A stretch of 64,000 nt of DNA from Lentisphaerota bacterium (GTDB lineage Bacteria > Verrucomicrobiota > Lentisphaeria > Victivallales > UBA1829), in contig SUVR01000001.1 in the NCBI GenBank assembly GCA_015061915.1, forward strand, positions 71,976 through 135,975. The letters run 5' to 3'. The notes under the pieces were generated by a model. That model did no database searches and was not told the origin of the DNA. It was given only the letters and a program-made list of their open reading frames with translations. Positions 1 through 64,000 of this stretch are shown here, one piece after another. The number at the start of each line of letters is the position of its first letter. Within the stretch, counting starts at the first letter, position 1. The position numbers and the translations under genes were made by a program.

Positions 1-2220
1 CCGAAAGACATCAAACTGCGGGCCGCCGCTGATATCCGGATCGCAGATACCTACTGGGGCGACAAGAAAAATGTTGCCCTCTTTGAGAAACTCCTCCGGG
101 ATGTGATGAACAATAAAGATTACCCCTTGAGTTTCCGGGTCGATGCGGCATCCCAGCTGATCAGCAAGATCCTCCGCCCCAAGCGCACGGCGGACATCCG
201 GGAGGTGATCGCCACGGTCAAAGCCATGGGCGAACTGCCCTTCCATGTTCAGACATCTCTGCTCCGTAATGAGGCGGAAAGTTATCTGGAAGATGAAATG
301 TTTGAGAAAGTGATCTCCTGTCATGACGACTTCCTGAAAGCAAATCCGGAGCTGACGGATGGTCAGAAGATCGCAATCCTGATGCAGAAGGCGGAGATGT
401 ACCGCCGTCTTTCCCAGCCGGAGAAGGCGATCCCCCTTTATCTGGAGATCGGTCTCAGCCCGGTCAAGCACGGTCAGCGGCAGGCGGCGGCGCGCTTCTA
501 CTTTGAGTGCATGGTGTCTGAAAATCGTGCGAAGGAAGCGCTTGACAACACGGCAAAGATCCTGTTCATGGACCCGCCGTCCGCCAATCTGCACTTCCGT
601 CAGATCCCGTACAATACCATGATTGCCAACTGCCTCAAAGCGAAGGATTACAAGAAGGCGGAATTTTATGCGGATGAAGCCGCCAAAGCCCTTGCGCAGG
701 AAGAAAAACGGGTGCAGTGGGCGAAGATGCGCAAGTTTGATGCGCTCTTTGCCGCACAGGACCTGAAGCGTGCCAAGGCGCTGCTGGATGCGGAACTGAA
801 AGCCGGAAATCCCGGTGCCATCGACGCCGCCGGCAGATATGCTCAGCTTCAGTTCCAGCGCAACAACTTCAAAGAAGCCGCCGCCTACTACAAGCAGATC
901 CCCGGCGCCTCCTATGTGAAGGGCAACTGGGTCGATACCCAGTATATGGTCCCGCAGGTCACTTGTATCGCCCGCGTCAGCAAAGCCGATGCCGCTGCCA
1001 AAGCGGATGAAATGGCAGCGAACATGAAGTTCAGCAAGGCGGATCGTGCCCGCTTCGCCATGATGTCTGCCCTTCTCAAAGATCCTGCCAATTACAAAAA
1101 TCTGGTTAAGATCGCAAAGGAATACGGTTTGAACGATGAACAGACCGCCAGCGTGATCGCCCTTGCCGGAAAGTTTGCGGTCTCCCTTAACGAAAACGAT
1201 CTGGCGGAAAAGATTTATGCCGAACGCCAGAAACTCTTTGCTCCGGCAAAGCGCAACCAGCTGACCATCCGTTATGTCAAAAACGCTCCCACCGATGTAG
1301 GCGCATGGCTCAACTCCCCCCTCCTGAAAGATTCCGCAAACCGGGCGGATGTCACCAACAAGTACGGCGAAAAGGAAGCCGCCAATCTGGTGACGGACGT
1401 GATGGCAGCGGGCAGAAATGTGGGCAGCAGTGACGTTCAGGCGGACAAAGAGACTTACTTCTATGTTTGCTATGATGAATACGGTCTGCATCTGTTCTTC
1501 GTGGGCGTGGACAGCAAGGTCAAGGACGTGATGGCGGGCAGACTGGGCGGCAGCGGGTACGAAATGTATATCGCGCTCGGCGAAAATTCTCCTTCCTATC
1601 AGTGGCTCTTCTCCCAGCCGGAAAGCAAGTTTGAGGTTGTGCCGCCCTGGAACTCCCCCCACGAATACTATCGCCACTTCGGCAATTTTGTGGACATCAC
1701 TTCCCGCCCGGTGGAGAACGGCATTGCTACCGCCATGAACTTCAGCTGGGAACTGGCATACGACCGTCTGCCCAAGAACGGCGACCTCTGGCCCTTTGAG
1801 ATCATCCGCTGGACCCGCGGCGGCGGCGTGACCTGGGGCGGCAAGAGCGTGTGGCAGATCGGCAACTGGGGACGCCTCCAATTTGACGGCATGACTCCGG
1901 AAGTCCTGCGCGAGATCCGCAAGATCATCATCTATAAAGCACTCGCCCGCTACAACCGGCAGAAATCTGCTCATGCCGGCGGCAAGATCGCTATTGCAAA
2001 GGATGCGGAACTGGGCGATCCGGAATTCTACGAAAAGGCGCTCAAGCCCGAAGTGGACCGCCTCGATGAACTCGCCAAACTGGTCACGGATGATATGGAC
2101 GATGCCACCATCGAAAAACTTTGGGTGGAAGCTGTCCCCGCGTGGTTCGACTTCCAGTACAAGGCGGACAAGATCCGCACGCAGTATCTCCGGCAGCGTT
2201 TCATCGAAACCGGAAAATAA
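1..2220 (+). CDS. TPR-like protein with C-terminal CBM9/DOMON-like domain (5' end outside the window)
   Basis: The reading frame is open from base 1 with no start in good context, so the gene begins upstream; 739 codons are visible. The first two thirds are alpha-helical and look like degenerate TPR units (pairs such as 'AEMYRRLSQPEKAIPLYLEIG'-type helices rich in A, Y, L and K). From about visible residue 480 to 640 the character changes to a beta-rich module with many aromatic residues (YFYVCYDEYGLHLFF, then WELAYDRLP and WPFEIIRWTR), resembling the carbohydrate-family-9/DOMON-like domains common at the ends of large secreted Lentisphaerae proteins. Fold assignment is by eye. A role at the cell surface in glycan or polymer binding is inference; no catalytic motif is seen. 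It ends at a strong terminator, and the next gene is co-oriented. Confidence 0.75.
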   Translation, partial: PKDIKLRAAADIRIADTYWGDKKNVALFEKLLRDVMNNKDYPLSFRVDAASQLISKILRPKRTADIREVIATVKAMGELPFHVQTSLLRNEAESYLEDEMFEKVISCHDDFLKANPELTDGQKIAILMQKAEMYRRLSQPEKAIPLYLEIGLSPVKHGQRQAAARFYFECMVSENRAKEALDNTAKILFMDPPSANLHFRQIPYNTMIANCLKAKDYKKAEFYADEAAKALAQEEKRVQWAKMRKFDALFAAQDLKRAKALLDAELKAGNPGAIDAAGRYAQLQFQRNNFKEAAAYYKQIPGASYVKGNWVDTQYMVPQVTCIARVSKADAAAKADEMAANMKFSKADRARFAMMSALLKDPANYKNLVKIAKEYGLNDEQTASVIALAGKFAVSLNENDLAEKIYAERQKLFAPAKRNQLTIRYVKNAPTDVGAWLNSPLLKDSANRADVTNKYGEKEAANLVTDVMAAGRNVGSSDVQADKETYFYVCYDEYGLHLFFVGVDSKVKDVMAGRLGGSGYEMYIALGENSPSYQWLFSQPESKFEVVPPWNSPHEYYRHFGNFVDITSRPVENGIATAMNFSWELAYDRLPKNGDLWPFEIIRWTRGGGVTWGGKSVWQIGNWGRLQFDGMTPEVLREIRKIIIYKALARYNRQKSAHAGGKIAIAKDAELGDPEFYEKALKPEVDRLDELAKLVTDDMDDATIEKLWVEAVPAWFDFQYKADKIRTQYLRQRFIETGK

Positions 2221-2231
2221 GATCAACTCAT

Positions 2232-2254
2232 GCCGCCGGAAACGGCGGCTTTTT
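2232..2254 (+). terminator. Intrinsic terminator after the TPR/CBM9-like gene
   Basis: Perfect 7-bp G/C-rich stem (GCCGCCG / CGGCGGC) closed by a GAAA tetraloop and followed by TTTTTAA. It lies 12 bases after the stop codon and just upstream of the ribosome binding site of the next gene. Confidence 0.85.
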
Positions 2255-2271
2255 AATGAAAGGAAAACAAG

Positions 2272-3183
2272 ATGAAAAAATGTCTCGTCCTCTTGATGCT
2301 TCTGGCAGCGACCGTTGTCAGTGCGAAAGAATTGAAAGTCCTTGCCATCGGCAACAGCTTCTCCCTGAGCGTGTTGGAATATTTTCCAAAGGTCGTGGTG
2401 GACAGCGGTAAGCACAAACTGAAATTCGCCACCACATACATTGGCGGATGCCCCATTGAAAAACATCTGAAAAATCTGGAAAATGAAAAGACCCATCCCG
2501 AAAGAAAGCCTTACGGTTTCTACGTGACCGGTCAGCCAAGAACATCCATCAAGCTCTCCGACGCCATCAAGTCGGATAAGTGGGACATTATCACGATCCA
2601 GCAGGCGAGCCCCCAGTCCCCCCTCAAGGAAAAGACCCATGCAGACGCTGCAAAGCTGATTGCTGCTGTCCGGGAACTGGCGCCCCAGGCAGAGATCGTG
2701 GTCCATCAGACATGGTCCTATCGTGCGGATCACCGGTTTTTTACCGGCGACAAGAAGAGATACAAAGATCAGAACGAAATGTACGATCTGCTCAATGATA
2801 ACTACAAAAGCCTTGCCGCCAAGTATGGCTTCCGTCTGATCCCCGTGGGCGATGCGGTCCAGAACTACCGCGCCGGCCTTCCCCCGTTTACATTTCTTTC
2901 TCAGGAACAGCTTCTTCAGAAGCTCAAGGAAGATAAAAACTACGATGCCGCCTGCGGCGATGTGGTCGGCTATACCAAAATCAAAGTCGGAAAAGACGGC
3001 AAAGAACATCTGACCAGCGACCTGATCCACCTGAACGATAAGGGCAAATTTCTGCAGGCTTGTGTGTGGTATATGTTCCTCTTTGATGAACCCGCCGATG
3101 CGATCAAGTTCAACGGCACAATGCCCAACAAAGACGCACTCATCAAGGCCGCCGAAAAGGCCGTCAAAGACCTGAAGAAGTAA
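2272..3183 (+). CDS. Secreted DUF4886 (SGNH-hydrolase-like) protein
   Basis: A 303-residue protein with a clear signal peptide (residues 1 to about 18, ending VVSA). The mature N-terminus carries KVLAIGNSFS, where GNSFS at about residues 27-31 is in the place of the GDSL nucleophile block of SGNH hydrolases, and the C-terminal part has SDLIHLN with D250 and H253 spaced as the catalytic Asp-x-x-His pair. This combination is typical of DUF4886, often found near glycan-degrading genes. An esterase role on a periplasmic or extracellular carbohydrate is inferred, with no substrate evident. The start ATG has AAGGAAAACAAG just upstream. It is flanked by terminators on both sides and appears monocistronic. 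Confidence 0.85.
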   Translation: MKKCLVLLMLLAATVVSAKELKVLAIGNSFSLSVLEYFPKVVVDSGKHKLKFATTYIGGCPIEKHLKNLENEKTHPERKPYGFYVTGQPRTSIKLSDAIKSDKWDIITIQQASPQSPLKEKTHADAAKLIAAVRELAPQAEIVVHQTWSYRADHRFFTGDKKRYKDQNEMYDLLNDNYKSLAAKYGFRLIPVGDAVQNYRAGLPPFTFLSQEQLLQKLKEDKNYDAACGDVVGYTKIKVGKDGKEHLTSDLIHLNDKGKFLQACVWYMFLFDEPADAIKFNGTMPNKDALIKAAEKAVKDLKK

Positions 3184-3203
3184 TTTCCTTTTTCAAAAAA
3201 TCA

Positions 3204-3252
3204 CCGGGATCGCAGACACACTTTCCACGTCCGCGATCCCGGATTTTGTTTT
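3204..3252 (+). terminator. Intrinsic terminator after the DUF4886 gene
   Basis: Perfect 10-bp inverted repeat CCGGGATCGC / GCGATCCCGG (3204-3213 and 3233-3242) followed by ATTTTGTTTT. It ends the transcription unit just before the base composition turns A/T-rich. Confidence 0.85.
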
Positions 3253-3432
3253 AAGGAAAAAGAGGCTGAAGAACACTGTTCTTATTTTTACAAAAAAACA
3301 TGGAGATCACTTGAATTATTAAATATTGATGATATTTTATTACAAAATTTCTGCAAATGGATGCAGAATGTAACTAAAGGATGCAATAATAAAAAATAAC
3401 TGAATAAAAATTGGCAAGCTGATTGTAAACGT

Positions 3433-3585
3433 CCTAACTGAACTACCACTTCATAATTGACGTACAGCAACATATCTTTATAGTCGGAGTGACCATGCAA
3501 ACTGCATGGCACATTTCGATTTAGTGTATGTTGCAACGCTGTGGTAGGCGTAGTTAGGGCACTTCTTCGGAATGTGCCTTTTTTT
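3433..3585 (+). ncRNA. Candidate structured RNA with its own terminator
   Basis: The stretch folds as one rod. CCTAACT (3433-3439) pairs with AGTTAGG (3552-3558); CTACCAC (3443-3449) with GTGGTAG (3541-3547); GCAACATA (3467-3474) with TATGTTGC (3527-3534); and GTG-A-CCATGCA (3489-3499) with TGCATGG-CAC (3503-3512), closed by an AAC loop. An asymmetric internal loop (17 against 6 bases) separates the second and third stems. An intrinsic terminator follows at once (GGCAC..TTCG..GTGCC, then seven T, 3558-3585). The nested perfect stems are seen in the sequence. Whether it is a free small RNA or the leader of the Sel1-repeat gene at 3720 is open. It has the general rod-and-bubble shape of 6S RNA but is shorter, and I do not identify it as such. 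Confidence 0.6.
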
Positions 3586-3719
3586 ATGCAAAAAAACAAA
3601 AAGGAGAAAATTACAAACTCGACTTAAAAAATTAAAGGCTTAAAACCGAGAATTAGTTACCAATCATAACAAGTTGCAATTCTCAAAACTTAGAAACTGC
3701 AAACAGAAGGAAAAAGAAA

Positions 3720-4421
3720 ATGAAAAAAAACATTTCACGTGTGGTCATTGTTTTATGGCTGTTAATCTATGGTGGGCTTTGCGGAGCACAGGAAACTTTG
3801 CAATTCCAACAAATGAAACGAAAGGCACAACAGGGTGATGCAGAAGCGCAATATACGCTTGGCTTATTTTATTCGAATGGCAAGCAGGGTGCAACACAAG
3901 ATCATAAAATCGCAGCCGTATGGTATCGTAAAGCTGCGGAACAAGGACATGATGATGCACAATTTTTGCTGAGTTTGATGTATTTTGAAGGCATAGGGGT
4001 GAAACAAAACAATGATGAAGCAGTAAGATGGTGCCGCAAAGCCGCGGAGCAAAAACATGCTGGTGCACAACGCAAAATTGGAGAGTGCTACGCTCAAGGT
4101 ATTGGCGTTATCCAAGATCCAGTAGAGGCAGTAAGATGGTTCCGTAAAGCTGCAGCGCAAGGAGATGCAGAAGCACAATATCATTTGGGGTGCTCCTACT
4201 TTCAAGGTATAGGAGTCACCAAAAATACAACAGAGGCAGTAAGATGGTTCCATAAAGCAGCAGAACAAGGAATTGCTGATGCACAAAGTATACTCGGCGT
4301 ATGCTACATGGCGGGATTTGGTATTTCTAAAGATTGGCAAAAAGCTGAATATTGGCTACGAAAAGCGGCAAGTCAAGGACAGCGTGGAGCAATTGATTTG
4401 CTACGAAAATATTTCAATTAA
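3720..4421 (+). CDS. Secreted Sel1-repeat protein
   Basis: A 233-residue protein with a signal peptide (hydrophobic IVLWLLIYGGLCGA, cleavage near residue 22) followed by five Sel1-like repeats of about 36 residues, each with the signature AQ..LG..Y..G.GV....EAVRW.RKAAEQG. Sel1 repeats are alpha-solenoid scaffolds for protein-protein contacts in the periplasm or outside the cell; no enzyme motif is present. The gene is visibly richer in A/T than the surrounding genes and uses codons such as GCA, GAA, CAA and TTT, suggesting acquisition from another genome or an islet under relaxed composition. GAAGGAAAAAGAAA precedes the start. It sits between a terminated structured RNA and another repeat-built secreted protein. 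Confidence 0.85.
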   Translation: MKKNISRVVIVLWLLIYGGLCGAQETLQFQQMKRKAQQGDAEAQYTLGLFYSNGKQGATQDHKIAAVWYRKAAEQGHDDAQFLLSLMYFEGIGVKQNNDEAVRWCRKAAEQKHAGAQRKIGECYAQGIGVIQDPVEAVRWFRKAAAQGDAEAQYHLGCSYFQGIGVTKNTTEAVRWFHKAAEQGIADAQSILGVCYMAGFGISKDWQKAEYWLRKAASQGQRGAIDLLRKYFN

Positions 4422-4510
4422 AAAGTTTTAGAGAAATCAAAGACACTGCTTTTTTGATTGTTTCTTTATTATTCCAAGCAGAAAAATTAACCATTGGGGA
4501 AAACGACATT

Positions 4511-4984
4511 ATGAAATCTACTTTAACACTCTTTTTTATTATGGTTACTGGACTTGTTGCTGCTCAAACAACAAATTATTACAACAGTAACGGCACATCT
4601 GCCGGCTGGTCAACAACAACCCGAGTCGGCAACACTATCACCACCAACCATTACAATGCAAATGGCACATCTGCCGGCTGGTCAACAACAACCCGAGTCG
4701 GCAACACCACCACTACTAACCATTATAACAGTAATGGGTCTTCCGCCGGCTGGTCATCATCCAATAGAATCGGTAACAGCACCACCACGAACCATTATAA
4801 TAGTAATGGGTCTTCCGCAGGTTGGTCATCATCCAGCAGAATCGGTAATACGATCAACACCAATCATTATAACAGCAAGGGAACTTCCGCAGGTTGGTCA
4901 TCATCCAGCAGAATCGGTAATACGATCAACACCAATCATTATAACAGCAAGGGAACTTCTGCTGGTTGGTCAAATACACGCTAA
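4511..4984 (+). CDS. Secreted protein of six 24-residue tandem repeats
   Basis: From the ATG at 4511 (GGGGAAAA is 10 bases upstream) a signal peptide MKSTLTLFFIMVTGLVAAQ is followed by almost nothing but repeats. Each unit reads roughly TNHYNSNGxSAGWSxSxRIGN plus three residues; there are five full copies and one short copy. At DNA level the period is 72 bp and the last two full units are almost identical, so the array has expanded recently. Exported proteins of G-N-T/Y-D-x-N-G type repeats occur in many Gram-negative bacteria without an assigned role; a beta-solenoid or filament is plausible for the N/S/T/G-rich units. An in-frame ATG at 4454 would add 19 non-signal residues and is unlikely to be used. 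The gene shares the low G/C of its neighbour. Confidence 0.75.
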   Translation: MKSTLTLFFIMVTGLVAAQTTNYYNSNGTSAGWSTTTRVGNTITTNHYNANGTSAGWSTTTRVGNTTTTNHYNSNGSSAGWSSSNRIGNSTTTNHYNSNGSSAGWSSSSRIGNTINTNHYNSKGTSAGWSSSSRIGNTINTNHYNSKGTSAGWSNTR

Positions 4985-5057
4985 GCTTTAATTGCATATA
5001 AAGAAGTGGCATTTTGGAACAACATTAAGTTCCTACTTGCCAGATTATAATGCGTAT

Positions 5058-5089
5058 GCACGGTGCGATTGAATCATACCGTGCTTTTT
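5058..5089 (+). terminator. Intrinsic terminator closing the A/T-rich islet
   Basis: GCACGGT (5058-5064) pairs with ACCGTGC (5078-5084), followed by TTTTT. It terminates the repeat-protein transcript before the convergent MATE gene. The opposite strand has no T-run after the stem, so it serves the plus strand only. Confidence 0.8.
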
Positions 5090-5176
5090 CGTATACGGAT
5101 ATGCACGGAGTTGCTGTTCAACCGGAAATATTTCTTATTGTCCCGCTGTACGATCCGTGGCATAAGGAATCGTTGC

Positions 5177-6670
5177 TTACGGCAGATAGGAATCCACGCC
5201 GACTTCTTTGGGGATGGCGCCGCGGGGGTGGTCGTTGGCTTCGCTTTCGATCACCTTCATCCCTTTCCACTTGCCGCCCAGATAGCGCAGGTAGAAGGTC
5301 GTGCCGAGGATCATAATATACGCCACAATAATGGTCCACTGGGTCCAGAGGTTGTACGTATCCGCCCGGTCCGGACCGAGACTTTCCCGGACAGAGGGCA
5401 GACCGAAGATGTAGAATGTGACCAGACACGGGATCCCGAAGAGAAGCCACGCAAAAGTCGATCCGATCCACATGGAAAATTTGGTGTCGCCCGCGCCCTT
5501 GATGGCGCTGCCGTACAGGATCCCGGTGCCGTCGAAAATCAGGTATGCGGTCACAAACCGGAGCATGATCTTTGCCAGATCGAACGCCCGCGTCCCCGGT
5601 TCCAGCTGGAACAGAGTCAGTGCCGGTTCCGGATAGAACAGGAAGAGAATACCGAGGATGATCAGCATGAAATACAGCCACAGCCGTGCGCTGCGGACCG
5701 CCCGTTCCGCAAAGGGAATATCCTGCGCACCGATCCCCTGTCCCACGAGGATGGAGACGGTCTGACCCAATCCGAACATGGGGATCATGGCGAGGGAGTT
5801 CAGGGAGAACGCCACGCCGGATGCGTTCAGCACATCTTGCCCGATCTTCCCCAGCAGCACCACAAAGAGATTGAAAGATGCCAGGTCCAGAAACAGCTGT
5901 ACCCCGTTCGGTCCGCCGAACTTGAACAGACGCAGGAACATATCTTTATCAAAGCGCATATTCCACGTGCGGAACCGGGCAATATTGGTACGGGAGCCGA
6001 GCAGACATCCCACCATGACCAGCAGTCCCACGAGTCCCGCCGCCAGTGTGCCGTACGCCGCACCCAGGATCCCCATTGCCGGGATCTTGAACCAGCCGAA
6101 GTCCATGCCGAAGATCAGCGCATAGTTGAAGGGAATATTACAGAAGGTGATCAGCAGATTTACAAACATGATCATGCCCGTTTTGCCCTGTCCGCCCCAG
6201 AATGTGGAGAGTGCGATCGTCAGCAGGGGAATACATCCCCCCAGCGCGAGGATCCGGAAATACGCCACTTCCAGTTCCACCAGATGGGGCGCATGACCGA
6301 ACGCCCGGAACAGTGCCGGAGCGTAAAAGTATGCCGCGATGGAGAACAGACCGCCCAGCAGCGCCATATAGATCGCCTGCCAGACCGCCGCGCCGACCCG
6401 GTGGTACATCTTTGCTCCGAAGTACTGAGCAACAAAGGAGTTGGCGTAACCGACGGTCCCGACAAAATAGCAGATCAGGGTAAAATGGGTCAACCCGGCG
6501 GGGAAGGCGGCGGACATGGTCTCTTTGGAAAAATTCTGCAGCATCAAACGGTCTGTAAAAAGGTTGATGCTGTGTCCGGCATTGGCGAGGATCAGGGGCA
6601 GGGCGATCCGGAAGACTTCCCAGAAGTTGCCCGGCTTGGAACGGTCGAAAAGGTTGCGTTCAAATAACAT
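5177..6670 (-). CDS. MATE family multidrug/sodium antiporter
   Basis: A 497-residue integral membrane protein with about twelve hydrophobic segments in two similar halves. Each half begins with the typical MATE pattern: RIALPLILANAGHSINLFTDRLML near the N-terminus and a second FGGPNGVQLFLDLASF block near residue 250. The conserved GQ.....GAG-type stretch appears as LGQTVSILVGQGIG. MATE proteins expel cationic drugs or metabolites in exchange for Na+ or H+. Length is slightly above the usual 450-480. The start codon lies 23 bases after the smpB stop on the same strand, so it is probably cotranscribed with grpE-dnaJ-smpB. The substrate cannot be told from sequence. Confidence 0.9.
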   Translation of the reverse strand: MLFERNLFDRSKPGNFWEVFRIALPLILANAGHSINLFTDRLMLQNFSKETMSAAFPAGLTHFTLICYFVGTVGYANSFVAQYFGAKMYHRVGAAVWQAIYMALLGGLFSIAAYFYAPALFRAFGHAPHLVELEVAYFRILALGGCIPLLTIALSTFWGGQGKTGMIMFVNLLITFCNIPFNYALIFGMDFGWFKIPAMGILGAAYGTLAAGLVGLLVMVGCLLGSRTNIARFRTWNMRFDKDMFLRLFKFGGPNGVQLFLDLASFNLFVVLLGKIGQDVLNASGVAFSLNSLAMIPMFGLGQTVSILVGQGIGAQDIPFAERAVRSARLWLYFMLIILGILFLFYPEPALTLFQLEPGTRAFDLAKIMLRFVTAYLIFDGTGILYGSAIKGAGDTKFSMWIGSTFAWLLFGIPCLVTFYIFGLPSVRESLGPDRADTYNLWTQWTIIVAYIMILGTTFYLRYLGGKWKGMKVIESEANDHPRGAIPKEVGVDSYLP

Positions 6671-6693
6671 AGGTGTTTCTCTTGACAGAAGGA

Positions 6694-7173
6694 TCAGCGG
6701 CTGCCGAGATGGCGGCGCGCATCCAGATCATCCTGACGTTTTTTCAATGTTTCGCGTTTATCACCGAAGGTCTTGCCCCTCGCAACACCCAGTTCCAGTT
6801 TGACCCGTCCCCGTTTCAGATACATCTTCAAAGGAATCAGCGAAAAGCCTTTCTCCCGTACCCGCTGGAACAGCTTGAGGATCTCTTTCTTGTGCATAAG
6901 CAGTTTCCTGCGCCGCACCGCCTCGTGGTTGAACCGGTTACCATGGGAATAGGGAGAAATATGCAGCCCGAAGACGAAAAGTTCCCCGTTTTCCACACGG
7001 GCAAAGGTGTCCTGCAGCTGCACAGAGCGCATCCGGCAGCTCTTGACTTCGGTACCACGCAGTTCGATCCCGGTTTCCATACTTTCCAGGATCTCAAAAT
7101 CGTGATACGCCTTCTTGTTCCGTGCGATCACATCATTGTCCGCGCAGGCGGTGTTTTCGTCTTTTTTCGCCAT
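6694..7173 (-). CDS. smpB: SsrA-binding protein SmpB
   Basis: A 159-residue protein matching SmpB along its length: NKKAYHDFEILE near residue 20, the central G.EL.GTEVKS.R block, the beta-barrel segment LFVFGLHISPYSHGN, and the basic tail ending in KKRQDDLDARRHL. SmpB binds tmRNA and delivers it to stalled ribosomes for trans-translation. The lysine/arginine-rich C-terminal tail, which occupies the empty mRNA channel, is intact. It starts 2 bases after the dnaJ stop in the same operon, so chaperones and ribosome rescue are coexpressed here. No tmRNA gene is visible in the window. Confidence 0.95.
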   Translation of the reverse strand: MAKKDENTACADNDVIARNKKAYHDFEILESMETGIELRGTEVKSCRMRSVQLQDTFARVENGELFVFGLHISPYSHGNRFNHEAVRRRKLLMHKKEILKLFQRVREKGFSLIPLKMYLKRGRVKLELGVARGKTFGDKRETLKKRQDDLDARRHLGSR

Positions 7174-7175
7174 GA

Positions 7176-8342
7176 TCAGTTTTCCATAAATCGTGCAGCC
7201 TTTTTGCGGAAATTTTCCTGTAAAGGCTGATTGTTCTCTTTCAGATCCAACGCTTCCAGCGCCGCTTTCTGACGGCTGTCCAGCTTGACCGGGATCTCCA
7301 CCTGGATCTTGACCAGCTGATCGCCCCGTTTGCCGCCTTTGAGTGCCGGCATCCCTTTTCCGGGGATCCGCAGGAGAGTGCCGTTCTGCGTGCCGGGTGC
7401 GATCTTCATACGGGTCTTTCCGGTCATGGTCGGCACATCCACGATCCCGCCGAGGATGGCAGTGGTCAGGGGGATGGGCAGATCACAGAGGATCGTTTCT
7501 TTATCCCGTTTGAATACATCATGTTCTGCAACGGTGATGACAACATAAAGGTTGCCCTGTGCGCCGCCGTTGATTCCTGCATCGCCGCCGCCGGGAACTC
7601 GCAGTTTGGAACCGGTATCCACGCCGGGCGGAATGTTGATCTGGATCTCTTTCTCCACGCGGACTCTGCCGCTGCCGCTGCAATGTTTGCAGGGGTTGGT
7701 AATGACTTTCCCGGTGCCGCCGCACTGCGGACATTGTCCCGGTGCCTGGAAAAAGCCCTGATTCATCATGACCTGACCGGAACCGTGACAGTTGGGGCAG
7801 GTCTGGGGCTGCGAACCGGGCGCCGCACCGCTGCCGCCGCATTCGGGACAGTGATCATTCTTGCGGATCCGCATTTTTTTTGTTGTGCCGAGCAGGGCGT
7901 CTTCCAGTGTAATGGTCACATTGACCGTGGCGTCCTGTCCGTTCTGTGCGTGGCTGCGGGCTCTTCCGCCGCCCCGACCGCCGAGGATGTCTTCAAAGGA
8001 GAAACCGCCCCCTGCGCCGCCGCCGAAGAACTGGCTGAAAATATCCCGCGGGTCACTGAACCCGGAGAATCCGCCGGCACCGCCTGCGCCGCCGTATGGA
8101 TTGCGTCCGCCGCCGCCTTTTTCAAAGAAATCGGCACCGAACTGGTCGTACTGCGCCCGTTTTTCTTTATCGCTCAGCACTTCGTATGCCTGCGAGACAG
8201 CCTTGAACTTTTCCTCCGCCTCCTTGTTGCCCGGATTTTTGTCCGGGTGGTACTTGACGGCGAGCTTGCGGTATGCTTTTTTGATTTCATCCGCAGAGGC
8301 GTTTTTCGCCACGCCAAGAGTCTGATAATAATCTTTTGCCAT
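7176..8342 (-). CDS. dnaJ: Chaperone DnaJ
   Basis: A 388-residue type I J-protein. The J domain (residues 1-70) has the HPD triad at 32-34. A Gly/Phe-rich linker (about 75-125, unusually glycine-rich, [12 protein letters not shown]) follows. Then come four CxxCxGxG zinc motifs ([32 protein letters not shown]) between about 155 and 215, and the C-terminal substrate-binding beta domains. DnaJ presents unfolded clients to DnaK and stimulates its ATPase. dnaK is not in the window. It lies between grpE (36-base gap) and smpB (2-base gap). Confidence 0.97.
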
Positions 8343-8378
8343 GTTCCCTCACCTCAATTTTTACAGCAGAAGACCTTT

Positions 8379-8960
8379 TTATTCCGGTTTCCCGGAGCTG
8401 ACGATGACCATTGCCGGTTTGAGCAGACGGTCGCCGCTTTTGAAACCGAAACTCCACTGCTTGATAACCGTTCCGGCAGGGACTGTATCAGAGGGTTCCT
8501 GCGCCACGGCTTCATGCAGTTTCGGATCGAATTCTTTGCCTATGGCGTCGATCTTTTCCACGCCAAGTTCGGAAAATGCCTTATCGAACTCCGCCTGGAT
8601 CATTTCCATACCTTTGAGGAGTGTTTCCAGATTCTGTGCTTTTTCCGCCGCAGTAACTGCCATGGTAAAATGTTCAAAGACCTGCAGGAAGGGCTCCAGT
8701 GTATCCTGTTCCACATTGGCACGCAGGTTTTCCCGTTCCTTTGCTGTCCGTTTGCGCTGATTGTCCATTTCTGCCAGAGCCAGCAGACGCTGTGTTTCCG
8801 CTTCTGCCAGTTTTGCGTTCAAGTCCGCAATGATTTCCTCCGGCGTGGGTTCCGCTTTTTCTGCGGGCTGTTCCTGTTCCGGTGTTTCGAGCGTTTCTTT
8901 TTCCGCTTCGACCTGTTCCGCAGCTGCGGTTTCCTGTGCTATATCTTTTTCGTTCGTCAT
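8379..8960 (-). CDS. grpE: Nucleotide exchange factor GrpE
   Basis: A 193-residue protein. The first 50 residues are acidic and low-complexity (E, A, T, Q, P), followed by a long coiled coil (IIADLNAKLAEAETQRLLALAEMDN with the QRKRTAKERENL stretch) and the C-terminal beta domain with the GrpE signature ending VIKQWSFGFKSGDRLLKPAMVIVS. GrpE releases ADP from DnaK. It is the first gene of a grpE-dnaJ-smpB-MATE operon and has its own promoter overlapping the end of clpB. No CIRCE element is seen in front of it. Confidence 0.95.
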   Translation of the reverse strand: MTNEKDIAQETAAAEQVEAEKETLETPEQEQPAEKAEPTPEEIIADLNAKLAEAETQRLLALAEMDNQRKRTAKERENLRANVEQDTLEPFLQVFEHFTMAVTAAEKAQNLETLLKGMEMIQAEFDKAFSELGVEKIDAIGKEFDPKLHEAVAQEPSDTVPAGTVIKQWSFGFKSGDRLLKPAMVIVSSGKPE

Positions 8961-9004
8961 AATCTTCTTTTCCTGTTTCGCATTTGTTCTGAATTCTCCC
9001 TTTT

Positions 9005-9032
9005 AATATACAGCATATTTGCAGAAAATCAA
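9005..9032 (-). promoter_or_regulatory. Sigma-70-type promoter for grpE
   Basis: On the minus strand TTGATT (9027-9032) and TATATT (9005-9010) are separated by 16 bp, with the start expected near 8998. The -35 box overlaps the clpB stop codon, so grpE has its own start point although it follows clpB in the same direction. Confidence 0.6.
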
Positions 9033-11641
9033 ACGGTTTCCGGTATGTTTTCCACACACTGGAACGACAAGGCGTTCTGTGCTTTGGAAAAGTCCGCCCG
9101 GAGCGTCATACCGCCGTGGAGCTGTCCGGAGATAATGAGGCGGGAGAGGGGCGTTTCCAGATCGGAGACAACCACCCGTTTCAGTGGTCTTGCCCCGAAG
9201 CCGGGATCGTAGCCTTTTTCCGCCAGATAATCTTTTGCCTGTTCCGAAACATCCAGCCGGATCCCCTGATCGTCCAATCGTTTTGCAAGGCGGGACAGCA
9301 GAATATCCAGGATCTTCCGAACCTGAGTACGGTCCAGCGGATGGAACATAAGGATCCCGTCCACCCGGTTGAGAAATTCGGGGCGGAAGTGGGCATGGAG
9401 CAGTTTCATCACATCCGGCCGGACTTTTTCCGTATCGTTTGCCGATTCCAGCAGCAGATCACTGCCGATGTTACTGGTCATGATGATGATGGTGTTTTTG
9501 AAGCTGACCGTCCGCCCGTGGGAGTCCGTCAGCTGACCGTCATCCAGGATCTGCAGGAAGATGTTGAACACATCCGGATGCGCCTTTTCGATCTCATCGA
9601 AGAGGACCACAGAGTAGGGCTTGCGCCGGACCGCCTCGGTGAGCTGTCCGCCCTCCTCAAAACCCACATAACCGGGAGCGGCGCCGATGAGCCGGGAGAC
9701 GGTATATTTTTCCATATACTCGGACATATCGATCCGGATCATGGCGCGCTCGTCATCGAACAGTTCCTGCGCCAGAGTCCGTGCCAGTTCTGTCTTGCCG
9801 ACACCGGTTGGACCGAGGAAGATGAAGCTGGCTGTCGGTTTGTTGGGATCTTTCAGCCCGGACCGGGACCGCAGGACAGCATCTGCCACAGCAGTGACCG
9901 CTTCTTCCTGACCGACCACACGTTTGTGCAGTTCTTCATCCAGATGAAGCAGTTTTTCCCGTTCGCTCTGCACCAGTTTCGCCACGGGAATATGGGTCCA
10001 GCGGCTGACGATCGCCGCAATGTCGTCCTCCGTGACTTCCTCTTTGAGCAGACGGGCTTCAGAGGTGTTGGCGGCAGCAGCACGGTCTTCTGCGGCTTTG
10101 ATCTGTTTTTCAATACCGGGAATGATGGAGAAGCGCAGTTCGCCTGCCCGTTCCAGATCGGAATCCCGTTCCGCCTTGTCCAGTTTCGCTTTGGCGAGAT
10201 CCAGACTTTCCCGCAGAGTACGGGTTTCATCGATCGCCTGTTTTTCTGCATCCCACGCCGCCCGGAGTGCCTTGATCTGTTCGCTGATGTCGGCAAACTC
10301 TTTTTCCAGTTCTTCCCGGCGCATACGGGAACCGGCATCCTTTTCCTTTTTCAGGGCGGAGAGTTCGATTTCCATACGCATGGCTTTCCGTTCCAGTTCA
10401 TCGATCTCGGTGGGACAGGAGTCGATTTCGGTCCGCAGCTTGGCGGCGGCTTCGTCCATCAGGTCGATCGCCTTGTCCGGCAGGAAACGGTCTGCGATGT
10501 ACTTATCGGAGAGCGTGGCGGCAGCGACGATGGCTGCATCCCGGATCTTGACCCCGTGGTGCAGTTCGTAGCGTTCCTTCAGTCCGCGCAAAATGGAGAT
10601 CGTATCCTCCACATCCGGCTCTTCCACCAGAATGGACTGGAAACGCCGTTCCAGCGCGGGATCTTTTTCGATGTACTTCCGGTATTCGTCCAGCGTGGTG
10701 GCACCGATGCAATGCAGTTCACCCCGCGCCAGCATAGGCTTGAGCAGATTGCCTGCATCCATGCTGCCTTCGGATGCACCCGCACCGACAACTGTGTGCA
10801 GTTCGTCAATGAAAAGAATGATGTCACCCTGCGCGGACGATACTTCTTTCAATACCGCTTTCAGCCGTTCCTCGAACTCGCCGCGGTACTTGGCACCGGC
10901 AATGAGTGCCCCCATATCCAGTGCGATGATCCGCTTGTTTTTCAAAGTTTCCGGCACGTCGCCCCGGACGACCCGGCGGGCAAGTCCTTCCACGATCGCT
11001 GTCTTGCCTACCCCCGGCTCCCCGATGAGGACCGGGTTGTTTTTCGTGCGGCGGGCAAGGATCTGAATGGCGCGGCGGATCTCATCATCCCGTCCGATCA
11101 CCGGATCGATCTTGTCTTCGGCTGCCCGGGCGGTCAGGTCACGACCGTACTTTTCCAGTGCCTCGAAGGAGGCTTCCGGCGTTTCGTTCGTGACCCGCTG
11201 GTTGCCCCGGACCGCTTTCAATGCGGTCAGGAACGAGTCCGGATTGATACCGAATCCGGCAAGAAGTTTTGCGCAGACAGACGATTTTTCCATCAGTCCC
11301 CAGAACAGATGTTCCACGCTGATGAACTCATCTTTCATCTCGGTGGCTTTGTTTCGGGCGGCAAGCAGTGTTTCGCTGAATTCACGGGAGGTATAAGGCT
11401 GGCTCGCTGCGGATCCGCTGACTTTGGAAAGTTTATTCAGTTCGGCATCCACCGCTGCGGAAAGATCCGCCGCCGGAACGCTCATACGCTTCAGCAGGGA
11501 TGGGATCAGACCCTCCTCCTGAGTGATCAGGGATTTCAAAAGATGCAGGGCGGTGATTTCGCTGTTCCCCAGTTCCAGAGCCAGTTCCTGTGCCTGGAGC
11601 AGGGCAGCACGGGATTTTTCGGTCAGTTTCTGCATATCCAT
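9029..11641 (-). CDS. clpB: ATP-dependent disaggregase ClpB
   Basis: An 870-residue AAA+ protein. The Clp-N domain occupies about 1-150 ([17 protein letters not shown]). The first ATPase has Walker [16 protein letters not shown] near 205 and Walker [10 protein letters not shown]. The ClpB-specific coiled-coil M domain spans about 400-525. The second ATPase has [13 protein letters not shown] and [16 protein letters not shown]. It ends with the usual C-terminal domain. Length and the M domain distinguish it from ClpA and ClpC, and no ClpP-docking loop is expected. ClpB rescues aggregated proteins with DnaK-DnaJ-GrpE, whose partners are the next genes. GAAGGAGAAAGCACT precedes the start. A sigma-54 promoter lies upstream. 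Confidence 0.97.
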
Positions 11642-11693
11642 AGTGCTTTCTCCTTCATTTTGCGGTTGTTCTTTTCTTTGACAACATCAATAA

Positions 11694-11710
11694 AGCAAAA
11701 AGCGTGCCAA
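11694..11710 (-). promoter_or_regulatory. Sigma-54 (RpoN) promoter of clpB
   Basis: The minus strand reads TTGGCACG-CTTT-TTGCT, matching the sigma-54 -24/-12 consensus YTGGCACG-N4-TTGCW at every conserved position, including the exact spacing of the invariant GG and GC. The predicted start is about 12 bases beyond the GC, near 11684, giving a leader of about 40 bases to the clpB ATG. Sigma-54 promoters need an AAA+ enhancer-binding activator, so clpB here is likely switched on by such a regulator instead of by a sigma-32 or CIRCE system. Confidence 0.75.
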
Positions 11711-11740
11711 TGATAAAATGAGTAAGAAAAAAGTGGGATA

Positions 11741-11785
11741 TGTGACAAAATGGCGCAGTTATCAGTGCGCCGAAACTGTGACAAA
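11741..11785. promoter_or_regulatory. Candidate activator site upstream of the clpB sigma-54 promoter
   Basis: TGTGACAAA occurs twice in direct orientation (11741-11749 and 11777-11785, 36 bp apart), flanking a perfect inverted repeat GGCGCA-N8-TGCGCC (11752-11757 and 11766-11771). The block starts about 30 bp upstream of the -24 element, the usual place for an enhancer-binding-protein site. The same inverted repeat is followed by ATTTTGT on the minus strand, so it could instead be a weak terminator of the recombinase gene. Confidence 0.45.
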
Positions 11786-11793
11786 CTGCCCGT

Positions 11794-12813
11794 TTACGCA
11801 CGGGGGTGGGCGGCGTTGTAGATCCGTTTCATCCGTTCTGTGGTGATGTGGGTATAGATCTGGGTCGTGCTGAGATTTTCGTGTCCCAGTAATTCCTGAA
11901 CGCTCCGCAGGTCCGCTCCGGCATCCAGCAGATGCGTTGCGAAAGAATGACGCAGCTTGTGGGGTGTCATATCCGAGGGCAAACCCGCCTGATTGAGATA
12001 TTCCTTGAAATTCCGTTGAAAACTGCGTGCGGTCAGGCGTTGTCCGTGTTTGTTGACAAAGACGGGTGCATTTTTTGACCGGTCGGATGTGTACATGGCA
12101 CGGATCTGGAAATAGGTTCGCAGCGCCCGTTCGGCAGGTGCGCCCAGAGCGGCGTAGCGTTCTTTCTTGCCTTTTCCCCGGATCATCATAACATCGGAAA
12201 GCAGGTCAAGATCGCCCATATTCAGCCCCATGGCCTCATTGATACGCAGTCCACCGGAGTAGATGACTTCCAGAATGGCGGCGTCCCGTGTTTCACCCAG
12301 TTCAGCACTGTCTTCGGTCATTGCCACACCGTTTTCCAGCCGTTCCCGCCAGTATGCGGCGGGTGCGCCGAGGAGTTTATCCACTTCCTTGACGGTCATA
12401 AATTTCGGCAGCAGTTTTTCCCGTTTGGGGGAGGTGAGACCGGAAAAAGGGTTCTGGTCGGTGATGTCCTCCCGTTCCAGAAAACGGTAGAAGCTGCGCA
12501 GTGCGGAAAGTTTGCGGGTGGTGGAAGTTTTTCCCACACCGTTTTCCTGCAGTTTGACCACGAAACTGCGTGCATCGGCAACGGTGGCGCCTGTCCACGG
12601 GATCTGCTTCTGATCCGCCTTGCAGTCAAGGGAAAGTTCGGCAAACTGGAGAATATCGATCCGATAGGAGTTGATCGTGTGTGCGGAAGCGTTCCGTTCC
12701 CCCTCCAGAAAACGGAGAAAGAGCTGCAGCGTTTCGTCTTCCGGCTCGATCACTTTGATCGGGATCGCAGCAACCGGCGGTGTTTTCCGGGCAAGTCTTG
12801 GATTGTTTTTCAT
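11794..12813 (-). CDS. Tyrosine site-specific recombinase of the XerC/XerD type
   Basis: A 339-residue integrase-family protein. The N-terminal SAM-like DNA-binding domain occupies about 25-130 (LRFLEGERNASAHTINSYRIDILQF). The catalytic domain carries the full tetrad: Arg in GGLRINEAMGL, HKLRHSFATHLLDAGAD, the LGHENLSTTQIYTH block with the catalytic Tyr. Xer recombinases resolve chromosome dimers at dif. Nothing nearby suggests a phage or integron. The length, about 40 above E. coli XerC, comes from a proline-rich N-terminal extension and a short insertion before the first catalytic Arg. Which Xer paralogue it is cannot be settled here. It is divergent from the next gene. Confidence 0.9.
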   Translation of the reverse strand: MKNNPRLARKTPPVAAIPIKVIEPEDETLQLFLRFLEGERNASAHTINSYRIDILQFAELSLDCKADQKQIPWTGATVADARSFVVKLQENGVGKTSTTRKLSALRSFYRFLEREDITDQNPFSGLTSPKREKLLPKFMTVKEVDKLLGAPAAYWRERLENGVAMTEDSAELGETRDAAILEVIYSGGLRINEAMGLNMGDLDLLSDVMMIRGKGKKERYAALGAPAERALRTYFQIRAMYTSDRSKNAPVFVNKHGQRLTARSFQRNFKEYLNQAGLPSDMTPHKLRHSFATHLLDAGADLRSVQELLGHENLSTTQIYTHITTERMKRIYNAAHPRA

Positions 12814-12859
12814 CTCTTCTGTTCCGTAAAAAAATCTTTCATTCTATAACAATACGCCC

Positions 12860-12887
12860 TTGATATTAAGATTCAAGCCATTATATT
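12860..12887 (+). promoter_or_regulatory. Promoter for the secreted protein gene at 12937
   Basis: TTGATA (12860-12865), 16 bp, TATATT (12882-12887). Transcription would start near 12895, about 40 bases before the preferred start codon at 12937 and after the alternative ATG context is largely excluded. Confidence 0.55.
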
Positions 12888-12936
12888 TATAAAATGTGAA
12901 AAAATTATGAAATCTGCCGGTTGCGGCGGAGGAAAG

Positions 12937-13548
12937 ATGAAGGTCAGAATGAAAAAATTGCTCTTCCTGTTGTTTGCGGCGGCACTTGCACTGCCTTGTG
13001 CCGCAAAGGATAAAAAGGACGATGACAAACCGGATTATATGCTTGTAGATCCCGAAACGGCAAAGATATTTCCAAAAGTGAAAGAACCTCTTACCCTCCA
13101 GCGCGGTCTGCAGAATGATGTGTTTTTTGTGAAAGAGGGAAAACTCACGCCGGCGATCCTGAGTTTCAAGGTGTTGAACCGGAACAACCTGGAAGTCATT
13201 TCCATTGATGAATGGTTCCAGGAGGAGCGGAACAACATCCGGATCAGCATTGCACCGGTCAAACGCCGCGGGGAGAAAGTGTCGGAGCAGGATTGGAAAC
13301 AGATCTGGCCTGCCGGGAAGAAAGAAAAGAACCCCAGACGTCAGCCGGTGGCGTTGGCGCCCGGAAACAATCTGATGCTGGATGTACCTGCAGAGATTTT
13401 GCTGACGGAACCGCTGAAGAAAGTGGAGCGCCGTCTGGCGGTGAAAGTGGAACTGAACCTGCGGTCGGTCAAGGCGGATCCGCTGGTTTTTGAAGTACGG
13501 TTGAGAAAGAAACAGGGTAAGGTCAGAGAGCTGATCTTTGCAGATTGA
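12937..13548 (+). CDS. Secreted protein of unknown function
   Basis: I do not recognise this family. Starting at the ATG at 12937, preceded by GGCGGAGGAAAG, it has 203 residues with a signal peptide (MKKLLFLLFAAALALPCAA) followed by a charged segment KDKKDDDKPD. The mature part is rich in beta-prone residues and basic patches and contains no cysteine after the signal. A more upstream ATG (12907) would put the signal sequence 14 residues inside and lacks a ribosome binding site. It is 29 bases from the downstream debranching-enzyme gene, so cotranscription is likely. It could be a periplasmic accessory protein, but nothing in the sequence specifies a role. Confidence 0.7.
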   Translation: MKVRMKKLLFLLFAAALALPCAAKDKKDDDKPDYMLVDPETAKIFPKVKEPLTLQRGLQNDVFFVKEGKLTPAILSFKVLNRNNLEVISIDEWFQEERNNIRISIAPVKRRGEKVSEQDWKQIWPAGKKEKNPRRQPVALAPGNNLMLDVPAEILLTEPLKKVERRLAVKVELNLRSVKADPLVFEVRLRKKQGKVRELIFAD

Positions 13549-13577
13549 CGACCCTTTTGAAATAAGGCAGAAAAAGT

Positions 13578-16500
13578 ATGAAGATCAAACAATTTCCCGA
13601 AACAGGAAAACATCTGATCCGCTATACCGGCGATACGATGGAATTTCAAGTGCAGCTTACCGGAAAGATCGTTCCCGGTAAAGCCTTCCTTTGCACAAAT
13701 CTGGGCAATGCCGCCCTGCGCAGAGCAGAGATCATTGAGGAAGTGGAAGAACGGATCACTGCCGGCGGCGCCGACTGGTCTGACATACCCATGCAGCAAA
13801 TCAATGATTATACATTCTCCATCCGGCTCGCCCTGACGGAACCCGGACATTTTGAATGTAAGTGTTCGTTCGTGCCGGATGACGGCTCGGAAACGGTCTG
13901 GGCGGAAGGACATAATGTTCACGTGAATGTGGAACCTGCCGCCTATTGCTGTTCCAACAGTGTGTACTGCGCCTTTGTCCGGCAGTTCGGTGAGAACAAG
14001 AACAAACCGGTCTCCACGCTGGCGGAAGGTATCACGCAGGATGAACTGCAGAAGTTTGACGATCATGGCTATGCCCTTATCCCCGGATCCGGTACGTTCC
14101 GGGATCTGATCGGAGAACTGGATCACATCGTAAACCATCTCAAGTGCCGGATCATCCATCTGCTGCCGGTCAATCCCACACCCACCGTCTATGGGCGTAT
14201 GGGGCGCTTCGGCAGTCCTTATGCCTCTCTCGATTTTACGGCGATCGATCCCTCTCTGGCGGAGTTCGACCGCAAGGCAACACCACTGGATCAGTTCGTT
14301 GAGCTGGCGGATGAAATTCACAAACGGGATGCAAAACTTTTTATTGATATCGCCATCAACCACACCGGATGGGCTGCAAAACTCCACGAGACTCATCCGG
14401 ACTGGCTGGTACGGGAGCCGGATGGAACCATTCATTCCCCCGGTGCGTGGGGCGTCACATGGGGCGATCTGACCGAACTGGACCACAGTAAACTGGACCT
14501 CTGGAAATATCTGGCGGATGTTTTCCTCGTCTGGTGCCGCAGAGGGGTGGATGGCTTCCGCTGCGATGCCGGGTATATGATCCCCGCTCCGGCATGGGAA
14601 TATATTTCCGCACGGGTGCGACAGGAATTCCCGGAAACGATCTTCCTGCTGGAAGGGCTTGGCGGCGATCCGGCTGTTACAAGAGCACTGCTGGATCAGG
14701 CAAACTTGAACTGGGCATATTCCGAACTGTTCCAGAACTATTCACGGGAACAGATCGAAGGCTATCTGCGTTACGCATGGAGTGAAAGCTCCGGAAACGG
14801 ACTGATGATCCATTATGCCGAGACACACGACAACAACCGCCTTGCCGCCGTGTCTCGACCTTATGCCTCCATGCGTACTGCCCTTTCTGCCCTCAGCTCC
14901 GTTTCCGGTGCTTTCGGTTTCGCAAACGGGGTGGAATGGTTCGCTACACAGAAAATCGATGTCCACGAGGCATCCGCTCTGAATTGGGGCGCTGCTGAAA
15001 ATCAGAATGCTCTGATCCGGCGGCTCAACCTGCTCCTTGCTCTTCATCCGGCGTTCCGCAACGGCGCTATGATGGAATTCCTGGATTGCGGCGGTGTCAA
15101 TGCCGTCCTGTTTACCCGTTCTGACGGCGATGGAAACGATCTCCTGGTCGCTGTCAATCTGGATTGCGAACGGACCGCCACGCTGGAATGGAGTGCCACC
15201 TACACGCCGGAAATGGTCTCCTGTACAGCGCTGGATCTCATCTCCGGAAAGAATGTCACGCTCGCAAGAACGCCGGAAAATAAACTGCGTCTGGTTCTCG
15301 GGGCGGCAAAGTTTATGTGTATTTCCTGCAGCAGAAGCTGGCTCGATAAGATCACTGCCGCCGAAACGGACTACGATTTGGCGATCGAGCCCCTGACGGT
15401 ACAGGAGGCTGAAACAGTGGCTCTTCAAATGACCGTATGGCATCGCCATTCTGTGGTGCTGGATCCCGCATTCGATCCCGTTTCTGCCGCCGCTGCGCTC
15501 CTCCGCTCTCCCGAACAGTTTATGCAGGACTTGACGCAGAATTCCGGCGGCTGTTCCTTTGTGCATTGGCAGTTCCCCGAAGATTTGAAACGGGATGTGA
15601 TGCTGCCGCCGGATACCGCTCTCTTTGCCACAGCTCCCCACCGTTTCCGTTGTCGGATCCTCGACGAAAATGGGGAAAAAGTTTTGGCCCGTGCCATCGC
15701 TATGAAGGATGAAAGCGGCAGATATTTTGTCCTGATCCCGCCCCTGCCGGAAACCGGTCAGCCCCGCAGATTGATCTTCCAGATCCGGTCCTATGCACAG
15801 GATCACTCGCTGGCTGGCAGTTCTGTTCTCGTGCTGCTGCCCGAAGATGTAAAGACGGCGGCTGTCCGTTTCGATCGGAACGCCATTTATGGCCACAGCA
15901 GGGCTTTTATGCAGGCAAACGGGCGCGGCGCTCTCATCCATCAGCGTATTGAGATGGAACAGCTCAAAAGCCGCTACGATGCCATCCTGTTGGCAAACCT
16001 CAGCACCGAATATCCGGAAGACCGGCACATTATGTGGCGCAGGATCCGTATCTGGGTCCTATGGCACGCACGCCGTCAGGAAGTCAAGCACGAACATCTC
16101 CACGCTTTCCACCTCGCTGCGGATGGCGGCGGTGTCTGGGAGTACCATGTCCCCGTCGGTACCGGGCTCTTTCTGGAACTTTGCATTAAAATGGAGATCG
16201 TTCAGGGCGAAAATGCTGTGATCCTCACCGTTCACAGAAAGTCCTGTCAGTCGCCGAAGCGTCTCCCCGATCAGGTCCCCGTGCAGATCATCATCAGACC
16301 CGATATTGAAGACCGCAATTTCCATTACAATACCAAGGCGGCGCAAGGTCCCGAACATTACTGGAAGGACCGGATCACCGTGAACGGACAGGGCTTTGAG
16401 TTCGCTCCGGCACCCGACCGCATCCTCTCCCTGACTGTTTCCAGCGGGTCTTTCAAACGCAAAGACGAATGGCTTTATATGAACTGGATGGAACACGAAG

Positions 16501-17867
16501 CCGCACGGGGACTTGATCCGGACAGCGACCTGTTCAGCCCCGGTGCATTCCGTTTCGCTCTGTCCGGAAACGATACAACGTATATTGCCGGACAGATTAT
16601 CACCCCGCAGACGCAGAAAAAGATCACACCCGCCCCATTGGAACAGGATCCGTTCAACTGCATCGGAAACAATATTGAGCAAATCGCACTTCACTCCCTC
16701 GGAGAGTTCATCGTCAAGCGTGATGATTTGAAAACGGTTATTGCCGGCTATCCCTGGTTCCTGGATTGGGGAAGGGATACCCTCATCGCCGCACGCGGTT
16801 TGATCGCTGCTCCCCGGTTCCGGGATGATGTGAAAAAGATCCTGATCCAGTTCGCACGCTTTGAAGAAAACGGTACCATACCCAATATGATTTCAGGAAA
16901 CAATGCCGCAAACAGGGATACTTCCGATGCTCCCCTCTGGCTCTTTACCGCAGCTGCCGACCTCTGCCGCTCCGAAGGAAATCGGGATTTCCTGGAAACT
17001 CCTGTCCGGGAAGGACAGAACTTCAAACAGGTCCTGATCCGGCTGGCGGAAGGTTTGATCCGCGGCACGGAAAACGGTATCAGCGTGGATCCCGAAAGTT
17101 TCCTCATGTTCAGTCCTCCCCATTTTACATGGATGGATACCAATTATCCCGCCGGCACTCCGCGGGAAGGTTATCCCATTGAGATTCAGGCGCTCTGGTT
17201 CGCTGCCCTCAACTTCCTGGCGGATGTGACCGGCGAAAACTGCTGGAGAGAACGCGCCGCACAGGTCCGCCTTTCCATCCTCAAATATTTTACGCTGCCC
17301 GGAAAAAAATATCTTTCCGATTGTCTGCACTGTTCCAGAGGCGTTCCCGCCGCAAAAGCGGTGGCGGATGATCATCTGCGTTCCAATCAGCTCCTGGCTG
17401 TTACCCTCGGCTCTGTCCGGGATAAGAAACAGGCAGCCGGTATTCTGGAAGCCTGTACTGCTCTCCTCATCCCCGGCGCCATCCGGTCGCTGGCAGATCA
17501 GAAGACTGAATACGCACTCCCCGTTTACGGCGCCGACGGACGCTGCCTCAACGATCCCAACCGCCCCTATTTCGGTACCTATGAAGGCGATGAAGATACA
17601 CGCAGAAAACCGGCGTATCATAACGGTACCGCATGGACCTGGCCTTTCCCGTCTTTCCCCGAAGCATATTATATGATCTATGGCGAGGAAGGAAAAAAGA
17701 CCGCCCGCGCGTACCTGGCATCTATGGTTTCCCTTATGGATAACGGATGTATCACACAGCTGCCGGAGATCGTGGACGGAAATGCCCCCCATAAGCCCAG
17801 AGGATGTGATGCTCAAGCGTGGGGTATGTCCGAGTTCTACCGCGTGTGGAAACTCCTCCACAGCTGA
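13578..17867 (+). CDS. Two-headed glycogen debranching enzyme (GH13-type plus GH133-type)
   Basis: A 1429-residue protein with two catalytic modules. The N-terminal half is a GH13 alpha-amylase-like barrel: DIAINHTG near residue 256 (region I), GFRCDAGYMIP near 324 (region II, Asp nucleophile), FLLEGLGG near 356 (region III, Glu) and HYAETHDNNR near 413 (region IV). The C-terminal part is an amylo-alpha-1,6-glucosidase (GDE_C, GH133): FLDWGRDTLIAARGL near 1060, GTIPNMISG near 1099, and ending with ACDAQAWGMSEFYRVW-type residues. This is the domain order of the eukaryotic debrancher, in which the first site transfers maltosyl groups and the second releases the branch glucose. No signal peptide is seen, so it should act on cytoplasmic glycogen. 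Bifunctionality is inferred from intact motifs. Confidence 0.88.
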   Translation: MKIKQFPETGKHLIRYTGDTMEFQVQLTGKIVPGKAFLCTNLGNAALRRAEIIEEVEERITAGGADWSDIPMQQINDYTFSIRLALTEPGHFECKCSFVPDDGSETVWAEGHNVHVNVEPAAYCCSNSVYCAFVRQFGENKNKPVSTLAEGITQDELQKFDDHGYALIPGSGTFRDLIGELDHIVNHLKCRIIHLLPVNPTPTVYGRMGRFGSPYASLDFTAIDPSLAEFDRKATPLDQFVELADEIHKRDAKLFIDIAINHTGWAAKLHETHPDWLVREPDGTIHSPGAWGVTWGDLTELDHSKLDLWKYLADVFLVWCRRGVDGFRCDAGYMIPAPAWEYISARVRQEFPETIFLLEGLGGDPAVTRALLDQANLNWAYSELFQNYSREQIEGYLRYAWSESSGNGLMIHYAETHDNNRLAAVSRPYASMRTALSALSSVSGAFGFANGVEWFATQKIDVHEASALNWGAAENQNALIRRLNLLLALHPAFRNGAMMEFLDCGGVNAVLFTRSDGDGNDLLVAVNLDCERTATLEWSATYTPEMVSCTALDLISGKNVTLARTPENKLRLVLGAAKFMCISCSRSWLDKITAAETDYDLAIEPLTVQEAETVALQMTVWHRHSVVLDPAFDPVSAAAALLRSPEQFMQDLTQNSGGCSFVHWQFPEDLKRDVMLPPDTALFATAPHRFRCRILDENGEKVLARAIAMKDESGRYFVLIPPLPETGQPRRLIFQIRSYAQDHSLAGSSVLVLLPEDVKTAAVRFDRNAIYGHSRAFMQANGRGALIHQRIEMEQLKSRYDAILLANLSTEYPEDRHIMWRRIRIWVLWHARRQEVKHEHLHAFHLAADGGGVWEYHVPVGTGLFLELCIKMEIVQGENAVILTVHRKSCQSPKRLPDQVPVQIIIRPDIEDRNFHYNTKAAQGPEHYWKDRITVNGQGFEFAPAPDRILSLTVSSGSFKRKDEWLYMNWMEHEAARGLDPDSDLFSPGAFRFALSGNDTTYIAGQIITPQTQKKITPAPLEQDPFNCIGNNIEQIALHSLGEFIVKRDDLKTVIAGYPWFLDWGRDTLIAARGLIAAPRFRDDVKKILIQFARFEENGTIPNMISGNNAANRDTSDAPLWLFTAAADLCRSEGNRDFLETPVREGQNFKQVLIRLAEGLIRGTENGISVDPESFLMFSPPHFTWMDTNYPAGTPREGYPIEIQALWFAALNFLADVTGENCWRERAAQVRLSILKYFTLPGKKYLSDCLHCSRGVPAAKAVADDHLRSNQLLAVTLGSVRDKKQAAGILEACTALLIPGAIRSLADQKTEYALPVYGADGRCLNDPNRPYFGTYEGDEDTRRKPAYHNGTAWTWPFPSFPEAYYMIYGEEGKKTARAYLASMVSLMDNGCITQLPEIVDGNAPHKPRGCDAQAWGMSEFYRVWKLLHS

Positions 17868-17884
17868 TCGCAGGCAAAAACAAA

Positions 17885-17917
17885 CCGGGCTCGCTCCGAA
17901 AGTCAGAGTAAGCCCGG
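17885..17917 (-). terminator. Terminator after the DUF805 gene
   Basis: CCGGGCT (17885-17891) pairs with AGCCCGG (17911-17917). On the minus strand the stem is followed by TTTGTTTTT. It separates the DUF805 gene from the convergent debranching-enzyme gene. Confidence 0.75.
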
Positions 17918-17939
17918 TAAAACAGTCTGTATCAGATCG

Positions 17940-18317
17940 TTACTTGTTTCTTAAAAAGACAAGCAGCAACGCAATCACACCCACAACCGGTATGATCGGA
18001 AGAAGAATCAGCCAGATCGGAAGGTTCAGATCACGCAGACGGCGGATACCGAAACCGATGTTCGGAAGAAGCACGGCAAGAGAACCGATCACGGGAATGA
18101 GGGAGACAATAAACGCCGGAAGAAAGTAGACTGCATAATCTTTACGGCTGACTGTCCCCTCAAAGTTCAGATAATCTTTCTTGAGGATTTCAAACCAATC
18201 TTGCAGAATCGTACCGATTTCTTTTCCGGCAGTGGCTTCTTTGTATTCAGTCACAACTCCCTGCCAGTTCTGAGGAATCTGGTCCAGCGTTTCCTTGCAA
18301 TAGGCACCAATGTTCAT
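17940..18317 (-). CDS. Small DUF805-type membrane protein
   Basis: A 125-residue protein. A soluble N-terminal 55 residues (NIGAYCKETLDQIPQNWQG) precede three hydrophobic segments. The DUF805 hallmark is present: NFEGTVSRKDYAVYFLPAFIV (F.G..SR..Y) and, between the last two membrane segments, GFGIRRLRDLNLPIWLILL, matching the iRRLHD...W pattern. DUF805 proteins are inner-membrane proteins of unknown role. The start is supported by AAGGAGAACACG immediately upstream. It lies alone between two minus-strand terminators. Confidence 0.8.
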   Translation of the reverse strand: MNIGAYCKETLDQIPQNWQGVVTEYKEATAGKEIGTILQDWFEILKKDYLNFEGTVSRKDYAVYFLPAFIVSLIPVIGSLAVLLPNIGFGIRRLRDLNLPIWLILLPIIPVVGVIALLLVFLRNK

Positions 18318-18378
18318 CGTGTTCTCCTTGTTTCGTGGTTGAGAAAAATGATTACCGTTTTGGTCAATTTAACGCTGA

Positions 18379-18402
18379 AAAACCAGTTTTTCAAGCTGGT
18401 TT
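18379..18402 (-). terminator. Terminator after the small membrane protein gene
   Basis: AACCAG (18381-18386) and CTGGTT (18396-18401) form a stem that is followed by a short T-run on the minus strand. It lies 23 bases after the stop of the gene at 18425-18706. Confidence 0.6.
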
Positions 18403-18424
18403 ATGAAAAAAATACCATTTTTTG

Positions 18425-18706
18425 TCAGATACAATGCTTCAGAAGCAGAAAACCGGAAAGTTTGAAAAGAAAAAGACTGAAAAGAAGCAGTAATTGCAGA
18501 AATACAAAATGCAGCGTCATACCGGGTTCCGCTTCTTTGCCGGAACGGCGGAGACGGATGAAAAACAGAACGGTCAGCACCAGATAGGAAACCGCATCCG
18601 CAATGGCTGTGATCGTATAAATATGGATCCGGTAAACGGTCGGCAGCAGCCAGAACAGCGGGATCAGAACCAGGTTCAGAATAATGATTGTAAAAAGAAA
18701 CCGCAT
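18425..18706 (-). CDS. Small three-helix membrane protein, function unknown
   Basis: From the ATG at 18706 (GGGGGAAAAATAAA upstream) 93 residues encode three hydrophobic segments (RFLFTIIILNLVLIPLFWLL, a middle ITAIADAVSYLVLTVLFFI, and a last FVFLQLLLLFSLFLFKL) joined by short charged loops with RLRRSGKEAE. I do not recognise a family. A longer reading frame upstream would run back through the rplQ terminator and is not credible. It has terminators on both sides, so it probably has its own promoter, which I could not place. Confidence 0.5.
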   Translation of the reverse strand: MRFLFTIIILNLVLIPLFWLLPTVYRIHIYTITAIADAVSYLVLTVLFFIRLRRSGKEAEPGMTLHFVFLQLLLLFSLFLFKLSGFLLLKHCI

Positions 18707-18730
18707 TTTATTTTTCCCCCGTTGGAACAG

Positions 18731-18766
18731 AAAAAAGCGCGAAGCCCTTGCCGGACTCCGCGCTTT
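18731..18766 (-). terminator. Terminator of the alpha ribosomal operon
   Basis: AGCGCG (18736-18741) pairs with CGCGCT (18759-18764), with flanking A/T pairs; on the minus strand the stem is followed by TTTTTT. It lies 23 bases after the rplQ stop. Confidence 0.8.
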
Positions 18767-18788
18767 GTAGACTGGTAGAACAGTGGGC

Positions 18789-19202
18789 TTATTCAGCCGC
18801 TGCTTCCACTGCGTCCGCTTCCACAAACTGGATCAGGCACATCTGAGCGCCGTCACCAATACGGTGTGCAAGACGGATGATGCGGGTGTAACCGCCGGGA
18901 CGCTTTGCAAAACGCAGAGCAAGATCCGTGAAAAGCTTGTCCAGAACCAGCTTCTTGGTCTGCACCTTTTCCATCGGAGTATTGATCTTCAGCGTTGCAT
19001 AAGCAAGCTGACGGTGGTGAACAGTATCACCGCCCTTGGCAGTGGTGATCAGCCGTTCCACAAAACGGCGCAGTTCTTTCGCACGGACAACCGTGGTCTT
19101 GATCTGATCGTGTTCGATCAGGCTGCATGCCAGGTTCACCAGCATGGCTTTACGATGACCGCAGTTACGGTTCAGTTTCGCAGTATGTTTCTTGTGACGC
19201 AT
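18789..19202 (-). CDS. rplQ: 50S ribosomal protein L17
   Basis: From the ATG at 19202 the protein has 137 residues and begins MRHKKHTAKLNRNCGHRKAM, the classic L17 start, with LIEHDQIKTTVVRAKELRRFVERLITTAKGG following. The C-terminus carries a short A/E-rich extension (EADAVEAAAE) beyond the conserved domain. The frame stays open 20 codons further upstream but overlaps rpoA, and those residues are not L17-like. It is the last gene of the alpha operon, 4 bases after rpoA, ending at a terminator. Confidence 0.95.
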   Translation of the reverse strand: MRHKKHTAKLNRNCGHRKAMLVNLACSLIEHDQIKTTVVRAKELRRFVERLITTAKGGDTVHHRQLAYATLKINTPMEKVQTKKLVLDKLFTDLALRFAKRPGGYTRIIRLAHRIGDGAQMCLIQFVEADAVEAAAE

Positions 19203-19206
19203 GGGA

Positions 19207-20232
19207 TTACGCCTCCTCCTTCTTAACGGCTTTGGCGCGTTCCGCCTCCGCCAGGATTGCATTGGAAAGTTCTTCGCTGAAAGTCATACCCAGCGAGAGA
19301 TTCAGGTCCGCAAGTTTTTCTTTGATCTCATCCAGAGACTTCTTACCAAAGTTACGGTACTTGAGCATACGGGATTCGCTCTTCATGCAGAGATCACCCA
19401 GAAGTTTGATCCCTGCATTGTTCAGGCAGTTCATCGCACGGACAGAAAGATCAAGCACTTCCACATCCTGCGTCAGCTGCTTAAACATCTTCTGTTCTTC
19501 TTCGCTGATGTTGGAGAGTGCATCGCCTTCGCCAGCCTGTGCGCCCAGGAACGGCTTGAGGTGATCCTTCAGGATCTTTGCCGCCTTTTCAAGCGCATCC
19601 TTCGGCGAAATTCTGCCGTCGGTGGCAATCTCGATCGTCAGACTGTCCATTTCGGTTTCTTCACCAACACGGGCAGCTCCAACTTTGTAGCTCACGTGCG
19701 TCACAGGACTGAACAGACAGTCCACGCAAATCGTTCCCAGCGGGTGATCCGGACGCTTGTTGCGTTCCGCAGGACACCAGCCTCTGCCTTTGGCAATTTC
19801 AATCTCTGCACGGAAGGGAACATCTTTGTCCAGCGTGCAGATCAGTTGATCCGGATTCAGAATTTCAACAGTGCCATCACTGATGATGTCCGCTGCCAGC
19901 ACAGGACCGGCTTTCTTCTTGCGGATTTCCAGTGTCTTGGGCTGATCTGAATTCAGATTCAGTTTAATTTTCTTCAGATTCAAAATGATCTGTGTTACAT
20001 CTTCCACAACGCTCGGCAGTGAGGCAAACTCATGCGTCGTTCCGTCAATGCGGACCGCAGAGATCGCAGCACCTTCCAGCGAGGAGTGAAGTACACGGCG
20101 AAGCGCGTTGCCCACCGTGTGTCCAAAACCACTCTGGAACGGGGCAGCAACAAACTTTGCATATTTGTCAGTAGCAGTCGCCTTGTCCATCACAATGGAT
20201 TGGGGCATCGGAAAATTGGATGCAGCAGCCAT
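19207..20232 (-). CDS. rpoA: DNA-directed RNA polymerase subunit alpha
   Basis: A 341-residue protein. The N-terminal dimerisation domain (about 20-235) contains PFQSGFGHTVGNALRRVLHSSLEGAAI and later the EVEMDSLTIEIATDGRISPKDAL block. A linker leads to the C-terminal helix-hairpin-helix domain (LDLSVRAMNCLNNAGIKLLGDL, then RNFGKKSLDEIKEKL), which binds UP elements and activators. It directly follows rpsK; the rpsD gene that stands between them in most bacteria is missing, as in Chlamydia. Confidence 0.97.
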   Translation of the reverse strand: MAAASNFPMPQSIVMDKATATDKYAKFVAAPFQSGFGHTVGNALRRVLHSSLEGAAISAVRIDGTTHEFASLPSVVEDVTQIILNLKKIKLNLNSDQPKTLEIRKKKAGPVLAADIISDGTVEILNPDQLICTLDKDVPFRAEIEIAKGRGWCPAERNKRPDHPLGTICVDCLFSPVTHVSYKVGAARVGEETEMDSLTIEIATDGRISPKDALEKAAKILKDHLKPFLGAQAGEGDALSNISEEEQKMFKQLTQDVEVLDLSVRAMNCLNNAGIKLLGDLCMKSESRMLKYRNFGKKSLDEIKEKLADLNLSLGMTFSEELSNAILAEAERAKAVKKEEA

Positions 20233-20327
20233 TTGTATAATCCTCCGGATTGTTAGTTAAATCTTAGCACGGATATGTTCCAAACCGCTTCCAGTTCAAA
20301 AAACAGTTCAAGCGGTCCGGGAAAATA

Positions 20328-20777
20328 TCAGACACGACGACGCTTCGGCGGTCTGCAGCCGTTGTGCGGAACCGGAGTGATGTCCTTAATGGCAATCACT
20401 TCCATACCGACAGAGGCAATGCCTCTGACAGCAGATTCACGACCCGCGCCGGGACCTTTGATGCGGACTTCCACTTCCTTCATACCGAGGGCTTCTGCTT
20501 TCTTCGCAGCATCAGCAGCAACCACCTGGGCAGCATATGCCGTGCTCTTGCGGGAGCCCTTAAAGCCGTTCTTACCACCGGTGGACCAGCTCAGAACATT
20601 GCCGTGCAGGTCGGTGAAAGTGACTTTCGTATTGTTGAACGACGCCTGAACATAGGCGATTCCGGACGGAACATATCTGCCGGATTTTTTACGCTTCGCT
20701 TCAGCAGCGGCAGGAGCAGCGGTTTCTGCTGCAGGAGCCTGTGCCTCAACGGCGGTTTCCTTGATTTCTTCAGCCAT
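20328..20777 (-). CDS. rpsK: 30S ribosomal protein S11 with N-terminal acidic/Ala extension
   Basis: A 149-residue S11. The conserved core begins at about residue 35 ([26 protein letters not shown]) and ends with the universal [18 protein letters not shown]. The first 30 residues form a low-complexity extension of E, A, P and T, against about 127-130 residues in E. coli S11. S11 lines the mRNA exit platform. The gene lies 60 bases downstream of rpsM and 95 bases upstream of rpoA. Confidence 0.96.
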
Positions 20778-20837
20778 AATCGTTTGATAACCTTTCGATA
20801 GTATCTTTGCTCGTTTAAAGGTGACCTGTCAGGCAGA

Positions 20838-21287
20838 TCACTTCTTCTTCGCGCCCTGAGCCGGAGCGGCTCCTGCTGCCTTTGCATCCGCTGCGGACGC
20901 TGCAACACGACGCTGAGTTTTGTCACGGATAGCACCGACGGTGATCTTCTTACCTTTTCTCGTACGGGCGTTCGTGCGGGTACGCTGACCACGGCAGGGC
21001 AGACCTTTTTTGTGGCGCATCCCACGGTAGCTGTTGATGACCTGGAGACGACGGATGTTCGTCACCAGTTCACGGCGCAGGTCACCTTCAACCGTGTAAT
21101 CGTTCTGAAGCAGAACGGTGATCGCAGCAATGTTTTCGTCCGTCAGTTCACTTGCTTTGATCTGCGGATCGATCTTTGCTCTTTCAACAATTTCAGCGGC
21201 AATTGCGGGGCCGATACCATAAATCGTCTGGAGCGCATAGGTAACGCGCTTGTTGACCGGAATGTCTACACCTAAAATTCTGGGCAT
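20838..21287 (-). CDS. rpsM: 30S ribosomal protein S13 with C-terminal Ala/Lys tail
   Basis: A 149-residue S13: PRILGVDIPVNKRVTYALQTIYGIG at the start, the central region with RRELVTNIRRLQVINSYRGMRHKKGLPCRGQRTRTNARTRKG, after which about 30 extra residues rich in A, K and G (ADAKAAGAAPAQGAKKK) extend it beyond the usual 120. S13 forms bridges between the subunits in the 30S head. It lies 15 bases after rpmJ. Confidence 0.96.
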   Translation of the reverse strand: MPRILGVDIPVNKRVTYALQTIYGIGPAIAAEIVERAKIDPQIKASELTDENIAAITVLLQNDYTVEGDLRRELVTNIRRLQVINSYRGMRHKKGLPCRGQRTRTNARTRKGKKITVGAIRDKTQRRVAASAADAKAAGAAPAQGAKKK

Positions 21288-21302
21288 CTTGCGATTCTCC
21301 GA

Positions 21303-21416
21303 TTAGCCTTGTTTCTGTTTGTGGCGCGGATTGGTGCAAACCACCCGGATCACGCCTTTTCTTTTGATGATCTGACAGGATTCGCACCTGCGTTTGATCG
21401 ACGACGTAACTTTCAT
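21303..21416 (-). CDS. rpmJ: 50S ribosomal protein L36
   Basis: A 37-residue protein, [16 protein letters not shown] followed by [21 protein letters not shown]. It has three cysteines and a histidine (CxxC, then C and H) of the zinc-binding L36 type, with the signature core VxSSxKxRCxxCxxIKRKG. It is too short to be listed by most length cut-offs but is the expected neighbour of rpsM. It is the first conserved gene of the operon. Confidence 0.93.
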
Positions 21417-21432
21417 GTCAGCCTCATTCTTC

Positions 21433-21537
21433 TTAATGTTTTTGACTGTTTTTACAATAAACGACCCCGTGTTTTCGATAGATCACGGGTTCATTCTTTA
21501 CTTTTCCGCAGCGCTTGGAATGATCAACAGGGTCCAC
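21433..21537 (-). CDS. Possible 34-codon leader ORF before rpmJ
   Basis: A GTG codon at 21537 with AGGAAAC directly upstream opens a 34-codon frame, [20 protein letters not shown] and onward to [12 protein letters not shown], that stops 16 bases before rpmJ. It has one CGK and one VYC motif that could form part of a tiny metal site. It lies downstream of the likely promoter (21567-21594), so it would be transcribed. There is no family match I can name, and the frame could be chance; the same bases also form a CCCGTG/CACGGG hairpin. Confidence 0.25.
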
Positions 21538-21566
21538 GTTTCCTGATGATAACGCTCGGAACTAAT

Positions 21567-21594
21567 AATTTATCACCGTTTTTCTCTTTTGCAA
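21567..21594 (-). promoter_or_regulatory. Candidate promoter of the alpha ribosomal operon
   Basis: On the minus strand TTGCAA (21589-21594), 16 bp, TAAATT (21567-21572). This places transcription start near 21560, giving an rpmJ leader of about 140 bases that includes a CCCGTG/CACGGG hairpin (around 21452-21490). Confidence 0.45.
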
Positions 21595-21653
21595 ATCAAA
21601 GTCTGAAAAAAATCGCAAAAAAATATTTTTTTTTATTTTTTTGCATCGCCCGC

Positions 21654-23069
21654 TCAGAAACGGAAGTCCCGTTTACCATCGTGCAATTCCTTCAGATATT
21701 CTTTTGCAATGGACCGGACTTTCTCCGACTTGATGTTTTCCACTTCTTTCCGGATCACATCTTCGCCCAGCGTCTGGGTTTCCGTCGCAGCGTAATCTTC
21801 CAGATATTCTTTCAGGGTCATCAGGGCGTTGGGCAGACAGCAGTTTGCGATCTGACCGTTCTTTGCCAGCTGCATAAACCGGTCGCCGGTCCGGCCTTCC
21901 CGGTAGCAGGCGGTACAGAAAGATGGGATATAACCCAGCTTCAGCAGCCAGTTGACCACTTCATCCAGTGTCCGGGTATCGCTGATGTCGAACTGCGCTG
22001 TTTCATCGTGCCGTTCTTCAGTGGTGTATCCGCCCACGCTGGTACGGGATCCGCCGCTGATCTGGGAGACGCCTACCGCCAGCACCCGTTCCCGTGCCTT
22101 CCGGCTTTCCCGGGTGGAGATGATGATCCCCGTGTAGGGGACGGCGATCCGCAGGACAGCGACCAGTTTTTCAAAGATGTCATCGCTGAGCGCATCGGGG
22201 AAGTCCTTGGCGTCGATGTCATCCGCCGGACGGATCCGGGGTACGCTGATGGTATGGGGGCCCACACCCTTGGCAGCTTCCAGATGTTCCGCGTGCATGA
22301 GCTGTCCCACAAAATCGTAGCGGTAGGTGCCGAGACCGTAGAGGACACCACAGCCCACGTCATCGATCCCGCCGTCCATGGCGCGGTCCATTGCTTCTGT
22401 GTGCCAGGCGTAGTCATGCTTCGGACCGGTGGGGTGCAGCCGTTCATATTCCTTTTTATTATAAGTCTCCTGGAAGAGGATGTAAGTACCGATCCCGGCA
22501 TCCTTCAGTTTCCGGTAGTTTTCCACGGTGGTTGCGGCGATGTTCACATTGACCCGGCGGATCGCACCGTTTTTATGCTTGATGGAATAGATCGTTTTGA
22601 TGCTTTCCAGCATATATTCAATGGGGTTGTTCACCGGGTCTTCCCCCATTTCCAGTGCCAGACGCTTGTGTCCCATATCCTGAAGAGCGATCACTTCCGC
22701 CCGGATCTCCTCCTGCGTCAGTTTTTTGCGGGGGATGTGTTTGTTCTTATAATGATAAGGACAGTACAGGCAGCCGTTGACGCAATAGTTGGAAAGGTAC
22801 AGCGGCGCAAACATAACGATCCGGTTGCCGTAGATCTCCTGTTTGATCCGTTTTGCCAATGCGAAGATCCGTTCGTTTTCCTCCGCAAGTTCGCAGTCCA
22901 GCAGCACCAGTGCCTCCCGGTGTGTCAGACCTTTGCACTGTTCGGCTTTGGTGATGATGCTGTCGATATATTCCTTATCCTGTTTCTTCGATTCCGCGAA
23001 GGCGAGGGTCTCCAGAATTTCCTCATGGCAGATGAATTCTTCCGCTTTGCTTGATTTCGGGTCGTACAT
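21654..23069 (-). CDS. hydG: [FeFe]-hydrogenase H-cluster maturase HydG (tyrosine lyase)
   Basis: A 471-residue radical SAM protein. The CX3CX2C cluster motif (CVNGCLYC) lies near residue 98, preceded by APLYLSNYC. The C-terminal domain has the second, HydG-specific cluster motif: CTACYREG near 400 and a third Cys in the NCCLPNALMT region. HydG cleaves tyrosine to make the CO and CN- ligands of the H-cluster. The presence of the second cluster site separates it from ThiH. It sits directly downstream of a TM1266-family gene, a common hydrogenase-maturation neighbour. HydF and the hydrogenase itself are not in the window; HydE is at 40.8-41.9 kb. Confidence 0.95.
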   Translation of the reverse strand: MYDPKSSKAEEFICHEEILETLAFAESKKQDKEYIDSIITKAEQCKGLTHREALVLLDCELAEENERIFALAKRIKQEIYGNRIVMFAPLYLSNYCVNGCLYCPYHYKNKHIPRKKLTQEEIRAEVIALQDMGHKRLALEMGEDPVNNPIEYMLESIKTIYSIKHKNGAIRRVNVNIAATTVENYRKLKDAGIGTYILFQETYNKKEYERLHPTGPKHDYAWHTEAMDRAMDGGIDDVGCGVLYGLGTYRYDFVGQLMHAEHLEAAKGVGPHTISVPRIRPADDIDAKDFPDALSDDIFEKLVAVLRIAVPYTGIIISTRESRKARERVLAVGVSQISGGSRTSVGGYTTEERHDETAQFDISDTRTLDEVVNWLLKLGYIPSFCTACYREGRTGDRFMQLAKNGQIANCCLPNALMTLKEYLEDYAATETQTLGEDVIRKEVENIKSEKVRSIAKEYLKELHDGKRDFRF

Positions 23070-23094
23070 ATTTTAACTCCTGTTGGATTTTTGA

Positions 23095-23358
23095 TCACTT
23101 GTTTGCTTTGGAACAGACGGTCTTGACACTGACGCCATCCACCATGCCCAGTTTGCCGGAGAGCGAACTCAATACCGGCTGGGGTGCGTCAAGGACAACA
23201 CTGATGATGCTGACACCGCGGCTGCGGTAGGGAATTCCCATTCTGCCTACGATCCATTGTGAGAAATCGTGCAGAATGCGGTTGACTTCATTGGCTGCCG
23301 CCGGATCTTCCACAATGATCCCCGCCAGCGCAATGCGGTTTTCTTCTGCTGTTTCCAT
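23095..23358 (-). CDS. TM1266-family putative iron-only hydrogenase system regulator
   Basis: From the ATG at 23358, 7 bases after GGAGGAAG, the protein has 87 residues. It matches the small ACT-like family typified by TM1266: RIALAGIIVEDPAAANEVNRIL, then HDFSQWIVGRMGIPYRSRGVSIISVVLDAP, and a final LGMVDGVSVKTVCSK. Members occur next to hydE, hydF or hydG in anaerobes and are thought to act as regulators, but their ligand is unknown. It is 25 bases upstream of hydG and shares its leader and promoter. Confidence 0.88.
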   Translation of the reverse strand: METAEENRIALAGIIVEDPAAANEVNRILHDFSQWIVGRMGIPYRSRGVSIISVVLDAPQPVLSSLSGKLGMVDGVSVKTVCSKANK

Positions 23359-23403
23359 TTTGACTTCCTCCACCCGGGGGACAAGGGAAAAGCAGGCTTG
23401 AGA

Positions 23404-23452
23404 GACCGACTTTTCTCCGGTGACCTTTGCCTCCGGCAGTCTGCCATCGGTC
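23404..23452 (-). promoter_or_regulatory. Structured leader element upstream of the TM1266-family gene
   Basis: On the minus strand GACC (23449-23452) pairs GGTC (23404-23407), GACT (23438-23441) pairs AGTC (23408-23411), and CCGG (23433-23436) pairs CCGG (23417-23420). They stack as one arm with a bulge GATGGCA on its 5' side and an AGGCAAAGGTCA terminal loop. A second hairpin, CCGGG-TCCG-CCCGG, lies just upstream (23501-23514). The whole leader is about 170 bases. It resembles no riboswitch class I can name; regulation of hydrogenase maturation is inference. Confidence 0.45.
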
Positions 23453-23533
23453 CGGGATTCCGTTCAAGAAGGTTGAAAGATTTTTTGTTTCATCATTGTT
23501 CCGGGCGGACCCGGCAACGCCGACTTGAGTAAT

Positions 23534-23561
23534 AATATATCATACTTTTAAAAAAAAGCAA
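23534..23561 (-). promoter_or_regulatory. Promoter for the TM1266-hydG transcript
   Basis: TTGCTT (23556-23561), 16 bp, TATATT (23534-23539) on the minus strand; the start is expected near 23527, leaving a leader of about 170 bases. It follows the MacB-like permease gene without an obvious terminator between them. Confidence 0.6.
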
Positions 23562-23591
23562 GTGGAACTGCAGCAAAACCGTTGGGGATGT

Positions 23592-24857
23592 TTACTCGGC
23601 GCGGAGGACGTCGATGGGGTTCTGTTGGGCGGCTTTCCAGGCGGGGTAGGTGCCGAACAGGATCCCGATCGCTGCCGAGATTACCAGTGCCAGCAGGATG
23701 AACCAGACAGAAAATGCCACCGGCATACCTGCATATCTTGCCACGACTTCTGCAATACCGATCCCCATACCGACGCCGATGGCACCGCCGAGGAAGGTGA
23801 GGAAGATCGTTTCCAGCAGGAACTGGATAATAATATCGTTTTTCTTTGCGCCGAGCGCACGGCGGGTGCCGATCTCTTTCCGGCGTTCATATACATTCGC
23901 AAGCATGATGTTCATGATCCCGATCCCCCCGACCAGCAACGAGATCCCGGCAATGGATGCCATCACGATCGTAAAGATGTTCTGAGTCTTTTCCTTCTGC
24001 AGCAGCAGGTCATACGGCACCAGCTTTTCCCAGTCCCGACGGGCTCCGTGCGTTTTGTCCAGATATGCCGCGATCCGCTTGCTGGTGTAATCAATATAGA
24101 AGGTATCTTCCACGGTCACGATGAAGGTATCGTATTCCACTTCTTCCACCTGCAGCGTGCCGGTGGATACCGTGGAGGACCGGTTGCCGTATTTCGCCTG
24201 ACTGGTCGTCATAGGAATGATGATCATATCATCCGGCTTGCCGATACCGAGGATGTTGGTTCCGTGATTGTTTTCGATCACACCCACAACATTGTAAACA
24301 TGGTTTTCCACCGTGATTCTGGAGCCGATAATATTCTGTTCACCCAGATTGAACAGCTTGCGTTTTACGTTCCGTCCAACCACGCAGTTCGGTGCCTTCA
24401 TCAGATAGTCTCCGGGCGCAAGCCAGCGTCCCTGGATCAAATTGGAATTGCTGTCTTTCAAAAATGCCGGATCCACCCCGATCAGAGTCAGTTCCAACAG
24501 TGTAATACCTTTCATGATTTTCTGCCGGGTGTTCCGGGCGACGGTCACCCGCTTTACGTTTTCCATCTGCCGGATATGCTGCAGATCCGCCAGAGTCAAA
24601 CCGTATGTCTGCGTGGTGGCGGAGGCATTGCTGGTATCCTTCCCTTCCATCGGCGGTTTCCGGGAGGAAACAATGATCTTATCGATCCCCATTGCTTCAA
24701 TGGAGGCAAGCGCCTGTTCCTTCGCCCCCTGGGAGATCGACAGCATGGAAATCACGCTGCCCACCCCGAAGATGATGCCGAGCGAGGTCAGCACAGACCG
24801 GATTTTGTGGAGCATCAGGTTATGAAAAGAAAGGGAGATCTGGTCGCTGAATTTCAC
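23592..24857 (-). CDS. MacB/FtsX-type ABC transporter permease
   Basis: A 421-residue membrane protein. One membrane segment near residues 20-45 (HKIRSVLTSLGIIFGVGSVISML) is followed by a large extracytoplasmic MacB_PCD domain (about 45-285) and three C-terminal segments with the FtsX signature (GGIGIMNIMLANVYERRKEIGTRRALGAK). MacB-type permeases do not carry substrate across the inner membrane but drive export from the periplasm by mechanotransmission. The ATPase is a separate protein here, and the genes overlap by 4 bases. It is the last gene of the secretin-adaptor-ATPase-permease operon. Confidence 0.93.
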   Translation of the reverse strand: MKFSDQISLSFHNLMLHKIRSVLTSLGIIFGVGSVISMLSISQGAKEQALASIEAMGIDKIIVSSRKPPMEGKDTSNASATTQTYGLTLADLQHIRQMENVKRVTVARNTRQKIMKGITLLELTLIGVDPAFLKDSNSNLIQGRWLAPGDYLMKAPNCVVGRNVKRKLFNLGEQNIIGSRITVENHVYNVVGVIENNHGTNILGIGKPDDMIIIPMTTSQAKYGNRSSTVSTGTLQVEEVEYDTFIVTVEDTFYIDYTSKRIAAYLDKTHGARRDWEKLVPYDLLLQKEKTQNIFTIVMASIAGISLLVGGIGIMNIMLANVYERRKEIGTRRALGAKKNDIIIQFLLETIFLTFLGGAIGVGMGIGIAEVVARYAGMPVAFSVWFILLALVISAAIGILFGTYPAWKAAQQNPIDVLRAE

Positions 24858-25591
24858 TGCTTTACCTCAAATTCCGTTATCTTGCCGTTCTTTACATCGA
24901 TTTCTTTGCCCACCTGACCGTTACGGAGATAGATCACCCGGTCATAATGCTGTTCGTAGGTGGGGTTGTGAGTGACCATAACAATGGTTACGCCCTGCCT
25001 GTGCAGTTCGTGGAACAGCTCCATGATCTCATCCCCGGTCTTTTCGTCCAGATTCCCTGTCGGTTCGTCCGCCAGCAGAAAGGTTGGCTTGTTGACCAGG
25101 GACCGTGCAATGGCAACACGCTGCATTTCGCCCCCGGAAAGCTGTGTGGGACGGTGGTCAAGGCGATGCGCCAGCTTCACCCGTTCGGCATTCTCTCTTG
25201 CAATCTTTTTCCGGATCTTTTTTGCAACGCCGGCATAAACCATGGGAACTTCAATATTTTCTTCCACAGTAAGGTGGGGGAAAAGGTTGAACGCCTGAAA
25301 AATAAAGCCGATTTTGATATTCCGCAGTTCGGTCAGCATTGCATCATCCATGGTCTCCACCCGTTGACCGTCCAGCAGATATGTGCCGCCGGTGGGTTTG
25401 TCCAGCAGTCCGAGAATATTCAACAGCGTGGATTTTCCCGATCCGGATGATCCCATGATACCGAGAAATTCGCCCCGGTTCACGTGCAGGTTGATCCCTT
25501 TCAGAACCGGTACATCAAACTCCCCTGCATGGTATGTCTTGAGCAGATTTTCCATGGAGAGCGCATATTTTGCCACAGGAATATCAGGCAT
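24854..25591 (-). CDS. ABC transporter ATP-binding protein (MacB/LolD type)
   Basis: A 245-residue ATPase with Walker A GSSGSGKSTLLNILG near residue 50, Q-loop in FIFQAFNLFPHLTVEENIE, signature LSGGEMQRVAIARSL near 150, Walker B FLLADEPTGNLDEKTG and the H-loop in VTHNPTYEQH. The order and the phrase GLLDKPTGGTYLLDG are typical of the LolD/MacB/FtsE group. It lies between the adaptor (3-base gap) and permease (4-base overlap), so the three form one transporter. Confidence 0.95.
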   Translation of the reverse strand: MPDIPVAKYALSMENLLKTYHAGEFDVPVLKGINLHVNRGEFLGIMGSSGSGKSTLLNILGLLDKPTGGTYLLDGQRVETMDDAMLTELRNIKIGFIFQAFNLFPHLTVEENIEVPMVYAGVAKKIRKKIARENAERVKLAHRLDHRPTQLSGGEMQRVAIARSLVNKPTFLLADEPTGNLDEKTGDEIMELFHELHRQGVTIVMVTHNPTYEQHYDRVIYLRNGQVGKEIDVKNGKITEFEVKQ

Positions 25592-25594
25592 GGA

Positions 25595-27109
25595 TCACTC
25601 CGATTTTTCCTGCTGGAACGGACGGTAGAGGTAGACCACGTCATTCTCTTTCAGTCCGTTTTTGATCTCAACATAATTATCATTTGCCAGACCGATTTCA
25701 ACCAGTGTTTTGACCGGACCGGATGGCGTATCTGTATAAACATGATACTTGCCCCCTTCTTCAAACACGGCTTCCACCGGGATATAGAGAATATCTTTCA
25801 GGACCTGAGAAATGATTTCGGCATCAACGCTGATCCCGCTGACGATCCGGGGATCATCACTGGAGAAATCAACAGAGGATTTATAAACTTTCCGGCTGTT
25901 CGGGTCCCACGGGATCAACAGGATCGGCAGAGGTGAGATCATGGAAAGTCTGCCGTAAAGCTTCAGATTCTGAACAGAGCCGGGCGTAATAATCACCTGG
26001 GCGCCCCGGTTGACCTTGGACCGGTACTGTTCCGGTATATCCAGATCGACAACGAGTGTATTCATATCCGGAATCGTGGCAAGAGTCTGTCGGCGATGGA
26101 CGTCCATACCGACTTTTACATCGATTTTCCCCCAGCGGTTCCGTTCGGGATCCCCGTATGTCACAAAGCCGTCCACCGGCGCGACCAACTGCATTTTCGT
26201 CATGTAATACAGCTTCTGTTCCAGGTCCCGTTCTTTCCGGCGGAGGTTCACTTCCGCATTGGCAACCGTACTTTTCTTCTGTGCCAGACTGGACTGAGTC
26301 CGGATCTGTTCCTTCTTCATAGTCAGTTCCAGACGCAGAACTTTATCTTTGGCATTTTTGTAGTTGTTCGGCTGGGTATAACGTTTGAAACTTTTGCGGT
26401 CAAGAATGGTATTCCGATAGGAAATACGGGCACTTTTCAAGGATTTCAACGCCGCTTCATAAGCCTTTTTCCGGCTGGCAACTTCGTTTTCATCCTTCGC
26501 AACTTCCGTCGGATTGTAATAGTTGTCGTACGCAGTCCGGTATGCGGTTTCTGCATCCCGCAATGACTGGTATGCGTTACTGACAGACTGGTCCTGCTGG
26601 TTCTTGCTTTTCGGTCCGTCCAGCTTGCGGTACTTGCTGTATGCACTGATCGCATCATCCAGATTGTCTTTGGCGGACTTCAGGTCAGCGTTATTGGCAC
26701 TGATCAGCATCGCAAGTTCTTCCCGTGCCAGCTTCAAAGTCTTTTCGCCGTCGGCAATACTGATTTTCAAGTCATCGATCTGGGTTTGGAGTGTTTCCGT
26801 TTCAAACCGGGCAATGATGTCGCCCTTGGAAACTTTTTCGTTTTCTTCAACCACAGATACCAGTTTTGTGGAGAGCGGAACTTCCAGAAACAGTTTGTGT
26901 TTGACTCTGGTATTGATGCTGCCGGGCAACAGTACGCCGATTGGCAGATCGCCCCGTTTTACTGTGAACAACTTGTCGGGTGACTTTGCGCTCTTTTCCA
27001 GGATCGCCTGCTGCTTGTTCTTCCAGCTGCGCCACCCGTAATATCCGCCTGTTCCCGCCAGACCAAGCAGAACCAGAAGGATAATGATCTTACGGATCAC
27101 TTTTTTCAT
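25595..27109 (-). CDS. Periplasmic adaptor (MacA/HlyD-like) with an extended hairpin
   Basis: A 504-residue membrane-fusion protein. One N-terminal membrane anchor (IIILLVLLGLAGTGGYYGW) is followed by a split lipoyl/barrel-sandwich domain (first half near 70-110, VVEENEKVSKGDIIARFETE; second half near 315-345, MQLVAPVDGFVTYGD) surrounding about 200 residues of coiled coil rich in K, A, E, Y and N. A beta-barrel domain follows (LVVDLDIPEQYRSKVNRGAQVII). The coiled coil is longer than in E. coli MacA, which may suit a different outer-membrane partner. The gene sits 3 bases after a secretin gene and 3 bases before the ATPase gene. Confidence 0.9.
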   Translation of the reverse strand: MKKVIRKIIILLVLLGLAGTGGYYGWRSWKNKQQAILEKSAKSPDKLFTVKRGDLPIGVLLPGSINTRVKHKLFLEVPLSTKLVSVVEENEKVSKGDIIARFETETLQTQIDDLKISIADGEKTLKLAREELAMLISANNADLKSAKDNLDDAISAYSKYRKLDGPKSKNQQDQSVSNAYQSLRDAETAYRTAYDNYYNPTEVAKDENEVASRKKAYEAALKSLKSARISYRNTILDRKSFKRYTQPNNYKNAKDKVLRLELTMKKEQIRTQSSLAQKKSTVANAEVNLRRKERDLEQKLYYMTKMQLVAPVDGFVTYGDPERNRWGKIDVKVGMDVHRRQTLATIPDMNTLVVDLDIPEQYRSKVNRGAQVIITPGSVQNLKLYGRLSMISPLPILLIPWDPNSRKVYKSSVDFSSDDPRIVSGISVDAEIISQVLKDILYIPVEAVFEEGGKYHVYTDTPSGPVKTLVEIGLANDNYVEIKNGLKENDVVYLYRPFQQEKSE

Positions 27110-27112
27110 GGC

Positions 27113-28570
27113 TTACTTGCCCTCTTTTTTCTGTTCCATAATCTGATCCAGTTCTTTCAGGATCGCACGTTCATTTTCCAGTTTTTCACGACGCCGTTTC
27201 GCTTCTTCGTTCATTTCGCCTTCCACATCAACAAACTTTGTTGCAGGTTTGTTGGTGAAGAGCTGGCGGGACTGTTCCAGGATTTCTGCGGTCTTGTGGA
27301 TCTCTTCTGCAGTGGCATCCGGATCAAGAGAACGCATTTTTCCGGGCTGGATAATGTGGACTTTCAAAAGGAACAGCAGTTGCTTATCCACGCTGCTGGA
27401 GTCACGACCATTGATCAGATCGCTGAGAACAGGAATGTCACCCAGATACGGGATCTTCCGGAGCGTTTCGGATTTTTCACTGTTGTAGAGACCGCCGAGA
27501 ACAATAATATCTCCATCTGCAACCGTCAATTTTGTATCGACGCTGCGAAGTGAGATCACCGGAATATTGCTGATTACATCATTCATGGAGAACGCTTCGT
27601 AACGGAGCACGGAGCGTACCTGCGGATTGACGGAAAGCTGAACCGTTTTCTCATTGATCAGTTCCGGTGTGATCTTCAACGTTACACCCACCTGTTTGTA
27701 CTTGATGGAGAGGTTGGTGCTGGAACTGCTGGTGCTGGATTCCGGGATCGGCAATTCTTCTGCAGTCGTGATCGTGGCATCTGCGCCCTGAGCTGCAATC
27801 ACGTTCGGCGCGGAAAGGATCCGGGCATTCCGGCTGGTGTTCAGCCAACGGATCGCAGCTGTAAGTTGACCATTGGAGCCGTCCGAGGACTTATGAGCAA
27901 AGGGAACAAAGTTGAACCCGCCGCCCTGACCGGCAAGACGGTTCTGCACGGGAGAATCTAGATTGAATCCGAAATTATTGGTCGTATCATATTTTGCATC
28001 GTAGTACTGATAGGTCAGGCGCACATCCCGTTCTGCTCCCTGTTCGGAGTAGACTTCGATGATTTGTGCTTCCACAAGTACCTGCGGCTGAAGAAGGTCC
28101 AGACTTTCCAGAACTTTTTTCAGTTCGTCCATCTTTTCCATCTTGTCATAAACAACGATCATGCTGTGTTCGTTGGTTTCAGAGCCGAGTTTCTTGACCA
28201 GTTCCACATAACCCAGATCGGTCACAAGCGCATCAAGGGCATCCGTGAGATATTCCGGATCGATATAACGGCAACGGTAGATCAGGGTTGCCATACCGTC
28301 CTGACCGGGGATGATCTTGAATTCCGGTTTCGATTCGATCAGGGGTTTGCCGGCAATAAAGGCGGGCGGTTTCCGTTCCAGAAAAAAGCGCATCATCTGT
28401 TCCATGACCGCTTTTTTATTCTTGGCGGCATCCTTTGCTGCATTGATGTCGTCAATGGTGATTTTTATGTCGGCACCCTTTTGTTCTGTTGCACGCACCG
28501 GTTCCGCTGCGGAAAGGGTCGTCGCAAACAACAGTACAGTACCGGCTGCGAGCAGCTGTCTGATCGTCAT
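27113..28570 (-). CDS. Secretin-domain outer-membrane protein of a MacAB-like operon
   Basis: From the ATG at 28570 (GGAGTAAACCAT upstream) it has 485 residues and a signal peptide (TIRQLLAAGTVLLFATTLSAAE). Residues near 75-160 look like an N1-type KH-fold (YIDPEYLTDALDALVTDLGYVELV, then MIVVYDKMEKMDELKKVLESLD). The secretin core follows from about 165 (PQVLVEAQIIEVYSEQGAERDV), including VGVTLKITPELINEKTVQLSV, VADGDIIVLGGLYNSEKSETLRKIPYLGDIPVLSDL near 395-430 and LLFLLKVHIIQP. It ends with a charged helical tail. Secretins form outer-membrane gates for type II/III secretion and pili. Here the neighbours are a MacAB transporter, not pilus genes, suggesting it replaces TolC. That is inference from the operon. 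Confidence 0.88.
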   Translation of the reverse strand: MTIRQLLAAGTVLLFATTLSAAEPVRATEQKGADIKITIDDINAAKDAAKNKKAVMEQMMRFFLERKPPAFIAGKPLIESKPEFKIIPGQDGMATLIYRCRYIDPEYLTDALDALVTDLGYVELVKKLGSETNEHSMIVVYDKMEKMDELKKVLESLDLLQPQVLVEAQIIEVYSEQGAERDVRLTYQYYDAKYDTTNNFGFNLDSPVQNRLAGQGGGFNFVPFAHKSSDGSNGQLTAAIRWLNTSRNARILSAPNVIAAQGADATITTAEELPIPESSTSSSSTNLSIKYKQVGVTLKITPELINEKTVQLSVNPQVRSVLRYEAFSMNDVISNIPVISLRSVDTKLTVADGDIIVLGGLYNSEKSETLRKIPYLGDIPVLSDLINGRDSSSVDKQLLFLLKVHIIQPGKMRSLDPDATAEEIHKTAEILEQSRQLFTNKPATKFVDVEGEMNEEAKRRREKLENERAILKELDQIMEQKKEGK

Positions 28571-28639
28571 ATGGTTTACTCCGTATCTTTGCGGATGCCA
28601 GTGTGGGGTGCCCGACATCCAGTTGTTTTTCGATTGGAT

Positions 28640-28668
28640 AATTTACACATATAACATATTGATTGCAA
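28640..28668 (-). promoter_or_regulatory. Candidate promoter of the secretin-MacAB operon
   Basis: On the minus strand TTGCAA (28663-28668), 17 bp, TAAATT (28640-28645); the start would be near 28633. An overlapping alternative (TTTACA, 17 bp, TATGTT) lies about 12 bp upstream, so the exact site is uncertain. Confidence 0.4.
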
Positions 28669-28702
28669 ACTTTATTGTAAAAAAAATGTGATTTTTTTGA
28701 CA

Positions 28703-28737
28703 AAAAAAGACTTTCCGCATTTTTCTTTTGCGGAAAG
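28703..28737 (-). terminator. Terminator after the histone-tailed oxidoreductase gene
   Basis: Perfect 9-bp stem CTTTCCGCA (28711-28719) with TGCGGAAAG (28729-28737), followed on the minus strand by TCTTTTTTT. It separates the oxidoreductase gene from the secretin operon promoter. Confidence 0.85.
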
Positions 28738-28769
28738 CCTTGCAAGTTTGCGCTTTTGAAAAATCAAAC

Positions 28770-29954
28770 TCAGCTGAGCTTGACTTCCTTGCCGCCCTGT
28801 TCAGCGGACTGGTAGATACCGCACAGGATCTTCTGGATCATGAGACCGGCTTCGCCCGGAGCGCGCAGTTCGGTGCCCTTCAGGATCGCATCCACCCAGT
28901 TCTGCAGTTTGCGCTTGAACAGGTAGACCCAGTCGTGGTTCCAATCCGGCAGCAGGTGGTCCGGAGCCATGGTGATCATAGCACCATCCTGGTCCGTGAA
29001 GATCTTCAGGGGATCCCAGGTACAGCCGCCCTTGTCACCCATTGCGGTGAAGGTCCAGGTCAGCGTCTTTTCCAGATGTGCTGCAAAGGAGGATTCGATC
29101 TGCATGATCATGCCGTTATCGAAACGGATGTGACCGATCGCAAGGTCTTCCACCGTGTAGGTCTTGTAATCCCAGTTCGGCCAGTCGCAGGAAACGTTGC
29201 AGGGTTTGTTGCCCAGGTAGGTCCAGCAGTTACCCGTAGCGGCAACCGGTTTCGGGGAGCCCATGAAGTAGTGAGCCATTTCGATCACGTGAACGCCGAT
29301 ATCGATCAGCGGACCGCCGCCCTGAAGTTCTTTCTGTCCGAACACACCCCAGTTCGGAATACCGCGGCGACGCAGTGCCTGACATTTCACGAACATCAGA
29401 TTACCGAACTGACCGCGGGCTTTCGCGTTCATCAGGTAGTCCGTCTTGGTGTTGTAACGGTGCTGGAAACCAACTGCCAGCTTCACGTTGTTCTTCTTGG
29501 CGGCAGCGATCATCTTTTCACATTCTTCCGGAGTCATTGCCATGGGTTTTTCCACCATCACGTGGCAGCCGGCATTGGCTGCAGCAACGGCTGCGGGCAT
29601 ATGAACACCGTTCGGAGTACAGACGTCGATGGCATCCGGCTTCACTGCCTTGAACATATCATCCCACTTTTCAAAGCACATTTCCGGAGTCGCACCATAC
29701 TGCTTCTGGACGTATTCCAGACGATCCGGCTTGATGTCGCAGTAGCCCACAATTTCCACTTCCGGAATCTGGGAGTACGCTGCCATGTGGGTCGTGAAAA
29801 TACCGCCGCAACCGATAAATGCCACGCGCAGTTTCTTCGGAGCTGCAGCCTTCTTCACAGCTGCTTTCTTCGGAGCTGCCTTCTTGGCTGCTGTTGCTTT
29901 CGGGGCTGCTGCCTTCTTGGCAGGTGCGGCTTTCTTTGCTGTTGCTTTTGCCAT
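28770..29954 (-). CDS. Gfo/Idh/MocA-family oxidoreductase with histone-H1-like N-terminal tail
   Basis: A 394-residue protein. Residues 1 to about 41 are almost only K, A and P (repeated KKAA and APKK units), like a bacterial histone-H1 tail. The enzyme follows: NAD(P)-binding GxGGxxxxH stretch in RVAFIGCGGIFTTHM near 43-57, the EKPMAMTPEECE motif near 136 with the conserved EKP lysine, then the substrate-binding domain with GGGPLIDIGVHVIEMAHYFMG. These proteins oxidise or reduce sugars and inositols. No internal Met lies between tail and enzyme and AAGGAAAC precedes the first ATG, so the tail is probably made. DNA or RNA binding, or ribosome attachment by the tail, is speculation. Confidence 0.9.
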   Translation of the reverse strand: MAKATAKKAAPAKKAAAPKATAAKKAAPKKAAVKKAAAPKKLRVAFIGCGGIFTTHMAAYSQIPEVEIVGYCDIKPDRLEYVQKQYGATPEMCFEKWDDMFKAVKPDAIDVCTPNGVHMPAAVAAANAGCHVMVEKPMAMTPEECEKMIAAAKKNNVKLAVGFQHRYNTKTDYLMNAKARGQFGNLMFVKCQALRRRGIPNWGVFGQKELQGGGPLIDIGVHVIEMAHYFMGSPKPVAATGNCWTYLGNKPCNVSCDWPNWDYKTYTVEDLAIGHIRFDNGMIMQIESSFAAHLEKTLTWTFTAMGDKGGCTWDPLKIFTDQDGAMITMAPDHLLPDWNHDWVYLFKRKLQNWVDAILKGTELRAPGEAGLMIQKILCGIYQSAEQGGKEVKLS

Positions 29955-30020
29955 CTTTTTTGTTTCCTTGATTTTAGTGATTTGAGGTTAAAGTCACAAA
30001 ATAAAAATCTTTCTCTCCGT

Positions 30021-30049
30021 AAGATAATTCACCTTGTGCACATTTTCAA
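30021..30049 (-). promoter_or_regulatory. Candidate promoter for the histone-tailed oxidoreductase
   Basis: TTGAAA (30044-30049), 17 bp, TATCTT (30021-30026) on the minus strand, about 60 bases before the start codon. It faces away from the promoter at 30115-30143. Confidence 0.45.
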
Positions 30050-30114
30050 ATAGTTAAAGCTGTGCAAAATGTGATATGTAAATACATTTTGTGAGATGTC
30101 TTTTTTCTGTTCCC

Positions 30115-30143
30115 TTGATTTTTTCCCGTTCGGGCGTTATATT
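30115..30143 (+). promoter_or_regulatory. Promoter of the phosphoglycerate mutase gene
   Basis: TTGATT (30115-30120), 17 bp, TATATT (30138-30143), with the start expected near 30150, about 40 bases before the ATG at 30193. Confidence 0.6.
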
Positions 30144-30192
30144 TATAGCGAAATGTTGAACTTTTACTCTTGAATTTGGAAAGGATCATATC

Positions 30193-31419
30193 ATGGATCG
30201 GATGGATCTGACGGGAAAGGCGATCGTCTTTCTTGCGGACGGCATGGCAGATATGCCTGTGGAAGAACTGAACGGAAAAACGCCGCTGGAAGCAGTGGAA
30301 ACGCCCTTTATGGACAGCATAGCAAAGCAGGGTGCAAGCGGTACATTCCTGACCCTGCCGGAAGGTTTCCCCACTTCTTCCGATGCCGCCAATATGTCTG
30401 TACTGGGCTACAGCCTCGCACAGTTCTATCCCGGACGCGGTCCCATCGAAGCCGTCAGTCAGGGGATTGAGCTGGGACCGGATGATATTGCATTCCGCTG
30501 CAATCTGGTCTATGTGGAAGGCGACATCCTCCGGGACTATTCTGCCGGACATATCAAGCCGGAACACGCCAGGATCCTGATAGATGCCCTGCAGGAAAAA
30601 TTCGGCAGCGATAAAGTCACTTTCTATTCCGGTGTCAGCTACCGGAACCTGTTGATCCTTCACGGAAAAGAATTTTCGGCAAAGGTCGACTACTTCAAGC
30701 CGGATTCTTCTCAGGATCAGCCCGTTGCCGATCTGCCCTGGACTGCGCTGGATGACAGCATCGAAGCAAAAAATACGGTCGATATGCTGAACCGTTTGTA
30801 CGCTGACTGTGCCGCATTTCTGGCGGAACACCCGCTGGTCAAGTCCGGTACGGCAAAAGGAAACGCCATCTGGCCCTGGAGCCCCGGAAAGACCCCGGCA
30901 TTTACCCCCTTTGAACAGAAATATATGGCGAAGAAAGGGGCGGTCATCACTGCAGTGGATGTGATCTCCGGTATCGGTAAGTGCGCCGGTATGGATGTGA
31001 TCCCGGTGGAAGGCGCAACCGGATATATTGATACGAACTACGCCGGAAAAGCCGCTGCCGCCATCAAGGCGATCGAGGACCACGACTTTGTGTATGTCCA
31101 TCTGGAAGCCATTGATGAAACCAGTCATGAAGGGATCCTGAAACTGAAGATGCAGGCGATCAGTGACTTTGAAAACAAGATTGTCAAGCCCGTTATGCAG
31201 GCTCTGGAAGGACGCAACTGCACCTTTGCTGTTCTGCCGGACCACCCGGTTCCGTTGAAACTGCGGGCGCATACACGGACCCCTGTTCCGGTCGCCATCT
31301 GCGGACCTCATATCCAGCCGGATGCGGTGGAAAAATATTCCGAAAAGGATGCGCCCAACGGCTCCCTCGGCTTTATGAGCGGTGAGGAATTTGTCCGGAC
31401 GGTCCTGAACATCCGTTGA
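30193..31419 (+). CDS. Archaeal-type cofactor-independent phosphoglycerate mutase (ApgM family)
   Basis: A 408-residue member of the alkaline-phosphatase superfamily. The metal-site stretch VFLADGMADMPVEELNGKTPLEAVETP at the N-terminus is followed by GFPTSSDAANMSVLGY with the Ser nucleophile. The second metal-ligand region is near 310-330 (DFVYVHLEAIDETSHEG) and the final ligands are in VLPDHPVPLKLRAHTRTPVPV. This fits the ApgM/TIGR02535-type family, which interconverts 2- and 3-phosphoglycerate; some members were once proposed to be homoserine kinases. With PPi-phosphofructokinase at 52 kb it points to a non-standard glycolysis. GGAAAGGATCATATC precedes the start. Confidence 0.9.
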   Translation: MDRMDLTGKAIVFLADGMADMPVEELNGKTPLEAVETPFMDSIAKQGASGTFLTLPEGFPTSSDAANMSVLGYSLAQFYPGRGPIEAVSQGIELGPDDIAFRCNLVYVEGDILRDYSAGHIKPEHARILIDALQEKFGSDKVTFYSGVSYRNLLILHGKEFSAKVDYFKPDSSQDQPVADLPWTALDDSIEAKNTVDMLNRLYADCAAFLAEHPLVKSGTAKGNAIWPWSPGKTPAFTPFEQKYMAKKGAVITAVDVISGIGKCAGMDVIPVEGATGYIDTNYAGKAAAAIKAIEDHDFVYVHLEAIDETSHEGILKLKMQAISDFENKIVKPVMQALEGRNCTFAVLPDHPVPLKLRAHTRTPVPVAICGPHIQPDAVEKYSEKDAPNGSLGFMSGEEFVRTVLNIR

Positions 31420-31446
31420 GCGATCCCTCAATAGAATAAATGAGAA

Positions 31447-31473
31447 GCACGGTTTCCACGCCGTGCTTTTTTT
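31447..31473 (+). terminator. Terminator after phosphoglycerate mutase
   Basis: GCACGG (31447-31452) pairs CCGTGC (31461-31466), followed by seven T. It lies 28 bases after the stop codon. Confidence 0.8.
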
Positions 31474-31499
31474 GTGGAAATGCCTGGAATGCTCCCTCC

Positions 31500-31805
31500 A
31501 TCCGATTTTGTCCGATTTGCGTGACAAATAAATCCCCCCGTGCCGCGACGAAAGGAAGTTGAGTTGGGCGGCACAAGTAAGAGGGCGCTTTGCATTCCAT
31601 ACCTTTTGGCGTGACAAATAAATCCCCCCGTGTCGCGACGAAACGAAGTTGAGTTGGGCGGCACAAGTAAGAGGGCGCTCTGCGCCCCCTGTTTTTGACG
31701 GCTCCCCCTTACCCCCATACTGCGATCAGTCGCCCGTCAAAAACAGACCCGTTCGGATCACCGGGGAATGTTTCCCCGGCGACATTAAGGTGCGGCGCGT
31801 CAAAC
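31500..31805 (+). repeat. Folded dispersed intergenic repeat, copy 1 (with a 90-bp tandem duplication)
   Basis: This 306-bp stretch recurs in inverted orientation at 51661-51883. It holds a chain of perfect inverted repeats: GTGCCGC/GCGGCAC (31540-31546 and 31568-31574, again in the second unit), GGGCGC-TCT-GCGCCC (31673-31687), a long stem TGTTTTTGACGG/CCGTCAAAAACA (31690-31701 and 31734-31745) enclosing a small GCGA-TCAG-TCGC hairpin, and CCGGGGAA-TGT-TTCCCCGG (31761-31779). The left part, from GCGTGACAAATA, is duplicated with a 90-bp period (31519 and 31609). Short reading frames across it are by-products. It lies between two convergent genes. No transposase or terminal target duplication is seen. 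Confidence 0.85.
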
Positions 31806-31824
31806 AAGAACAATAAATAAAGAC

Positions 31825-31853
31825 AAAAAAGCCGGAGAGCAACCGTCTCCGGC
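31825..31853 (-). terminator. Terminator after the secreted protein gene at 31880
   Basis: GCCGGAGA (31831-31838) pairs with TCTCCGGC (31846-31853); on the minus strand the stem is followed by TTTTTT. Confidence 0.85.
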
Positions 31854-31879
31854 GAGAGAAATCAAACTTGTTTTCCGGG

Positions 31880-32476
31880 TCAGTTCCGACCGGAAAGTTT
31901 CAGGATCTCTTTGCAGAACAGAAGCGCCTCCTGGACTTCCTGCAGGTCATCTGCCGGACAGGATACCCGGAGTTTAATGATCTTCCCTTTACACAGGAAC
32001 ATAAGCAGAAGGGAGTGCATTTCTTCGCCGTTGGAACAGATCTTGAAACATTGCCCGGAAACGCCGGACGGCAGTTTCAGACCGGTCTCCTGCTTCACGG
32101 TCACGGACTCCACCAGACTGCTCCGTTCCGGCATAGTCCGGATGGACCGGACCACCGCAGCGAACTCCTGATCCAGTGCCTTCTGTGTCACCGGCTTCCC
32201 CTGGGAGTCCAGACTGTAGATGTAAACATCTCCGCAGGCGACCTCGTTCTGGTATCGGATGATCGTGCCGTAGACCGGATTCACGTTGCAGCTGACGGCG
32301 AACTTGTTATAGCCGCCGATCCGGCTGCCGAACTTCATGCCGGTAGCATCATCCTCAAAGACTTCATCCGCCGGACGGTAAACCACCTTGGGCGTGTCGG
32401 AAGCGCTCTCCTGTGTTTGACTCCACAAAAGACCCGTTCCTGCCAAAAGACTTGCGAGGATGATTTTTTTCCACAT
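31880..32476 (-). CDS. Secreted protein of unknown function
   Basis: A 198-residue protein with a signal peptide (WKKIILASLLAGTGLLWSQ). The mature part has four cysteines (in VSCNVNPVYG, NEVACGDVYIY, GQCFKICSNG and ISCPADD-like positions) that may form disulfides, and mixed alpha/beta character. I do not recognise a family. It begins 3 bases after the argH stop and ends at a strong terminator, so it is cotranscribed with argH, though a functional link is not evident. Confidence 0.75.
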   Translation of the reverse strand: MWKKIILASLLAGTGLLWSQTQESASDTPKVVYRPADEVFEDDATGMKFGSRIGGYNKFAVSCNVNPVYGTIIRYQNEVACGDVYIYSLDSQGKPVTQKALDQEFAAVVRSIRTMPERSSLVESVTVKQETGLKLPSGVSGQCFKICSNGEEMHSLLLMFLCKGKIIKLRVSCPADDLQEVQEALLFCKEILKLSGRN

Positions 32477-32479
32477 AAC

Positions 32480-33856
32480 TCAGTTCAACTCCAACTGTTT
32501 TTTCCAGTACGTGATCTGACTTGCCACCTGATCATAACCGGTGCCGCCGAATACATCTCTTGCGGCAACGGAACGTTCCGGAGAGAACAGCGCAAGCATA
32601 CTTTCATCGGCTTCGGGGAAGACGCTTTTCATCTCTTCCAAGGTGACCTGATCCAGTGCTTTTCCGGCATCCTGCGCATAACGGACAAGGGCGCCGACTT
32701 TGTGGTGGGCATGACGGAACGGAACGCCTTTACGGACCAGTGCTTCCGCCACGTCAGTTGCGATCAGTCCGGGGTCACTGGCGGCATCCAGCATCGCCTT
32801 TTCATTCAGCTTCATGCCGTCGATCATACCGGGATAAACGGAGAGAATGCCGAGGACGGTATCAATGGCATCGAAGAGCGGCTCCTTGTCTTCCTGCAGG
32901 TCCCGGTTGTAGGTCAGCGGCAGCCCTTTGCAGAGGGTCAGCAGTGCCACCAGATCGCCGTAAACACGACCGGTCTTTCCGCGGCTGATTTCGGCAATAT
33001 CCGGATTCTTTTTCTGAGGCATAAGGCTGGAGCCGGTGCAGTAGGCATCAGAGAAGACCATAAAGGAAAACTCCTGACTCATCCAGAGGATCAGGTCCTC
33101 GGAGAGACGGGAGATGTGCATAGCAAAGATGGCGAGAGCGGAGAGCAGTTCGCAGGAGAAATCCCGGTCAGCCACCGCATCCATACTGTTCCGGCTCATA
33201 GCGGGGAAGTCCAGTTCCTTCCGGACAAATTCCCGGTCGATGGGCAGAGTCGTTCCTGCGATGGCGCCGCTGCCGAGAGGAAGAACATTGATCCGCTTGC
33301 GGGCATCCTCCAGTCTGCCCAGGTCACGCTCAAACATTTCCACATAAGCAAGCAGGTGGTGTGCAAAAAGGACCGGCTGGGCGTGTTGCAGGTGTGTGAA
33401 TCCCGGCATAATGGTGCGGGGGTAGGCGGCAGCCTTGCTGACCAGTGCGGTCTGCAGCGCTTTGACGGCATCGCAGATGATCCGGATCTCATCCCGGAGG
33501 TAGAGGCGGATATCCAGATTGATCTGGTCGTTGCGGCTGCGGGCGGTGTGAACGCGGGCGCCTTCATCGCCGAGCGCTTCGATCAGCGCACTTTCAATGT
33601 GCATATGGATGTCTTCCAATTCAGGCGTGAAAGTGAAATCACCGGCTTCGATCCGGAGCAGGATCTTGTCCAGCTGTTCCCGGATCGCGTGTGCCGATTC
33701 CTGCGGAATGATCCCCGCAGCACCCAGCATGGCAGCGTGGGCTTTGCTGCCCATAATGTCATGCTTGTAAAGTCGTCTGTCGTATGAAATGGATTCGGTA
33801 AAATCCTGAACATTCTTTCCGGTATCTTCGGAAAATCTTCCGCCCCAAAGTGCCAT
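32480..33856 (-). CDS. argH: Argininosuccinate lyase
   Basis: From the ATG at 33856 (GGAGAAGAAGGATC upstream) the protein has 458 residues, the normal length, and starts MALWGGRFSE, the typical ArgH beginning. The superfamily signature GSSLMPQKKNPD with the catalytic Ser loop is near residue 280, and THLQHAQPVLFAHHLL with the catalytic His near 160. ArgH splits argininosuccinate into arginine and fumarate, the last step of arginine synthesis. The frame continues 18 codons upstream but these residues are not ArgH-like. argG is not in the window. Confidence 0.96.
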   Translation of the reverse strand: MALWGGRFSEDTGKNVQDFTESISYDRRLYKHDIMGSKAHAAMLGAAGIIPQESAHAIREQLDKILLRIEAGDFTFTPELEDIHMHIESALIEALGDEGARVHTARSRNDQINLDIRLYLRDEIRIICDAVKALQTALVSKAAAYPRTIMPGFTHLQHAQPVLFAHHLLAYVEMFERDLGRLEDARKRINVLPLGSGAIAGTTLPIDREFVRKELDFPAMSRNSMDAVADRDFSCELLSALAIFAMHISRLSEDLILWMSQEFSFMVFSDAYCTGSSLMPQKKNPDIAEISRGKTGRVYGDLVALLTLCKGLPLTYNRDLQEDKEPLFDAIDTVLGILSVYPGMIDGMKLNEKAMLDAASDPGLIATDVAEALVRKGVPFRHAHHKVGALVRYAQDAGKALDQVTLEEMKSVFPEADESMLALFSPERSVAARDVFGGTGYDQVASQITYWKKQLELN

Positions 33857-33967
33857 GATCCTTCTTCTCCTTGATAAAAGTTGTTTTGTCACCCTGACAA
33901 TATAGCACATTTTTTTTATGAAATAAAGTAAAAACTGAAAAAAACTCGTGTTTTTTCAAAAAATGGC

Positions 33968-33995
33968 TTGATTTGCTGATAGTTCGGGGTATATT
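33968..33995 (+). promoter_or_regulatory. Promoter of the TRL-family lipoprotein gene
   Basis: TTGATT (33968-33973), 16 bp, TATATT (33990-33995); start expected near 34003, leaving a leader of about 50 bases. Its position excludes the in-frame ATG at 33973 as a start. Confidence 0.6.
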
Positions 33996-34050
33996 TTTAC
34001 ACGGAAAGCGTGTAATCAATCAAAAAATCAAAAATACAGGAGAAAACAGA

Positions 34051-34422
34051 ATGAAATCTCTCTTCAAGGCGATCCTGCTGGCTGCAGTCCTCGTTTCCGG
34101 CACTATGATGCTCACTTCTTGCGGCACCCCGTTCCCGCTGGGCTGCCTCTACACCAATGTCTATATGCCCGGCGCTCTGGGGGATGGCGAAATGCAGTAC
34201 AACTGCAGAGGCTATGTCAGCTGCTACAACTTCCTCGGCTGGTTTGCCGGCGGCAATGCTTCCCACAACCTGGCTGCCAAGGCCGGTAACATGAAGAAGA
34301 TCTCCTGGACCACGCTTCACATCGAAAACTACCTCGGTATTTTCGGCAGATACACCAATGTGGTCTACGGTGTCGGTGAAGAAGCTGACCCCACGGTCAA
34401 ATCGGTTGCGGATTACGAATAA
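34051..34422 (+). CDS. TRL-like family lipoprotein
   Basis: From the ATG at 34051 (ACAGGAGAAAACAGA upstream) it has 123 residues. A lipoprotein signal with lipobox LTSC is followed by GTPFPLGCLYTNVYMPG and, after a Cys/Tyr/Gly-rich middle, GRYTNVVYGVGEEA. The TPFPxGxLYTxxxxP pattern and the later K...I.....YT.VVYG are features of the small TRL-like family of outer-membrane-associated proteins of unknown function. The gene has its own promoter and terminator and is highly polar in neither direction. Confidence 0.75.
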   Translation: MKSLFKAILLAAVLVSGTMMLTSCGTPFPLGCLYTNVYMPGALGDGEMQYNCRGYVSCYNFLGWFAGGNASHNLAAKAGNMKKISWTTLHIENYLGIFGRYTNVVYGVGEEADPTVKSVADYE

Positions 34423-34450
34423 GCCGCAAGCAAAAAAAATGATCTGTTGA

Positions 34451-34479
34451 AGGCGGGCAGGTGATGTCCGCCTTTTTTC
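34451..34479 (+). terminator. Terminator between the TRL-like gene and prmC
   Basis: AGGCGG (34451-34456) pairs CCGCCT (34468-34473), followed by a T-run ending 5 bases before the prmC start codon. prmC may therefore depend on read-through or on an unrecognised start point. Confidence 0.8.
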
Positions 34480-34483
34480 TGCC

Positions 34484-35359
34484 ATGAAACTGATCGACCT
34501 TTTGAAAAACAGTGAAGAACGTTTCCGGTCTGCCGGGTTCGATTCCCCGGAGATCGAAGCTGCTTATATGCTGGAGGAAGTAACCGGGATCCGCCACAAT
34601 CTGCTCTGGACGGAGTCGGAACGGGGACTTTCACCGGAGGAACAGACCCGCGCGGAAGACTATATGATGCGGCGTCTTGCTCACGAGCCGTTCCAGTATA
34701 TCTGCGGCTGGGAGGACTTCCGGGAACTGAAACTGAATGTTGCCCCCGGTTGTCTGATCCCCCGTCCCGAGACGGAGTTACTGGTGGATTTTGTCCTCAA
34801 AGCGCTGCCCCGGAACGGACACGCCTGCGAACTGGGGACCGGCAGCGGCGCGATCGCTCTTTCTATCGCAAAGGAAAGACCGGATTCCCGGATCACAGCC
34901 AGTGAGATCTCACCCGACGCCCTTGCCATTGCGGAGTCCAACCGGAAGAAGTACGGCTTGAATAATGTATCCATCGTTCGGGGTGATCTTTTTGCATCGT
35001 TTGACCCGGATGTAAAGTTTGATCTGCTGGTGGCAAATCTGCCGTATATTCCGGAGGCGGTCCGGGATACTCTCCCCCGGAATGTGCGGGATTACGAGCC
35101 TTCGCTTGCTCTCTTTGCGGATCACGAAGGTATGGCATTGATCGAGCGCGCTTTGCTGGAAGCTCCCCGCTATCTGAAACCGGGTGCGCCGCTGTTCTTT
35201 GAAATGGGGGAAGAGCAAGGTGCGGCACTTGCCGGTTTCGCCCGGACGCAGAATTGTTATACCGGAATAAAAATCCTGCAGGATCAATACGGGGTTGACC
35301 GTTTTCTTGCCTGTATTTTTGCGCCGGACACTTGCAAAAAACATTGCGGAACAGTATAG
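34484..35359 (+). CDS. prmC: Peptide chain release factor N5-glutamine methyltransferase PrmC
   Basis: A 291-residue SAM-dependent methyltransferase. The N-terminal helical domain (1-85) recognises release factors; motif I is ELGTGSGAIALSIA near 112, and the catalytic motif appears as NLPYIP near 187, where most PrmC have NPPYI. NLPY occurs in a minority of PrmC, so activity is likely retained. PrmC methylates the Gln of the GGQ motif of RF1 and RF2. A GGQ release-factor-like gene lies two genes downstream, which may be a functional pairing. It starts directly after the terminator of the TRL-like gene. Confidence 0.92.
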   Translation: MKLIDLLKNSEERFRSAGFDSPEIEAAYMLEEVTGIRHNLLWTESERGLSPEEQTRAEDYMMRRLAHEPFQYICGWEDFRELKLNVAPGCLIPRPETELLVDFVLKALPRNGHACELGTGSGAIALSIAKERPDSRITASEISPDALAIAESNRKKYGLNNVSIVRGDLFASFDPDVKFDLLVANLPYIPEAVRDTLPRNVRDYEPSLALFADHEGMALIERALLEAPRYLKPGAPLFFEMGEEQGAALAGFARTQNCYTGIKILQDQYGVDRFLACIFAPDTCKKHCGTV

Positions 35360-35397
35360 TATATCCCATTGATAAAAGATAGCGATGAGGAACTGAA

Positions 35398-35871
35398 ATG
35401 CTGAAACATATTTTCCGGAACATCCTTGCAAGTGCGGTGCTGCTCTGCTGCACCACCTCCTGCTGTGTTGCGGATTGGTATCACGATCTGGTCTACGGGG
35501 ATGCTCCGCTGCCCACAGATCCGATCGCTCCCGCACCCGATGGAAAGTCCGCAACGGCACCGGCATACACTCCCGATGAAATTGTAACACTCGCATCCAG
35601 CGACCTGATCTTCTTTTTTACCGCCAATGGTATCCGTAAACCGGATGTGGCTTGTGAGTTTACGCTCCCGGATAAAGAACTCCTGGCAATCGGGTTCCGC
35701 ATCCCTGAGGAGCTGGCAAAAAACGGAGCGATCTCACCGGTCCCGGAGAAGGTGGAATATCTGTTGCAATTTTCTCCGGCGGAAAAGGATGTTATCCGGA
35801 TCGACCTGCGGAAATTGAATGAGAAAAAAATCCTTTTTACCGGACAGTACAAGATCAAGAGGGTAAAATAA
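35398..35871 (+). CDS. Small lipoprotein, function unknown
   Basis: A 157-residue protein with a signal containing TTSCC, a plausible lipobox, giving lipidation near Cys 22. A proline-rich linker (PTDPIAPAPDGKSATAPAYTPD) joins it to a beta-rich domain of about 95 residues. I do not recognise the family. GATGAGGAACTGAA precedes the start. It lies 38 bases after prmC and 1 base before the release-factor-like gene, so the three are probably cotranscribed. Confidence 0.75.
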   Translation: MLKHIFRNILASAVLLCCTTSCCVADWYHDLVYGDAPLPTDPIAPAPDGKSATAPAYTPDEIVTLASSDLIFFFTANGIRKPDVACEFTLPDKELLAIGFRIPEELAKNGAISPVPEKVEYLLQFSPAEKDVIRIDLRKLNEKKILFTGQYKIKRVK

Positions 35872-35872
35872 G

Positions 35873-36364
35873 ATGGATATTGCCGAACGCAAAAAACTGC
35901 TTCTGGCAGAAGATGAAATCCTGTGGGAGACCTGCGCCGCAGACTTCCGGAAGGGAACAGGAAACGGGGGGCAGAAGTTGAATAAGACTTCATCCGCCGT
36001 GCGTATTTTTCATCCGGAAACGGGGATCACGGTGAACTGCCTGGAATCCCGCAGCCAAAGTGTGAACCGGCATCTGGCGCTGAAAAAGTTGCGGTTCCGG
36101 ATCGCCTGTTCGGAGCGTTGCGATCTGACCGGACAGGAGACTTTCAAGCTGGAACCGGCGCCTTCCGTTTCCAATAAGAACTACCCTCATTGGATCGCTA
36201 TGATATTCGATCATCTTGCCGCAGTAAACTGGGACTTGAAAGAGGCGGCTGTCAAGTTGGGAACGAGTCGCAGCAAACTCACAAAACTGCTGCAGCGGGA
36301 TGACTCCCTGTGGCGGGAATTTCTCCATCAATCCACAAAGAAAAATACAGATCAAAATATATAA
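35873..36364 (+). CDS. GGQ-domain release-factor-like protein
   Basis: A 163-residue protein. Residues about 25-90 form a class I release-factor catalytic domain with KGTGNGGQKLNKTSSAVRI (GGQ at about 33-35) and the R.RSQS.NR..A pattern of the RF-1 domain. There is no codon-recognition domain. The remaining 70 residues are helical with a possible helix-turn-helix (EAAVKLGTSRSKLTKLL), not the long basic tail of ArfB. It is probably a peptidyl-tRNA hydrolase acting on stalled ribosomes; whether it is a rescue factor like ArfB or PrfH is not settled. With smpB in the window, this may be a second rescue route. Confidence 0.85.
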   Translation: MDIAERKKLLLAEDEILWETCAADFRKGTGNGGQKLNKTSSAVRIFHPETGITVNCLESRSQSVNRHLALKKLRFRIACSERCDLTGQETFKLEPAPSVSNKNYPHWIAMIFDHLAAVNWDLKEAAVKLGTSRSKLTKLLQRDDSLWREFLHQSTKKNTDQNI

Positions 36365-36385
36365 TCAATGGAAAGGAAAACGATC

Positions 36386-37201
36386 ATGACCTTCATGGAA
36401 ATGCTCAAAAATGCGTGGAAGATCAACAACTCTCTGGTGTGCGTGGGACTTGACCCGGACCTGAAGAAAATGCCGGATTGTGTCAAGAATGAAAAGTATC
36501 CCATCTTCGCTTTCAACAAGGCGATCATTGATGCCACCAAGGATGCCGTCTGCTCTTACAAACCCCAGGCTGCCATGTATGCCGGGATGAATGCAGATGA
36601 AGAACTGGGTATGACTATTGATTACATCCATGAAGTTGCCCCCGCAGTGCCGGTGATCCTGGATGCCAAACGGGCGGACATCGGCAACACCACCGCCATG
36701 TACGCAAAAGAAGCGTTTGAACGGTATAACGCAGACGCGATCACGGTCAATCCCTATATGGGCATGGATGCACTCAAACCTTTTCTGGATCGTGCCGATA
36801 AGGGCGTGATCGTTCTCTGCCGTACCAGCAACGGCGGCGCAAAGGAAGTTCAGGAACTGCGTCTGGAAAGCGGCGAAATGCTTTACCAGCGGATCGCAAA
36901 ACTGATCTCTCACGACTGGAACTACAATGGCAATACCATGCTGGTCGCCGGTGCCACTTTCCCGGAAGAATTGGGCGAGATCCGCAAGATCGTCGGCGAT
37001 ACGCCTCTGCTTGTTCCGGGGATCGGCGCTCAGGGCGGTGACCTTGCCGGTGTGCTGAAAAACGGTTTGACTGCCGACAAGACCGGTCTGGTTATCAATT
37101 CCTCCCGCGGCATTATTTATGCCTCCAATGGCACCGATTTCGCAGAAGCCGCAGGAAAAGCAGCGCAGGAACTCAAGGATCAGATCAACGCCCTCCGCTG
37201 A
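36386..37201 (+). CDS. pyrF: Orotidine 5'-phosphate decarboxylase (type 2 family)
   Basis: From the ATG at 36386 (AAAGGAAAACGATC upstream) it has 271 residues. It has SLVCVGLDPDLKKMP near the start and the catalytic LDAKRADIGNT motif near 88, the form found in the longer, Mycobacterium-type OMP decarboxylases. NSSRGIIYA near the end contributes phosphate contacts. It converts OMP to UMP, the last step of UMP synthesis. An ATG at 36368 is in frame but has no ribosome binding site. It ends with a strong terminator. Confidence 0.93.
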   Translation: MTFMEMLKNAWKINNSLVCVGLDPDLKKMPDCVKNEKYPIFAFNKAIIDATKDAVCSYKPQAAMYAGMNADEELGMTIDYIHEVAPAVPVILDAKRADIGNTTAMYAKEAFERYNADAITVNPYMGMDALKPFLDRADKGVIVLCRTSNGGAKEVQELRLESGEMLYQRIAKLISHDWNYNGNTMLVAGATFPEELGEIRKIVGDTPLLVPGIGAQGGDLAGVLKNGLTADKTGLVINSSRGIIYASNGTDFAEAAGKAAQELKDQINALR

Positions 37202-37244
37202 TTTTTATACGGAATCCGGAATTCTGCAGTTTGCAGTAAGGTAT

Positions 37245-37285
37245 GGGGAGAGTAATACGGTTCGCCGGAACTCTCCCCGTTTTTT
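37245..37285 (+). terminator. Terminator after pyrF
   Basis: Perfect 8-bp stem GGGGAGAG (37245-37252) with CTCTCCCC (37271-37278), followed by G and six T. The T-run overlaps the last bases of the convergent GH78-like gene. Confidence 0.85.
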
Positions 37286-38897
37286 ATGCAGATGTGATGC
37301 CATCAGGCAGACAGATCTTCTGTCCTTTTTTATCCGCTTCAATCGTGATCAGACCGTATGGCGTGGGAACGGTTCCGCTGATGTAATCCAATCCGCCCAA
37401 CTGCGGTTTGATCTGTACCTTCCGGAAACCGGGTTCGACCGGAGTGATCCCAAGTACTTTTTCACTGAGAAATGCCACCGGTCCGCCTGCCCAGCCGTGA
37501 CAGAGGCTGTGTCGCAGCCCTTTGTAACAGTATTTGCCAAAATCAGCGTGGATATCTTTTTTGCCTGCGACAGGCATGGAGTCGATCCCGAATGAGCCGT
37601 TGAGCCAATCGGTTTCAAAATCTTCCCAGAATGTGGTTGCACCTGCATCCAGCATACCGCCCCAATAGGTACGGATCAGATCCAGAGCGCCGTTCAGATC
37701 ACCGGTTTCCGCCCGTGCCAGCAGAACAAAATAGCCGTAGAAAGTACTGATCCCTTTATCAGGATTCTGTTTGAAGATCGCAGTATGATCCACTCCCAAC
37801 CCCAATGTTTGCATGGCGGCTGCAACTTTATTTCCATAGCAGTCCGGCGTGATCCTGCGAACCTGTTTTTCTGTATTCCGGCACAGGTCTGCCGTTCGGT
37901 TCATTCCCAATTCATCCGCCAGGAGACTGCCGGTTTTCAATGTCCATGCCAACAACCCCTGAAGACCGGCGTGTTTGATCTCCGGCATGGCTTCGGTAGA
38001 CCAATCCAGAAAACGCCATGCGGGCAGATCCTCTCTCCCGCTTTCATCCACATAACTGCACAATTGCCGGAGCAGATGATCCAGTTCGCCTTTCTGTTCT
38101 TCCAGCCATTGGCGGTTGTTCCGGTGAAGATACAATGTGTACAGGCAGAGGATCCACCAGCAGGAATAGCTGGGTGTTCCATTCATAAACTGATCCGGCT
38201 GCTTGCGGGTACGGAGAAAATCCATACTCCTTTCAATGAGATCATACTCGTTGAATACGGCAAGCATTGTACGGACTTCCGGATAAAGATCTCCCATCCA
38301 GACCAGACGGTCCCGCTTCACTCCATCGTAAATATATTCCTGACAGTTCAGATGGACGGTATAAGCACTGGTCTGCCAGATTTTGTTCAACCGTTCATCA
38401 CTGCTGTGGAAAGAACCTGCATAATCCCAATCCCGGTAAATCGCCCGGACAGCGGCGCAGAGCAGGTGCAGTTCCGGTTCTCCTTCCAGTACCTCCAGAT
38501 GGGCAAAACGGAACGCAGAATCGCCGAAGGAAAACTGTCCCAGCATCGGCAGCAGAACTGTTGTCTGATGGACAGCGTGGTCGGTGGTTGGCGTTTGCAG
38601 TGTCTCCGAGACCGATTCCCCCAGCGTGATACGCACATGAACTGCTTTCATGGAAACAGATGTAAGGCTGAATGCACCGTGCAGTTCTTTTCCAAAGTCA
38701 AAGATCACACTCCCGCCAGCGGGGATCGTACAGAATTCCGGATTAAAATGAAGATACGCCTGTGTTTCCAGTTTGCCGCAGAGGCGCTCTGCATCTTTTA
38801 CATCCCCCGTATAATGGACGATCCGGACGGGTGGTACCCAGACGCTTTTCCGTTCATCTTTTTTCATATCGGGATAGATCAGTTTGCTCATCCTCAT
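37284..38897 (-). CDS. GH78-like alpha-L-rhamnosidase family protein
   Basis: A 537-residue protein without a signal peptide. The beta-sandwich N-terminal part (FDFGKELHGAFSLTSVSMKAVHVRITLGES) is like the domain before the catalytic barrel of GH78. The (alpha/alpha)6 barrel follows from about 175, with the key acidic cluster in YDGVKRDRLVWMGDLYPE near 218 and a second Glu in TTFWEDFETDW near 430. The C-terminal beta domain ends with the usual PVEPGFRKVQIKPQLGG. These mark the Bac_rhamnosid6H fold. Substrate may be rhamnose or a related deoxy sugar. It overlaps the GH20-like gene by 4 bases. Confidence 0.85.
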   Translation of the reverse strand: MRMSKLIYPDMKKDERKSVWVPPVRIVHYTGDVKDAERLCGKLETQAYLHFNPEFCTIPAGGSVIFDFGKELHGAFSLTSVSMKAVHVRITLGESVSETLQTPTTDHAVHQTTVLLPMLGQFSFGDSAFRFAHLEVLEGEPELHLLCAAVRAIYRDWDYAGSFHSSDERLNKIWQTSAYTVHLNCQEYIYDGVKRDRLVWMGDLYPEVRTMLAVFNEYDLIERSMDFLRTRKQPDQFMNGTPSYSCWWILCLYTLYLHRNNRQWLEEQKGELDHLLRQLCSYVDESGREDLPAWRFLDWSTEAMPEIKHAGLQGLLAWTLKTGSLLADELGMNRTADLCRNTEKQVRRITPDCYGNKVAAAMQTLGLGVDHTAIFKQNPDKGISTFYGYFVLLARAETGDLNGALDLIRTYWGGMLDAGATTFWEDFETDWLNGSFGIDSMPVAGKKDIHADFGKYCYKGLRHSLCHGWAGGPVAFLSEKVLGITPVEPGFRKVQIKPQLGGLDYISGTVPTPYGLITIEADKKGQKICLPDGITSA

Positions 38898-40783
38898 TCT
38901 CCGTTTTTATATTCTTTTTTCTCTGCAGGTGACCAGAGGGTCTGTTCTCTTCCTTTGTGACGGAACAATTTGACATTCACATCGCCTTTTACCACGCCGT
39001 CATTCCGGAATTCTGCATAGGTCAGCACTGTTCCGGGCGCCGGGTTGGGATAAGTGCATTGGTACCATGCGATCCCATCTGTGACCGTTGGCAGGGTTTC
39101 GCAGGTGGTCTCCCAGAATCGTGCATCAACCTGATAGCTGTCGCAGATATAATCCGGGTCATCGATCCGTTTGCCGTGAGACTTCATGGAGCCGATATTG
39201 GAACCGGAAATCACAGGCAGGGCATATTCTTTTCCCGTCTCATCTTTTACGATGTGATGCCCGATCAGAAAACGGCGTTCATCAATGTAATTGCCATCCA
39301 CAAAATGCTGGTGGGGCAGGTCGGCAGTGGTGTTGTGGATGATTGTGATCACATCCTCCGGCTCCCGGAGATGCCGCAGCTGATAGAGATCCCTTTTGCT
39401 CCAGTCGGCTGTGATCCGGTGGTCTTCCGAATCCAGATCCTGTGACCAGGTGAGGGCAAAGGCGTATGCCATCTGGAACAGGATGTTGTTCCGTTGGAAG
39501 GTACGGAAATCGGCGTCGCCCCAGTTGCTGATGATATACCCTTTGCTTTGTGCCATGCGCTTGTTGAAATCCGGCATGATCTCCGGAGCAAAATTGCCGA
39601 ACGTGAACGGAAAATCATGCTGGATATATTCCTGCTCAAAAGTGCGGTCGATCGACCAGTACCAGTGGAGGATCTCCAAGTCTTTCGGGACAAGATCAAT
39701 GGCGGGGAAGGTGGCGGGAATATGCTGCCCGCTTGGCAGATTCCGGTCGGATCCGCCGATGGCAACGCCATCCAGAAAGTGGGAATCCAACAGTTTTTCG
39801 CCCCAGATCATCGTCTTGACTCCTCTGTTCCGGAGATGATTTGCAATGCGGGTAATATCATCTGCAAAAATCTGCGGGGCGGATTTCTTACAGCACTTGG
39901 GACAGAGCCCGATGGAGTAGTATTCATCGTGTCCGATATTGATGATCCGGGGATTGAATAAATCGATCACTTCATCAAACAGATCAAAAATGAGTTTATA
40001 ATAATTTTCATTGGCAGGGCAGCAGGTGTCGGGATAGGGATCATCAGTCCGCTCTGCCAGTTCAGGATGACGGGTAAGCAGGTAGTCACAGTGGGAAAGA
40101 GTCGGCATTTCCGGTATGATCTCCATACAGCGTTCGCGGCAGTAGTCGATCAGCTCTTTCATCTGCTCCTGTGTCAGGACCTTACCCCTGCCGTTTGCTG
40201 TATGGATGGAGTTTTTCTCAAAGTTGAACTGATGGCGGATCTCATTCGTTTTTCCGGGGTATTCGTTCATAAATTCTGAATATTCCAGCCAGCCTTCATT
40301 GATTTCCGGATGAGACTTGTATTCCAATGCTCCGCCCAGTTCGATCATAATGGTGTTGATGTGATACCGTGCGGCAATATCGATCATGTGTTTCCACTCA
40401 TCCATAAAACGGGGTACCGGTTCCGGCAGGTAGACTTTGATCCCGCGGCAGCGGGCTTTTGACTGCATTGTTGCTGTGCCGGCAGGCAGAAAACGGGCTT
40501 CACACAGGCGGATCAGAGTCTGTAACCCGAACCAGAGATTGTCGGTATCGCGGGCAGAAATGCGGATAACGGCGGGCGAAAGTTCCAGTTTATACGAGTC
40601 TTGACAGATCGCCTCATCCAGTGTGAAATCAATCTTACAAAGGGAACTTTCCGGTGTGCAGAATTCTTTCAGTGTATTTTGCAGCAGTTCAAGCCGAACC
40701 CCTTTCAGACCGAGGATCGGGGAAGCTGGAGAAGGTACCGGAAATTTGCCGGCAGAACCAGAGAAAAACGGAATTTGCAGCAT
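38894..40783 (-). CDS. GH20-like beta-N-acetylhexosaminidase family protein
   Basis: A 629-residue protein without a signal peptide. After an N-terminal alpha/beta domain (ELSPAVIRISARDTDNLWFGLQTLIRLC) the barrel starts with CRGIKVYLPEPVPRFMDEWKHMID. The GH20 catalytic Asp-Glu pair is seen in INIGHDEYYSIGLCPKC near 313. IIPEMPTLSHCDYLL precedes it. A CxxC-C cluster after the active site (CPKCCKK) is notable. GH20 enzymes release terminal GlcNAc or GalNAc by substrate-assisted catalysis. Together with the rhamnosidase-like gene the target may be a host or cell-wall glycan taken up by the cell. Confidence 0.85.
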   Translation of the reverse strand: MLQIPFFSGSAGKFPVPSPASPILGLKGVRLELLQNTLKEFCTPESSLCKIDFTLDEAICQDSYKLELSPAVIRISARDTDNLWFGLQTLIRLCEARFLPAGTATMQSKARCRGIKVYLPEPVPRFMDEWKHMIDIAARYHINTIMIELGGALEYKSHPEINEGWLEYSEFMNEYPGKTNEIRHQFNFEKNSIHTANGRGKVLTQEQMKELIDYCRERCMEIIPEMPTLSHCDYLLTRHPELAERTDDPYPDTCCPANENYYKLIFDLFDEVIDLFNPRIINIGHDEYYSIGLCPKCCKKSAPQIFADDITRIANHLRNRGVKTMIWGEKLLDSHFLDGVAIGGSDRNLPSGQHIPATFPAIDLVPKDLEILHWYWSIDRTFEQEYIQHDFPFTFGNFAPEIMPDFNKRMAQSKGYIISNWGDADFRTFQRNNILFQMAYAFALTWSQDLDSEDHRITADWSKRDLYQLRHLREPEDVITIIHNTTADLPHQHFVDGNYIDERRFLIGHHIVKDETGKEYALPVISGSNIGSMKSHGKRIDDPDYICDSYQVDARFWETTCETLPTVTDGIAWYQCTYPNPAPGTVLTYAEFRNDGVVKGDVNVKLFRHKGREQTLWSPAEKKEYKNGE

Positions 40784-40800
40784 GACAAAATCCTTTCTGT

Positions 40801-41886
40801 TTACAGTTGTTCTTTCCGTTGAAAATAGCGGGGGGAATCGCCCCGTTGGTCCCAGATGATCTCTTCACCGATGGCACGGATGGATGCCTGCAGTTTCTGC
40901 CGGGTTTCATCCGAGTTTTCATCCAGAGAGGGTTTGCCCGTGTACAGCTGATAGTTCGCCCGGTATTGTGTATCGGTTACATTGGGCATAATGACGTTTG
41001 CACCGGCGAGAAGCCCCCGTTCCCGCCCGTCAGGGGCAAGTGTTTGTAAAGCTGTGGTTGCGGCGATATTCACATTATGCAGATAAAGACGGGTAACAGC
41101 GATCATACGCAAGCCAAGATCCAGTTGTTTCTGCCGGAAATCCAATGTGTCAGCAAAGTCTTTCCCCATCGGTGTTTCCGGGTGAGGCAGCCAGGGACCC
41201 ATCCCGATCATATCCAGATCTTTTTCCGCAAAGAAAAGAATGTTGTTTGCCAGATCTGTTTCCGTCTGACCGGGTAAGCCGATCATAACCCCGCTGCCCA
41301 CCTGATAATCCAGCTTCCGGAGCAGATCAAGACAGGCGGACCGACGGGCGTAATCGTGTCCTGCCGGATGCAGTTTTGCGTAGAGGTGCGGATTGCTTTC
41401 TTCGATCCGCAACAGGTAACGGTGGGCTCCAGCCTCCCGCCAGCGGCGATAAACTTCTTCTGTCTGCTCGCCGAGAGAGAGCGTTACACCCAGTTTTCCG
41501 CCGGAAAAATCCCGGATCCGGAGCAGGATCCTTTCGATCAGGGCAGTGTGGGCTTCCGATTCGATCTCACCGGATTGGATGGCGATGGAGCCGTAGCGGG
41601 CATCATACGCCCATTTTGCCATACGGATAACAGAATCTTCATCCAGTTGGAAACGTGCAGTATTGCAGTTGCTTTTCCGGATCCCGCAGTAGAGACAATC
41701 CTTACTGCAGAGATTCCCCATCTCGATCAGACCGCGCAAACTGACCCGTTTTCCGATCGTACGGAGTTTGACTTCGTACGCAGCACGGAATAGTTCCTCC
41801 GGCTCCGTACAGAGCAGGAGGCTGGTCAGTTCCTCCCGGTTCAGCGCACGGGGGGAACTTTTTGCTTTTTTCAGCAGGGCGTTCAC
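40801..41886 (-). CDS. hydE: [FeFe]-hydrogenase H-cluster maturase HydE
   Basis: A 361-residue radical SAM protein. The CX3CX2C motif is GNLCSKDCLYCGIRKSN near residue 60, followed by YGSIAIQSGEIES, VTLSLGEQTEEVYRRWREAGAHRYLLRIE and GVMIGLPGQTETDLANN, all characteristic of HydE, as opposed to biotin synthase. HydE builds part of the H-cluster's bridging ligand. It sits, without other hydrogenase genes, between a YhcH-like gene (4-base overlap) and the glycosidase genes, which suggests a link of sugar use to hydrogen evolution, or a chance operon. Confidence 0.93.
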   Translation of the reverse strand: MNALLKKAKSSPRALNREELTSLLLCTEPEELFRAAYEVKLRTIGKRVSLRGLIEMGNLCSKDCLYCGIRKSNCNTARFQLDEDSVIRMAKWAYDARYGSIAIQSGEIESEAHTALIERILLRIRDFSGGKLGVTLSLGEQTEEVYRRWREAGAHRYLLRIEESNPHLYAKLHPAGHDYARRSACLDLLRKLDYQVGSGVMIGLPGQTETDLANNILFFAEKDLDMIGMGPWLPHPETPMGKDFADTLDFRQKQLDLGLRMIAVTRLYLHNVNIAATTALQTLAPDGRERGLLAGANVIMPNVTDTQYRANYQLYTGKPSLDENSDETRQKLQASIRAIGEEIIWDQRGDSPRYFQRKEQL

Positions 41887-42356
41887 AGGGTATCCGCTGC
41901 GATCTTCACGCAGACTTTCCGGACGGAGGAGGGACCTGCCGCTGCAGACTGGACTTTACCCCAGTGAGCATCACCGGGGAAGAAGACAGCAAACATTCCG
42001 GGTTTCATTTCCAGACGGGCAAGCTCCGTCTTTTCCGGGATCTGCAGAAAAGCAGCGTCATTTTCCGGATTATACGGTGTTTCTTCCGGGATCGTTTCCC
42101 CGCAGGGGGTCCAGGCGAGAACTTCTGTGCCGGAGATCGTGTACTGGATATCGATATATTTCCGGTGTACTTCCAGTTTTGGCGGTTCGCCCGGAACTGT
42201 GTCATAGCTCTGGACCATAGCATAGACTTTGCGTCCATCCAGTTCGTAGGTGCCGTCCGGAGTGGTGTCGGTCAGTTGTTCCAGAAAAGCGAATGCCTTG
42301 TCGAAAGAATCAGCGAGTGTGACTTTCTTCCGGTTTTTGATGTGATCACAGATCAT
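41883..42356 (-). CDS. YhcH/YjgK/YiaL (DUF386) family protein
   Basis: From the ATG at 42356 (GCGGGAAGTAATT upstream) it has 157 residues. EVHRKYIDIQYTISGTEVLAW and FFPGDAHWGK, with conserved metal-binding-type His and Glu, are hallmarks of this cupin-like family, which includes anomerases and proteins of sialic-acid and N-acetylglucosamine catabolism (NanQ-type). That fits the downstream N-acetylhexosaminidase-like gene. The precise reaction is not evident. An upstream in-frame ATG at 42374 would overlap the SEC-C gene. Confidence 0.85.
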   Translation of the reverse strand: MICDHIKNRKKVTLADSFDKAFAFLEQLTDTTPDGTYELDGRKVYAMVQSYDTVPGEPPKLEVHRKYIDIQYTISGTEVLAWTPCGETIPEETPYNPENDAAFLQIPEKTELARLEMKPGMFAVFFPGDAHWGKVQSAAAGPSSVRKVCVKIAADTL

Positions 42357-42358
42357 AA

Positions 42359-42853
42359 TTACTTCCCGCAGCATTTTTTGAATTTTTTGCCGGAACCGCA
42401 GGGGCAGGGATCGTTTCTGCCGATTTTGGGTTCCACGCGAATGAAGGGGTGCTGGGCAACGAGCTGACCATCGTAGAAGAACCAGTCGTCCTTGACTTTC
42501 TTGAATTCCGCCAGTTCATGGTGTTCCAGTTTTACGCCCCGGTCGGCATAAGTTGCAATGAATTCAACATAACCGGTGTCCGCTTTTTCGGGATCGTCGG
42601 CGGTCTTGATGATTTCCAGACCGAGCCAATCGGATTTTTTTGACCAGTTTTCGATTTCGCCGCGATCGTTTTCTTCCCGTTTTTCCTTGTGCGTGGAATC
42701 AATGATGAAGTCGATTTCTGTTTTTGCGTATGCAGAGTAGCGGGCGCGCATGAGTTCTTCCGGCGTGGCTGCTTTGCGTTCTCCGGCGATGACCGGTTTG
42801 CAGCATTCTTCATAGTTTTTTCCGGAACAGCACGGGCAGAGATTTTCGTTCAT
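42359..42853 (-). CDS. SEC-C motif (YchJ-like) protein
   Basis: A 164-residue protein with SEC-C zinc-binding motifs at both ends: [15 protein letters not shown] at residues 6-20 and [18 protein letters not shown] at the C-terminus. The middle is the YchJ NTF2-like domain ([21 protein letters not shown]). Its function is unknown; SEC-C motifs bind zinc and often contact ribosomes or SecB-type partners. It is the first gene of the operon leading to hydE and the glycosidases, with its own promoter. Confidence 0.9.
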
Positions 42854-42913
42854 TTTTCTGTTTCTCCTTCAAATACAGTTGTAATTTAGCATGAATTGAA
42901 ATGTAATTTGAGT

Positions 42914-42941
42914 ATAATACGCTATTTTTTTAAAAAATCAA
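42914..42941 (-). promoter_or_regulatory. Promoter of the SEC-C/YhcH/hydE/glycosidase operon
   Basis: TTGATT (42936-42941), 16 bp, TATTAT (42914-42919) on the minus strand, about 50 bases before the SEC-C start codon. It is divergent from the pseudopilin promoter at 42953-42981. Confidence 0.5.
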
Positions 42942-42952
42942 ATAAAGTTTGG

Positions 42953-42981
42953 TTGCAAAGCGCATAATTTTGTGTTATAAT
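42953..42981 (+). promoter_or_regulatory. Promoter of the pseudopilin gene pair
   Basis: TTGCAA (42953-42958), 17 bp, TATAAT (42976-42981): the -10 box is a perfect consensus. Start expected near 42988, with GAGAAAGGA in front of the ATG at 43025. Confidence 0.7.
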
Positions 42982-43024
42982 ACCGGAGCGGAAAAAGAAA
43001 ACACCAGTTGAGAAAGGATTTTTT

Positions 43025-43657
43025 ATGAAAAAACAGCGCAGAAAACGCAACTGTTTTACTTTGGTCGAATTGATGATGGTGCTTGTTGTGATCCTGATCC
43101 TTGTATCTGTCGGGATCCTGGTGGCACCTTTGATTACACGGCAGGCATCCGAAGCAAAAACAAAGGCTTTGATGAGTATGATCGAAAATGCGATCGAAGA
43201 ATACAAAAACTCCAACCTGAATGGCGGTAATTATCCCGTTTCCCCGGATATGTATGACAGCGCATATAAGACGCAATATACGCCGTTCTTTATTGATGAT
43301 TATGACATCACAGATCGTAATGAGGAAAGTACCGGTAACATCAAAAATAATATGATCCAGTTTTTTGAGATCGAACAGCTGAAGAGCAACTTGGCTTATG
43401 ACCCCAAAGTTGACTTGCAGTATGTAACGGACGGTTTCGGTATGCCTTTCCTTTATATGGCACCCGGTTACCGCATGAACGGAAGTTATGACCTGATCTC
43501 CACCGGGGCAAATATGCTGCCGGGTAACGGCGAAGGTAAGAAAAAGCCTGATACCCGCTGGCAGGAAGGGCGTATTTCAGTGGAAGACAAGCGGGAAACA
43601 AAGTATTCCGAACAGCTTGGCGAAGGGGATGACCTCGCCAATTTCAAAGCCCGGTAA
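43025..43657 (+). CDS. Type II-like pseudopilin (prepilin-type N-terminus)
   Basis: A 210-residue protein with a class III prepilin leader: basic KKQRRKRN, then the cleavage motif before FTLVELMMVLVVILILVSVGILVAPL, with Glu at position 5 of the mature protein. The C-terminal domain (about 160 residues) contains NLNGGNYPVSPDMYD and DGFGMPFLYMAPGYRMNGSYDLISTGAN, which resembles the GspG major pseudopilin fold including the PWG-like position (here GMP) and the terminal SxGxD-like stretch. It is longer than GspG. It is followed by a second pseudopilin gene 58 bases downstream. A preceding residue other than Gly before Phe (Cys) is unusual for the cleavage site. Confidence 0.85.
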   Translation: MKKQRRKRNCFTLVELMMVLVVILILVSVGILVAPLITRQASEAKTKALMSMIENAIEEYKNSNLNGGNYPVSPDMYDSAYKTQYTPFFIDDYDITDRNEESTGNIKNNMIQFFEIEQLKSNLAYDPKVDLQYVTDGFGMPFLYMAPGYRMNGSYDLISTGANMLPGNGEGKKKPDTRWQEGRISVEDKRETKYSEQLGEGDDLANFKAR

Positions 43658-43715
43658 TTCAGTCTTGACAGCAACTTGAAAGATAAACATATATACAATA
43701 TACAGGAGAAACAAA

Positions 43716-44333
43716 ATGAAGCAGAAAAAAACGTTTACTCTCATTGAAATCCTGACCGTCATTGCGGTCATCGGGATCCTTGCCGGTTTGATCTTCCCTG
43801 CTTTGCTGGCAGTGCAGAACAACAGCCGCCGTACAAAAACAGAAACGATCCTTACCGGTGTCAATACTGCGATCCGCGTATTCAAGGGAGACTACAATAT
43901 GCTGCCGACCATCGGTGGTACGATCCCCGTGCGTGTCGGCGCCTGGGGCGGTAACATCGACCGGATCAAACCCACGGAAGAATATTATACTTTCTTTGAT
44001 ATTCTGACTTATAAAGATCACTCGAAGAACGGCTCCAGCGCCAGTCAGGTTTCTGACGCTGTAAAGGATGTCAACACAAAAGCAAAACAGTATCTTGACC
44101 CGCCGCCGAACTACTTTAAGAAAGATGATAACCTCAACAGCGTCCGTGATGCCTGGAATCGTCCGATCGTTGTGTTTCTGGATGATGATGCAGACGGAAC
44201 TGTGGAAGTGGAAAGCTCCTATGCCCATGGTGATGATGTGTTCGGTGGCGACTCGGTGGCAATTTCGCTCGGAAATCAGAACACGGAACGTTTCGATAAG
44301 GCAGATAAGGCAGCCTTTATCACGATCAAGTAA
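43716..44333 (+). CDS. Type II-like pseudopilin, second copy
   Basis: A 205-residue protein beginning MKQKKTFTLIEILTVIAVIG, a prepilin-like start with Glu5. The peptidase site is preceded by Lys-Thr instead of the usual Gly, so processing may differ. After the helix (ILAGLIFPALLAVQNNSRRTKT) the soluble part contains DGTVEVESSYAHGDDVFGGDSVAISLGNQN, which has an Asp/Glu-rich loop able to bind calcium, as in GspG. With the preceding gene it may form a minor pseudopilus or belong to the large set of such secreted proteins in Lentisphaerae. Confidence 0.82.
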   Translation: MKQKKTFTLIEILTVIAVIGILAGLIFPALLAVQNNSRRTKTETILTGVNTAIRVFKGDYNMLPTIGGTIPVRVGAWGGNIDRIKPTEEYYTFFDILTYKDHSKNGSSASQVSDAVKDVNTKAKQYLDPPPNYFKKDDNLNSVRDAWNRPIVVFLDDDADGTVEVESSYAHGDDVFGGDSVAISLGNQNTERFDKADKAAFITIK

Positions 44334-44387
44334 GAAAAGCGCAGAAATGTGCAGATCATAAACAAGCAAGATAAGGATGATTGAAAC

Positions 44388-45254
44388 ATGATTAAGATCG
44401 GATTAAGCTCTTACAGTATGAGCCGTGCCATCAACGATGGCCGCATGGATGTATTTCAGGTAATGGATTACATTGTGGAGAACGGCGGTAAGCACATGGA
44501 GATCGTTCCCTGCGGGAAATTGATCCTGAATGGAAATAACGAACTGATCGACCAGATCGTTGCCCATGCCAAAAAGATCGGTCTGGAACTCTCCAGTTAC
44601 ACGATCGGTGCAAACTTCGCCCTCGAAAACCCGGAAGATGTCCGCAAGGAGATCGACCGCGTGAAAACCGAGATTGATGTTGCTGCCCGCCTCGGTGTCA
44701 AGCGTATGCGTCATGATGCCGGTTGGCTGCCTGCAGATCAGGCAAGCTATGCCAATTTTGAAAAGCATTTGCCCACGGTTGTCGCTGCATTCCAGGAACT
44801 GGCAGATTATGCCAAAACATTCGGCATTGTGACCAGCCTTGAAAATCACGGGTATCTTTTCCAGGGCAGTGAACGCGTGCAGCGTGTGGTCCTTGCGGTC
44901 AATCGTGAAAACTTCCGGACAACTCTGGACGTTGGTAACTTCCTGTGTGCCGATGAAGATCCGGTCATCGCAGCAATGAACAACCTGCCTTTTGCATCCT
45001 TCATCCATTTCAAGGACTTCTATGTCCGCAAGAATCCGCCTACCGGCGAAGGCTATTTCGGCAGTCTTCACGGCAGATTCCTGCGTGGTGCAGTGACCGG
45101 CGAAGGTGATGTGGATCTGCCTGCAATCGTCAAGCTGATCAAGAATTCCGGTTATGACGGCTTCCTCTCCATCGAATATGAAGGCGCAGAAGACTGCGTG
45201 ACCGCTTGCGTCCGTGCCCTCAAGAATGTCTATGCGCTCTTTGAGCAGAACTGA
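44388..45254 (+). CDS. Sugar phosphate isomerase/epimerase-like TIM-barrel protein
   Basis: A 288-residue AP-endonuclease-2/xylose-isomerase-like barrel. Metal-ligand positions include the Glu in VTSLENHGYLF near 150, the Asp in FRTTLDVGNFL near 182, the His in ASFIHFKDFYV near 207, and Glu in FLSIEYEGAED near the end. These enzymes isomerise or epimerise sugars or inosose. Specificity is not visible. ATAAGGATGATTGAAAC precedes the start. It lies 54 bases after the pseudopilin gene without a terminator between them. Confidence 0.88.
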   Translation: MIKIGLSSYSMSRAINDGRMDVFQVMDYIVENGGKHMEIVPCGKLILNGNNELIDQIVAHAKKIGLELSSYTIGANFALENPEDVRKEIDRVKTEIDVAARLGVKRMRHDAGWLPADQASYANFEKHLPTVVAAFQELADYAKTFGIVTSLENHGYLFQGSERVQRVVLAVNRENFRTTLDVGNFLCADEDPVIAAMNNLPFASFIHFKDFYVRKNPPTGEGYFGSLHGRFLRGAVTGEGDVDLPAIVKLIKNSGYDGFLSIEYEGAEDCVTACVRALKNVYALFEQN

Positions 45255-45280
45255 CAGCACCCGCTGATTTCAGCTGATAC

Positions 45281-45325
45281 AAAAAAAGAAAGCAGCATTC
45301 CGGCGAGCCGGAGTGCTGCTTTTTT
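45281..45325. terminator. Bidirectional terminator between the isomerase-like and sigma factor genes
   Basis: AGCAGCATTCCGG (45291-45303) pairs with CCGGAGTGCTGCT (45308-45320) with one wobble, followed by TTTTTT on the plus strand and by TTCTTTTTTT on the minus strand. It serves both convergent genes. Confidence 0.88.
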
Positions 45326-45382
45326 GTGCTTTTTTCATTCGTGTTGCGGAAGTCTGCACGGACGGCAGTTCCGTATTGTTGT

Positions 45383-46024
45383 TTAACCTTTGACATGGAA
45401 CCGGTGCTTCTTCCGGTTGTCATACTCCAGCTGCGTGAGCCCTTCTTTCAACAATTCACGCGCGCGTTTGATCCGGGTTTTGACCGTGTTGATCGGTACT
45501 CCGGTCGCCAGGGCGATCGCTTCGTACGACATCTCCTGCTGATGACGCAGCAGCAGAGATTCACGGAACTTTTCCGGAAGAGCATTGATAATGGCTGCGA
45601 TGTCATTTTCCAACTCGTGAGTTTCCAGTTCCTGATCCGGCTGCATGGTTACATCCGGCAGATCAATATCCTGCTGCGGTCCGGTCTGATCCAGATCGTT
45701 CAACTGGGGAGCAGAGAGGCTGATGTGCAGTCCCATCCCGCGCCGTTTGTTCCAGTGAAAACGGTTTCTTGCCAGATTCATCGTAATCCGGTGCATCCAG
45801 GTTTCAAAACTGGAATCGCCACGGAAAGAAGGAAATGCTTTGTATGCGCGTATGAACGCATCCTGCACCACTTCTTCGGCATCCTGTTTGTTTTCCAGCA
45901 GCATATACGCCACCCGGTAGAGTTTTGCTGAGTAGAGTTCCACAAGTCCGTCGAATGCGGACATGTCACCGTTGCGGAATGCAGCAAGTAGCTCTTCTTC
46001 TTTTGCCTTTACTTGAGTGTCCAT
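45383..46024 (-). CDS. ECF-type RNA polymerase sigma factor
   Basis: A 213-residue sigma-70 family protein. Region 2 (about 20-90): DMSAFDGLVELYSAKLYRVAYMLL, QDAEEVVQDAFIRAYKAFPSFRGDSSFETWMHRI, MNLARN. Region 4 (about 145-200): LPEKFRESLLLRHQQEMSYEAIALATGVPINTVKTRIKRARELLKE. The linker between them is about 50 residues and acidic. No anti-sigma factor gene lies next to it; the neighbour is divergent. AAAAAAGGAGGGGCGAA provides a strong ribosome binding site. The target genes cannot be told. Confidence 0.93.
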   Translation of the reverse strand: MDTQVKAKEEELLAAFRNGDMSAFDGLVELYSAKLYRVAYMLLENKQDAEEVVQDAFIRAYKAFPSFRGDSSFETWMHRITMNLARNRFHWNKRRGMGLHISLSAPQLNDLDQTGPQQDIDLPDVTMQPDQELETHELENDIAAIINALPEKFRESLLLRHQQEMSYEAIALATGVPINTVKTRIKRARELLKEGLTQLEYDNRKKHRFHVKG

Positions 46025-46099
46025 TTCGCCCCTCCTTTTTTAGGGTTTCTTTTAGTAAGGTCTTCGTTTGCGTTTCCCCTCGCAATACTGTTGACAAAA

Positions 46100-46128
46100 A
46101 ATATAACGCATGAAAAACGCACTTTCAA
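46100..46128 (-). promoter_or_regulatory. Promoter of the ECF sigma factor gene
   Basis: TTGAAA (46123-46128), 17 bp, TATATT (46100-46105) on the minus strand; start near 46093, leaving a leader of about 70 bases. Confidence 0.6.
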
Positions 46129-46266
46129 GAGGAAAAAATCAAAAAATTTAAAAAAAATTCAAAAAAAGTTGAAATACATTTGCGAAAATAAAAAGATGTG
46201 CTAAAGTAATAGCAATAAAGTTTCCAAATGATAAAAACAAACAAGAAACGAACGGAAGAGACACAA

Positions 46267-46356
46267 ATGGGTAACCTGAGAAAAAAACGCCGTCGCAAGA
46301 TTGCTCAGCACAAACGCAAAAAAATGCTGAAGTCTTTGCGCCATAAGAACAAATAA
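46267..46356 (+). CDS. 29-residue basic AURKAIP1/COX24-like protein (putative ribosomal protein)
   Basis: MGNLRKKRRRKIAQHKRKK followed by MLKSLRHKNK. More than half of the 29 residues are Lys, Arg or His. The KxxRRxKxAxHKRKKxxxxxRHKxK pattern is that of the AURKAIP1/COX24-domain mini-proteins of bacteria, related to mitochondrial ribosomal protein mS38. GGAAGAGACACAA precedes the ATG and a strong terminator follows at once, so it is a dedicated transcript. A ribosomal location is inferred from the family. Confidence 0.8.
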   Translation: MGNLRKKRRRKIAQHKRKKMLKSLRHKNK

Positions 46357-46375
46357 TTGTTCGGCACAAATGTTC

Positions 46376-46418
46376 GGGAGATTTCGCCTCATTTTGCGGG
46401 ATCTCCCTATTTTTTTTT
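46376..46418 (+). terminator. Terminator after the mini-protein gene
   Basis: GGGAGAT (46376-46382) pairs with ATCTCCC (46401-46407), followed by TA and a run of T. It lies 20 bases after the stop codon and 36 bases before the start of the next gene. Confidence 0.8.
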
Positions 46419-46453
46419 CTGCTCATTCCGGATGTCCGGCGAAAGGGGGAAAT

Positions 46454-48295
46454 ATGAAGTTCAATTTCAAAATCCTGATAGCACAAGTTTGTGTTGCAGC
46501 TGCCTCTTTTTGTGCAGCAGAACCGCATTACTATGCTGATTATACGGACGAGGCGCCTGTTGAAATCCTGCAGCCGGCAGCTGCGGATGATCCTGCGTAC
46601 CGGCAGTGGCAGATCCGTTTCGCTGATGCCTGTGCGCTTCTTATGGGAGAGGATATTGCAAAACACGCTGAAGCAAGAAAGATCCTTTATGCTCTGCTGG
46701 ACGAACGGCCGGACTCCGGAGAAGTGCTGAACTTGTTGAGCGTCCTCTTCAAGGCGGATCCTGCCGCTCAAAAGGAAATACGGGAAAAAGTGACTTTTCT
46801 GGTGCAAAAGCATACCCGTTCCATTCCGCTGAATCAATTTATTCTGGAACAGGAACTGCTCACTTCCGATGCGTTGCTGTGGGGGGCAGATTTCCTTAAA
46901 AATGCACTGAAACTTTACACGGAAGATCCCAAGACGATTGCCAGTGAGGAAATGGGGGCTGAACACGTACTGGATATCCTGCTGCTTTCCTGCGTGTGGA
47001 GTGTTGAGAGGCAGGACCCGGAACTTGCTGCGCTGATGCGCCGCTGCAGCAAAGAGCACAACTGGATCGATGATGCTGGACTTGAGCAGTTGCGATTTCA
47101 GATCAGCCTCATCCGGTCTCTGATTGCCTACCCATTGTTTCATGTGGCGCAGGGAAAAATAGAGATCCTTTCCTATTATAAGAAACTCCGCTCCCGTTAT
47201 CTGGAGATGATCCTGAAGGATGGATTGGATACTCTTGACCCCGGAAATGATCGTACGCCGCATCTTGTTCTTTGTGCGCAGCTCGTTTCCGGAGAGCACC
47301 GGACGGATTTTATTGCAGATTTGGAAAAATCACTCAAAAAGCAGCCCCGTCAGACAGGAAAAACGGAGTTGCTGGCAATCTTTTATGCGTTCAGTAACCG
47401 GTATGATGATGCAATCGCTCTGATGCAGACTTACTTGAAAAATTCCGAACAGAAAGACCGAAGTATGATCCTGTTGAATGCTGAGATCCTGGATCGGGTA
47501 AAACGCTGGGATGATCTGCTTGTGTTTATGGATGAATACTTCAAATATCTGCCGGAAAAAGCCGGAGTCGAATTCTGTTTACAGCAGGTCCGGATCTTCC
47601 TGAAAAATAAAGATCTGATCCGGGCGGCTGCCATATTGAAACATCTGAAGAGTTTTCAGGCATTGTCAGGGCGGATCCAGATCCTGGTACAGGCACAAAG
47701 GTTTGCTGAGGCATATACGCTCCTGAAAGAACAGGCGCTTCCCCGGTATGCTGCCGGTGAACGGTCGGCAGATCCGCAGCAGGAACAGGCGTTCCTTATG
47801 ACGGCATCTGCTTTGGGGGATATGTATAAAGATTTTGCTCTGACTGAAAAACTTTATCTGATCTGGCTGAAAGATCATCCGGAAGATCCTCTTATCCTGA
47901 ATAACCTGGCATACACCTACGCAATTCAGAATGTGAAACTGGATCAGGCTTACCGGATGAGTTCTGCCGCATTGAAAGCAGAACCCGGCAACGGAGCATA
48001 TATGGATACGATGGCGTGGATCCTGTACCGGCAGAAAAAGTATAAGGAGGCAGCGGCTGCGATCGAAAAGGCAATTGCCATGTTCGATGGAAATGATACC
48101 GAAAGCGTGGAGGTACTGCATCATGCAGGAGATATTTATCTGGCGCTTGGGGACAAACTGCAGGCAAAATTGTATTGGCTCCGTGCTTTGAAGGCGCTGA
48201 AAGACATGGAGGTTCAGATGAAAATTAAAAATGAATCAGAAATAAAACAGATTCAGAACAAACTGAATAAACTGAAGGAAAAATCTGAAAAATGA
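46454..48295 (+). CDS. Large periplasmic TPR protein
   Basis: From the ATG at 46454 (GGGGGAAAT upstream) it has 613 residues with a signal peptide (FKILIAQVCVAAASFCAAE). The rest is helical; clear TPR units lie in the last third, for example DPLILNNLAYTYAIQNVKLDQAYRMSSAALKAEPGNGAYMDTMAWILYRQKKYKEAAAAIEKAI, and the middle has more degenerate units. Such proteins act as scaffolds in export or outer-membrane assembly. An upstream in-frame ATG at 46370 falls inside the terminator and is not used. It overlaps the DUF486 gene by 4 bases (ATGA). Confidence 0.85.
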   Translation: MKFNFKILIAQVCVAAASFCAAEPHYYADYTDEAPVEILQPAAADDPAYRQWQIRFADACALLMGEDIAKHAEARKILYALLDERPDSGEVLNLLSVLFKADPAAQKEIREKVTFLVQKHTRSIPLNQFILEQELLTSDALLWGADFLKNALKLYTEDPKTIASEEMGAEHVLDILLLSCVWSVERQDPELAALMRRCSKEHNWIDDAGLEQLRFQISLIRSLIAYPLFHVAQGKIEILSYYKKLRSRYLEMILKDGLDTLDPGNDRTPHLVLCAQLVSGEHRTDFIADLEKSLKKQPRQTGKTELLAIFYAFSNRYDDAIALMQTYLKNSEQKDRSMILLNAEILDRVKRWDDLLVFMDEYFKYLPEKAGVEFCLQQVRIFLKNKDLIRAAAILKHLKSFQALSGRIQILVQAQRFAEAYTLLKEQALPRYAAGERSADPQQEQAFLMTASALGDMYKDFALTEKLYLIWLKDHPEDPLILNNLAYTYAIQNVKLDQAYRMSSAALKAEPGNGAYMDTMAWILYRQKKYKEAAAAIEKAIAMFDGNDTESVEVLHHAGDIYLALGDKLQAKLYWLRALKALKDMEVQMKIKNESEIKQIQNKLNKLKEKSEK

Positions 48296-48672
48296 GTGCA
48301 ATCCTCAACTTCTTTAATTCCATTCCCATTACCGCACGTGTGGTGGTCCTACTCTGCTGCTCCAACCTTTTTATGCTTTTTGCGTGGTACGGGCATTTGC
48401 GGAGCCTGAAAGAAAAACCGTACATCATTGCTTTGCTGGTCAGCTGGGGGATCGCCTTTTTTGAATATACACTGATGATCCCGGCAAACCGTCTTGGCGC
48501 AACGCAGTTTTCTCTGGCGCAACTCAAGATCATGCAGGAAGTCATTACTCTTGCCGTGTTCGTTCCTTTTGCCCTTCTTTATATGAAGGAAAAGTTCTCG
48601 TGGGACTTCGTTTGGGCGGGGCTCTGCCTTTGCGGAGCAGTTTATTTCATGTTCAGAAAGGCGATATTTTGA
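48292..48672 (+). CDS. DUF486/DMT family membrane protein
   Basis: A 126-residue protein with four membrane segments. It contains FMLFAWYGHLRSLKEKPYIIALLVSWGIAFFEYTLMIPANRLGATQFSLAQLKIMQEVITLAVFVPFALLYMKE, a near-complete match in order to the DUF486 family of small DMT-like proteins. Function is unknown, possibly a small transporter that works as an oligomer. Translation is probably coupled to the TPR gene through the ATGA overlap. Confidence 0.9.
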   Translation: MSAILNFFNSIPITARVVVLLCCSNLFMLFAWYGHLRSLKEKPYIIALLVSWGIAFFEYTLMIPANRLGATQFSLAQLKIMQEVITLAVFVPFALLYMKEKFSWDFVWAGLCLCGAVYFMFRKAIF

Positions 48673-48701
48673 TTTTTTTTAGAGAAGTTGCAAAAAAAAA
48701 C

Positions 48702-48729
48702 TTGCAAAAATGCAAAGTGCAAGTATATT
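48702..48729 (+). promoter_or_regulatory. Promoter of rpsO
   Basis: TTGCAA (48702-48707), 16 bp, TATATT (48724-48729), about 50 bases before the rpsO start. The upstream A/T-rich tract (48670-48700) could act as an UP element. Confidence 0.6.
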
Positions 48730-48779
48730 ATTGTTTCGAGTGCTGAAAAAAACTAAGACATTAAGGACATAAGGCTACT

Positions 48780-49049
48780 ATGGAAAAAGCGAAAAAAACA
48801 GAAATCATGCAGAAGTTCGCACGTAAAGAAGGCGATGTCGGTTCTCCGGAAGTCCAGATCGCTGTTCTTACCGAGAAGATCGCCGAACTTACCGAACACA
48901 TGCGCGCAAACAAGAATGACCACAGCTCCAGACGCGGTCTGATGATGATGGTCAACAACCGCAAGAAACTTCTCAAGTACCTCGCAAAAGAAGATCATGC
49001 GAAGTATATTGAGATCTCCACTGCCCTCGGTATCCGTGGTCAGAAGTAA
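48780..49049 (+). CDS. rpsO: 30S ribosomal protein S15
   Basis: An 89-residue S15 of the normal length: EKAKKTEIMQKFARKEGDVGSPEVQIAVLTEKIAELTEHM, HSSRRGLMMMVNNRKKLLKYLA, ending ALGIRGQK. S15 nucleates the 30S platform by binding 16S rRNA helices 20-22. It precedes pnp, as in most bacteria. Confidence 0.97.
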   Translation: MEKAKKTEIMQKFARKEGDVGSPEVQIAVLTEKIAELTEHMRANKNDHSSRRGLMMMVNNRKKLLKYLAKEDHAKYIEISTALGIRGQK

Positions 49050-49460
49050 GTGCGGAATCTCCATTGCGCAAATGCCCGTAAGGGCTCTGGACAGGCTGTC
49101 ACCGGCAGAGAAAAGCGGTAATATACACCGTTTTTTGCAGGTGGCGGCTTGATTCGTATTCACGGTTCGCCGTGATTTGGTAAAAACAACTGAAACAAGT
49201 TCAGGACTCCGGTTGTCGGAGACTTGAAAAAATTGCCGGACGGTCCGGTGATGAAAAAATGGTATGATCGTGGGTGAAACCGCAATTTTTGTGGAATCCG
49301 GCGACATCAGGGTTCGGGTGCAGGAACATTCGAGCATTGGTGTCGCGGTTCCGCCGGAAAAGCGGCAGTCGCGAAGAGCAGTTTTTTCAATCCCGACCAA
49401 CTGTCCGGCAGAAACATACACCCGGGTGCGCAAGTGCCCAAAGAAGAAGGAGGCATGATT
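49050..49460 (+). promoter_or_regulatory. rpsO-pnp spacer with a chain of RNA hairpins
   Basis: No gene is seen in these 411 bases. Hairpins in order: GCCC-GTAA-GGGC (around 49075), CGGT/ACCG followed by TTTTTT (around 49116-49138, a weak terminator), CACGG-TTCG-CCGTG with a UUCG loop (49161-49174), CTCCG/CGGAG inside CAAGT/ACTTG (around 49197-49228), and CCGGA-CGG-TCCGG (around 49236-49249). In E. coli the pnp leader carries an RNase III hairpin and PNPase autoregulation; a similar control is inferred here but with a different and longer array of stems. Confidence 0.5.
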
Positions 49461-51572
49461 ATGCCGGAAACAACTGTTACGATCAACATCGGTCCGGGCA
49501 AGGACATCACCCTTGGCACCGGCAAGCTCGGCGGGCTGGCAAACGGTCAGTGTACGGTCCGTCTCGGTGACACTGTGGTTTTCTCTGCTGCCTGCTCCGG
49601 CGCAGCGAAAAAAGGTCAGGATTTCTTCCCCCTGCAGGTCGATTACCGCGAAAAATTCTCTGCTGCCGGCAGATTCCCCGGCGGCTACATCAAACGGGAA
49701 GGCAGACCTTCCGACAAGGAAATCCTGATCTGCCGTATGGCGGACCGTCCGATCCGTCCCCTGTTCCCCGAAGGCTTCTTTGATGAAGTTCAGGTCTGCG
49801 GTCTGCTTCTCGCAGCGGACGGCATCAATGACGGCGACGTTCTCTCCATGCTCGGCGCATCCTGTGCGCTGTGCCTTTCCGATCTGCCGTTCCAGGGCCC
49901 CATCGGTGCTCTCCGCGTGGGCATGATCAATGGTGAATACATCGCCAACCCCACCAACGAAGAAATGGAAAAGAGCAGCATCGAGCTGGTCTATGCCGGT
50001 CTGCCGGATAAAGTCATCATGATCGAAGGCGAAGCCAAAGAATGCAGCGAAGCCGAACTGGAAGGCGCTATGCGCTTTGCCAATGAGATCGTGAAGAAAA
50101 TGTGCGCGGCCCAGGTGGAACTCATGGAAAAAGCCGGTCGCCCCAAGAAAGATCCGGAACTGCACATCGTGCCGGAAGATATGGCTGCTGCGCTCAAGTC
50201 CGTTACCGGCGAAAAGCTGGAAAATGCCTGCCTGATCCCGGGCAAGGAAGCCCGCATGAAAGCGCTGGATGAGATCCAGGCGGAAGCGGTGGAAGCCCTC
50301 AAGGCGGAATACGAAGAAAAGTATGGCGAAGAAGACTTCATGTTCTTCCTGAAGATGGGCTTTGACAAGCTCGTCCAGAAGATCATCCGTACCGCCATTC
50401 TCGAAAAAGGCTATCGTCCGGACGGTCGTGGCGTGACGGATCTCCGCCCCCTGACTGCCGATGTGAACGTGCTGCCGGTGGTTCATGGCAGCGGTCTCTT
50501 CCGTCGTGGTGAAACGCAGGCGCTGGTCATTGCCACCCTCGGCGGTCCCCAGGACGCACAGGAAACGGACCTCATCACCGGCGGTGTCTCCACCAAGAAA
50601 TTCTATCTGCACTACAACTTCCCCAACTACAGTGTGGGCGAAGTGGGCAGAATTGCCGGTCCGGGCAGACGTGAGATCGGTCACGGCAATCTGGCGGAAC
50701 GCTCTGTGAAGCAGGTCATTCCGGCGGACTTCCCGTACACGATCCGCTGCGTGTCTGAAATTATGTCCTCCAACGGTTCCACCTCCATGGCTTCTGTCTG
50801 CGGCGCTACGCTCGCCCTGATGGATGCCGGTGTGCCCATCAAGAGCCCGGTCGTGGGTATTTCCTGCGGTCTGGTGACGGATGATACCGGCAAGGAACTG
50901 ATCCTGACGGACATCATCGGTGCGGAAGACCATTACGGCGACATGGACTTCAAGGTCTGCGGTACGCTGGATGGTATCACCGGTTTCCAGCTGGACCTGA
51001 AGCTCCCCGGTATCTCCATTGATACCCTTGCTCGCGCTATGGCGCAGAACAAGGAAGCCCGCGCCAAGATCCACGGCGTTGTGCGTGACTGCATCCCGGC
51101 TCCCCGTCCGGAACTCAGCCCCCGCGCTCCCCAGATGGAAGTTGTCAAGATCAATCCGGATAAGATCGGCGCCCTCATCGGTACCGGCGGCAAGAACATC
51201 AAGGAAATCACGGAAAGCACCGGCGCTCAGGTTGATATTGCCGACGATGGTTCCGTGAGCATCCTCGCCCAGAACAAGGCTGTTCTGGAAGAAGTCAAGC
51301 GCAAAGTCCAGTTCTACACTGCGGAAGCCGAGATCGGCAAGATCTACCGCGGCGTGGTCAAGACCGTCCGCGACTTCGGTGCATTTGTGGAAATCCTCCC
51401 CGGTCAGGATGGTCTGCTCCATATCTCCGAAATGGCAAACTATCGCGTCCAGCAGGTCTCCGATATCTGCAAGGAAGGCGACTACCTGACGGTGAAGGTC
51501 ATCGACATCGAAAAGGGCAGCGGCAAGATCCGTCTCAGCCGTAAAGCCGCGCTGGATGAACTGGATAAATAA
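49461..51572 (+). CDS. pnp: Polyribonucleotide nucleotidyltransferase (PNPase)
   Basis: From the ATG at 49461 (AAGGAGG, 7 bases) the protein has 703 residues, the usual length. It has two RNase PH-like cores (first with FFPLQVDYREKFSAAGRFPGGYIKREGRPSDKEIL near 60, second with RGETQALVIATLGG and MASVCGATLALMDAGVP), the helical linker, a KH domain (IGALIGTGGKNIKEITESTGAQVDI near 560) and an S1 domain (VVKTVRDFGAFVEILPGQDGLLHISEM near 625). It degrades RNA from the 3' end with phosphate. The ATG at 49455 sits too close to the ribosome binding site. Confidence 0.97.
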   Translation: MPETTVTINIGPGKDITLGTGKLGGLANGQCTVRLGDTVVFSAACSGAAKKGQDFFPLQVDYREKFSAAGRFPGGYIKREGRPSDKEILICRMADRPIRPLFPEGFFDEVQVCGLLLAADGINDGDVLSMLGASCALCLSDLPFQGPIGALRVGMINGEYIANPTNEEMEKSSIELVYAGLPDKVIMIEGEAKECSEAELEGAMRFANEIVKKMCAAQVELMEKAGRPKKDPELHIVPEDMAAALKSVTGEKLENACLIPGKEARMKALDEIQAEAVEALKAEYEEKYGEEDFMFFLKMGFDKLVQKIIRTAILEKGYRPDGRGVTDLRPLTADVNVLPVVHGSGLFRRGETQALVIATLGGPQDAQETDLITGGVSTKKFYLHYNFPNYSVGEVGRIAGPGRREIGHGNLAERSVKQVIPADFPYTIRCVSEIMSSNGSTSMASVCGATLALMDAGVPIKSPVVGISCGLVTDDTGKELILTDIIGAEDHYGDMDFKVCGTLDGITGFQLDLKLPGISIDTLARAMAQNKEARAKIHGVVRDCIPAPRPELSPRAPQMEVVKINPDKIGALIGTGGKNIKEITESTGAQVDIADDGSVSILAQNKAVLEEVKRKVQFYTAEAEIGKIYRGVVKTVRDFGAFVEILPGQDGLLHISEMANYRVQQVSDICKEGDYLTVKVIDIEKGSGKIRLSRKAALDELDK

Positions 51573-51600
51573 GATCCTGTTCTGATCGCAGAATCCCAAA

Positions 51601-51630
51601 CGCCGGACCGTAAAAAGTCCGGCGTTTTTT
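51601..51630 (+). terminator. Terminator after pnp
   Basis: Perfect 8-bp stem CGCCGGAC (51601-51608) with GTCCGGCG (51617-51624), followed by six T. Confidence 0.88.
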
Positions 51631-51660
51631 CGTGCCGGAAAAAAGATTTTTTATGGTTTT

Positions 51661-51883
51661 GTTTGACGCGCCGTACCTTAGTGTCGCCGGGGAAAAGTTC
51701 CCCGGTGATCCGAACGGGTCTGTTTTTGACGGGCGACCAGTCGCATGAATGGGGGTAGGGGGGAGCCGTCAAAAACAGGGGGTGCAAAGCACCCTCCTAC
51801 TTGTGCCGCCCAACTCAACTTCGTTTCGTCGCGGCACGAAGGGATTTCTTTGCCGCATGGTTCGGACAATTCGGACAGCAAGG
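51661..51883 (-). repeat. Folded dispersed intergenic repeat, copy 2
   Basis: Reverse complement of the repeat at 31500-31805, without its tandem duplication. All stems are kept: CCGGGGAA/TTCCCCGG (51687-51705) with a different 3-base loop, TGTTTTTGACGG/CCGTCAAAAACA (51721-51732 and 51766-51777) with its inner GCGA/TCGC hairpin, and GTGCCGC/GCGGCAC. One hairpin differs by a compensatory pair of changes: GGGTGC-TTT-GCACCC here against GGGCGC-TCT-GCGCCC in copy 1. It lies between pnp and the phosphofructokinase gene, after the pnp terminator. Confidence 0.85.
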
Positions 51884-52003
51884 CACTTTTCAGTCATCCC
51901 GTTTTTTCGGCCTTCTCATAATAAATCAGCCCTTTGGGCTGTTCGCAGTACATGGGTGTCGGAAGGTAGGCGCCTTTTTTTCGGTTCATTTGTTTTTTGC
52001 GCC
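51884..52003. other. Intergenic remainder between the repeat and the pfp promoter
   Basis: Apart from a short CAGCCC-TTT-GGGCTG hairpin (51927-51941, no T-run after it) I see nothing definable in this stretch. Confidence 0.5.
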
Positions 52004-52031
52004 TTGATTCTTTCCGGTTCTGTGATATATT
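52004..52031 (+). promoter_or_regulatory. Promoter of the PPi-phosphofructokinase gene
   Basis: TTGATT (52004-52009), 16 bp, TATATT (52026-52031); start near 52038, with GTTAAGGAGC in front of the ATG at 52096. Confidence 0.65.
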
Positions 52032-52095
52032 ACTGTCTTTAAAGAATGAATATCATTTTTTCTCAACATAAAACCAACCGTTAAGGAGCAAAACA

Positions 52096-53748
52096 ATGGA
52101 AATCTCTCCGCTGCAGGCTGCCCGCAAAGCGTACAGCCCGAAACTGCCCGCCGCACTTCGCAATGGTGCATCCGTCAATGTGATCAAAGGCAACCCGCTG
52201 CCGGCATTTGCCGACACGGAAAAGATCGCAGCCCTCTTCCCCACCACCAGCAATATGCCGGACCTGACTTTTGCAGCCGGTAACGGTGAAAAGCTGGCGA
52301 ACCCGATCAATGTGGGTGTGATCCTCTCCGGCGGTCAGGCCCCCGGCGGTCACAACGTTATCGCCGGTATCTACGACGGTATCAAGAGCCTGAACCCGGC
52401 TTCCAAGCTCTACGGTTTCAAGGGCGGTCCCAGCGGTCTGGTCGATAACGAATATGTCGAAATCACGGATGACTTCATGGATGCCTACCGCAACACCGGC
52501 GGGTTCGATATGATCGGCTCCGGCAGAACCAAACTGGAACTGCCCGAACAGTTCGACAAGGGCGCCATCAATGCACAGGCTCTCGGCATCTCCGCCATCG
52601 TTATTATCGGCGGTGACGACTCCAACACCAACGCCTGCCTGCTGGCTGAATACTACAAGGCGAAAAACGTGCCCATCCAGGTCGTCGGCTGCCCGAAGAC
52701 CATCGACGGTGACCTGAAGAACAGCTTTATCGAAACCTCCTTCGGTTTCGACACCGCCAGCAAAGTTTACAGCGAAGTTATCGGCAACATTGCCCGTGAC
52801 GCCAACTCTGCCAAGAAATACTGGCACTTCATCAAGCTGATGGGCCGTTCCGCTTCCCACATCACGCTGGAATGTGTGCTCAAGACCCACGTGAACCTGG
52901 CTCTCATCTCCGAAGAAGTCGAAGCAAAGAAGCAGACGCTCTCCGAAATCGTTGACAACATTGCCAAGATGGTCGCAGCCCGTTCCGCCAACGGCGAAAA
53001 CTTCGGTGTTCTGCTGATCCCGGAAGGTCTGATCGAATTCATCCCGGAAATGAAGATCCTGATCGCGGAACTGAACGATGCTCTTGCCAAGAACGCAGAA
53101 GAATTTGCCAAGATCGTGGACAACGCCGACAAGCTGGCATTCGTCACCGGTCTGCTTTCCCCCGCCTCCGCCGCTGTCTTCTCCAGCCTGCCGGATGTGA
53201 TGCGCCTCCAGCTCTCCATGGACCGCGACCCCCACGGCAACGTGCAGGTCTCCCAGATCGAAACGGAAAAACTGCTGGCTGAACTGGTCAAGAAGCGTCT
53301 TGCCGAAATGAAGAAAGCCGGTGAGTTCAAGGGCAAATTCTCCGCTCTGACCCACTTCTTCGGCTACGAAGGCCGCTGCTCCGCTCCCTCCAACTTTGAC
53401 GCGGACTACTGCTATGCTCTCGGTTACAACGCCGCCGCCATCATCGGTTCCGGCGCAACTGCCTATATGTCCTATGTCAGCGGTCTCACGAAGCCCGCAG
53501 CCGACTGGAAAGCCGGTGCCGTGCCTCTGACCGCCATGATGAACGTGGAACGCCGTCACGGTGCAGACAAGCCCGTGATCCGCAAGGCTCTGGTTGAACT
53601 GGATGGCAAGCCCTTCAAGGCTTATGCCGCTGTCCGTGAAGAATGGGCTGTGAAGACCTCCTTCGTCTATCCGGGTCCCATCCAGTACTTCGGTCCTGCT
53701 GAAGTCTGTGACATCACCACGGAAACCCTCCGCATCGAACACGAATAA
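52096..53748 (+). CDS. pfp: Pyrophosphate--fructose 6-phosphate 1-phosphotransferase
   Basis: A 550-residue enzyme of the long PPi-dependent phosphofructokinase group. GVILSGGQAPGGHNVIAGI is at about 75; the active-site stretch GGDDSNTNACLLAEYY near 173 has Asp after GGD where ATP-dependent enzymes have Gly, the marker for pyrophosphate use. VVGCPKTIDGDLKN near 200 carries the catalytic Asp pair with the Lys typical of PPi enzymes, and MGRSASHITLEC follows near 255. The reaction is reversible and saves ATP in glycolysis, fitting a fermenter. gatC starts 15 bases downstream, so it heads a longer transcript. Confidence 0.95.
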   Translation: MEISPLQAARKAYSPKLPAALRNGASVNVIKGNPLPAFADTEKIAALFPTTSNMPDLTFAAGNGEKLANPINVGVILSGGQAPGGHNVIAGIYDGIKSLNPASKLYGFKGGPSGLVDNEYVEITDDFMDAYRNTGGFDMIGSGRTKLELPEQFDKGAINAQALGISAIVIIGGDDSNTNACLLAEYYKAKNVPIQVVGCPKTIDGDLKNSFIETSFGFDTASKVYSEVIGNIARDANSAKKYWHFIKLMGRSASHITLECVLKTHVNLALISEEVEAKKQTLSEIVDNIAKMVAARSANGENFGVLLIPEGLIEFIPEMKILIAELNDALAKNAEEFAKIVDNADKLAFVTGLLSPASAAVFSSLPDVMRLQLSMDRDPHGNVQVSQIETEKLLAELVKKRLAEMKKAGEFKGKFSALTHFFGYEGRCSAPSNFDADYCYALGYNAAAIIGSGATAYMSYVSGLTKPAADWKAGAVPLTAMMNVERRHGADKPVIRKALVELDGKPFKAYAAVREEWAVKTSFVYPGPIQYFGPAEVCDITTETLRIEHE

Positions 53749-53763
53749 GTGGAGACACACGCC

Positions 53764-54078
53764 ATGCCCGAACAGAACAACGGCGGAATGGATGTCCGCA
53801 AGGTCGCCGAACTGGCGCGTCTGGATCTTGATCCCGCGCTGACGGAGCGCCTCCAGAAAGAAATGGAAGCGATCGTCGGTTACGTGGAAATGCTGAACGA
53901 ACTGGATGTGACCGGGATCGAACCCACAGCACACGCAGTGGAACGGGTCAATGTGCTGGCAAAAGATATTGCCGGTACCCCGTTCAGCCGGGAAGCGATG
54001 CTTGCCAACGCTCCGGATACCGTCAACGAAGAACTGGTGAAGGTTCCGCAGGTCCTTCCCGGGGAGGGCATGGCATGA
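53764..54078 (+). CDS. gatC: Asp-tRNA(Asn)/Glu-tRNA(Gln) amidotransferase subunit C
   Basis: From the ATG at 53764 (GTGGAGACACACGCC upstream) it has 104 residues: MDVRKVAELARLDLDPALTERLQKEMEAIVGYVEMLNELD, then VERVNVLAKDIAGTPFSREAMLANAPDTVNEELVKVPQVL, the standard GatC pattern. GatC wraps around GatA and GatB and stabilises the complex that corrects mischarged Asp- or Glu-tRNA. It overlaps gatA by 4 bases. Confidence 0.93.
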   Translation: MPEQNNGGMDVRKVAELARLDLDPALTERLQKEMEAIVGYVEMLNELDVTGIEPTAHAVERVNVLAKDIAGTPFSREAMLANAPDTVNEELVKVPQVLPGEGMA

Positions 54079-55556
54079 TGTTCAATCCGAAAATTACACT
54101 TCGTGAAGCCGCTGAACTTCTGAGCAGCGGCAAGATCACCTCCGTGGAACTGACGCAGGGATTTATTGACCGGATCAACGCCGTTGAACCGCAGATTGGC
54201 GCATTGCTTGCAGTGGATGCCGAACTGGCTCTTGCCGCTGCTGCTGAATCCGATGCCCGCCGGGCGGCGGGTGCGCCTCTCAGCGAATACGATGGGATCC
54301 CGGTAACGCTCAAGGACAACATCTGCGCCAAAGGACAGCAGTGTTCCTGCGCCTCCAAGATCCTGAAGGACTTTGTCTCCCCGTACGATGCCACGGTGAC
54401 GACCCGTTTGCGTGAAGCCGGTTTTGTGCTGCTCGGCAGAGCCAATATGGACGAATTCGCCATGGGGTCCTCCTGCGAAAACAGCGCATACCTCAAGACG
54501 AAAAACCCGTGGGATACGGAACGGGTCCCCGGCGGCAGTTCCGGCGGATCTGCTGCGGTCGTTGCGGCGAACGAAAGTGTGATCGCGCTCGGTTCGGATA
54601 CGGGCGGATCCATCCGTCAGCCTGCGTCCTTCTGCGGCGTTGTGGGTCTGAAGCCGACTTACGGGCGGGTGTCCCGTTCCGGTCTGGTGGCGTTTGCATC
54701 GTCTCTGGACCAGATCGGTCCGATCGCCAAGACGGTTTACGATGCTGCCGCCATGCTGGATGTGATTGCCGGAGAAGACCCGATGGACTGCACCAGCCTG
54801 CCGCAGGAAAAGGAAAGCTTTGCCGCAGATCTGGTGGAGTTTGAAAAACTGCCCCGTCTGGACGGTGTGAAGATCGGTCTGCCGGAAGAATACCTGAGTG
54901 TGGAAGGGGTTGCTCCGGGCGTGACCGCCGTTTTTGAACAGGCGAAGAAGATCTTTACGGATCTGGGCGCGGAATTTGTGTCCGTTTCCCTGCCGCACAC
55001 CAAATATTCCATGGCGTGCTATTACATTGTAGCTCCTGCGGAAGCCAGTGCGAACCTTGCCCGTTTCGACGGGATCCGTTACGGCTACCGCAGCCCGGAA
55101 GCGAAGAGCATCGATGAAACTTACTTCATGTCCCGCGGCGAAGGCTTCGGCATGGAAGTTGCCCGCCGTATCATGCTTGGTACTTATGTGCTGAGCAGCG
55201 GGTATTACGATGCCTACTACCTGAAAGCGCAGAAGGTGCGTACCCTTCTGCGTAACGACTTTGTGGAAGCGTATAAGAAGTGCGATCTGATCCTGACGCC
55301 GGTCAGCCCGGTGCCGCCGTTCAAGTTCGGTGAAAAGTCCGATCCGCTCCAGATGTACCTTTCCGACATCTTCACGACTGCGCTGAATCTTTCCGGCGAC
55401 TGCGGGATCAGTGTTCCGGCGGGTCTGGATGCCGAAACAAAAATGCCGGTGGGGATCCAGTTGATGGCACCCGCCATGGCGGAGAAACGCCTGCTCCGTG
55501 CAGCACGCGCCTTTGAGATCGCGTGTCCCGCGCTGGATGGCACTCCCGCCGTATAA
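54075..55556 (+). CDS. gatA: Asp-tRNA(Asn)/Glu-tRNA(Gln) amidotransferase subunit A
   Basis: A 493-residue amidase-family protein. Catalytic Lys is in IPVTLKDNICAKG near 80; the cis-Ser and nucleophile Ser lie in VPGGSSGGSAAVVAANESVIALGSDTGGSIRQPASFCGVVGLKPTYGRVSRSG near 152-200. It releases ammonia from glutamine for GatB. ATGATG at the start offers two Met codons; either is possible. gatB does not follow in the operon and must be elsewhere in the genome. Confidence 0.96.
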   Translation: MMFNPKITLREAAELLSSGKITSVELTQGFIDRINAVEPQIGALLAVDAELALAAAAESDARRAAGAPLSEYDGIPVTLKDNICAKGQQCSCASKILKDFVSPYDATVTTRLREAGFVLLGRANMDEFAMGSSCENSAYLKTKNPWDTERVPGGSSGGSAAVVAANESVIALGSDTGGSIRQPASFCGVVGLKPTYGRVSRSGLVAFASSLDQIGPIAKTVYDAAAMLDVIAGEDPMDCTSLPQEKESFAADLVEFEKLPRLDGVKIGLPEEYLSVEGVAPGVTAVFEQAKKIFTDLGAEFVSVSLPHTKYSMACYYIVAPAEASANLARFDGIRYGYRSPEAKSIDETYFMSRGEGFGMEVARRIMLGTYVLSSGYYDAYYLKAQKVRTLLRNDFVEAYKKCDLILTPVSPVPPFKFGEKSDPLQMYLSDIFTTALNLSGDCGISVPAGLDAETKMPVGIQLMAPAMAEKRLLRAARAFEIACPALDGTPAV

Positions 55557-55579
55557 CAACAGCAAAGAAGGAGGCTGCC

Positions 55580-56668
55580 GTGAAAAACGTGAAAAGACTG
55601 TTGACCGTTCTGTTCCTTTTTACGGCAGGACTTCTCTCTGCGCTGGAGATCGAAAGTCTGCTCAGCCCGGAACTGGTGAAAAAAGATGCCGTTCTGTTGA
55701 AGTCGGGCAAGCCTGTGCCGGCTCCCGAACACACGGTGATCCTGTTCTTCGATGCGCTGGCGCCGCAGACTCAAACCATCCTTGAGATGGCAGACTCCAT
55801 TCCCAATCTGGTGGGTGGTAATGTTGCTGTCCTTGCTGTTGCCCGGAATACGAAAGATGTTGCAGCCGATGCACTCCGCACGTTCCGTCCGGAAAATCTC
55901 CTTCTTCTGACGGAGAACGATCAGAAGACCGTGTTCAAAGAATATGCGTTCGGAGAGGTCATCATTCCCTTTGCCGTGGTCATCGACAAGGAGGATACGG
56001 TTTTGTGGAAAGGTGCACCCACCGACATCGAAAGCACCTTGAAACGGATCCGCAACGGAAAATACAGCCGTCAGACCCAGATGAAGATCGAACAGTTCCG
56101 CAACGATCTGCAGAGCGGCGTTCAGTCCGGCTTGCCGGAAGTGATCCTGCGTGCGGCTGACGGGATCCTGGCGCTCGATCCCGCCGATACCATTGCCATT
56201 CAGGCGAAACTTTATGTGCTGCAGGGACGCAACCGCACCGATCTGGCAAAGGCATTTCTGCAGGAACGGGTGAAGGCGGTCCCCGATGATCTGACACTCC
56301 GGATCGTACTGCTCAACTTCCTCATCCAGAGCGGCGACCGGGCGGGTTTCCGCACTGCCTTTACGGAAACAGCCGGAAAAAATTGGGGCTTCGGCGGCAC
56401 TTCCCGGTTGTTGTCTTTTGTGTTGGAAAATGCCCCCTTTGCGTGGCTGCCGATGAAAGAAGTCCAAAAGTGCGCATGGACTCTTGCGTACAACAGTAAC
56501 CGGGTGGCGCTGCATTGCGCTTTGCGGGCGCAAGTTGCCTATCTCTGCGGGGATGTTGATGCCGCGATCAAACTGCAGCAGAAAGCTGTCGCACGGCAGC
56601 CGGACAACGCAGATTTTGCGGACGTGCTGGCATACTATCAGTCCATCAAGGCGCTGCAGAAAAAATGA
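55580..56668 (+). CDS. Exported thioredoxin-like/TPR protein (GTG start)
   Basis: Translation should begin at GTG 55580, 5 bases after GAAGGAGG; this gives 362 residues beginning with a signal peptide (KNVKRLLTVLFLFTAGLLSA). A thioredoxin-like fold is suggested for about 45-160 (TVILFFDALAPQTQTILEMAD, then IPFAVVIDKEDTVLWKG with the cis-Pro), but the CxxC is missing, so no redox role is expected. The second half is helical TPR-like and ends with DVDAAIKLQQKAVARQPDNADFADVLAYY. A frame extending further upstream overlaps gatA and has no signal peptide at its start. It overlaps the phosphoesterase gene by 4 bases. Confidence 0.78.
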   Translation: MKNVKRLLTVLFLFTAGLLSALEIESLLSPELVKKDAVLLKSGKPVPAPEHTVILFFDALAPQTQTILEMADSIPNLVGGNVAVLAVARNTKDVAADALRTFRPENLLLLTENDQKTVFKEYAFGEVIIPFAVVIDKEDTVLWKGAPTDIESTLKRIRNGKYSRQTQMKIEQFRNDLQSGVQSGLPEVILRAADGILALDPADTIAIQAKLYVLQGRNRTDLAKAFLQERVKAVPDDLTLRIVLLNFLIQSGDRAGFRTAFTETAGKNWGFGGTSRLLSFVLENAPFAWLPMKEVQKCAWTLAYNSNRVALHCALRAQVAYLCGDVDAAIKLQQKAVARQPDNADFADVLAYYQSIKALQKK

Positions 56669-57432
56669 CCCGGATCATTCATTTTGCCGACAGCCACGAA
56701 GAAGCCGTGTTTCCCCGCGGACTGGATAAGCGTGTGCTGGGCTATTGCAACAGCCATTTCAAACGGCGTTTTCAGCACAAACAGGAGCTGCTGGATCAGG
56801 CGGTCCAACGGATGATCGCGGAAAAACCGGATGCTGTTCTTTTTACCGGCGATGCGGTCAGCACTGCCGCCCCTGCGGAATTTGCAGCGGCGCTGCCTCA
56901 TTTTCTGCCGTTGATCAAGGCGGAGATCCCGTTTTTCTGTACTGCCGGAAACCATGATGTTTATGTGAAAAATAAAAAATGCCGTGCGGCGATGGAATCC
57001 TTCTATTCCGCCCTCGGAAACGGCGATGTGGATCAGCCCCGCTGTGTCCGGATCGGGACTGGAAATGATGCGGTGCGTCTGCTGCTGCTGCCGGAATCCC
57101 GTCCCACCCTGCCGTGGCTGTCCTGTGGATATTTGAGTGATGAAAGCGTGTCTCTTGCGGTCGCAGAGGCAGAGAAAAGTGATACGGCTCCGTTGATCCT
57201 TGGTGGGCATTTTCCTGTCCGGGAATGTACCTGGCGCAGGGGGTTGCGTCAGGCGGAAAAACTGCGTCAGCTGCTGGCGGAAGGGAAGATCGCATACTCC
57301 CTTTGCGGACACGTTCACAGTCCGTCGGAGGAAGGCCGGGAAGTGATTGCCGGATCGGTTACCCGGTATGGCATTATGACGGATCTCCGGTGCGAAAACG
57401 GCGCGGTTCAGATCGGGCGGATCCGGCTGTAA
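56665..57432 (+). CDS. Calcineurin-like metallophosphoesterase
   Basis: A 255-residue protein with all five metallophosphoesterase blocks: HFADSH (DxH) at the N-terminus, VLFTGDAV (GD) near 62, TAGNHDVY (GNHD) near 95, LGGHFPV near 183 and SLCGHVHSP (GHxH) near 214. No signal peptide, so it is probably cytoplasmic. Substrate unknown; the size fits small phosphodiesterases of the YfcE or CpdA type. It starts in the ATGA overlap with the preceding gene. Confidence 0.9.
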   Translation: MTRIIHFADSHEEAVFPRGLDKRVLGYCNSHFKRRFQHKQELLDQAVQRMIAEKPDAVLFTGDAVSTAAPAEFAAALPHFLPLIKAEIPFFCTAGNHDVYVKNKKCRAAMESFYSALGNGDVDQPRCVRIGTGNDAVRLLLLPESRPTLPWLSCGYLSDESVSLAVAEAEKSDTAPLILGGHFPVRECTWRRGLRQAEKLRQLLAEGKIAYSLCGHVHSPSEEGREVIAGSVTRYGIMTDLRCENGAVQIGRIRL

Positions 57433-57479
57433 AATATATTTTGTCATCAAAAAATCCGTTTCAAACTTTTCTTTTCTGC

Positions 57480-57508
57480 TTGAAAAATCAGCATTTTGCA
57501 AGTATAAT
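57480..57508 (+). promoter_or_regulatory. Promoter of the fused methyltransferase/MTHFR gene
   Basis: TTGAAA (57480-57485), 17 bp, TATAAT (57503-57508), one of the best matches to consensus in the window; start near 57515, about 30 bases before the ATG. No SAM or cobalamin riboswitch fits in that space. Confidence 0.7.
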
Positions 57509-57545
57509 AGTACAGTATGCTTGTACTTATGATCAGGAGAAAAAT

Positions 57546-59381
57546 ATGGAAAACCGGCTGAAATCGAGATTGGAAAACGGGGTGGCTGTTTTTGACGGCG
57601 CAATGGGGACGGAACTTTACAAGAAAAACTTTTTTGTCAATACGTCCTATGAAAGTTTGTGCCTGAACAACGGAGATGCGGTGCGGTCGATCCATGTGGC
57701 TTACCGTGATGCCGGAGCGGAGATCATCACCACGAATACTTACGGAGCCAACTTTAACAAACTCAATAAGTTCGGTTTTGGCGACAAGGTGGCGGAGATC
57801 AACCGCGCGGGCGTTGCGCTTGCCCGGAAAGCTGCCGGTCCGGACCTGCTGGTAGCAGGGGATATCGGACCTGTCGGGGAGCTGCCGCAGGGTATTGAAT
57901 ACGACCGGAAACAGAAATCTGCGATCCTGCAGGAACAGCTGGCTGTTCTGGCGGCAGAGTCCTGCGATTTTATTCTGTTTGAGTCCTTCTCGACAAAAGA
58001 CGATATTCTTGTGATGCTGGATGCGGTCCAGTCTCTTGAACTGGAAAAACCGTATATGCTCAGCTGTAAATTTGACGAAAAAGCGCTGCTTTCGGATGGT
58101 ACCGGTGCTGTGGAGGTTTTTGAACTTCTCAAGGCTGCTCCGATCCAGCCGACCGCCTTCGGGATCAACTGCGGAGTGGGACCGGAACCCATGCTTTTTG
58201 TGGTGGAAAAGATCGTTTCCATCTCGCCGTATCCGGTGATCGTCCAGCCCAATGCCGGTTCCCCAAAAACGGTGGACGGGCGTATGATCGCCATGTGCAG
58301 TCCGGAATATTTTGCCACGTATGCCATGCGTTATGTGGCGCTGGGCGTCAAAGGTGTCGGCGGCTGCTGCGGGACAACGCCGGAAGATATTGCCAATCTT
58401 GCCCGCTGGGTCCATCCCATGGCGAAGACCCTGACGCAGAAGGATATTTTTACGGAAAAAACAGAAGCTGCCCCGCAAGAGGAGTTCCCCGTTGCGCAAC
58501 GTTCCACCTTTGCAGAAAAACTGATGGCGGGTAAGTGGGTGACCAATGTGGAGATTGTGCCGCCTCAGGGATACCAGCTGGAACAGACGATCGAAAAGGC
58601 GAAGATCTGCCGGGATGCGGGCTTTGATGCCATCAATATTCCGGATGGTCCCCGTGCTTCCTCCCGACTTTCCACACTGGTGACTGCGTATCAGATCCAG
58701 GCGCAGGCGGGGATCGAAGCGATTTTGCACCAGTGCTGCCGTGATAAGAATCTGATCGGGATGCAGGCGGAACTGCTTGGCTGTGCCCAGTTGAATGTGA
58801 ATAATATTCTTTTCATTACCGGTGATCCTCCGAAACTGGGGGCGTATCCCTTTGCATCGGGTGTGTTTGACCTGGATTCGATCGGGATGCTGAAGCTGCA
58901 GAAACGCCTGAATCAGGGGCTGGATGTGGCAGGAAAAAGCATCGGCACGGTGACAAAAGCCTTTATGGGGGCAGGTGCTGATCCCAATGCTTTGGATATG
59001 GAACGGGAGATCCGCCGTACCCGGGAAAAAATTCAGGCGGGCGCCCAGTTTATCATCACTCAACCGGTCTTTGATGTGGAACCGCTGCTGCGCTTTATGG
59101 ATGCCGTTCCTGAACTCGCCACTACGCCGCTGATCGCCGGGATCTGGCCCCTTGCCAGCCTGCGGAATGCAGAATTTATGAAGGCGGAAGTACCGGGCGT
59201 GGTGGTGCCGGATGCCATTATCGAACGGATGGGCAGACCCGCCACGAAGGAAGATCAGCGCAAAGTCGGGATCGAAATTGCCCGTGAAGCCATTGCGGCG
59301 ATCCGTGACCGGGTGGCAGGTGTACAGGTGAGTGCGCCCTTCGGTAATGTGAATACCGCGATTGCAGTAGCGCAGGATTAA
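57546..59381 (+). CDS. Bifunctional homocysteine S-methyltransferase / methylenetetrahydrofolate reductase
   Basis: From the ATG at 57546 (AGGAGAAAAAT upstream) it has 611 residues. The N-terminal half is a homocysteine methyltransferase barrel (VAVFDGAMGTELYKKN near 14; zinc ligands Cys in FGINCGVGPE near 207 and GVGGCCGTTPEDI near 275). From about 320 it is a MetF-like reductase (VTNVEIVPPQGYQLEQTIEKAK, then NILFITGDPPKLGAYP and GAQFIITQPVFD). The fusion of BhmT-like and MTHFR modules, known in several anaerobes and Firmicutes (YitJ-type), would let one protein make and use the methyl donor, although the first half of such proteins may use S-methylmethionine or methyl-THF. Confidence 0.92.
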   Translation: MENRLKSRLENGVAVFDGAMGTELYKKNFFVNTSYESLCLNNGDAVRSIHVAYRDAGAEIITTNTYGANFNKLNKFGFGDKVAEINRAGVALARKAAGPDLLVAGDIGPVGELPQGIEYDRKQKSAILQEQLAVLAAESCDFILFESFSTKDDILVMLDAVQSLELEKPYMLSCKFDEKALLSDGTGAVEVFELLKAAPIQPTAFGINCGVGPEPMLFVVEKIVSISPYPVIVQPNAGSPKTVDGRMIAMCSPEYFATYAMRYVALGVKGVGGCCGTTPEDIANLARWVHPMAKTLTQKDIFTEKTEAAPQEEFPVAQRSTFAEKLMAGKWVTNVEIVPPQGYQLEQTIEKAKICRDAGFDAINIPDGPRASSRLSTLVTAYQIQAQAGIEAILHQCCRDKNLIGMQAELLGCAQLNVNNILFITGDPPKLGAYPFASGVFDLDSIGMLKLQKRLNQGLDVAGKSIGTVTKAFMGAGADPNALDMEREIRRTREKIQAGAQFIITQPVFDVEPLLRFMDAVPELATTPLIAGIWPLASLRNAEFMKAEVPGVVVPDAIIERMGRPATKEDQRKVGIEIAREAIAAIRDRVAGVQVSAPFGNVNTAIAVAQD

Positions 59382-59415
59382 GCCCACTTTCTTCAGGAAA
59401 AAGGAAAAAAATACC

Positions 59416-59444
59416 TTGTAAAACAACACATTCCCGTGTATATT
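59416..59444 (+). promoter_or_regulatory. Promoter of the HU gene
   Basis: TTGTAA (59416-59421), 17 bp, TATATT (59439-59444); start near 59451, about 60 bases before the ATG at 59513, which is preceded by AAAGGAACTTTGAAC. Confidence 0.62.
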
Positions 59445-59512
59445 ATAAAAATCGTCACGAAAGAGACATTAAGTAAAACCTCAAAGTCAAAAGCAAGAAA
59501 GGAACTTTGAAC

Positions 59513-59800
59513 ATGACGAAACGTGATTTGGTTGTCCGTATTGCCGCAGAGACTGGTCTGATTCAGCAGGATGTTGCGGTTGTTGTCCAGAAATCTTTGG
59601 ACTATATTGCAGATGAGCTTGCCGCCGGCAAGACGATCGAACTGAGAAATTTTGGTGTGTTTGAAGTGAAAGAACGCAAAGGCAGAACGGGCAGAAACCC
59701 GCACAAGCCGGAAATCGCCGTTCCCATTCCGGATCGCATGGTTGTGAAATTCCGTGCGGGCAAGGAACTGAAGAAACGGGTTCTTTCCCTCAAAAAGTAA
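59513..59800 (+). CDS. HU/IHF-family DNA-binding protein
   Basis: A 95-residue protein: MTKRDLVVRIAAETGLIQQDVAVVVQKSLDYIADELAAGKTIELRNFGVFEVKERKGRTGRNPHKPEIAVPIPDRMVVKFRAGKELKKRV in outline. The DNA-intercalating arm has the RNP tip (GRNPHKPE) of the HU/IHF family, and the GKTIELRNFGVFEV region is IHF-like. It bends DNA in the nucleoid and could assist the sigma-54 promoter at clpB. It starts two codons after an in-frame ATG at 59507 that lacks spacing to the ribosome binding site. Confidence 0.93.
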   Translation: MTKRDLVVRIAAETGLIQQDVAVVVQKSLDYIADELAAGKTIELRNFGVFEVKERKGRTGRNPHKPEIAVPIPDRMVVKFRAGKELKKRVLSLKK

Positions 59801-59838
59801 TAGGCATTGAACGATACTGAACGAAAGAGGTCCTGATC

Positions 59839-61089
59839 ATGTCCAAGTCTTCCCCGCCTCCGGGAACAAGCGATATTTTTGCAGATGAAGTAACTGCATG
59901 GCTCGAACTGGAAAACACCGCACGGCGCGTATTCTCCCTGTATGGTTACGGTGAGATCCGTACCCCCATTTTTGAGTTTACCGAAGTGTTTCAGCGGGGA
60001 CTTGGCAATGAGACAGAGGTCGTTCAGAAAGAAATGTATACTTTTGAAGACCGCGGCGGCAGAAGCCTGACATTGCGTCCGGAAGGGACCGCCGGGGTCA
60101 TGCGTGCGCTTTCCGGTACGGAAGCCATGAACGGCGTGGAACAGCGTGTGTTCTATATGGGACCTATGTTCCGCGGGGAACGGCCCTCCGCCGGACGGCG
60201 CCGCCAGTTCCACCAGATCGGGGTGGAAAACGCAGGAAAAGTCTCTCCGGAACTGGATGCGGAATCCATTGCCATGCTTGCTCATTATCTGAATGAAGTG
60301 GGGGCAGGTGGCTTTGAACTGCTGATCAATACCCGTGGCGTGAAAGAAGATCGCGGACCGGCGGAAGCTGCTCTGCGTGAACACTTTGCTGCGCATATTG
60401 ATGAGATGTGTGAAGACTGCCGCAACCGTCTGGAACGGAACGTGTGGCGTATCCTCGACTGCAAACAGGAATGTTGCCGGAAGCATATTGACAATGCTCC
60501 GGATGCGGCGTCCCTTTTCGGCGAAAGTTCCCGTGACTACTTCAAGCGTGTCTGTGATATGCTGACGACCTGGAATGTTCCGTTCAAGGTTGAGCCGCGG
60601 CTGGTGCGCGGTCTGGACTATTATGTGCATACCGTGTTTGAACTGACCCATACTGCATTGGGCGGTCAGAACGCTATCGCCGGCGGCGGCAGATATGAAC
60701 TGACGGTTCCCGGCTTCAACAAGCCCGTACAGGGAGTCGGTTTTGCTGCCGGTATGGAACGCTTGCTTATGGTCCGTGAGGCAGCCGGCAGAATGGCTCC
60801 TGCGGGTGTAACGCCAGATGTGTTTCTGGTCTCTCTGGGCGAAAAAGCCCTTGCGTATAACGGAAAACTGGCGGGCGATCTGCGCAATGCCGGCGTTTCT
60901 GTTGCGTTGGAATATGAGCCGAAAAGTATGAAGTCCCAGATGCGCTCTGCGGACCGGCTGAAAGCGAAAAATGTGCTGATTCTTGGCGAAACCGAACTGG
61001 AAAGCGGTGTTGCCGTTCTCAAAAATATGGCGGATGGTTCCCAGAAAACCGTCCCGTTCAATGAAATTCAAGTTGAGCTGACAAAATGA
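59839..61089 (+). CDS. hisS: Histidyl-tRNA synthetase
   Basis: A 416-residue class II synthetase. Motif 1 area: YGYGEIRTPIFEFTEVFQRGLG. Motif 2: LTLRPEGTAGVMRAL, then MFRGERPSAGRRRQFHQIGVE. Histidine-specific loop: LVRGLDYYVHTVFELTH near 254. Motif 3: GVGFAAGMERLLMV. A cysteine-bearing insertion (CEDCRNRLERNVWRILDCKQECC) has the CxxC..C pattern seen in many HisS. It overlaps the DAHP synthase gene by 4 bases. Confidence 0.96.
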   Translation: MSKSSPPPGTSDIFADEVTAWLELENTARRVFSLYGYGEIRTPIFEFTEVFQRGLGNETEVVQKEMYTFEDRGGRSLTLRPEGTAGVMRALSGTEAMNGVEQRVFYMGPMFRGERPSAGRRRQFHQIGVENAGKVSPELDAESIAMLAHYLNEVGAGGFELLINTRGVKEDRGPAEAALREHFAAHIDEMCEDCRNRLERNVWRILDCKQECCRKHIDNAPDAASLFGESSRDYFKRVCDMLTTWNVPFKVEPRLVRGLDYYVHTVFELTHTALGGQNAIAGGGRYELTVPGFNKPVQGVGFAAGMERLLMVREAAGRMAPAGVTPDVFLVSLGEKALAYNGKLAGDLRNAGVSVALEYEPKSMKSQMRSADRLKAKNVLILGETELESGVAVLKNMADGSQKTVPFNEIQVELTK

Positions 61090-62135
61090 AAAAAGTTTCA
61101 AACGTCAACATTGTGCGGGAGTTTCCGCTCCCCACGCCCCGTGAGATCCTTGCCGAACTGCCCCTGACCACCGAGATCACTGAGCATATTTACGCTGCCC
61201 GTACAACGACAGAAAATATCCTTGCCCGCCGTGACAAACGGATCCTGATGATCTGCGGTCCCTGTTCCATTGACAGCATTCCCGCCGCCATGGAATATGC
61301 GATGCACTTGAAGCAGCTTCAGGCGAAGGTGCAGGACAAGATGTTTGTGATCATGCGCTCCTACTTTGAAAAACCCCGTACCACCGTCGGGTGGAAGGGC
61401 TTGATTTATGACCCGGATCTGGACCAGTCTTTCAATATTGAAAAAGGTCTGCGTCTTGCCCGGAAACTTCTGATCCAGCTGGCAGAAATGGAAATGCCTG
61501 CAGCAACGGAGATCCTGGAACCGATCATCCCCCAGTATGTGGCGGATCTGATCAGCTGGGCTTCCATCGGAGCCCGTACCAGTGAATCTCAGACACACCG
61601 TCAGCTGGCGAGCGGTCTTTCCATGCCGGTCGGGTTCAAGAACTCTACGGATGGTGCCGTTTCAGTGGCGGTGGATGCGATCAAAGCCGCTTCTGCATCT
61701 CACTCGTTTTTGGGTGTGATCAATGACGGCCGCACGGGTGTGTTCAGCACGAAAGGCAATCCGTACAGTCACATTGTGCTGCGCGGCGGACTTCATGCGC
61801 CGAACTACACATCCGAACACATTGCCTTTGCCAAGGAACTGATGCGCCGTCAGAAAGTTGCGACTCCTGCGATCGTGATCGACTGCAGCCATGCCAACAG
61901 CTCCAAGAAACCGGAAAATCAGCCGAAAGTGCTGAAAGATGTGGTTGCACAGATCAATGCCGGTGAACAATCCATTGCGGGTGTGATGCTGGAAAGCTAC
62001 ATCAAACAGGGCAATCAGCCCATCAATGCCGACCACGGCAAGATGATCCCCGGTCTTTCTCTGACAGATGCGTGTCTGGGATGGCAGGAAACGGAAGCAA
62101 CCATTATGGAAGCTTACGAAAATCTCAAGATTTGA
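61086..62135 (+). CDS. 3-deoxy-7-phosphoheptulonate synthase (class I, AroF/G/H type)
   Basis: A 349-residue DAHP synthase: LMICGPCSIDSIPAAMEYAMHL near 55 (GPCS motif with metal Cys), FEKPRTTVGWKGLIYDPDLD near 92, GARTSESQTHRQLASGLSMPVGFKNSTDG near 160, and VIDCSHANSSKKPENQ near 260. It condenses PEP and erythrose 4-phosphate, the first step of aromatic amino acid synthesis. Which amino acid inhibits it cannot be told. Translation is coupled to hisS through ATGA. Confidence 0.95.
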   Translation: MKKVSNVNIVREFPLPTPREILAELPLTTEITEHIYAARTTTENILARRDKRILMICGPCSIDSIPAAMEYAMHLKQLQAKVQDKMFVIMRSYFEKPRTTVGWKGLIYDPDLDQSFNIEKGLRLARKLLIQLAEMEMPAATEILEPIIPQYVADLISWASIGARTSESQTHRQLASGLSMPVGFKNSTDGAVSVAVDAIKAASASHSFLGVINDGRTGVFSTKGNPYSHIVLRGGLHAPNYTSEHIAFAKELMRRQKVATPAIVIDCSHANSSKKPENQPKVLKDVVAQINAGEQSIAGVMLESYIKQGNQPINADHGKMIPGLSLTDACLGWQETEATIMEAYENLKI

Positions 62136-62159
62136 GGATCGTTTATCTTTTGATTTTAC

Positions 62160-62197
62160 GGGGAATGACCGGAAAGAATGGTCGTTCCCCTTTTTTT
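62160..62197 (+). terminator. Terminator after the DAHP synthase gene
   Basis: GGGGAATGACC (62160-62170) pairs with GGTCGTTCCCC (62180-62190) with a single wobble, followed by seven T. Confidence 0.88.
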
Positions 62198-62296
62198 GCC
62201 TGAAAATTATCATTGGCGCGTGAAAATTGCATAAACTGTGCTATATTATCGGAGCATTGATATTTAAAACTAATAATAAAACTGGAGATTTTTGTC

Positions 62297-64000
62297 ATGT
62301 CTGAAATGCCGAAAGCATACGAATCTGCGGAAGTCGAAGCCAAATGGTATCCTTACTGGGAGGAAAACGGGCTGTTCCGCGGCAAGCCTGAACCGGGTAA
62401 AAAACCTTATTCCATCGTGATCCCGCCGCCGAACGTGACGGGTATTCTGACCATGGGACACGTGCTGAACAATACGCTGCAGGACATTCTGATCCGCTGG
62501 CACCGTATGATGGGCGAATCCGTCTGCTGGTTCCCCGGAACGGACCATGCCGGGATCGCCACGGAAAGCAAGGTGGATAAAGTTCTGCGTGAAACGGAAG
62601 GGATCGATCGCCGCACGCTGGGACGTGAAAAATTCATCGAGCGCGTCTGGGACTGGAAAAAGCAGTACGGCGGCACGATTATCAAGCAGCTCCGCAAACT
62701 GGGTACTTCCTGCGACTGGGAACGGGAACGCTTCACTATGGACGAAGGTCTTTCCGATGCAGTCAAGCAGGTGTTTGTCCAGCTGTATAACAAGGGCTAC
62801 ATCTACCGCGGCAAACGCATGGTGAACTGGTGCCCCGCCGCCCAGAGCGCACTTTCTGATGAAGAAGTGATCTACAAGGAAGTCAAGGGCAAATTCTGGC
62901 ATTTCCGTTACCCGCTGACAGACGGCTCCGGCTATCTGGTTGTTGCCACGACCCGTCCGGAAACGCTGTTCGGCGATACGGCTGTGGCGGTTCCGGTCAA
63001 CGATCCCCGCTACAAACACCTGGTTGGCAAAACGGTCAATCTGCCGTTGACGGACCGTCAGATCCCCATTATCGAAGACGAACACGCCGATCCGGAAAAA
63101 GGTACCGGCTGCGTGAAGATCACCCCCGCCCACGACCCCAACGACTATCAGGTGGGCAAGCGTCATGATCTGCCGTTCATCAACGTGATGAACCGTGACG
63201 GCTCCATGAATGCGGTCTGCGGCGAACGCTATGCCGGTCTGGACCGTTACGAATGCCGCAAGTTGTGCGTTGCCGACATCGAAGCGCAGGGGCTGCTGGA
63301 AAAGATCGAAGACATCACCCACAATGTGGGCTTCTCCGAACGGGGCGGCGTGGAGATCGAAACGCTCCTCAGCGACCAGTGGTTTGTCAAGATGGATGAA
63401 CTGGCAAAGCCCGCTATTGAGGCTGTCCGCTCCGGCGCGATCAAGTTCTATCCGGAACGCTGGACCAAGACCTACTTCCACTGGATGGAGAATATTCAGG
63501 ACTGGTGTATCAGCCGTCAGATCTGGTGGGGACACCGCATCCCCGCCTGGTATCGCGGCGATATCAACGATGAAAACCGGGAAGTCTATGTGGGTATGAC
63601 CGCTCCCGAAGGCGAAGGCTGGTATCAGGAAGAAGACGTGCTGGATACCTGGTTCAGCTCCTGGTTGTGGCCCTTCTCCATTATGGGTTGGCCGGAAAAG
63701 ACAGCGGAACAGGAATATTTCTATCCGACCAACGACCTGGTGACCGGTCCGGACATCATCTTCTTCTGGGTTGCCCGTATGATCATGGCAGGTTATGAGT
63801 TCAAAGGTGCGCTGCCCTTCCGGAATGTCTACTTCACCAGCATCATCCGCGACGAGATCGGCAGAAAGCTGAGCAAGTCCCTCGGCAACTCTCCGGACCC
63901 GCTGGAAGTGATTGCCACCTACGGCGCAGACGCTCTGCGTTTTGCCATGGTCTATATCGCACCCGTCGGGATCGACATCCGCTACAGCAATGACAAGTGC
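62297..64000 (+). CDS. valS: Valyl-tRNA synthetase (3' end outside the window)
   Basis: The frame starts at ATG 62297 (ACTGGAGATTTTTGTC upstream) and is open to the last base; 568 codons are visible out of an expected 850-950. The class I signature is VIPPPNVTGILTMGHVLNN (HIGH-type) near 40, followed by the editing domain (VVATTRPETLFGDTAVAV near 215). DVLDTWFSSWLWPFSIMGWP near 450 is valine-specific, and the KMSKS loop appears as KLSKSLGN near 523. It is preceded by a strong terminator; a TATATT box near 62242 may mark its promoter, but no good -35 is seen. Confidence 0.96.
   Translation, partial: MSEMPKAYESAEVEAKWYPYWEENGLFRGKPEPGKKPYSIVIPPPNVTGILTMGHVLNNTLQDILIRWHRMMGESVCWFPGTDHAGIATESKVDKVLRETEGIDRRTLGREKFIERVWDWKKQYGGTIIKQLRKLGTSCDWERERFTMDEGLSDAVKQVFVQLYNKGYIYRGKRMVNWCPAAQSALSDEEVIYKEVKGKFWHFRYPLTDGSGYLVVATTRPETLFGDTAVAVPVNDPRYKHLVGKTVNLPLTDRQIPIIEDEHADPEKGTGCVKITPAHDPNDYQVGKRHDLPFINVMNRDGSMNAVCGERYAGLDRYECRKLCVADIEAQGLLEKIEDITHNVGFSERGGVEIETLLSDQWFVKMDELAKPAIEAVRSGAIKFYPERWTKTYFHWMENIQDWCISRQIWWGHRIPAWYRGDINDENREVYVGMTAPEGEGWYQEEDVLDTWFSSWLWPFSIMGWPEKTAEQEYFYPTNDLVTGPDIIFFWVARMIMAGYEFKGALPFRNVYFTSIIRDEIGRKLSKSLGNSPDPLEVIATYGADALRFAMVYIAPVGIDIRYSNDKC

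Follow-up and report, generated by a model that had tools for sequence, protein, structure and literature searches.

Directly upstream of a Sel1-repeat gene, the 64,000-nucleotide stretch of Lentisphaerota DNA analysed here (the window) carries a segment, positions 3433-3585, that reads as a long rod-like RNA with a terminator at its end. Two questions arise: whether a structured RNA is really encoded there and, if so, whether it stands alone or acts on the gene behind it. The fold of 3433-3585 (+) has an MFE of -59.8 kcal/mol, against a mean of -34.1 for shuffled sequences (z = -7.67; 0/200 shuffles as good), and the reverse strand gives a weaker fold (z -4.9). When 3418-3585 (+) is folded, the result is the rod, then the terminator. 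The initial annotation had described four nested stems of 7, 7, 8 and 10 bp in a single rod with an internal loop, followed by a TTCG-capped terminator. The rod and its loop are present, as is the terminator hairpin at 3558-3578 with seven T behind it, and the four stems are essentially P1 to P4 of the list below; P3 has 9 bp in the MFE structure, however, and a further helix, P5, had gone unnamed. Two other features had been missed entirely, the pseudoknot P0 and the long-range pairing A-T. The features of the window copy, from 5' to 3', are these:

3313-3340 (+), weak candidate promoter TTGAAT-16-TATTTT, an 8/12 match; not called by the scan tool
3376-3381 (+), SD-like AAAGGA without a start codon at usable distance; from the sequence and a family-wide peak
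3429-3433 (+), P0 pseudoknot, 5' strand ACGUC, pairing with 3459-3463; from covariation and the partner-swap test
3434-3440 (+), P1, 5' strand, pairing with 3551-3557; from MFE and covariation
3443-3449 (+), P2, 5' strand CUACCAC, pairing with 3541-3547
3459-3463 (+), P0 pseudoknot, 3' strand GACGU; from covariation and the partner-swap test
3467-3475 (+), P3, 5' strand, pairing with 3526-3534; from MFE, sequence variable among copies
3482-3491 (+), P4, 5' strand, pairing with 3512-3521; from MFE, the apical stem covarying in the distant set
3493-3509 (+), P5, apical hairpin (3493-3498/3504-3509); from MFE
3508-3519 (+), A strand, the apical 3' strand, complementary to T
3526-3534 (+), P3, 3' strand; from MFE
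3541-3547 (+), P2, 3' strand GUGGUAG, with a conserved GCGU directly after it
3551-3557 (+), P1, 3' strand, whose end, with the linker, is also the terminator 5' arm in most copies
3558-3585 (+), local terminator hairpin (3558-3578), UUCG-capped, and seven T (3579-3585); from MFE
3567-3578 (+), T strand, the terminator 3' arm, complementary to A
3600-3606 (+), SD-like AAAGGAG near the usual gene-start distance, no start codon after it; from the sequence
3720-4421 (+), Sel1-repeat protein gene, 233 aa, Pfam Sel1 E 7.4e-57, with an apparent signal peptide by eye

In the window copy the A-T complementarity spans 12 bp (3508-3519/3567-3578), and the predicted rod, A-T pairing and terminator are all good. 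A mechanical terminator scan does not list the 3558-3578 hairpin, probably because base 3573 is bulged; on the forward strand it calls nothing but a terminator-like site downstream of the preceding gene, at 3229-3244.

A 6S-like regulator had been one of the first suggestions for this RNA, together with an Rfam covariance search (6S, SRP, tmRNA and leader families). That search gave no match at gathering for the window RNA. At E<=10 the region 3200-3800 returned ten matches, irrelevant chance ones with no 6S family among them, and cmscan of 13 related loci found one tRNA only. An RF00013 search of the bacterium's own genome found no match; the same search matches in 6/14 control genomes. 6S RNA is a stand-alone gene present in one or two copies. 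The RNA described here shares with it the shape of a rod with internal loops, but a single genome can carry as many as 13 copies, the majority of copies are coupled to a gene in the same orientation, and the P0 and A-T pairings are present; the 6S assignment was rejected. Blastn of the window RNA against phage and plasmid records gave no match. No description of the RNA was found in the literature on structured RNAs of Lentisphaerae, Victivallales and Verrucomicrobiota (preprints and most subscription papers lay outside the scope), and a search of PMC11109978 and PMC8632094 for the clade names found none. The one motif found there under a name and listed for Lentisphaerae was Acido-Lenti-1 (RF01687), which PMC2864571 gives as not cis-regulatory; cmscan gives no match of our RNA to RF01687. 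Judged by sequence, we are dealing with an unnamed, widely distributed RNA family without a match in Rfam 15.

The genome itself holds a second copy on another contig. It is 68% identical to the first, and its stems differ in sequence yet pair, so that it folds identically through compensatory changes; a third copy is weaker, at 31.5 bits. A covariance model of two copies gave 21 full-length matches in 12/36 genomes of the taxonomic family. With a 21-sequence model, matches were found in 15/36 genomes of that family, 60/137 of the order, 63/197 of the class and 51/387 drawn across the phylum. A model from 15 distant matches raised the last figure to 143/387 (71/197 genera), a count that takes weaker matches by score, without one-by-one reading. 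The E-values of these models are rough, and the copy counts, such as the 13 per genome in the order, are lower bounds because few candidates per genome were scored (20 for the order, 14 for the class, 7 and 7 for the phylum). NCBI places Victivallales in Lentisphaerota; GTDB places the order in Verrucomicrobiota. Six genomes of other phyla, used as a negative control, gave 0 matches with model R3 at E<=0.01. Among the pattern-scan hits, those outside Lentisphaeria (6/36) were discarded: five had no match to model R2, and the sixth (L134) had a partial one and reached 19.9 bits (E 0.014) in one further model search. Since R3 finds none at E<=0.01 in those genomes, all six are taken as chance.

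Conserved pairing in relatives, proposed at the outset as a check, is indeed found: diverged copies keep the helices through compensatory changes, which puts the structure far beyond chance. The RNA is almost certainly real and conserved. Four predicted helices, P0, P1, P2 and P4, are supported by covariation, P0 being a pseudoknot. A-T is a second long-range helix, usually of 10-13 bp, from the apical strand of the rod to the terminator 3' arm. In alignment A7 (81 order-level rows), 99.5% of cells are paired in P1, 99.1% in P2 and 96.7% in A-T, with the counts for P1, P2 and the apical stem leaning towards those helices because the models to which A6, A7 and A12 were fitted contain them; P0 and A-T are in no model. 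Across P1, P2 and A-T, 22/24 pairs change on both sides somewhere in A7, including 7/7 in P1 and 8/10 in A-T, and slid versions of A-T pair in 30-66%. P2 shows double changes on A7 and A12 despite its strong sequence conservation. On A6, 97.8% of A-T cells are paired.

The distant alignment, A12 (75 rows), tells a similar story, with paired cells at 89.6% for P0, 97.5% for P1, 99.8% for P2 and 94.6% for P4. All five P0 pairs have two-sided changes there, a number that 28/500 shuffles reach for P0 alone. A-T is paired in 89.3% of cells on A12, against 73.5% for the best slid version, the nearest that any slid control came. In the tests of these alignments 0/500 shuffles were as good in the share of paired cells, in cells with two-sided change or in the covariation score, while on A12 the number of A-T pairs with two-sided changes (162/500 shuffles as high) and of further pair types (264/500) was not above shuffles. 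A partner-swap test on 139 copies, comparing each strand's own partner with those of other copies, gave 14.3 against 11.6 for P0, 17.1 against 4.4 for P1, 17.2 against 8.3 for P2 and 26.2 against 20.5 for A-T. The A strand with its rod partner, ungapped and at order level, scored 14.0 against 13.0 with other copies, only a small partner-specific excess. A6 and A7 left out matches of 125 nt or less, as well as opposite-strand matches that overlapped better ones or were judged chance (L080-, L107-, L047-, L086+ and L134+). This left 164 matches with 145 distinct sequences, of which 139 could be parsed for helices and tail (the parser required at least five T) and 137 entered the three-strand test; the distant set used 75 distinct of 78 rows. 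Several distant copies (L234-L246) have an extra stem 5' of P0, such as GATGCGTCAACGCATAC, and further upstream of it a recurring ACATAG(C/T); both are absent from the window copy.

These pairings compete for the same strands. A is used twice, in the apical stem and in A-T, and T is used twice, in A-T and in the local hairpin. The initial annotation had noted that terminator and outer stem overlap at 3558, and C3433 can indeed pair with G3558, the first base of the terminator stem. It had also guessed that the two compete, which fits the family at large, where the local hairpin needs P1 bases in most copies: its mean is -8.1 kcal/mol with four P1 bases and -4.3 without them, against -3.7 for shuffled sequences (n = 139). 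In the window copy it reaches -9.9 kcal/mol with the four bases. The A-T duplex averages -16.3 kcal/mol. The linker from P1 to T is 7-9 nt long in 98/139 copies, and A lies 21-23 nt (interquartile) from P2, a fixed spacing which suggests that P1, P2 and A-T can coexist in one compact fold. A pure run of at least six U is present in 126/139 order-level copies; that all 139 have at least five is uninformative because the parser demanded five or more T. In the distant set, runs of at least four and at least five U occur in 67/75 and 56/75 copies. The predicted structures, an intrinsic terminator among them, are mutually exclusive, as is characteristic of attenuators.

How the family is placed relative to genes bears on what such a switch would control. 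The dominant downstream ORF lies on the same strand in 102/118 copies with sequence enough for the test, on the opposite strand in 7, and 9 have no ORF of 80 aa; the upstream control gave 27, 16 and 11, respectively. An SD+ATG ORF of at least 35 aa follows 111/145 copies at a median gap of 34 nt after the U-run, although the ORF picker, which takes the longest SD+ATG frame, is biased to finding a gene, and the strand-orientation count serves as its control. Of the SD+ATG ORFs of at least 60 aa, 78/108 begin less than 50 nt after the U-run. At that distance a separate promoter would hardly fit in front of most of these genes, which are therefore most likely reached by readthrough. In the distant set such ORFs (SD+ATG, 60 aa or more) follow 52/75 copies, at a median gap of 51 nt. 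We conclude that the RNA is very probably a cis leader. The earlier suggestion of a leader controlling the Sel1-repeat gene was thus right in kind, as a leader of a downstream gene is the most likely role, but too narrow: the same RNA precedes dozens of gene families.

Upstream of the rod there are further signals. In 125 non-redundant order-level copies (125/134 upstream regions kept after near-duplicate removal), the best sigma70-like -10 elements cluster about 80-120 nt upstream of P1. Only this positional peak is distinctive, as the promoter score threshold is reached by 111/125 copies and by 223/375 mononucleotide shuffles. For the window, the scan tool reports instead a 10/12 promoter match inside the rod (3457-3484), and its number of matches is no higher than in shuffles. 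SD-like cores peak 50-70 nt upstream of P1, with 203/425 matches falling in 2/20 bins (125 copies). This sharply positioned SD-like AAAGGAGG block without a start codon is possibly a STAB-SD or a standby site. The STAB-SD of cry3A mRNA is likewise an SD-like block that lacks a following start codon and lies close to the presumed 5' end; the block of the leader family differs in preceding a structured switch, and its stabilising role is putative.

The window copy departs from the family in its gap, as about 135 nt separate the U-run from the start of the Sel1 gene, against the family median of 34 nt. With an AAAGGAG at 3600-3606 that lacks a start codon and the Sel1 gene only at 3720, the gene that originally followed may have been lost here. 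Immediately after the Sel1 gene, 4578-4972 is a 72-base tandem repeat in 5.5 copies, which encodes a repeat protein that seems to have a signal peptide (NHYNSNGTSAGWSSSSRIGNT...) and has no Pfam match.

The genes behind the RNA belong to dozens of unrelated families of phage-defence, cell-surface and other accessory functions. They were scanned as groups of 78 order-level proteins (many close relatives and short ORFs having been left out) and 60 distant-set proteins, and the families named here come from the 25 most frequent of 47, 65, 75 and 39. At order level, zinc-ribbon, ankyrin and Sel1 proteins form one blast cluster of 32, followed by SNase nucleases (17), a cluster of 14 in which EcoRI-type methylases and sulfatases occur together, and two clusters of unknown proteins (11 and 8). 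Singles or pairs include a UDP-glucose dehydrogenase, an epimerase, an acyltransferase, an FkbM methyltransferase, GmrSD, an N6 methylase and Nmad3. EcoRI-type methylases (4/60) are among the families listed for the distant set, together with SNF2/PLD helicases, a type ISP enzyme, N6_N4 methylases, Nmad3, glycosyltransferases, BspA-type LRR proteins and a TSP3-repeat group. PADLOC matches listed for the distant set include type II/III methylases, type IIG enzymes, and DISARM- and BREX-type helicases. The recurrence of EcoRI methylase and Nmad3 behind the RNA in distant genomes suggests either that RNA and gene spread laterally together or that there is a real functional link.

Taken as a whole, the scheme we favour, by a modest degree of confidence, is a 5' leader that acts as a transcription attenuator, P1 and A-T forming the ON state and the local hairpin the OFF state. 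The leader would be some 240 nt long and would comprise, in order, the promoter, the SD-like purine block, an A-rich stretch, the rod P1-P5 tied back by P0, the terminator with its U-run, and the gene. Transcription from the upstream promoter would run through the rod. Were the pseudoknotted fold (P0, P1 and A-T) stabilised, A would hold T and the end of P1 would stay paired; with T so held, the terminator hairpin, made of the P1 end and the linker with T, would be blocked, and polymerase would read through into the gene. Were it not stabilised, T would pair locally, P1 would fray at its base, and transcription would stop at the U-run with release of a short RNA. Stabilisation could come from a small molecule, in which case the leader would be a riboswitch, or from a shared protein that recognises P2, a region of strong conservation. 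Against the polarity of this scheme, the U-run directly follows A-T as well, so that A-T might serve as the terminator stem. Moreover, the window copy's local hairpin might always win, and its Sel1 gene is distant. For a metabolite riboswitch, downstream genes that share no pathway would be unusual.

Several other readings compete with the attenuator. The breadth of clients would suit a processive antitermination RNA of the put/EAR kind, which binds RNA polymerase and makes it ignore downstream terminators, the U-run being the first one met: such an RNA works on unrelated genes and needs no common ligand, and surface-polysaccharide and defence genes are among the clients here. EAR, too, is a pseudoknotted leader RNA, according to PMC2864571. 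One NusG N-terminal domain each was found in G077 (which carries 11 RNA copies), G079, G083, G097 and the bacterium's own genome; with a single such domain even in RNA-rich genomes like G077 and G097, there is no RfaH/LoaP paralogue to account for the RNA, and a NusG paralogue as trans factor is not supported. We nevertheless hold this reading to be unlikely, as no locus tested has an EAR/epsC (RF01735) match in Rfam, many clients are short single genes, and an A-T helix that ends at the U-run and competes with P1 points to a local switch. The pure U-run that ends most copies, the several copies per genome and the A and T sequences common to many of them could also belong to a small RNA acting in trans, with A or T as the strand that pairs to other transcripts and with a 3' end that lies before accessory genes by chance. 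The tight same-strand coupling to genes and the short gaps, with little room for a separate promoter, make this improbable, as does the covariation of A with T inside each copy.

Regulation at the level of translation is a third possibility: by way of an element D located downstream of the U-run, T would free or hide the site where ribosomes bind. In some copies D, a GGUGCAUUUC-like sequence, pairs with T and with the GGAG region before the ATG. The D score, however, is reached by 34/106 copies against 16/106 shuffled ones, and D is not seen in the window copy; as a general rule the element was rejected, being confined to a subset of copies, and a translational switch is very unlikely for the family. 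Finally, the element might be a recombination or cassette site, integron attC-like or from another mobile unit, that has been read as RNA. Copies do lie on one strand a few hundred to about 1400 nt apart, some of them as clearly repeated RNA-plus-gene units, with truncated gene copies in the arrays and diverse cargo. Integron attC sites carry R and L boxes, RYYYAAC/GTTRRRY. No conserved ends of this form are present and P1 sequences vary freely; the element lies 5' of its gene, whereas attC sits 3' of the cassette gene; and promoter-like, SD-like and U-run signals make sense only for an RNA. In three genomes of genus g8 the RNA is kept at one locus and the gene next to it is the same, a pattern that resembles vertical inheritance. 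A cassette site is, on this evidence, highly improbable.

Among described systems, the attenuator scheme finds its nearest parallels in pseudoknotted leaders. The ZTP, fluoride and preQ1-I riboswitches are pseudoknotted and transcription-attenuating. In them, as is proposed for our leader, a pseudoknotted domain holds a strand that the terminator needs, and a U-run and a gene follow; the leader family differs in its long rod with two long-range pairings and in having no Rfam match, and its clients share no pathway. EAR/epsC (RF01735) resembles it as a pseudoknotted 5' leader with polysaccharide genes among its clients, and differs from it greatly in phylogenetic range and clients; our family also lacks an Rfam match and ends in its own U-run.

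Relatives of the RNA also occur in phages. Of 50 IMG/VR loci found by pattern, 4 match model R2, and the other 46 were set aside as chance. The four are Bacteroidota-like phage contigs (L268, L254, L255 and L257) with divergent relatives that have a promoter, P0, P1, P2, A-T and a U-run; the promoter motif is of the Bacteroidota type. All four copies precede one conserved gene (161-176 aa), the L268 copy lying at 6786-7479, and neither Pfam nor PHROG gives a match for the protein of L268. A tail tape measure-related protein is close by on one of the four contigs. Blastn of the Bacteroidota phage RNA copy among phages found no match, and none for its gene either. Tentatively, and with considerable doubt, one could extend the attenuator to a phylum-wide RNA sensor, laterally shared and present in Bacteroidota phages as well, which would keep anti-phage and surface genes silent until a signal stabilises the double-pseudoknot fold; examples of such a signal would be a nucleotide linked to infection or stress, or an altered transcription machinery. 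If true, this would amount to a common RNA switch for defence and the accessory genome. We know of no described regulatory RNA for the control of defence and surface genes in Lentisphaeria and relatives, and the family offers an entry to it. With one RNA, many unrelated clients and several copies per cell, it also offers a clear hunt for a ligand or protein.

Several arrangements of RNA copies were seen along the way. In L100, 3645-4744 is a near-exact tandem duplication whose unit of about 923 bp is one RNA copy plus its gene. In arrays of L036, L102, L103, L104 and L106, what looks like a truncated gene start sits between one RNA copy and the next, possibly through decay or reshuffling of leader-gene units. 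Near RNA copies in L102 (7924-8109 and 10037-10234) and L105 (3161-3352), spurious ORFs have in common a peptide with the ending SMFSTEP or SIFSTEP, a sign that those genomes contain another short DNA repeat.

Follow-up and report, generated by a model that had tools for sequence, protein, structure and literature searches.

A secretin encoded with a MacAB-type ABC module suggests a kind of two-membrane export machine not described before in the Verrucomicrobiota group

In the window (the whole stretch of 64,000 nucleotides analysed here), four minus-strand genes at nt 23592–28570 code, in this order, for a secretin, a MacA-like adaptor, a LolD/MacB-type ATPase and a MacB/FtsX permease, and point to a kind of two-membrane export machine, present in the Verrucomicrobiota group, that has not been described before. 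The operon is likely to represent a stand-alone pump across both membranes, having the secretin as outer-membrane exit. The broader reading, i.e., a distinct class of double-membrane export machine whose secretin ring would be driven by an ABC mechanotransmission motor via a MacA-like adaptor, free of pilus or pseudopilus and derived in this group from one ancient secretin–TolC exchange, is somewhat bolder and is considered more likely than not. TolC-family ducts and secretins have unrelated folds, each thought to be tied to its own set of machines, secretins being wide outer-membrane pores that usually serve pili and type II/III secretion. A search of the open full-text literature yielded no report of a secretin combined with a MacAB-type or FtsX module. 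The four features are:

27113–28570, minus strand: secretin, 485 aa (Pfam Secretin, E=1.3e-37; AF2 model; Foldseek)
25595–27109, minus strand: MacA-like periplasmic adaptor, 504 aa (Pfam HlyD_D23/HlyD_3, NCBIfam RND_mfp; AF2; Foldseek; tip analysis)
24854–25591, minus strand: MacB/LolD-type ABC ATPase, 245 aa (ABC_tran, E=5e-35; NCBIfam; motifs)
23592–24857, minus strand: MacB/FtsX-type permease, 421 aa (MacB_PCD, E=1.3e-31, FtsX, E=7.6e-26; NCBIfam; hydropathy)

These ORFs lie where the first-pass annotation had placed them, separated by gaps of 3, 3 and -4 bases, and Pfam agreed with the families it had assigned (Secretin; HlyD_D23 and HlyD_3; ABC_tran; MacB_PCD and FtsX). The mechanically predicted secretin ORF starts at nt 28618; the start chosen in that annotation, at nt 28570, comes with a Shine-Dalgarno-like GGAG and gives a protein that begins with a signal peptide, as claimed. 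The adaptor, 99% identical to that of the MAG RGIG8655, comprises an inner-membrane helix, a lipoyl domain, a barrel and a hairpin of about 200 residues; its AlphaFold model, with one N-terminal helix and a hairpin formed by helices 105–198 and 207–304 (pLDDT 87), matches the coiled coil of about 200 residues expected from the sequence, and its top Foldseek match was MacA of MacAB-TolC. Top NCBIfam scores of the ATPase were obtained with MacB and LolD, under the equivalog cut-offs, and its catalytic motifs (Walker A GSSGSGKS, LSGGE, LLADEP and the H-loop) are intact. The permease aligned over its full length with the NCBIfam MacB equivalog model, with a score under the cut-off, and shows four hydrophobic segments with a large, MacB-like periplasmic domain between the first and the second. 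The operon therefore resembles MacAB-TolC in adaptor fold, in MacB periplasmic core and FtsX domains and in a MacB/LolD-type ATPase with intact motifs, whereas it differs in having a secretin and not TolC as outer-membrane gene, in encoding ATPase and permease as separate proteins, and in an adaptor hairpin of about 95 residues per arm devoid of the TolC-docking tip (see below).

Searches with the window proteins retrieved the same four-gene order throughout the order of the window genome (Lentisphaeria; 2.49 Mb, 97% complete) wherever contigs were long enough. The sole exception among in-order genomes with intact contigs was G039, where secretin and adaptor are on separate contigs and a different gene lies upstream of the adaptor. 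Of the 61 genomes of the order, 47 have both genes, secretin and adaptor, and 13 have neither; in the only discordant one, G030, the adaptor lies at a contig edge. The two genes were separated by ≤30 bases in 67 of 72 loci (median 4), and the secretin came first in all 20 of the further loci collected later as a test. A pattern-based scan of GTDB genomes yielded 77 loci, mostly in Lentisphaeria and including Victivallis vadensis DSM 14823; the same scan is the only coverage of other phyla and it missed the second secretin clade (see below), so its negative outside the phylum is weak. Since the same gene arrangement is found throughout the order as well as in further families of the phylum, it is not due to chance, and its absence from relatives, which would have told against the pairing, is not the case: it is near-universal in operon-bearing genomes. 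What looked like a secretin fusion of 1100 residues in G016 (L063) resulted from an ORF extended upstream in frame and was discarded as no real fusion. No gene beyond the four was conserved in the 72 loci, hence no pilus motor is linked to the operon; in particular, motor ATPase, platform protein and pilin genes were not conserved beside the secretin, nor was any neighbour found that could name the substrate.

The secretin belongs to the PF00263 superfamily by its C-terminal secretin domain and fold. Its AF2 model (pLDDT 75.6) consists of a conserved N-terminal helix, one KH-like N domain (aa ~83–157), the barrel (aa ~163–407) and C-terminal helices, and its best Foldseek matches were PulD/GspD (E=9e-20 to PulD). 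GspD was also the best NCBIfam profile (144 bits, cut-off 351), PilQ reaching 123 bits (cut-off 284). The operon secretin thus has the barrel domain in common with GspD and PilQ but stays far under both cut-offs and bears a single N domain in place of their N0–N2 plus N3. In a quick-method tree without bootstrap, which also contained GspD and HofQ of E. coli, two Amuc_1098-like secretins from the PilM cluster and another eight secretin-like proteins of the window genome, the operon secretins formed one clade of their own (support 97). The clustering with GspD or PilQ, considered beforehand as an argument against a dedicated pump, was therefore not seen. Four tandem pairs of other secretin-like genes (~470–520 plus 530–700 aa), forming two sister subfamilies, were also observed in the window genome, on C22, C27, C4 and C8 (L087:8201-11499; L088:6648-9653; L089:5115-8269; L090:12851-16535), and the ORF lists showed no recognisable pump or pilus gene next to them.

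These data bear on the possibility that the secretin serves the type IV pilus or type II secretion of the cell, or that the ABC module aids pilus biogenesis. Indeed, the window genome has four PF00437 motor ATPases and a PilM cluster, and in M. xanthus the ABC exporter PilGHI, encoded in the pilA operon, is required for type IV pili (PMC3546991, PMC3724824). PilGHI, whose proposed role is to move pilin across the inner membrane, is the closest known case of an ABC exporter acting together with a secretin-based machine, being functionally tied to the PilQ pilus; however, it is encoded with pilin, and its operon has no secretin. The PilM cluster is moreover separately equipped with two large Amuc_1098-like secretins, so that the pilus machinery has its own. 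The operon, unlike type II secretion and type IV pilus systems, lacks GspE/GspF and pseudopilin genes, and its secretin, a separate clade without the extra N domains and with no pilin, PilB or PilC neighbour, was lost along with the adaptor in 13 genomes that retain other secretins. A service to pili or type II secretion is accordingly quite improbable, and a secretin acting as exit of the adjacent ABC module is preferred.

A phylum-wide profile search with the adaptor retrieved weaker relatives in other classes, and sister operons were recognised having the same adaptor, ATPase and permease genes in the same order but preceded by a gene for a 520–700 residue protein. When the upstream proteins were scanned, 25 of 26 proved to be TolC-family outer-membrane efflux proteins (OEP, PF02321). 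In the 104 non-duplicate loci where the adaptor was preceded by ≥1200 bases of sequence, the upstream slot was occupied by a secretin in 70, by a TolC-family OEP in 27, located elsewhere in the phylum, by neither in 7 and by both in none, no OEP gene being found at any of the 70 secretin loci. The OEP-adaptor-ATPase-permease operons of Verrucomicrobiota (e.g., L223 and L225) hence share with the window three homologous genes in the same order, whereas their first gene is of the TolC family, their adaptor keeps the tip motif and they fall in a separate clade. An adaptor profile including the second secretin clade gave E <1e-140 with full-length secretin-linked adaptors versus 1e-76 to 1e-90 with OEP-linked ones. 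All secretin-linked rows grouped both in the permease tree (support 99) and in the adaptor tree (support 94), each made by a quick method without bootstrap and each implying one change from the OEP-linked rows, with the direction of the exchange (TolC to secretin or the reverse) left unrooted. As read from sequence, one gene position has thus been swapped between TolC-family protein and secretin. The secretin-linked clade splits into two branches, one being the order of the window genome and the other made of scattered families elsewhere in the phylum. In both trees the operon of G289, a genome from outside the order, is of the order type, which fits a transfer of the whole operon, and G099 and G145 hold one operon of each type per genome.

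The exchange is also relevant to the alternative that the ABC module, as a Lol- or pilotin-like device, assembles or targets the secretin, delivering or opening it for another substrate route. Gene linkage can reflect assembly help instead of a shared channel, the ATPase also scores well with LolD, type VII ABC proteins include LolCDE, and the tip of the secretin-linked adaptor is not conserved. On the contrary, sister operons of the same adaptor-ATPase-permease family hold TolC in the slot of the secretin, thus indicating a role as exit channel; the permease includes the MacB periplasmic core domain (Pfam MacB_PCD) and the adaptor a full MacA fold, and no other partner gene is conserved. An assembly device appears therefore unlikely, although it is the least improbable of the alternatives weighed here, all of which (assembly factor, pilus accessory, unlinked TolC) are less well supported than a pump exiting through the secretin.

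According to the last of them, the pump uses an unlinked TolC-family protein, and the secretin, as an accessory gene, has an unrelated function. TolC-family genes do occur in nearly all these genomes: OEP genes were found in 60 of the 61 genomes of the order and, in the window genome, two are present, neither adjoining an adaptor or MacB gene. All 13 genomes without the operon are however included in that count, so that no specific co-conservation of a TolC homologue with the MacAB module was seen, contrary to what might be expected if TolC supplied the exit. Furthermore, gain or loss of the secretin goes along with that of the adaptor.

The adaptor tip was informative in the same respect. Binding of MacA, AcrA and HlyD to TolC depends on the motif RxxxLxxxxxxS/T at the hairpin tip, as established by mutation and cross-linking (PMC3391258). 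E. coli MacA keeps this motif (RQQRLAQTKAVS), as do, in its strict form, two other adaptors of the window genome, both beside ABC genes (RAKNLHRGNAST and RSERLLKSHADS), whereas it was not found anywhere in the window adaptor; the adaptor devoid of docking site is thus the one encoded with the secretin. As a discriminator between groups, the strict motif was rejected, since it occurs in 1 of 26 OEP-linked versus 1 of 47 secretin-linked adaptors, the arginine being usually replaced in this OEP-linked family. Indeed, OEP-linked adaptors have a conserved tip, with L and S/T in 23 of 26 and the arginine usually missing, and a loose regular expression matched 23/26 of them versus 12/47 of the secretin-linked ones. 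A position-specific profile derived from the OEP-linked tips, scored leave-one-out against shuffles, was preferred to both and recognised (z>4) 24 of the 26 OEP-linked adaptors versus none of the 47 secretin-linked ones. In OEP-linked adaptors conservation peaks locally at the tip, whereas in secretin-linked ones no other stretch of the hairpin is as poorly conserved (1.25 bits vs. 2.3–2.5), because of which no conserved secretin-docking site was found on the latter. With the docking tip missing here and present in the other two adaptors of the same genome, an unlinked TolC is the least probable of the three alternatives.

The secretin-exit pump, preferred on these grounds, corresponds to the pairing of a secretin with a MacB motor originally proposed in the first-pass annotation, a proposal that the present comparison of sequences and models supports. 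In such a machine the split MacB-type ATPase and permease would act by mechanotransmission, with ATP driving the periplasmic domain of the permease, as reviewed for MacB-type proteins (PMC5985334). The short, one-N-domain secretin would replace the TolC trimer as outer-membrane exit, presumably in direct contact with the adaptor, and transport would run outwards. As in MacAB-TolC, the periplasm would probably be the source of the substrates, which may exceed in bulk the limits of TolC, e.g., folded or large polypeptides, as secretin pores are wider. Secretin rings are usually 12–15-mers and MacA is a hexamer sitting on a MacB dimer, thus leaving a symmetry mismatch to be solved. This mismatch and the adaptor tip without a conserved secretin-docking site are the weakest points of the model.

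The swap of secretin and TolC at one slot, together with the matching loss of the docking tip, would make outer-membrane exits exchangeable modules and, if the model is true, ABC-driven export would reach a wider, secretin pore, raising the question of how a hexameric adaptor meets a 12–15-mer ring. It also offers a first lead on secretion in Lentisphaeria of gut and environmental origin, which are poorly studied and include the cultured Victivallis vadensis.

Some further observations concern the surroundings of the operon. The flanking genes, GFO/IDH/MocA upstream and HydG-like and TM1266 downstream, are not conserved companions in the neighbourhoods of the 72 loci. The GFO/IDH/MocA-family oxidoreductase (nt 28770–29954, minus strand) has a Lys-, Ala- and Pro-rich N-terminal tail (KKAAPAKKA type, about 40 residues), an unusual feature in such an enzyme. 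Immediately 3' of the operon and on the same strand (nt 21654–23373, minus), a Radical SAM/BATS protein (HydG-like) and a TM1266-like iron-only hydrogenase regulator are encoded. A pseudopilin-like protein with a FTLIELLVVVAIIAILAGLLLPSLNKAR leader is encoded near some operons (6 of 72 loci; e.g., L105:10762-11628), a proximity probably due to chance if such genes are abundant in these genomes. Finally, a dispersed 90-base repeat was detected at nt 31519–31683 and nt 51800–51819, with 1.8 tandem copies in the window (96% match), and in similar form also on contig C9 (L086:9727-10272).

Follow-up and report, generated by a model that had tools for sequence, protein, structure and literature searches.

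A histone-H1-like Lys/Ala/Pro tail on a putative DgpA-type sugar oxidoreductase of a Victivallis-related gut bacterium, and comparable tails on other proteins of its genome

Lysine-rich low-complexity regions are enriched in prokaryotic DNA-binding proteins (PMC6821194). In vitro, DNA is bound by peptides of the AlgP KPAA repeat, and the protein itself is found on polyphosphate (polyP) granules (PMC9239181). Enzymes of the DgpA type use bound NAD(H) to oxidize the 3-OH group of glycosides, and DgpA is apparently hexameric (PMC11239390). In the literature searched, whose coverage was partial, no report was found of Lys/Ala/Pro-rich (K/A/P) tails on sugar enzymes or in Lentisphaeria, which is weak evidence of novelty. 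The window analyzed here (the whole stretch of 64,000 nucleotides) derives from a gut bacterium that its relatives place in Lentisphaeria, order Victivallales, with Victivallis as the sister genus, and contains a gene in which such a tail precedes an enzyme, with the following features.

28770..29954, minus strand: complete gene of the tailed Gfo/Idh/MocA-type sugar oxidoreductase (394 aa, ATG to TGA)
29832..29954, minus strand: K/A/P tail, residues 1-41 (A19 K14 P4, net charge +14, predicted disordered)
28773..29831, minus strand: enzyme core, residues 42-394 (Rossmann domain and C-terminal alpha/beta domain)
29965..29969, minus strand: AAGGA, ribosome-binding-site-like, upstream of the ATG of the tail and kept in the congener
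29856..29858, minus strand: GTG codon 33, the sole other in-frame start codon before the core, without a Shine-Dalgarno-like sequence

The open reading frame, its composition, and its Pfam domains bore out the preliminary description of a K/A/P-rich N-terminus of about 41 residues fused to a complete Gfo/Idh/MocA enzyme. Residues 1-41 (MAKATAKKAAPAKKAAAPKATAAKKAAPKKAAVKKAAAPKK) were composed of A19 K14 P4 T2 V1 M1, and the likeness to histone H1 that had been ascribed to them holds in composition, with K/A/P at 37/41 positions and no D/E. The runner-up 41-aa stretch among all ORFs of the 64 kb window with 100 codons or more contained 24 K/A/P residues (mean 7.3, SD 3.1), and a chance origin of the tail was thus ruled out. 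The calculated pI was 9.0 for the full protein versus 6.6 for the core alone. In an AlphaFold model built with 55 sequences, the tail lacked secondary structure and had pLDDT values of about 41-57, and the core was mostly above 90. Residues 1-41 hence form a long, Lys/Ala/Pro-rich, acid-free, and predicted-disordered segment of the histone-H1-like type; a profile search (E 0.1) of the tailed oxidoreductase gave no match to a histone-H1-like Pfam family.

The core was assigned to the Gfo/Idh/MocA superfamily on the basis of a Rossmann domain (PF01408, residues 42-163, 105.6 bits against a cut-off of 24) followed by a C-terminal alpha/beta domain (PF02894, residues 180-393, 78.8 bits against a cut-off of 22.9). 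The EKP motif with its conserved Lys (E135-K136-P137), together with D218 and H222, was invariant in 55 relatives. DgpA1 and DgpA (PDB 9m3d and 7xr9/7xre) ranked first among both the structural and the sequence matches, with 34% identity and a TM score of 0.81 by query length, and DgpA-type glycoside 3-oxidoreductases were accordingly its closest relatives. By similarity, the gene product is best explained as a putative DgpA-type sugar oxidoreductase that is cytoplasmic and NAD-dependent.

The AAGGA sequence is located about 10 bases from the ATG of the tail. The preliminary description had correctly placed a ribosome binding site ahead of the tail and found no other ATG before the core, but it had overlooked GTG33, the only alternative in-frame start. 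Both the ATG and the ribosome binding site were kept in the congener G001. Comparison of G000 with G001 revealed 52 changes in the core and 3 in the tail, all of them synonymous, the protein being identical, and these 55 synonymous versus 0 amino-acid changes supported the view that purifying selection has acted on the predicted protein. Since the whole protein is identical and just 3 synonymous changes fell within the tail, the perfect conservation of the tail is uninformative when taken alone. Nevertheless, because the frame, start, and ribosome binding site are conserved, the changes between congeners are synonymous only, and relatives have a K/A/P tail that starts at an ATG of its own, the tail is almost certainly translated as the N-terminus of the enzyme, as had been claimed earlier. 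A mis-called start was ruled out by the conserved ATG and ribosome binding site and by the lack of a strong alternative start.

Among 55-59 relatives, the region preceding the Rossmann domain was short and usually ended in KK. Most orthologues (Lentisphaeria, Kiritimatiellae, and Hydrogenedentes; 61-69% identical) possessed another extension of 20-25 aa, reading SVSTKM... or SVGTxSLAM... and ending in KxYKGKK, with a net charge of about +2 to +4, which has the final KK alone in common with the K/A/P tail. The K/A/P version was found only in the window genus, Victivallis, and genus g5, with a length of 25-41 aa, or 11 in one relative (L187). It began at its own ATG and spanned 27 aa in Victivallis vadensis DSM 14823, 31 and 40 aa in two uncultured Victivallis, and 25 aa in g5, and the net charge of the tails stayed positive throughout, at +14 for the window protein and +9, +9, +11, and +4 for the others. 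In the phylogenetic tree, from which the g5 orthologue (L010) was absent, the window genus and Victivallis formed a clade with support of 100/100. L187 (77% identical) fell inside this tailed clade with its extension of only 11 residues, and thus partly matched the kind of close homologue without an extension that, according to the preliminary description, would speak against its reading. It is strongly supported that the K/A/P character of the tail has been kept in Victivallis, with drift in length and order. Conserved synteny was not observed beyond the genus; the window neighbours, which are MacA/MacB-like, secretin-like, and phosphoglycerate-mutase-like by sequence reading, do not travel with the gene in Victivallis.

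In the same-family genome G005, a single in-frame TAG was observed inside each of several otherwise intact and well-aligned genes (L010, L289, L301, L312, L340, L341, and L343). Matches of at least 50% identity contained about 8 in-frame TAG versus 1 TGA and 0 TAA, a count blurred by antisense matches, hinting that TAG may be read as a sense codon in the G005 lineage.

Tails of the same kind were surveyed in the rest of the genome by DNA pattern searches combined with reading of fetched genome stretches; the resulting counts are minimum values, as tails may be missed. A protein-query census of tails gave four places only. The survey identified at least eight other K/A/P-tailed proteins in the window genus besides RsfS and RpoD, two of them being further Gfo/Idh/MocA enzymes (L003 and L123). 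The tailed proteins are listed below.

L003: second Gfo/Idh/MocA enzyme, N-terminal tail
L123: third Gfo/Idh/MocA enzyme, C-terminal tail
L004: Zn-dependent polyol-type dehydrogenase, K/A/P tail
L038: DegT-family sugar aminotransferase, K/A/P tail
L103: GH2 enzyme, C-terminal tail
L101, 6188-8476, minus strand, and L105, 2878-5085 and 5283-7451 (tandem pair), minus strand: three related unknown-family proteins, tailed
L035, 1104-1670, minus strand: RsfS (ribosome silencing factor), N-terminal K/T/A tail
L104, 2818-4788, minus strand: RpoD, N-terminal K/A/P/E-rich region of more than 200 residues
L049: pyruvate phosphate dikinase, short tail

In RpoD, the pattern matches recurred at a spacing of 57 bases in about 10 repeats. 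The tail of RsfS was located at opposite ends in orthologues, namely at the N-terminus in the window genome and, as a K/A/T/P tail, at the C-terminus in genus g9 (L167 and L168); its similarity to HC2 (PF07382) was weak (20 bits, below the cut-off of 40). The unknown-family proteins of L101 and L105 (about 720-760 aa), which bear a tail in the window genus but mostly lack one elsewhere, showed no Pfam, NCBIfam, or PDB sequence match. In other Victivallales, K/A/P tails were seen on ribosomal protein S2-like, DksA/TraR-like, and further proteins (L159, L162, L164, L177, L182, L181, L170, and L180), all named by sequence reading.

Such tails are rare, since 392 kb (16% of the genome) sampled blind to tails contained no enzyme with a comparable one. 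Sugar-acting Pfam families accounted for 6 of the 12 tailed soluble proteins and 3 of the 12 had no family, against a base rate of 1 in 7 recognized sample proteins. With a base rate drawn from so few proteins, a preference of the tails for sugar enzymes is no more than suggested. A strict tail pattern applied to 61 related genomes gave 9 hits in the window genome, 8 in the congener, and 16 in G004 (0 in the control for each). The same pattern gave 0 hits in three g13 (Victivallis) genomes, where its incompleteness is evident from the missed V. vadensis tail. These pattern counts show that predicted K/A/P tails are used unevenly across the order.

Orthologues of the other tailed proteins provided insight into how the tails come and go. 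All the Zn-dehydrogenase orthologues (71-84% identity) begin at the core without a tail, as do most DegT orthologues (72-87% identity), with K/A/P tails in G004, G008, and G012, and the unknown-family orthologues outside the window genus (closest 80-82% identity) likewise begin at the core. Because orthologues at 71-87% identity begin at the core, the tails on these three kinds of proteins, which add 26-38 residues in the window genus, are lineage-specific. A recurrent, lineage-specific add-on would explain this distribution, and either repeated gains or a gain with many losses would fit. Between the congeners, the DegT tail differed by 1 substitution and 5 gap columns and its core by 2 substitutions in 416 columns, and the tails of the other tailed proteins likewise evolve faster than the cores with their composition kept.

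We propose, with a probability of roughly 45%, that the K/A/P tail is a non-specific polyanion-binding tether to the nucleoid, the ribosome, or polyphosphate, made multivalent through oligomerization. Such a tail would act by its composition, not its sequence, and would tether the enzyme electrostatically and non-specifically to nucleoid DNA, ribosomal RNA, or polyphosphate. Should the enzyme be hexameric like DgpA, six tails would confer high avidity, and tailed enzymes may be held together or concentrated at the polyanion surface; for catalysis, the tail should be dispensable. PolyP is a plausible partner because the genome encodes PPK1, and the ribosome is a possible one because tails of this kind are present on RsfS and, in relatives, on ribosomal protein S2. 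The preliminary description had suggested that the tailed oxidoreductase could be moonlighting, bound to the nucleoid or ribosome, or clustered through its tail. While the tail itself is real, the moonlighting reading was too narrow, several unrelated proteins of the genome being tailed. Since unrelated enzymes, RsfS, and RpoD of the same genome carry similar N- or C-terminal tails, a general tether or tag, or low-complexity growth that is tolerated, is a more likely reading than DNA moonlighting specific to this enzyme. The short tail of L187 (11 residues), the different low-charge extension of most orthologues, and the tails outpacing the cores count against the tether. A broader and unlikely version would be a general, easily gained tag of the window genus and some relatives, by which unrelated, largely sugar-metabolism enzymes together with RsfS and RpoD gather on one polyanionic scaffold (nucleoid, ribosome, or polyP granule) as a charge-coded membrane-less metabolic cluster.

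The serious rival to the tether is neutral low-complexity drift, in which expansion of GCN/AAR repeats at gene ends is frequent in the lineage, the tails are nearly neutral, and selection purges only the harmful ones. Though tentative, this account agrees with the tail lengths of 11 to 41 inside one clade, with the substitutions and small indels in the tails of other proteins whose cores hardly vary between congeners, and with the patchy tails of the DegT orthologues; the RpoD array at 57-base spacing further indicates that in-frame repeat growth is active in this genome. Drift is harder to reconcile with a composition high in K and A and almost devoid of acidic residues that is held across Victivallis, the window genus, and unrelated proteins, or with the 0 amino-acid versus 55 synonymous changes in the oxidoreductase. 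Nor is the growth indiscriminate, because the 392-kb tail-blind sample had no comparable enzyme tail.

The termini and sequences of the tails bear on the remaining explanations. Several tails begin with MAK, MAT, or MAA in AAR and GCN codons, and low-complexity regions are found in highly expressed proteins (PMC6821194), as would be expected if an A-rich, weakly structured 5' coding region with an ATG-GCA-AAA start lifted the translation or solubility of abundant enzymes. The C-terminal tails of the GH2 enzyme (L103) and of one Gfo/Idh/MocA enzyme (L123), however, would be of no help to initiation, making such an expression or solubility aid rather improbable. Initiation, moreover, needs fewer than 30-40 codons. 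Still more doubtful is an arm packing onto the neighbouring subunit, as in glucose-fructose oxidoreductase (GFOR): a 20-25-aa extension is indeed conserved in most orthologues, and the structural matches included GFOR precursors that are extended at the N-terminus, but the K/A/P tail has no hydrophobic residues, is disordered in the monomer model, and shares only the final KK with the orthologue extension. Terminal tags on several sugar-metabolism enzymes also resemble a cargo code for bacterial microcompartments. A profile search in which control profiles matched, however, detected no BMC shell protein (PF00936) in the window genome or 20 related ones (21 genomes), and microcompartment targeting, ruled out as far as shell proteins go, is extremely improbable.

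If the tails bind a polyanion, they would allow a bacterium to position its everyday metabolic enzymes in a simple and evolvable manner, with no need for shells or scaffold proteins. Natural controls would be available in several enzymes whose orthologues, at 71-87% identity, include both tailed and tail-less forms, and the question is open to experiment in the cultured V. vadensis DSM 14823, which has a tailed orthologue.

With DgpA and DgpA1 (7xr9, 7xre, and 9m3d), the window protein shares the core fold, sequence, EKP motif, and D/H residues; unlike it, those chains bear no K/A/P tail, since the alignment starts at its residue 40 and at their own residue 2-3. The chlamydial Hc1/HC2 proteins (PF07382) are similarly of low complexity and rich in Lys and Ala, but they are stand-alone DNA-binding proteins, and the window tail itself was without a match. 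AlgP and PhaF of Pseudomonas likewise carry a disordered, histone-H1-like Lys/Ala/Pro tail on a protein that has a different function (PMC9239181), whereas their tails are much longer (154 aa for the AlgP repeat region) and reside on proteins associated with granules rather than on metabolic enzymes. Topoisomerase I, Ku, and similar proteins, whose Lys-rich C-terminal tails raise non-specific DNA binding (cited in PMC6821194), resemble the present case in having a basic low-complexity tail on a folded enzyme; those enzymes already work on DNA, in contrast to the window enzyme, which is predicted to work on sugars.

Follow-up and report, generated by a model that had tools for sequence, protein, structure and literature searches.

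A dispersed two-part repeat in a Lentisphaeria genus with the hairpin and T-tract layout of two candidate back-to-back intrinsic terminators

Introduction

For most intergenic palindromes that occur as repeats, there is no agreement on function. The stretch of DNA analyzed here, from a gut bacterium of the Lentisphaerota (64,000 nucleotides; hereafter the window), raises this question at 31500-31805, where an element of roughly 200 bp was noticed that occurs again, inverted, at 51661-51883. The initial annotation took its preserved stems as a sign of selection for a folded form, and proposed a MITE/BIME-like element moved in trans, a 3'-end mRNA stabilizer, or a family of small RNAs. In this study, we aimed to elucidate what the element consists of, whether its pairing is under selection, and which function its layout suggests. 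The genome of the window (G000; 2.49 Mb, 31 contigs, 97% complete) was compared with G001, a sister species and the only other genome of the genus in the comparison; both are draft assemblies.

Results

The element consists of tandem A units and a module B with sharp boundaries

Both copies were found where they had been reported, and the element has no coding capacity, as had been claimed. It is a non-coding repeat of approximately 200 bp in two parts, A unit(s) followed by module B, present at 14 places in the genome. The parts of the two window copies are as follows.

31689-31804 (+; C25:103664-103779): module B, 116 bp, CTGTTTTTGACGG ... GCGTCAAA
31605-31688 (+): A unit touching B, with hairpin 1 GTGTCGC..GCGGCAC at 31630-31664
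31673-31687 (+): hairpin 2 of the A unit touching the first window B, GGGCGCTCTGCGCCC
31516-31593 (+): upstream A unit, partly decayed, with hairpin 1 intact at 31540-31574
31583-31598 (+): broken hairpin 2 of the same upstream A unit (31516-31593), GGGCGCTTTGCATTCC
51662-51778 (-): module B of the second window copy, behind pnp (49434-51572, +)
51779-51868 (-): A unit touching the second window B, with hairpin 1 at 51803-51837
51780-51794 (-): hairpin 2 of the A unit touching the second window B, GGGTGCTTTGCACCC

Collecting the copies from the genome, the check initially proposed, gave 14 of B rather than two, and the alignment of the 14 loci defined its boundaries sharply (start, CTGTTTTTGACG; end, GCGTCAAA). 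In G001, B occurs about 10 times, two copies being cut by contig ends. It was not found in 118 further relatives, under filters that were stricter at more than 40 genomes and that very distant copies could escape. The A unit matched 46 times in G000 and 21 times in G001; in two other genera, its matches were no better than borderline. No match to the element was obtained in a plasmid collection, and none of the 10 viral-contig matches to a 17-nt core carried it. A contig scan with CGTCAAAAACAGACCC returned 104 stretches, and the inverted repeat described below was present only in those of the Lentisphaeria MAG RGIG8655.

A units are double-hairpin units of about 55-100 bp, arranged head-to-tail upstream of B in arrays of one to nine; nine are present at the clpX locus (L010), and one array has no B. 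They lie directly upstream of B in 12 of the 14 G000 copies and are missing at L013 and L016. The second window copy comprises one intact A unit and B (51662-51868, -). In the first, 31516-31593 and 31606-31683 form a 78-nt tandem duplication with 95% identity; hence, the part at 31500-31605 is an extra, partly decayed A unit. Orthologous loci may differ by replacement of the whole A unit: GTGCCGCGACGAAACG..GGGTGCTTTGCACCC in G000 stands against GTGCCGCGAACAAGCG..CACCCCTTTGGGGTG in G001 at pnp.

Several other features were recorded around the arrays. A longer A-unit variant, with a nested palindromic repeat GCTTGTCCCGCCATAGCTTCAGCGACGGCGGAAG in its hairpin, lies upstream of B at L009, L011, and L012. 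Another palindromic repeat family (GCGAACAGCC.AAGGGCTGATTTATTTGTGCGCC...) is often found beside A arrays (window positions ~51920-51960, L005, L028, and L036). Repeated TGTCCGAAG motifs occur beside the A array of L003 and ahead of other arrays. Beside an A array, L003:1824-1869 (-) weakly matches Acido-Lenti-1 (RF01687), with 25.1 bits against a cut-off of 37.

Pairing is under selection in the hairpin that adjoins B

Hairpin 2 is perfect in all 19 units touching B, although their stem sequences differ, vs 3 of 21 units further up the arrays (Fisher 1e-8, units within one array not being independent). The upstream units with a decayed hairpin 2 are clear relatives of the B-touching units, as in L010. 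This internal contrast is the stronger test of pairing. Covariation points the same way. In B-touching units, the 13 tested pairs are all formed in each of 18 distinct sequences, and the 28 double-change cells give a covariation that none of the 500 shuffles or the slid versions reached; these cells are not independent events because replacement of whole units, and not only stepwise mutation, contributes to them. In hairpin 2, five of the six pairs are changed on both sides in some copies. The double change from GGGCGC/GCGCCC to GGGTGC/GCACCC that had drawn attention to the element is real (31673-31687 vs 51780-51794), and a third, unrelated stem, CACCCC/GGGGTG, is used in other copies.

Little variation is seen within module B. 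Compensatory changes affect two pairs of its core hairpin and one pair of its inverted repeat (G-C to A-U); since all of them are in the diverged copies L013, L016, and L042, they amount to one or two events. Identity between orthologous B copies is 89.6-99.1%, above the 4-fold-site identity of nearby genes at every comparable ortholog (94.0 vs 63.5%, for example; the pnp pair offers only 57 sites). Gene conversion between copies may aid this identity in the main group. It does not account for L016/L042, which have private changes in common yet show 89.6 vs 63.6%.

Folding of single copies is only moderately unusual (z -0.7 to -3.4), and the support for folding comes from comparing copies. Pairing in the element is under selection, and the proposal of a selected folded form stands on this comparison. 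The initial annotation had named two lone copies, with pairing broken among relatives, as what would speak against its proposal; this is not what the copies show.

Each strand carries a hairpin followed by a T-tract

The features at the junction of A and B and inside B are listed below.

31689-31701 (+): left arm of the inverted repeat; TTTTT at 31692-31696 after hairpin 2, terminator-like on the plus strand
31702-31717 (+): C-rich gap, CTCCCCCTTACCCCCA, with almost no variation among 22 copies
31734-31746 (-): right arm of the inverted repeat; minus-strand T-tract (A's at 31739-31743) after the minus-strand hairpin
31744-31804 (-): minus-strand hairpin of B; core CCGGGGAA..TTCCCCGG at 31761-31779; ends directly before the minus-strand T-tract

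The inverted repeat, first reported as 12 bp, is an exact 13-bp repeat, CTGTTTTTGACGG/CCGTCAAAAACAG (31689-31701/31734-31746). Each arm contains TTTTT and the two T-tracts face inward; because they face each other, the repeat of 12-13 bp can be read as a by-product of their arrangement. The inner hairpin GCGATCAGTCGC described earlier is not conserved: it differs in L010 and is missing from L013, L016, and L042. The conserved part of the loop is CTCCCCC..TACCCCCA.

On the plus strand, hairpin 2 ends 3-4 nt ahead of the T-tract in every copy with both an A unit and an intact T-tract (18 of 18). Neither an A unit nor a plus-strand hairpin is present in L013, L016, and L042, and the left T-tract is lost in L012. 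On the minus strand, the sequence from the end of B to the second T-tract forms a single long hairpin in each of the 22 full-length copies. The reverse complement of B, rc(B), has a folding energy of -23 to -34 kcal/mol, and in 22/22 copies the base of its hairpin is only a few nt from TGTTTTTG; the outer stems vary, and the core and end point are constant. A G+C-rich hairpin followed immediately by a T-tract, the usual mark of an intrinsic terminator, is found on the plus strand in 18/18 copies with an A unit and intact T-tract, and on the minus strand in 22/22 folds. The T-tracts are short, with five T's located 2-4 nt after the stem. A generic terminator scan flagged the plus-strand and minus-strand sites in both window copies, with 6 and 4 sites vs approximately 1 expected.

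Module B lies behind the 3' ends of genes

At 13 of 14 loci, B is located just behind the 3' end of the right-hand gene, which bears out the 3'-end position initially suggested; only the zinc-ribbon gene of L011 departs from this pattern. The genes followed by B include pnp, rho, clpX, and an rRNA operon. The element is not confined to convergent genes: the second window copy lies between the co-directional pnp and diphosphate-fructose-6-phosphate phosphotransferase genes. Most neighboring genes have a good terminator of their own beside B, so that B is often redundant. At L004, L012, and L040, no other obvious terminator was seen between the stop codon and B (18-26 bp apart). The first window copy is flanked by two such structures.

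31445-31472 (+): hairpin and T-run behind the upstream phosphoglycerate mutase gene (30193-31419)
31831-31853 (-): beside the end of B, an ordinary intrinsic terminator belonging to the convergent gene 31880-32476 (-)

Two other readings of the element were considered. In the first, it is a DNA repeat of the REP/BIME-like kind; its hairpins would act at the DNA level, by binding a protein such as gyrase or IHF or as a cruciform, and would have no true part in termination. The tandem mosaic of hairpin units, their 3'-end intergenic position, the decay within arrays, and the swapping of units between orthologs agree with it, as does the occurrence of REPs mostly between convergent or co-directional genes (PMC3733652); the three TTTGACG motifs of B could be binding sites. 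It does not predict why only the hairpin adjoining the T-tract stays perfect, nor that a T-tract should follow the minus-strand hairpin, and we consider it possible but rather doubtful.

In the second, the element is a small-RNA family or a structured 3'-UTR RNA, trans-acting or stabilizing. Its folds are conserved with covariation and its unpaired C-rich loop is conserved, which speaks for such an RNA. The Rfam scan of the window gave nothing above the gathering score, and a permissive scan of four loci gave nothing credible. There is no promoter-like site inside the two window copies and no conserved promoter, the upstream context differs between copies, and the terminator of the neighboring gene precedes B at most loci. 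We consider this second reading very unlikely, and the small-RNA family of the initial annotation is not supported.

Copies come and go between the two species

B is present in both species at six loci (rho, pnp, a galE-like epimerase, L008, L011, and L016). Two loci are filled in one species and element-free in the other, indicating that copies come and go. At the pyrF site, the sister species has an A array and B, and the window has an ordinary 90-bp spacer. At the C21 site (L174, G000:C21), G001 has A+B and G000 has an unrelated hairpin-rich palindromic repeat (GCGCGGCGGCGGAGTACTGCGC...). B at clpX and L013 is found only in G000, where gene order differs too. As presence differs between species at several loci, the element is not needed at any one gene.

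37200-37293 (-): intergenic region between pyrF and the next gene, with no A or B; A array and B at this place in the sister species
L026:1465-1701 (-); G000:C1:73958-74134: truncated IS200-type TnpA fragment, the sole trace of a Y1 transposase in G000

A non-autonomous MITE-like element inserting beside terminator T-runs, moved in trans now or formerly, would account for the loci filled in G001 only (pyrF and C21) or in G000 only (clpX and L013), and for the fixed orientation beside T-runs. It would be expected to leave a target duplication; none is definable, because the filled and the element-free sites, two in number, differ across the whole intergenic region. No matching transposase was found, G000 having one truncated IS200-type fragment and G001 none, and no reverse transcriptase was found either. 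No terminal inverted repeats match a resident transposon, the inverted repeat of the element is internal, and no longer element with the same ends was present among the genome matches. With six loci common to both species, we judge this origin unlikely. Of the MITE/BIME-like element initially proposed, the BIME-like behavior holds; movement in trans is not supported, since most comparable loci are common to both species and neither a transposase nor a target duplication accompanies the copies.

Other identities were considered and rejected. Mobilization by a RAYT was set aside, with no intact Y1 transposase in the genus (G000 and G001), as was a retron or group II intron origin, with no reverse transcriptase in G000. 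For an intrastrand triplex (PIT element; PMC4666352), a third strand might be stacked from CCCCTT and GGGGAA; in several copies, however, the run reads CCCCTA. The layout of an integron attC does not fit.

A rearrangement was also noted at two copies. On contig C10, L012 and L011 lie 15 kb apart and are inverted relative to each other; in G001, the element connects the left flank of one copy with the right flank of the other copy (G000:C10:134446-149596 vs G001:C123 and C201). These junctions are consistent with an inversion between the repeats, and a misjoin at the repeat is possible because both genomes are draft assemblies.

Discussion

The hairpin and T-tract layout on each strand and the 3'-end position lead us to prefer a REP/BIME-like composite repeat that would work as two back-to-back intrinsic terminators. 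Termination was not among the functions suggested in the initial annotation. Polymerase coming through the A units would allow hairpin 2 to form and would stop at the left-arm T-tract; polymerase from the other side would allow the long B hairpin to form and would stop at the right-arm T-tract. The roughly 40 bp between the T-tracts would then be little transcribed. The C-rich gap might serve as a Rho landing site on plus-strand read-through transcripts, which is a guess. Copies may arise and be homogenized by recombination or gene conversion, or by an unseen mobilizer. We put about even confidence in the terminator reading: termination is predicted from sequence, many neighboring genes have their own terminators, and three copies are without a plus-strand hairpin. 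Nor does termination require that GACGG/CCGTC and the C-rich gap be conserved. An extended version, in which a self-spreading "stop cassette" with inward-facing terminators and a Rho-loading gap insulates genes in both directions, is multiplied by recombination without a transposase, and serves as an inversion site, seems improbable.

Among known systems, the element would appear to work most like bidirectional intrinsic terminators and uptake-sequence pairs, and to resemble REP/BIME in build and position. Compensatory evolution is documented for the bidirectional intrinsic terminators of convergent genes (PMC5381666), which share with the element compensatory stem changes under selection and location at 3' ends. 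Ordinary ones are single-locus and have one shared hairpin, whereas here a cassette with two hairpins is repeated. DNA uptake sequence pairs in Neisseria and Pasteurellaceae consist of two 10-nt repeats in one shared hairpin with A-/T-tails (PMC1852404); they are likewise dispersed repeats with terminator-like hairpins, enriched between convergent genes. Distinct from them, the present element has two separate outer hairpins with inward T-tracts, and no uptake role is known for it.

With REP/BIME, the element shares short palindromic units, tandem mosaics, a dispersed intergenic location near 3' ends, and the lack of coding capacity. It differs in copy number (14 B copies and 46 A-unit matches in G000 vs the usual >100 per genome), in its head-to-tail A units followed in fixed order by a unique 116-bp B, and in that no RAYT (Y1 transposase) partner was found in the genus. 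CGTC-tagged REPs have 8-9-bp stems, AT-first pairs, 4-5-nt loops, and CCA tails (PMC3733652). They are also palindromic and have no dedicated transposase, and CGTC occurs near the B end (GCGTCAAA); B far exceeds them in length, and its hairpins, compared by eye with the published description, differ in size and layout. The absence of target-site duplication at the two element-free sites sets the element apart from MITEs as well.

The same hairpin decays within an array and stays perfect beside a T-tract, a contrast by which selection for function can be told apart from copying alone. Should termination be confirmed, the inward-facing arrangement would offer genetic engineering a compact part, and a genus-specific repeat of the Lentisphaeria, a poorly studied group, would have become a transcription-insulating cassette that can be reused.
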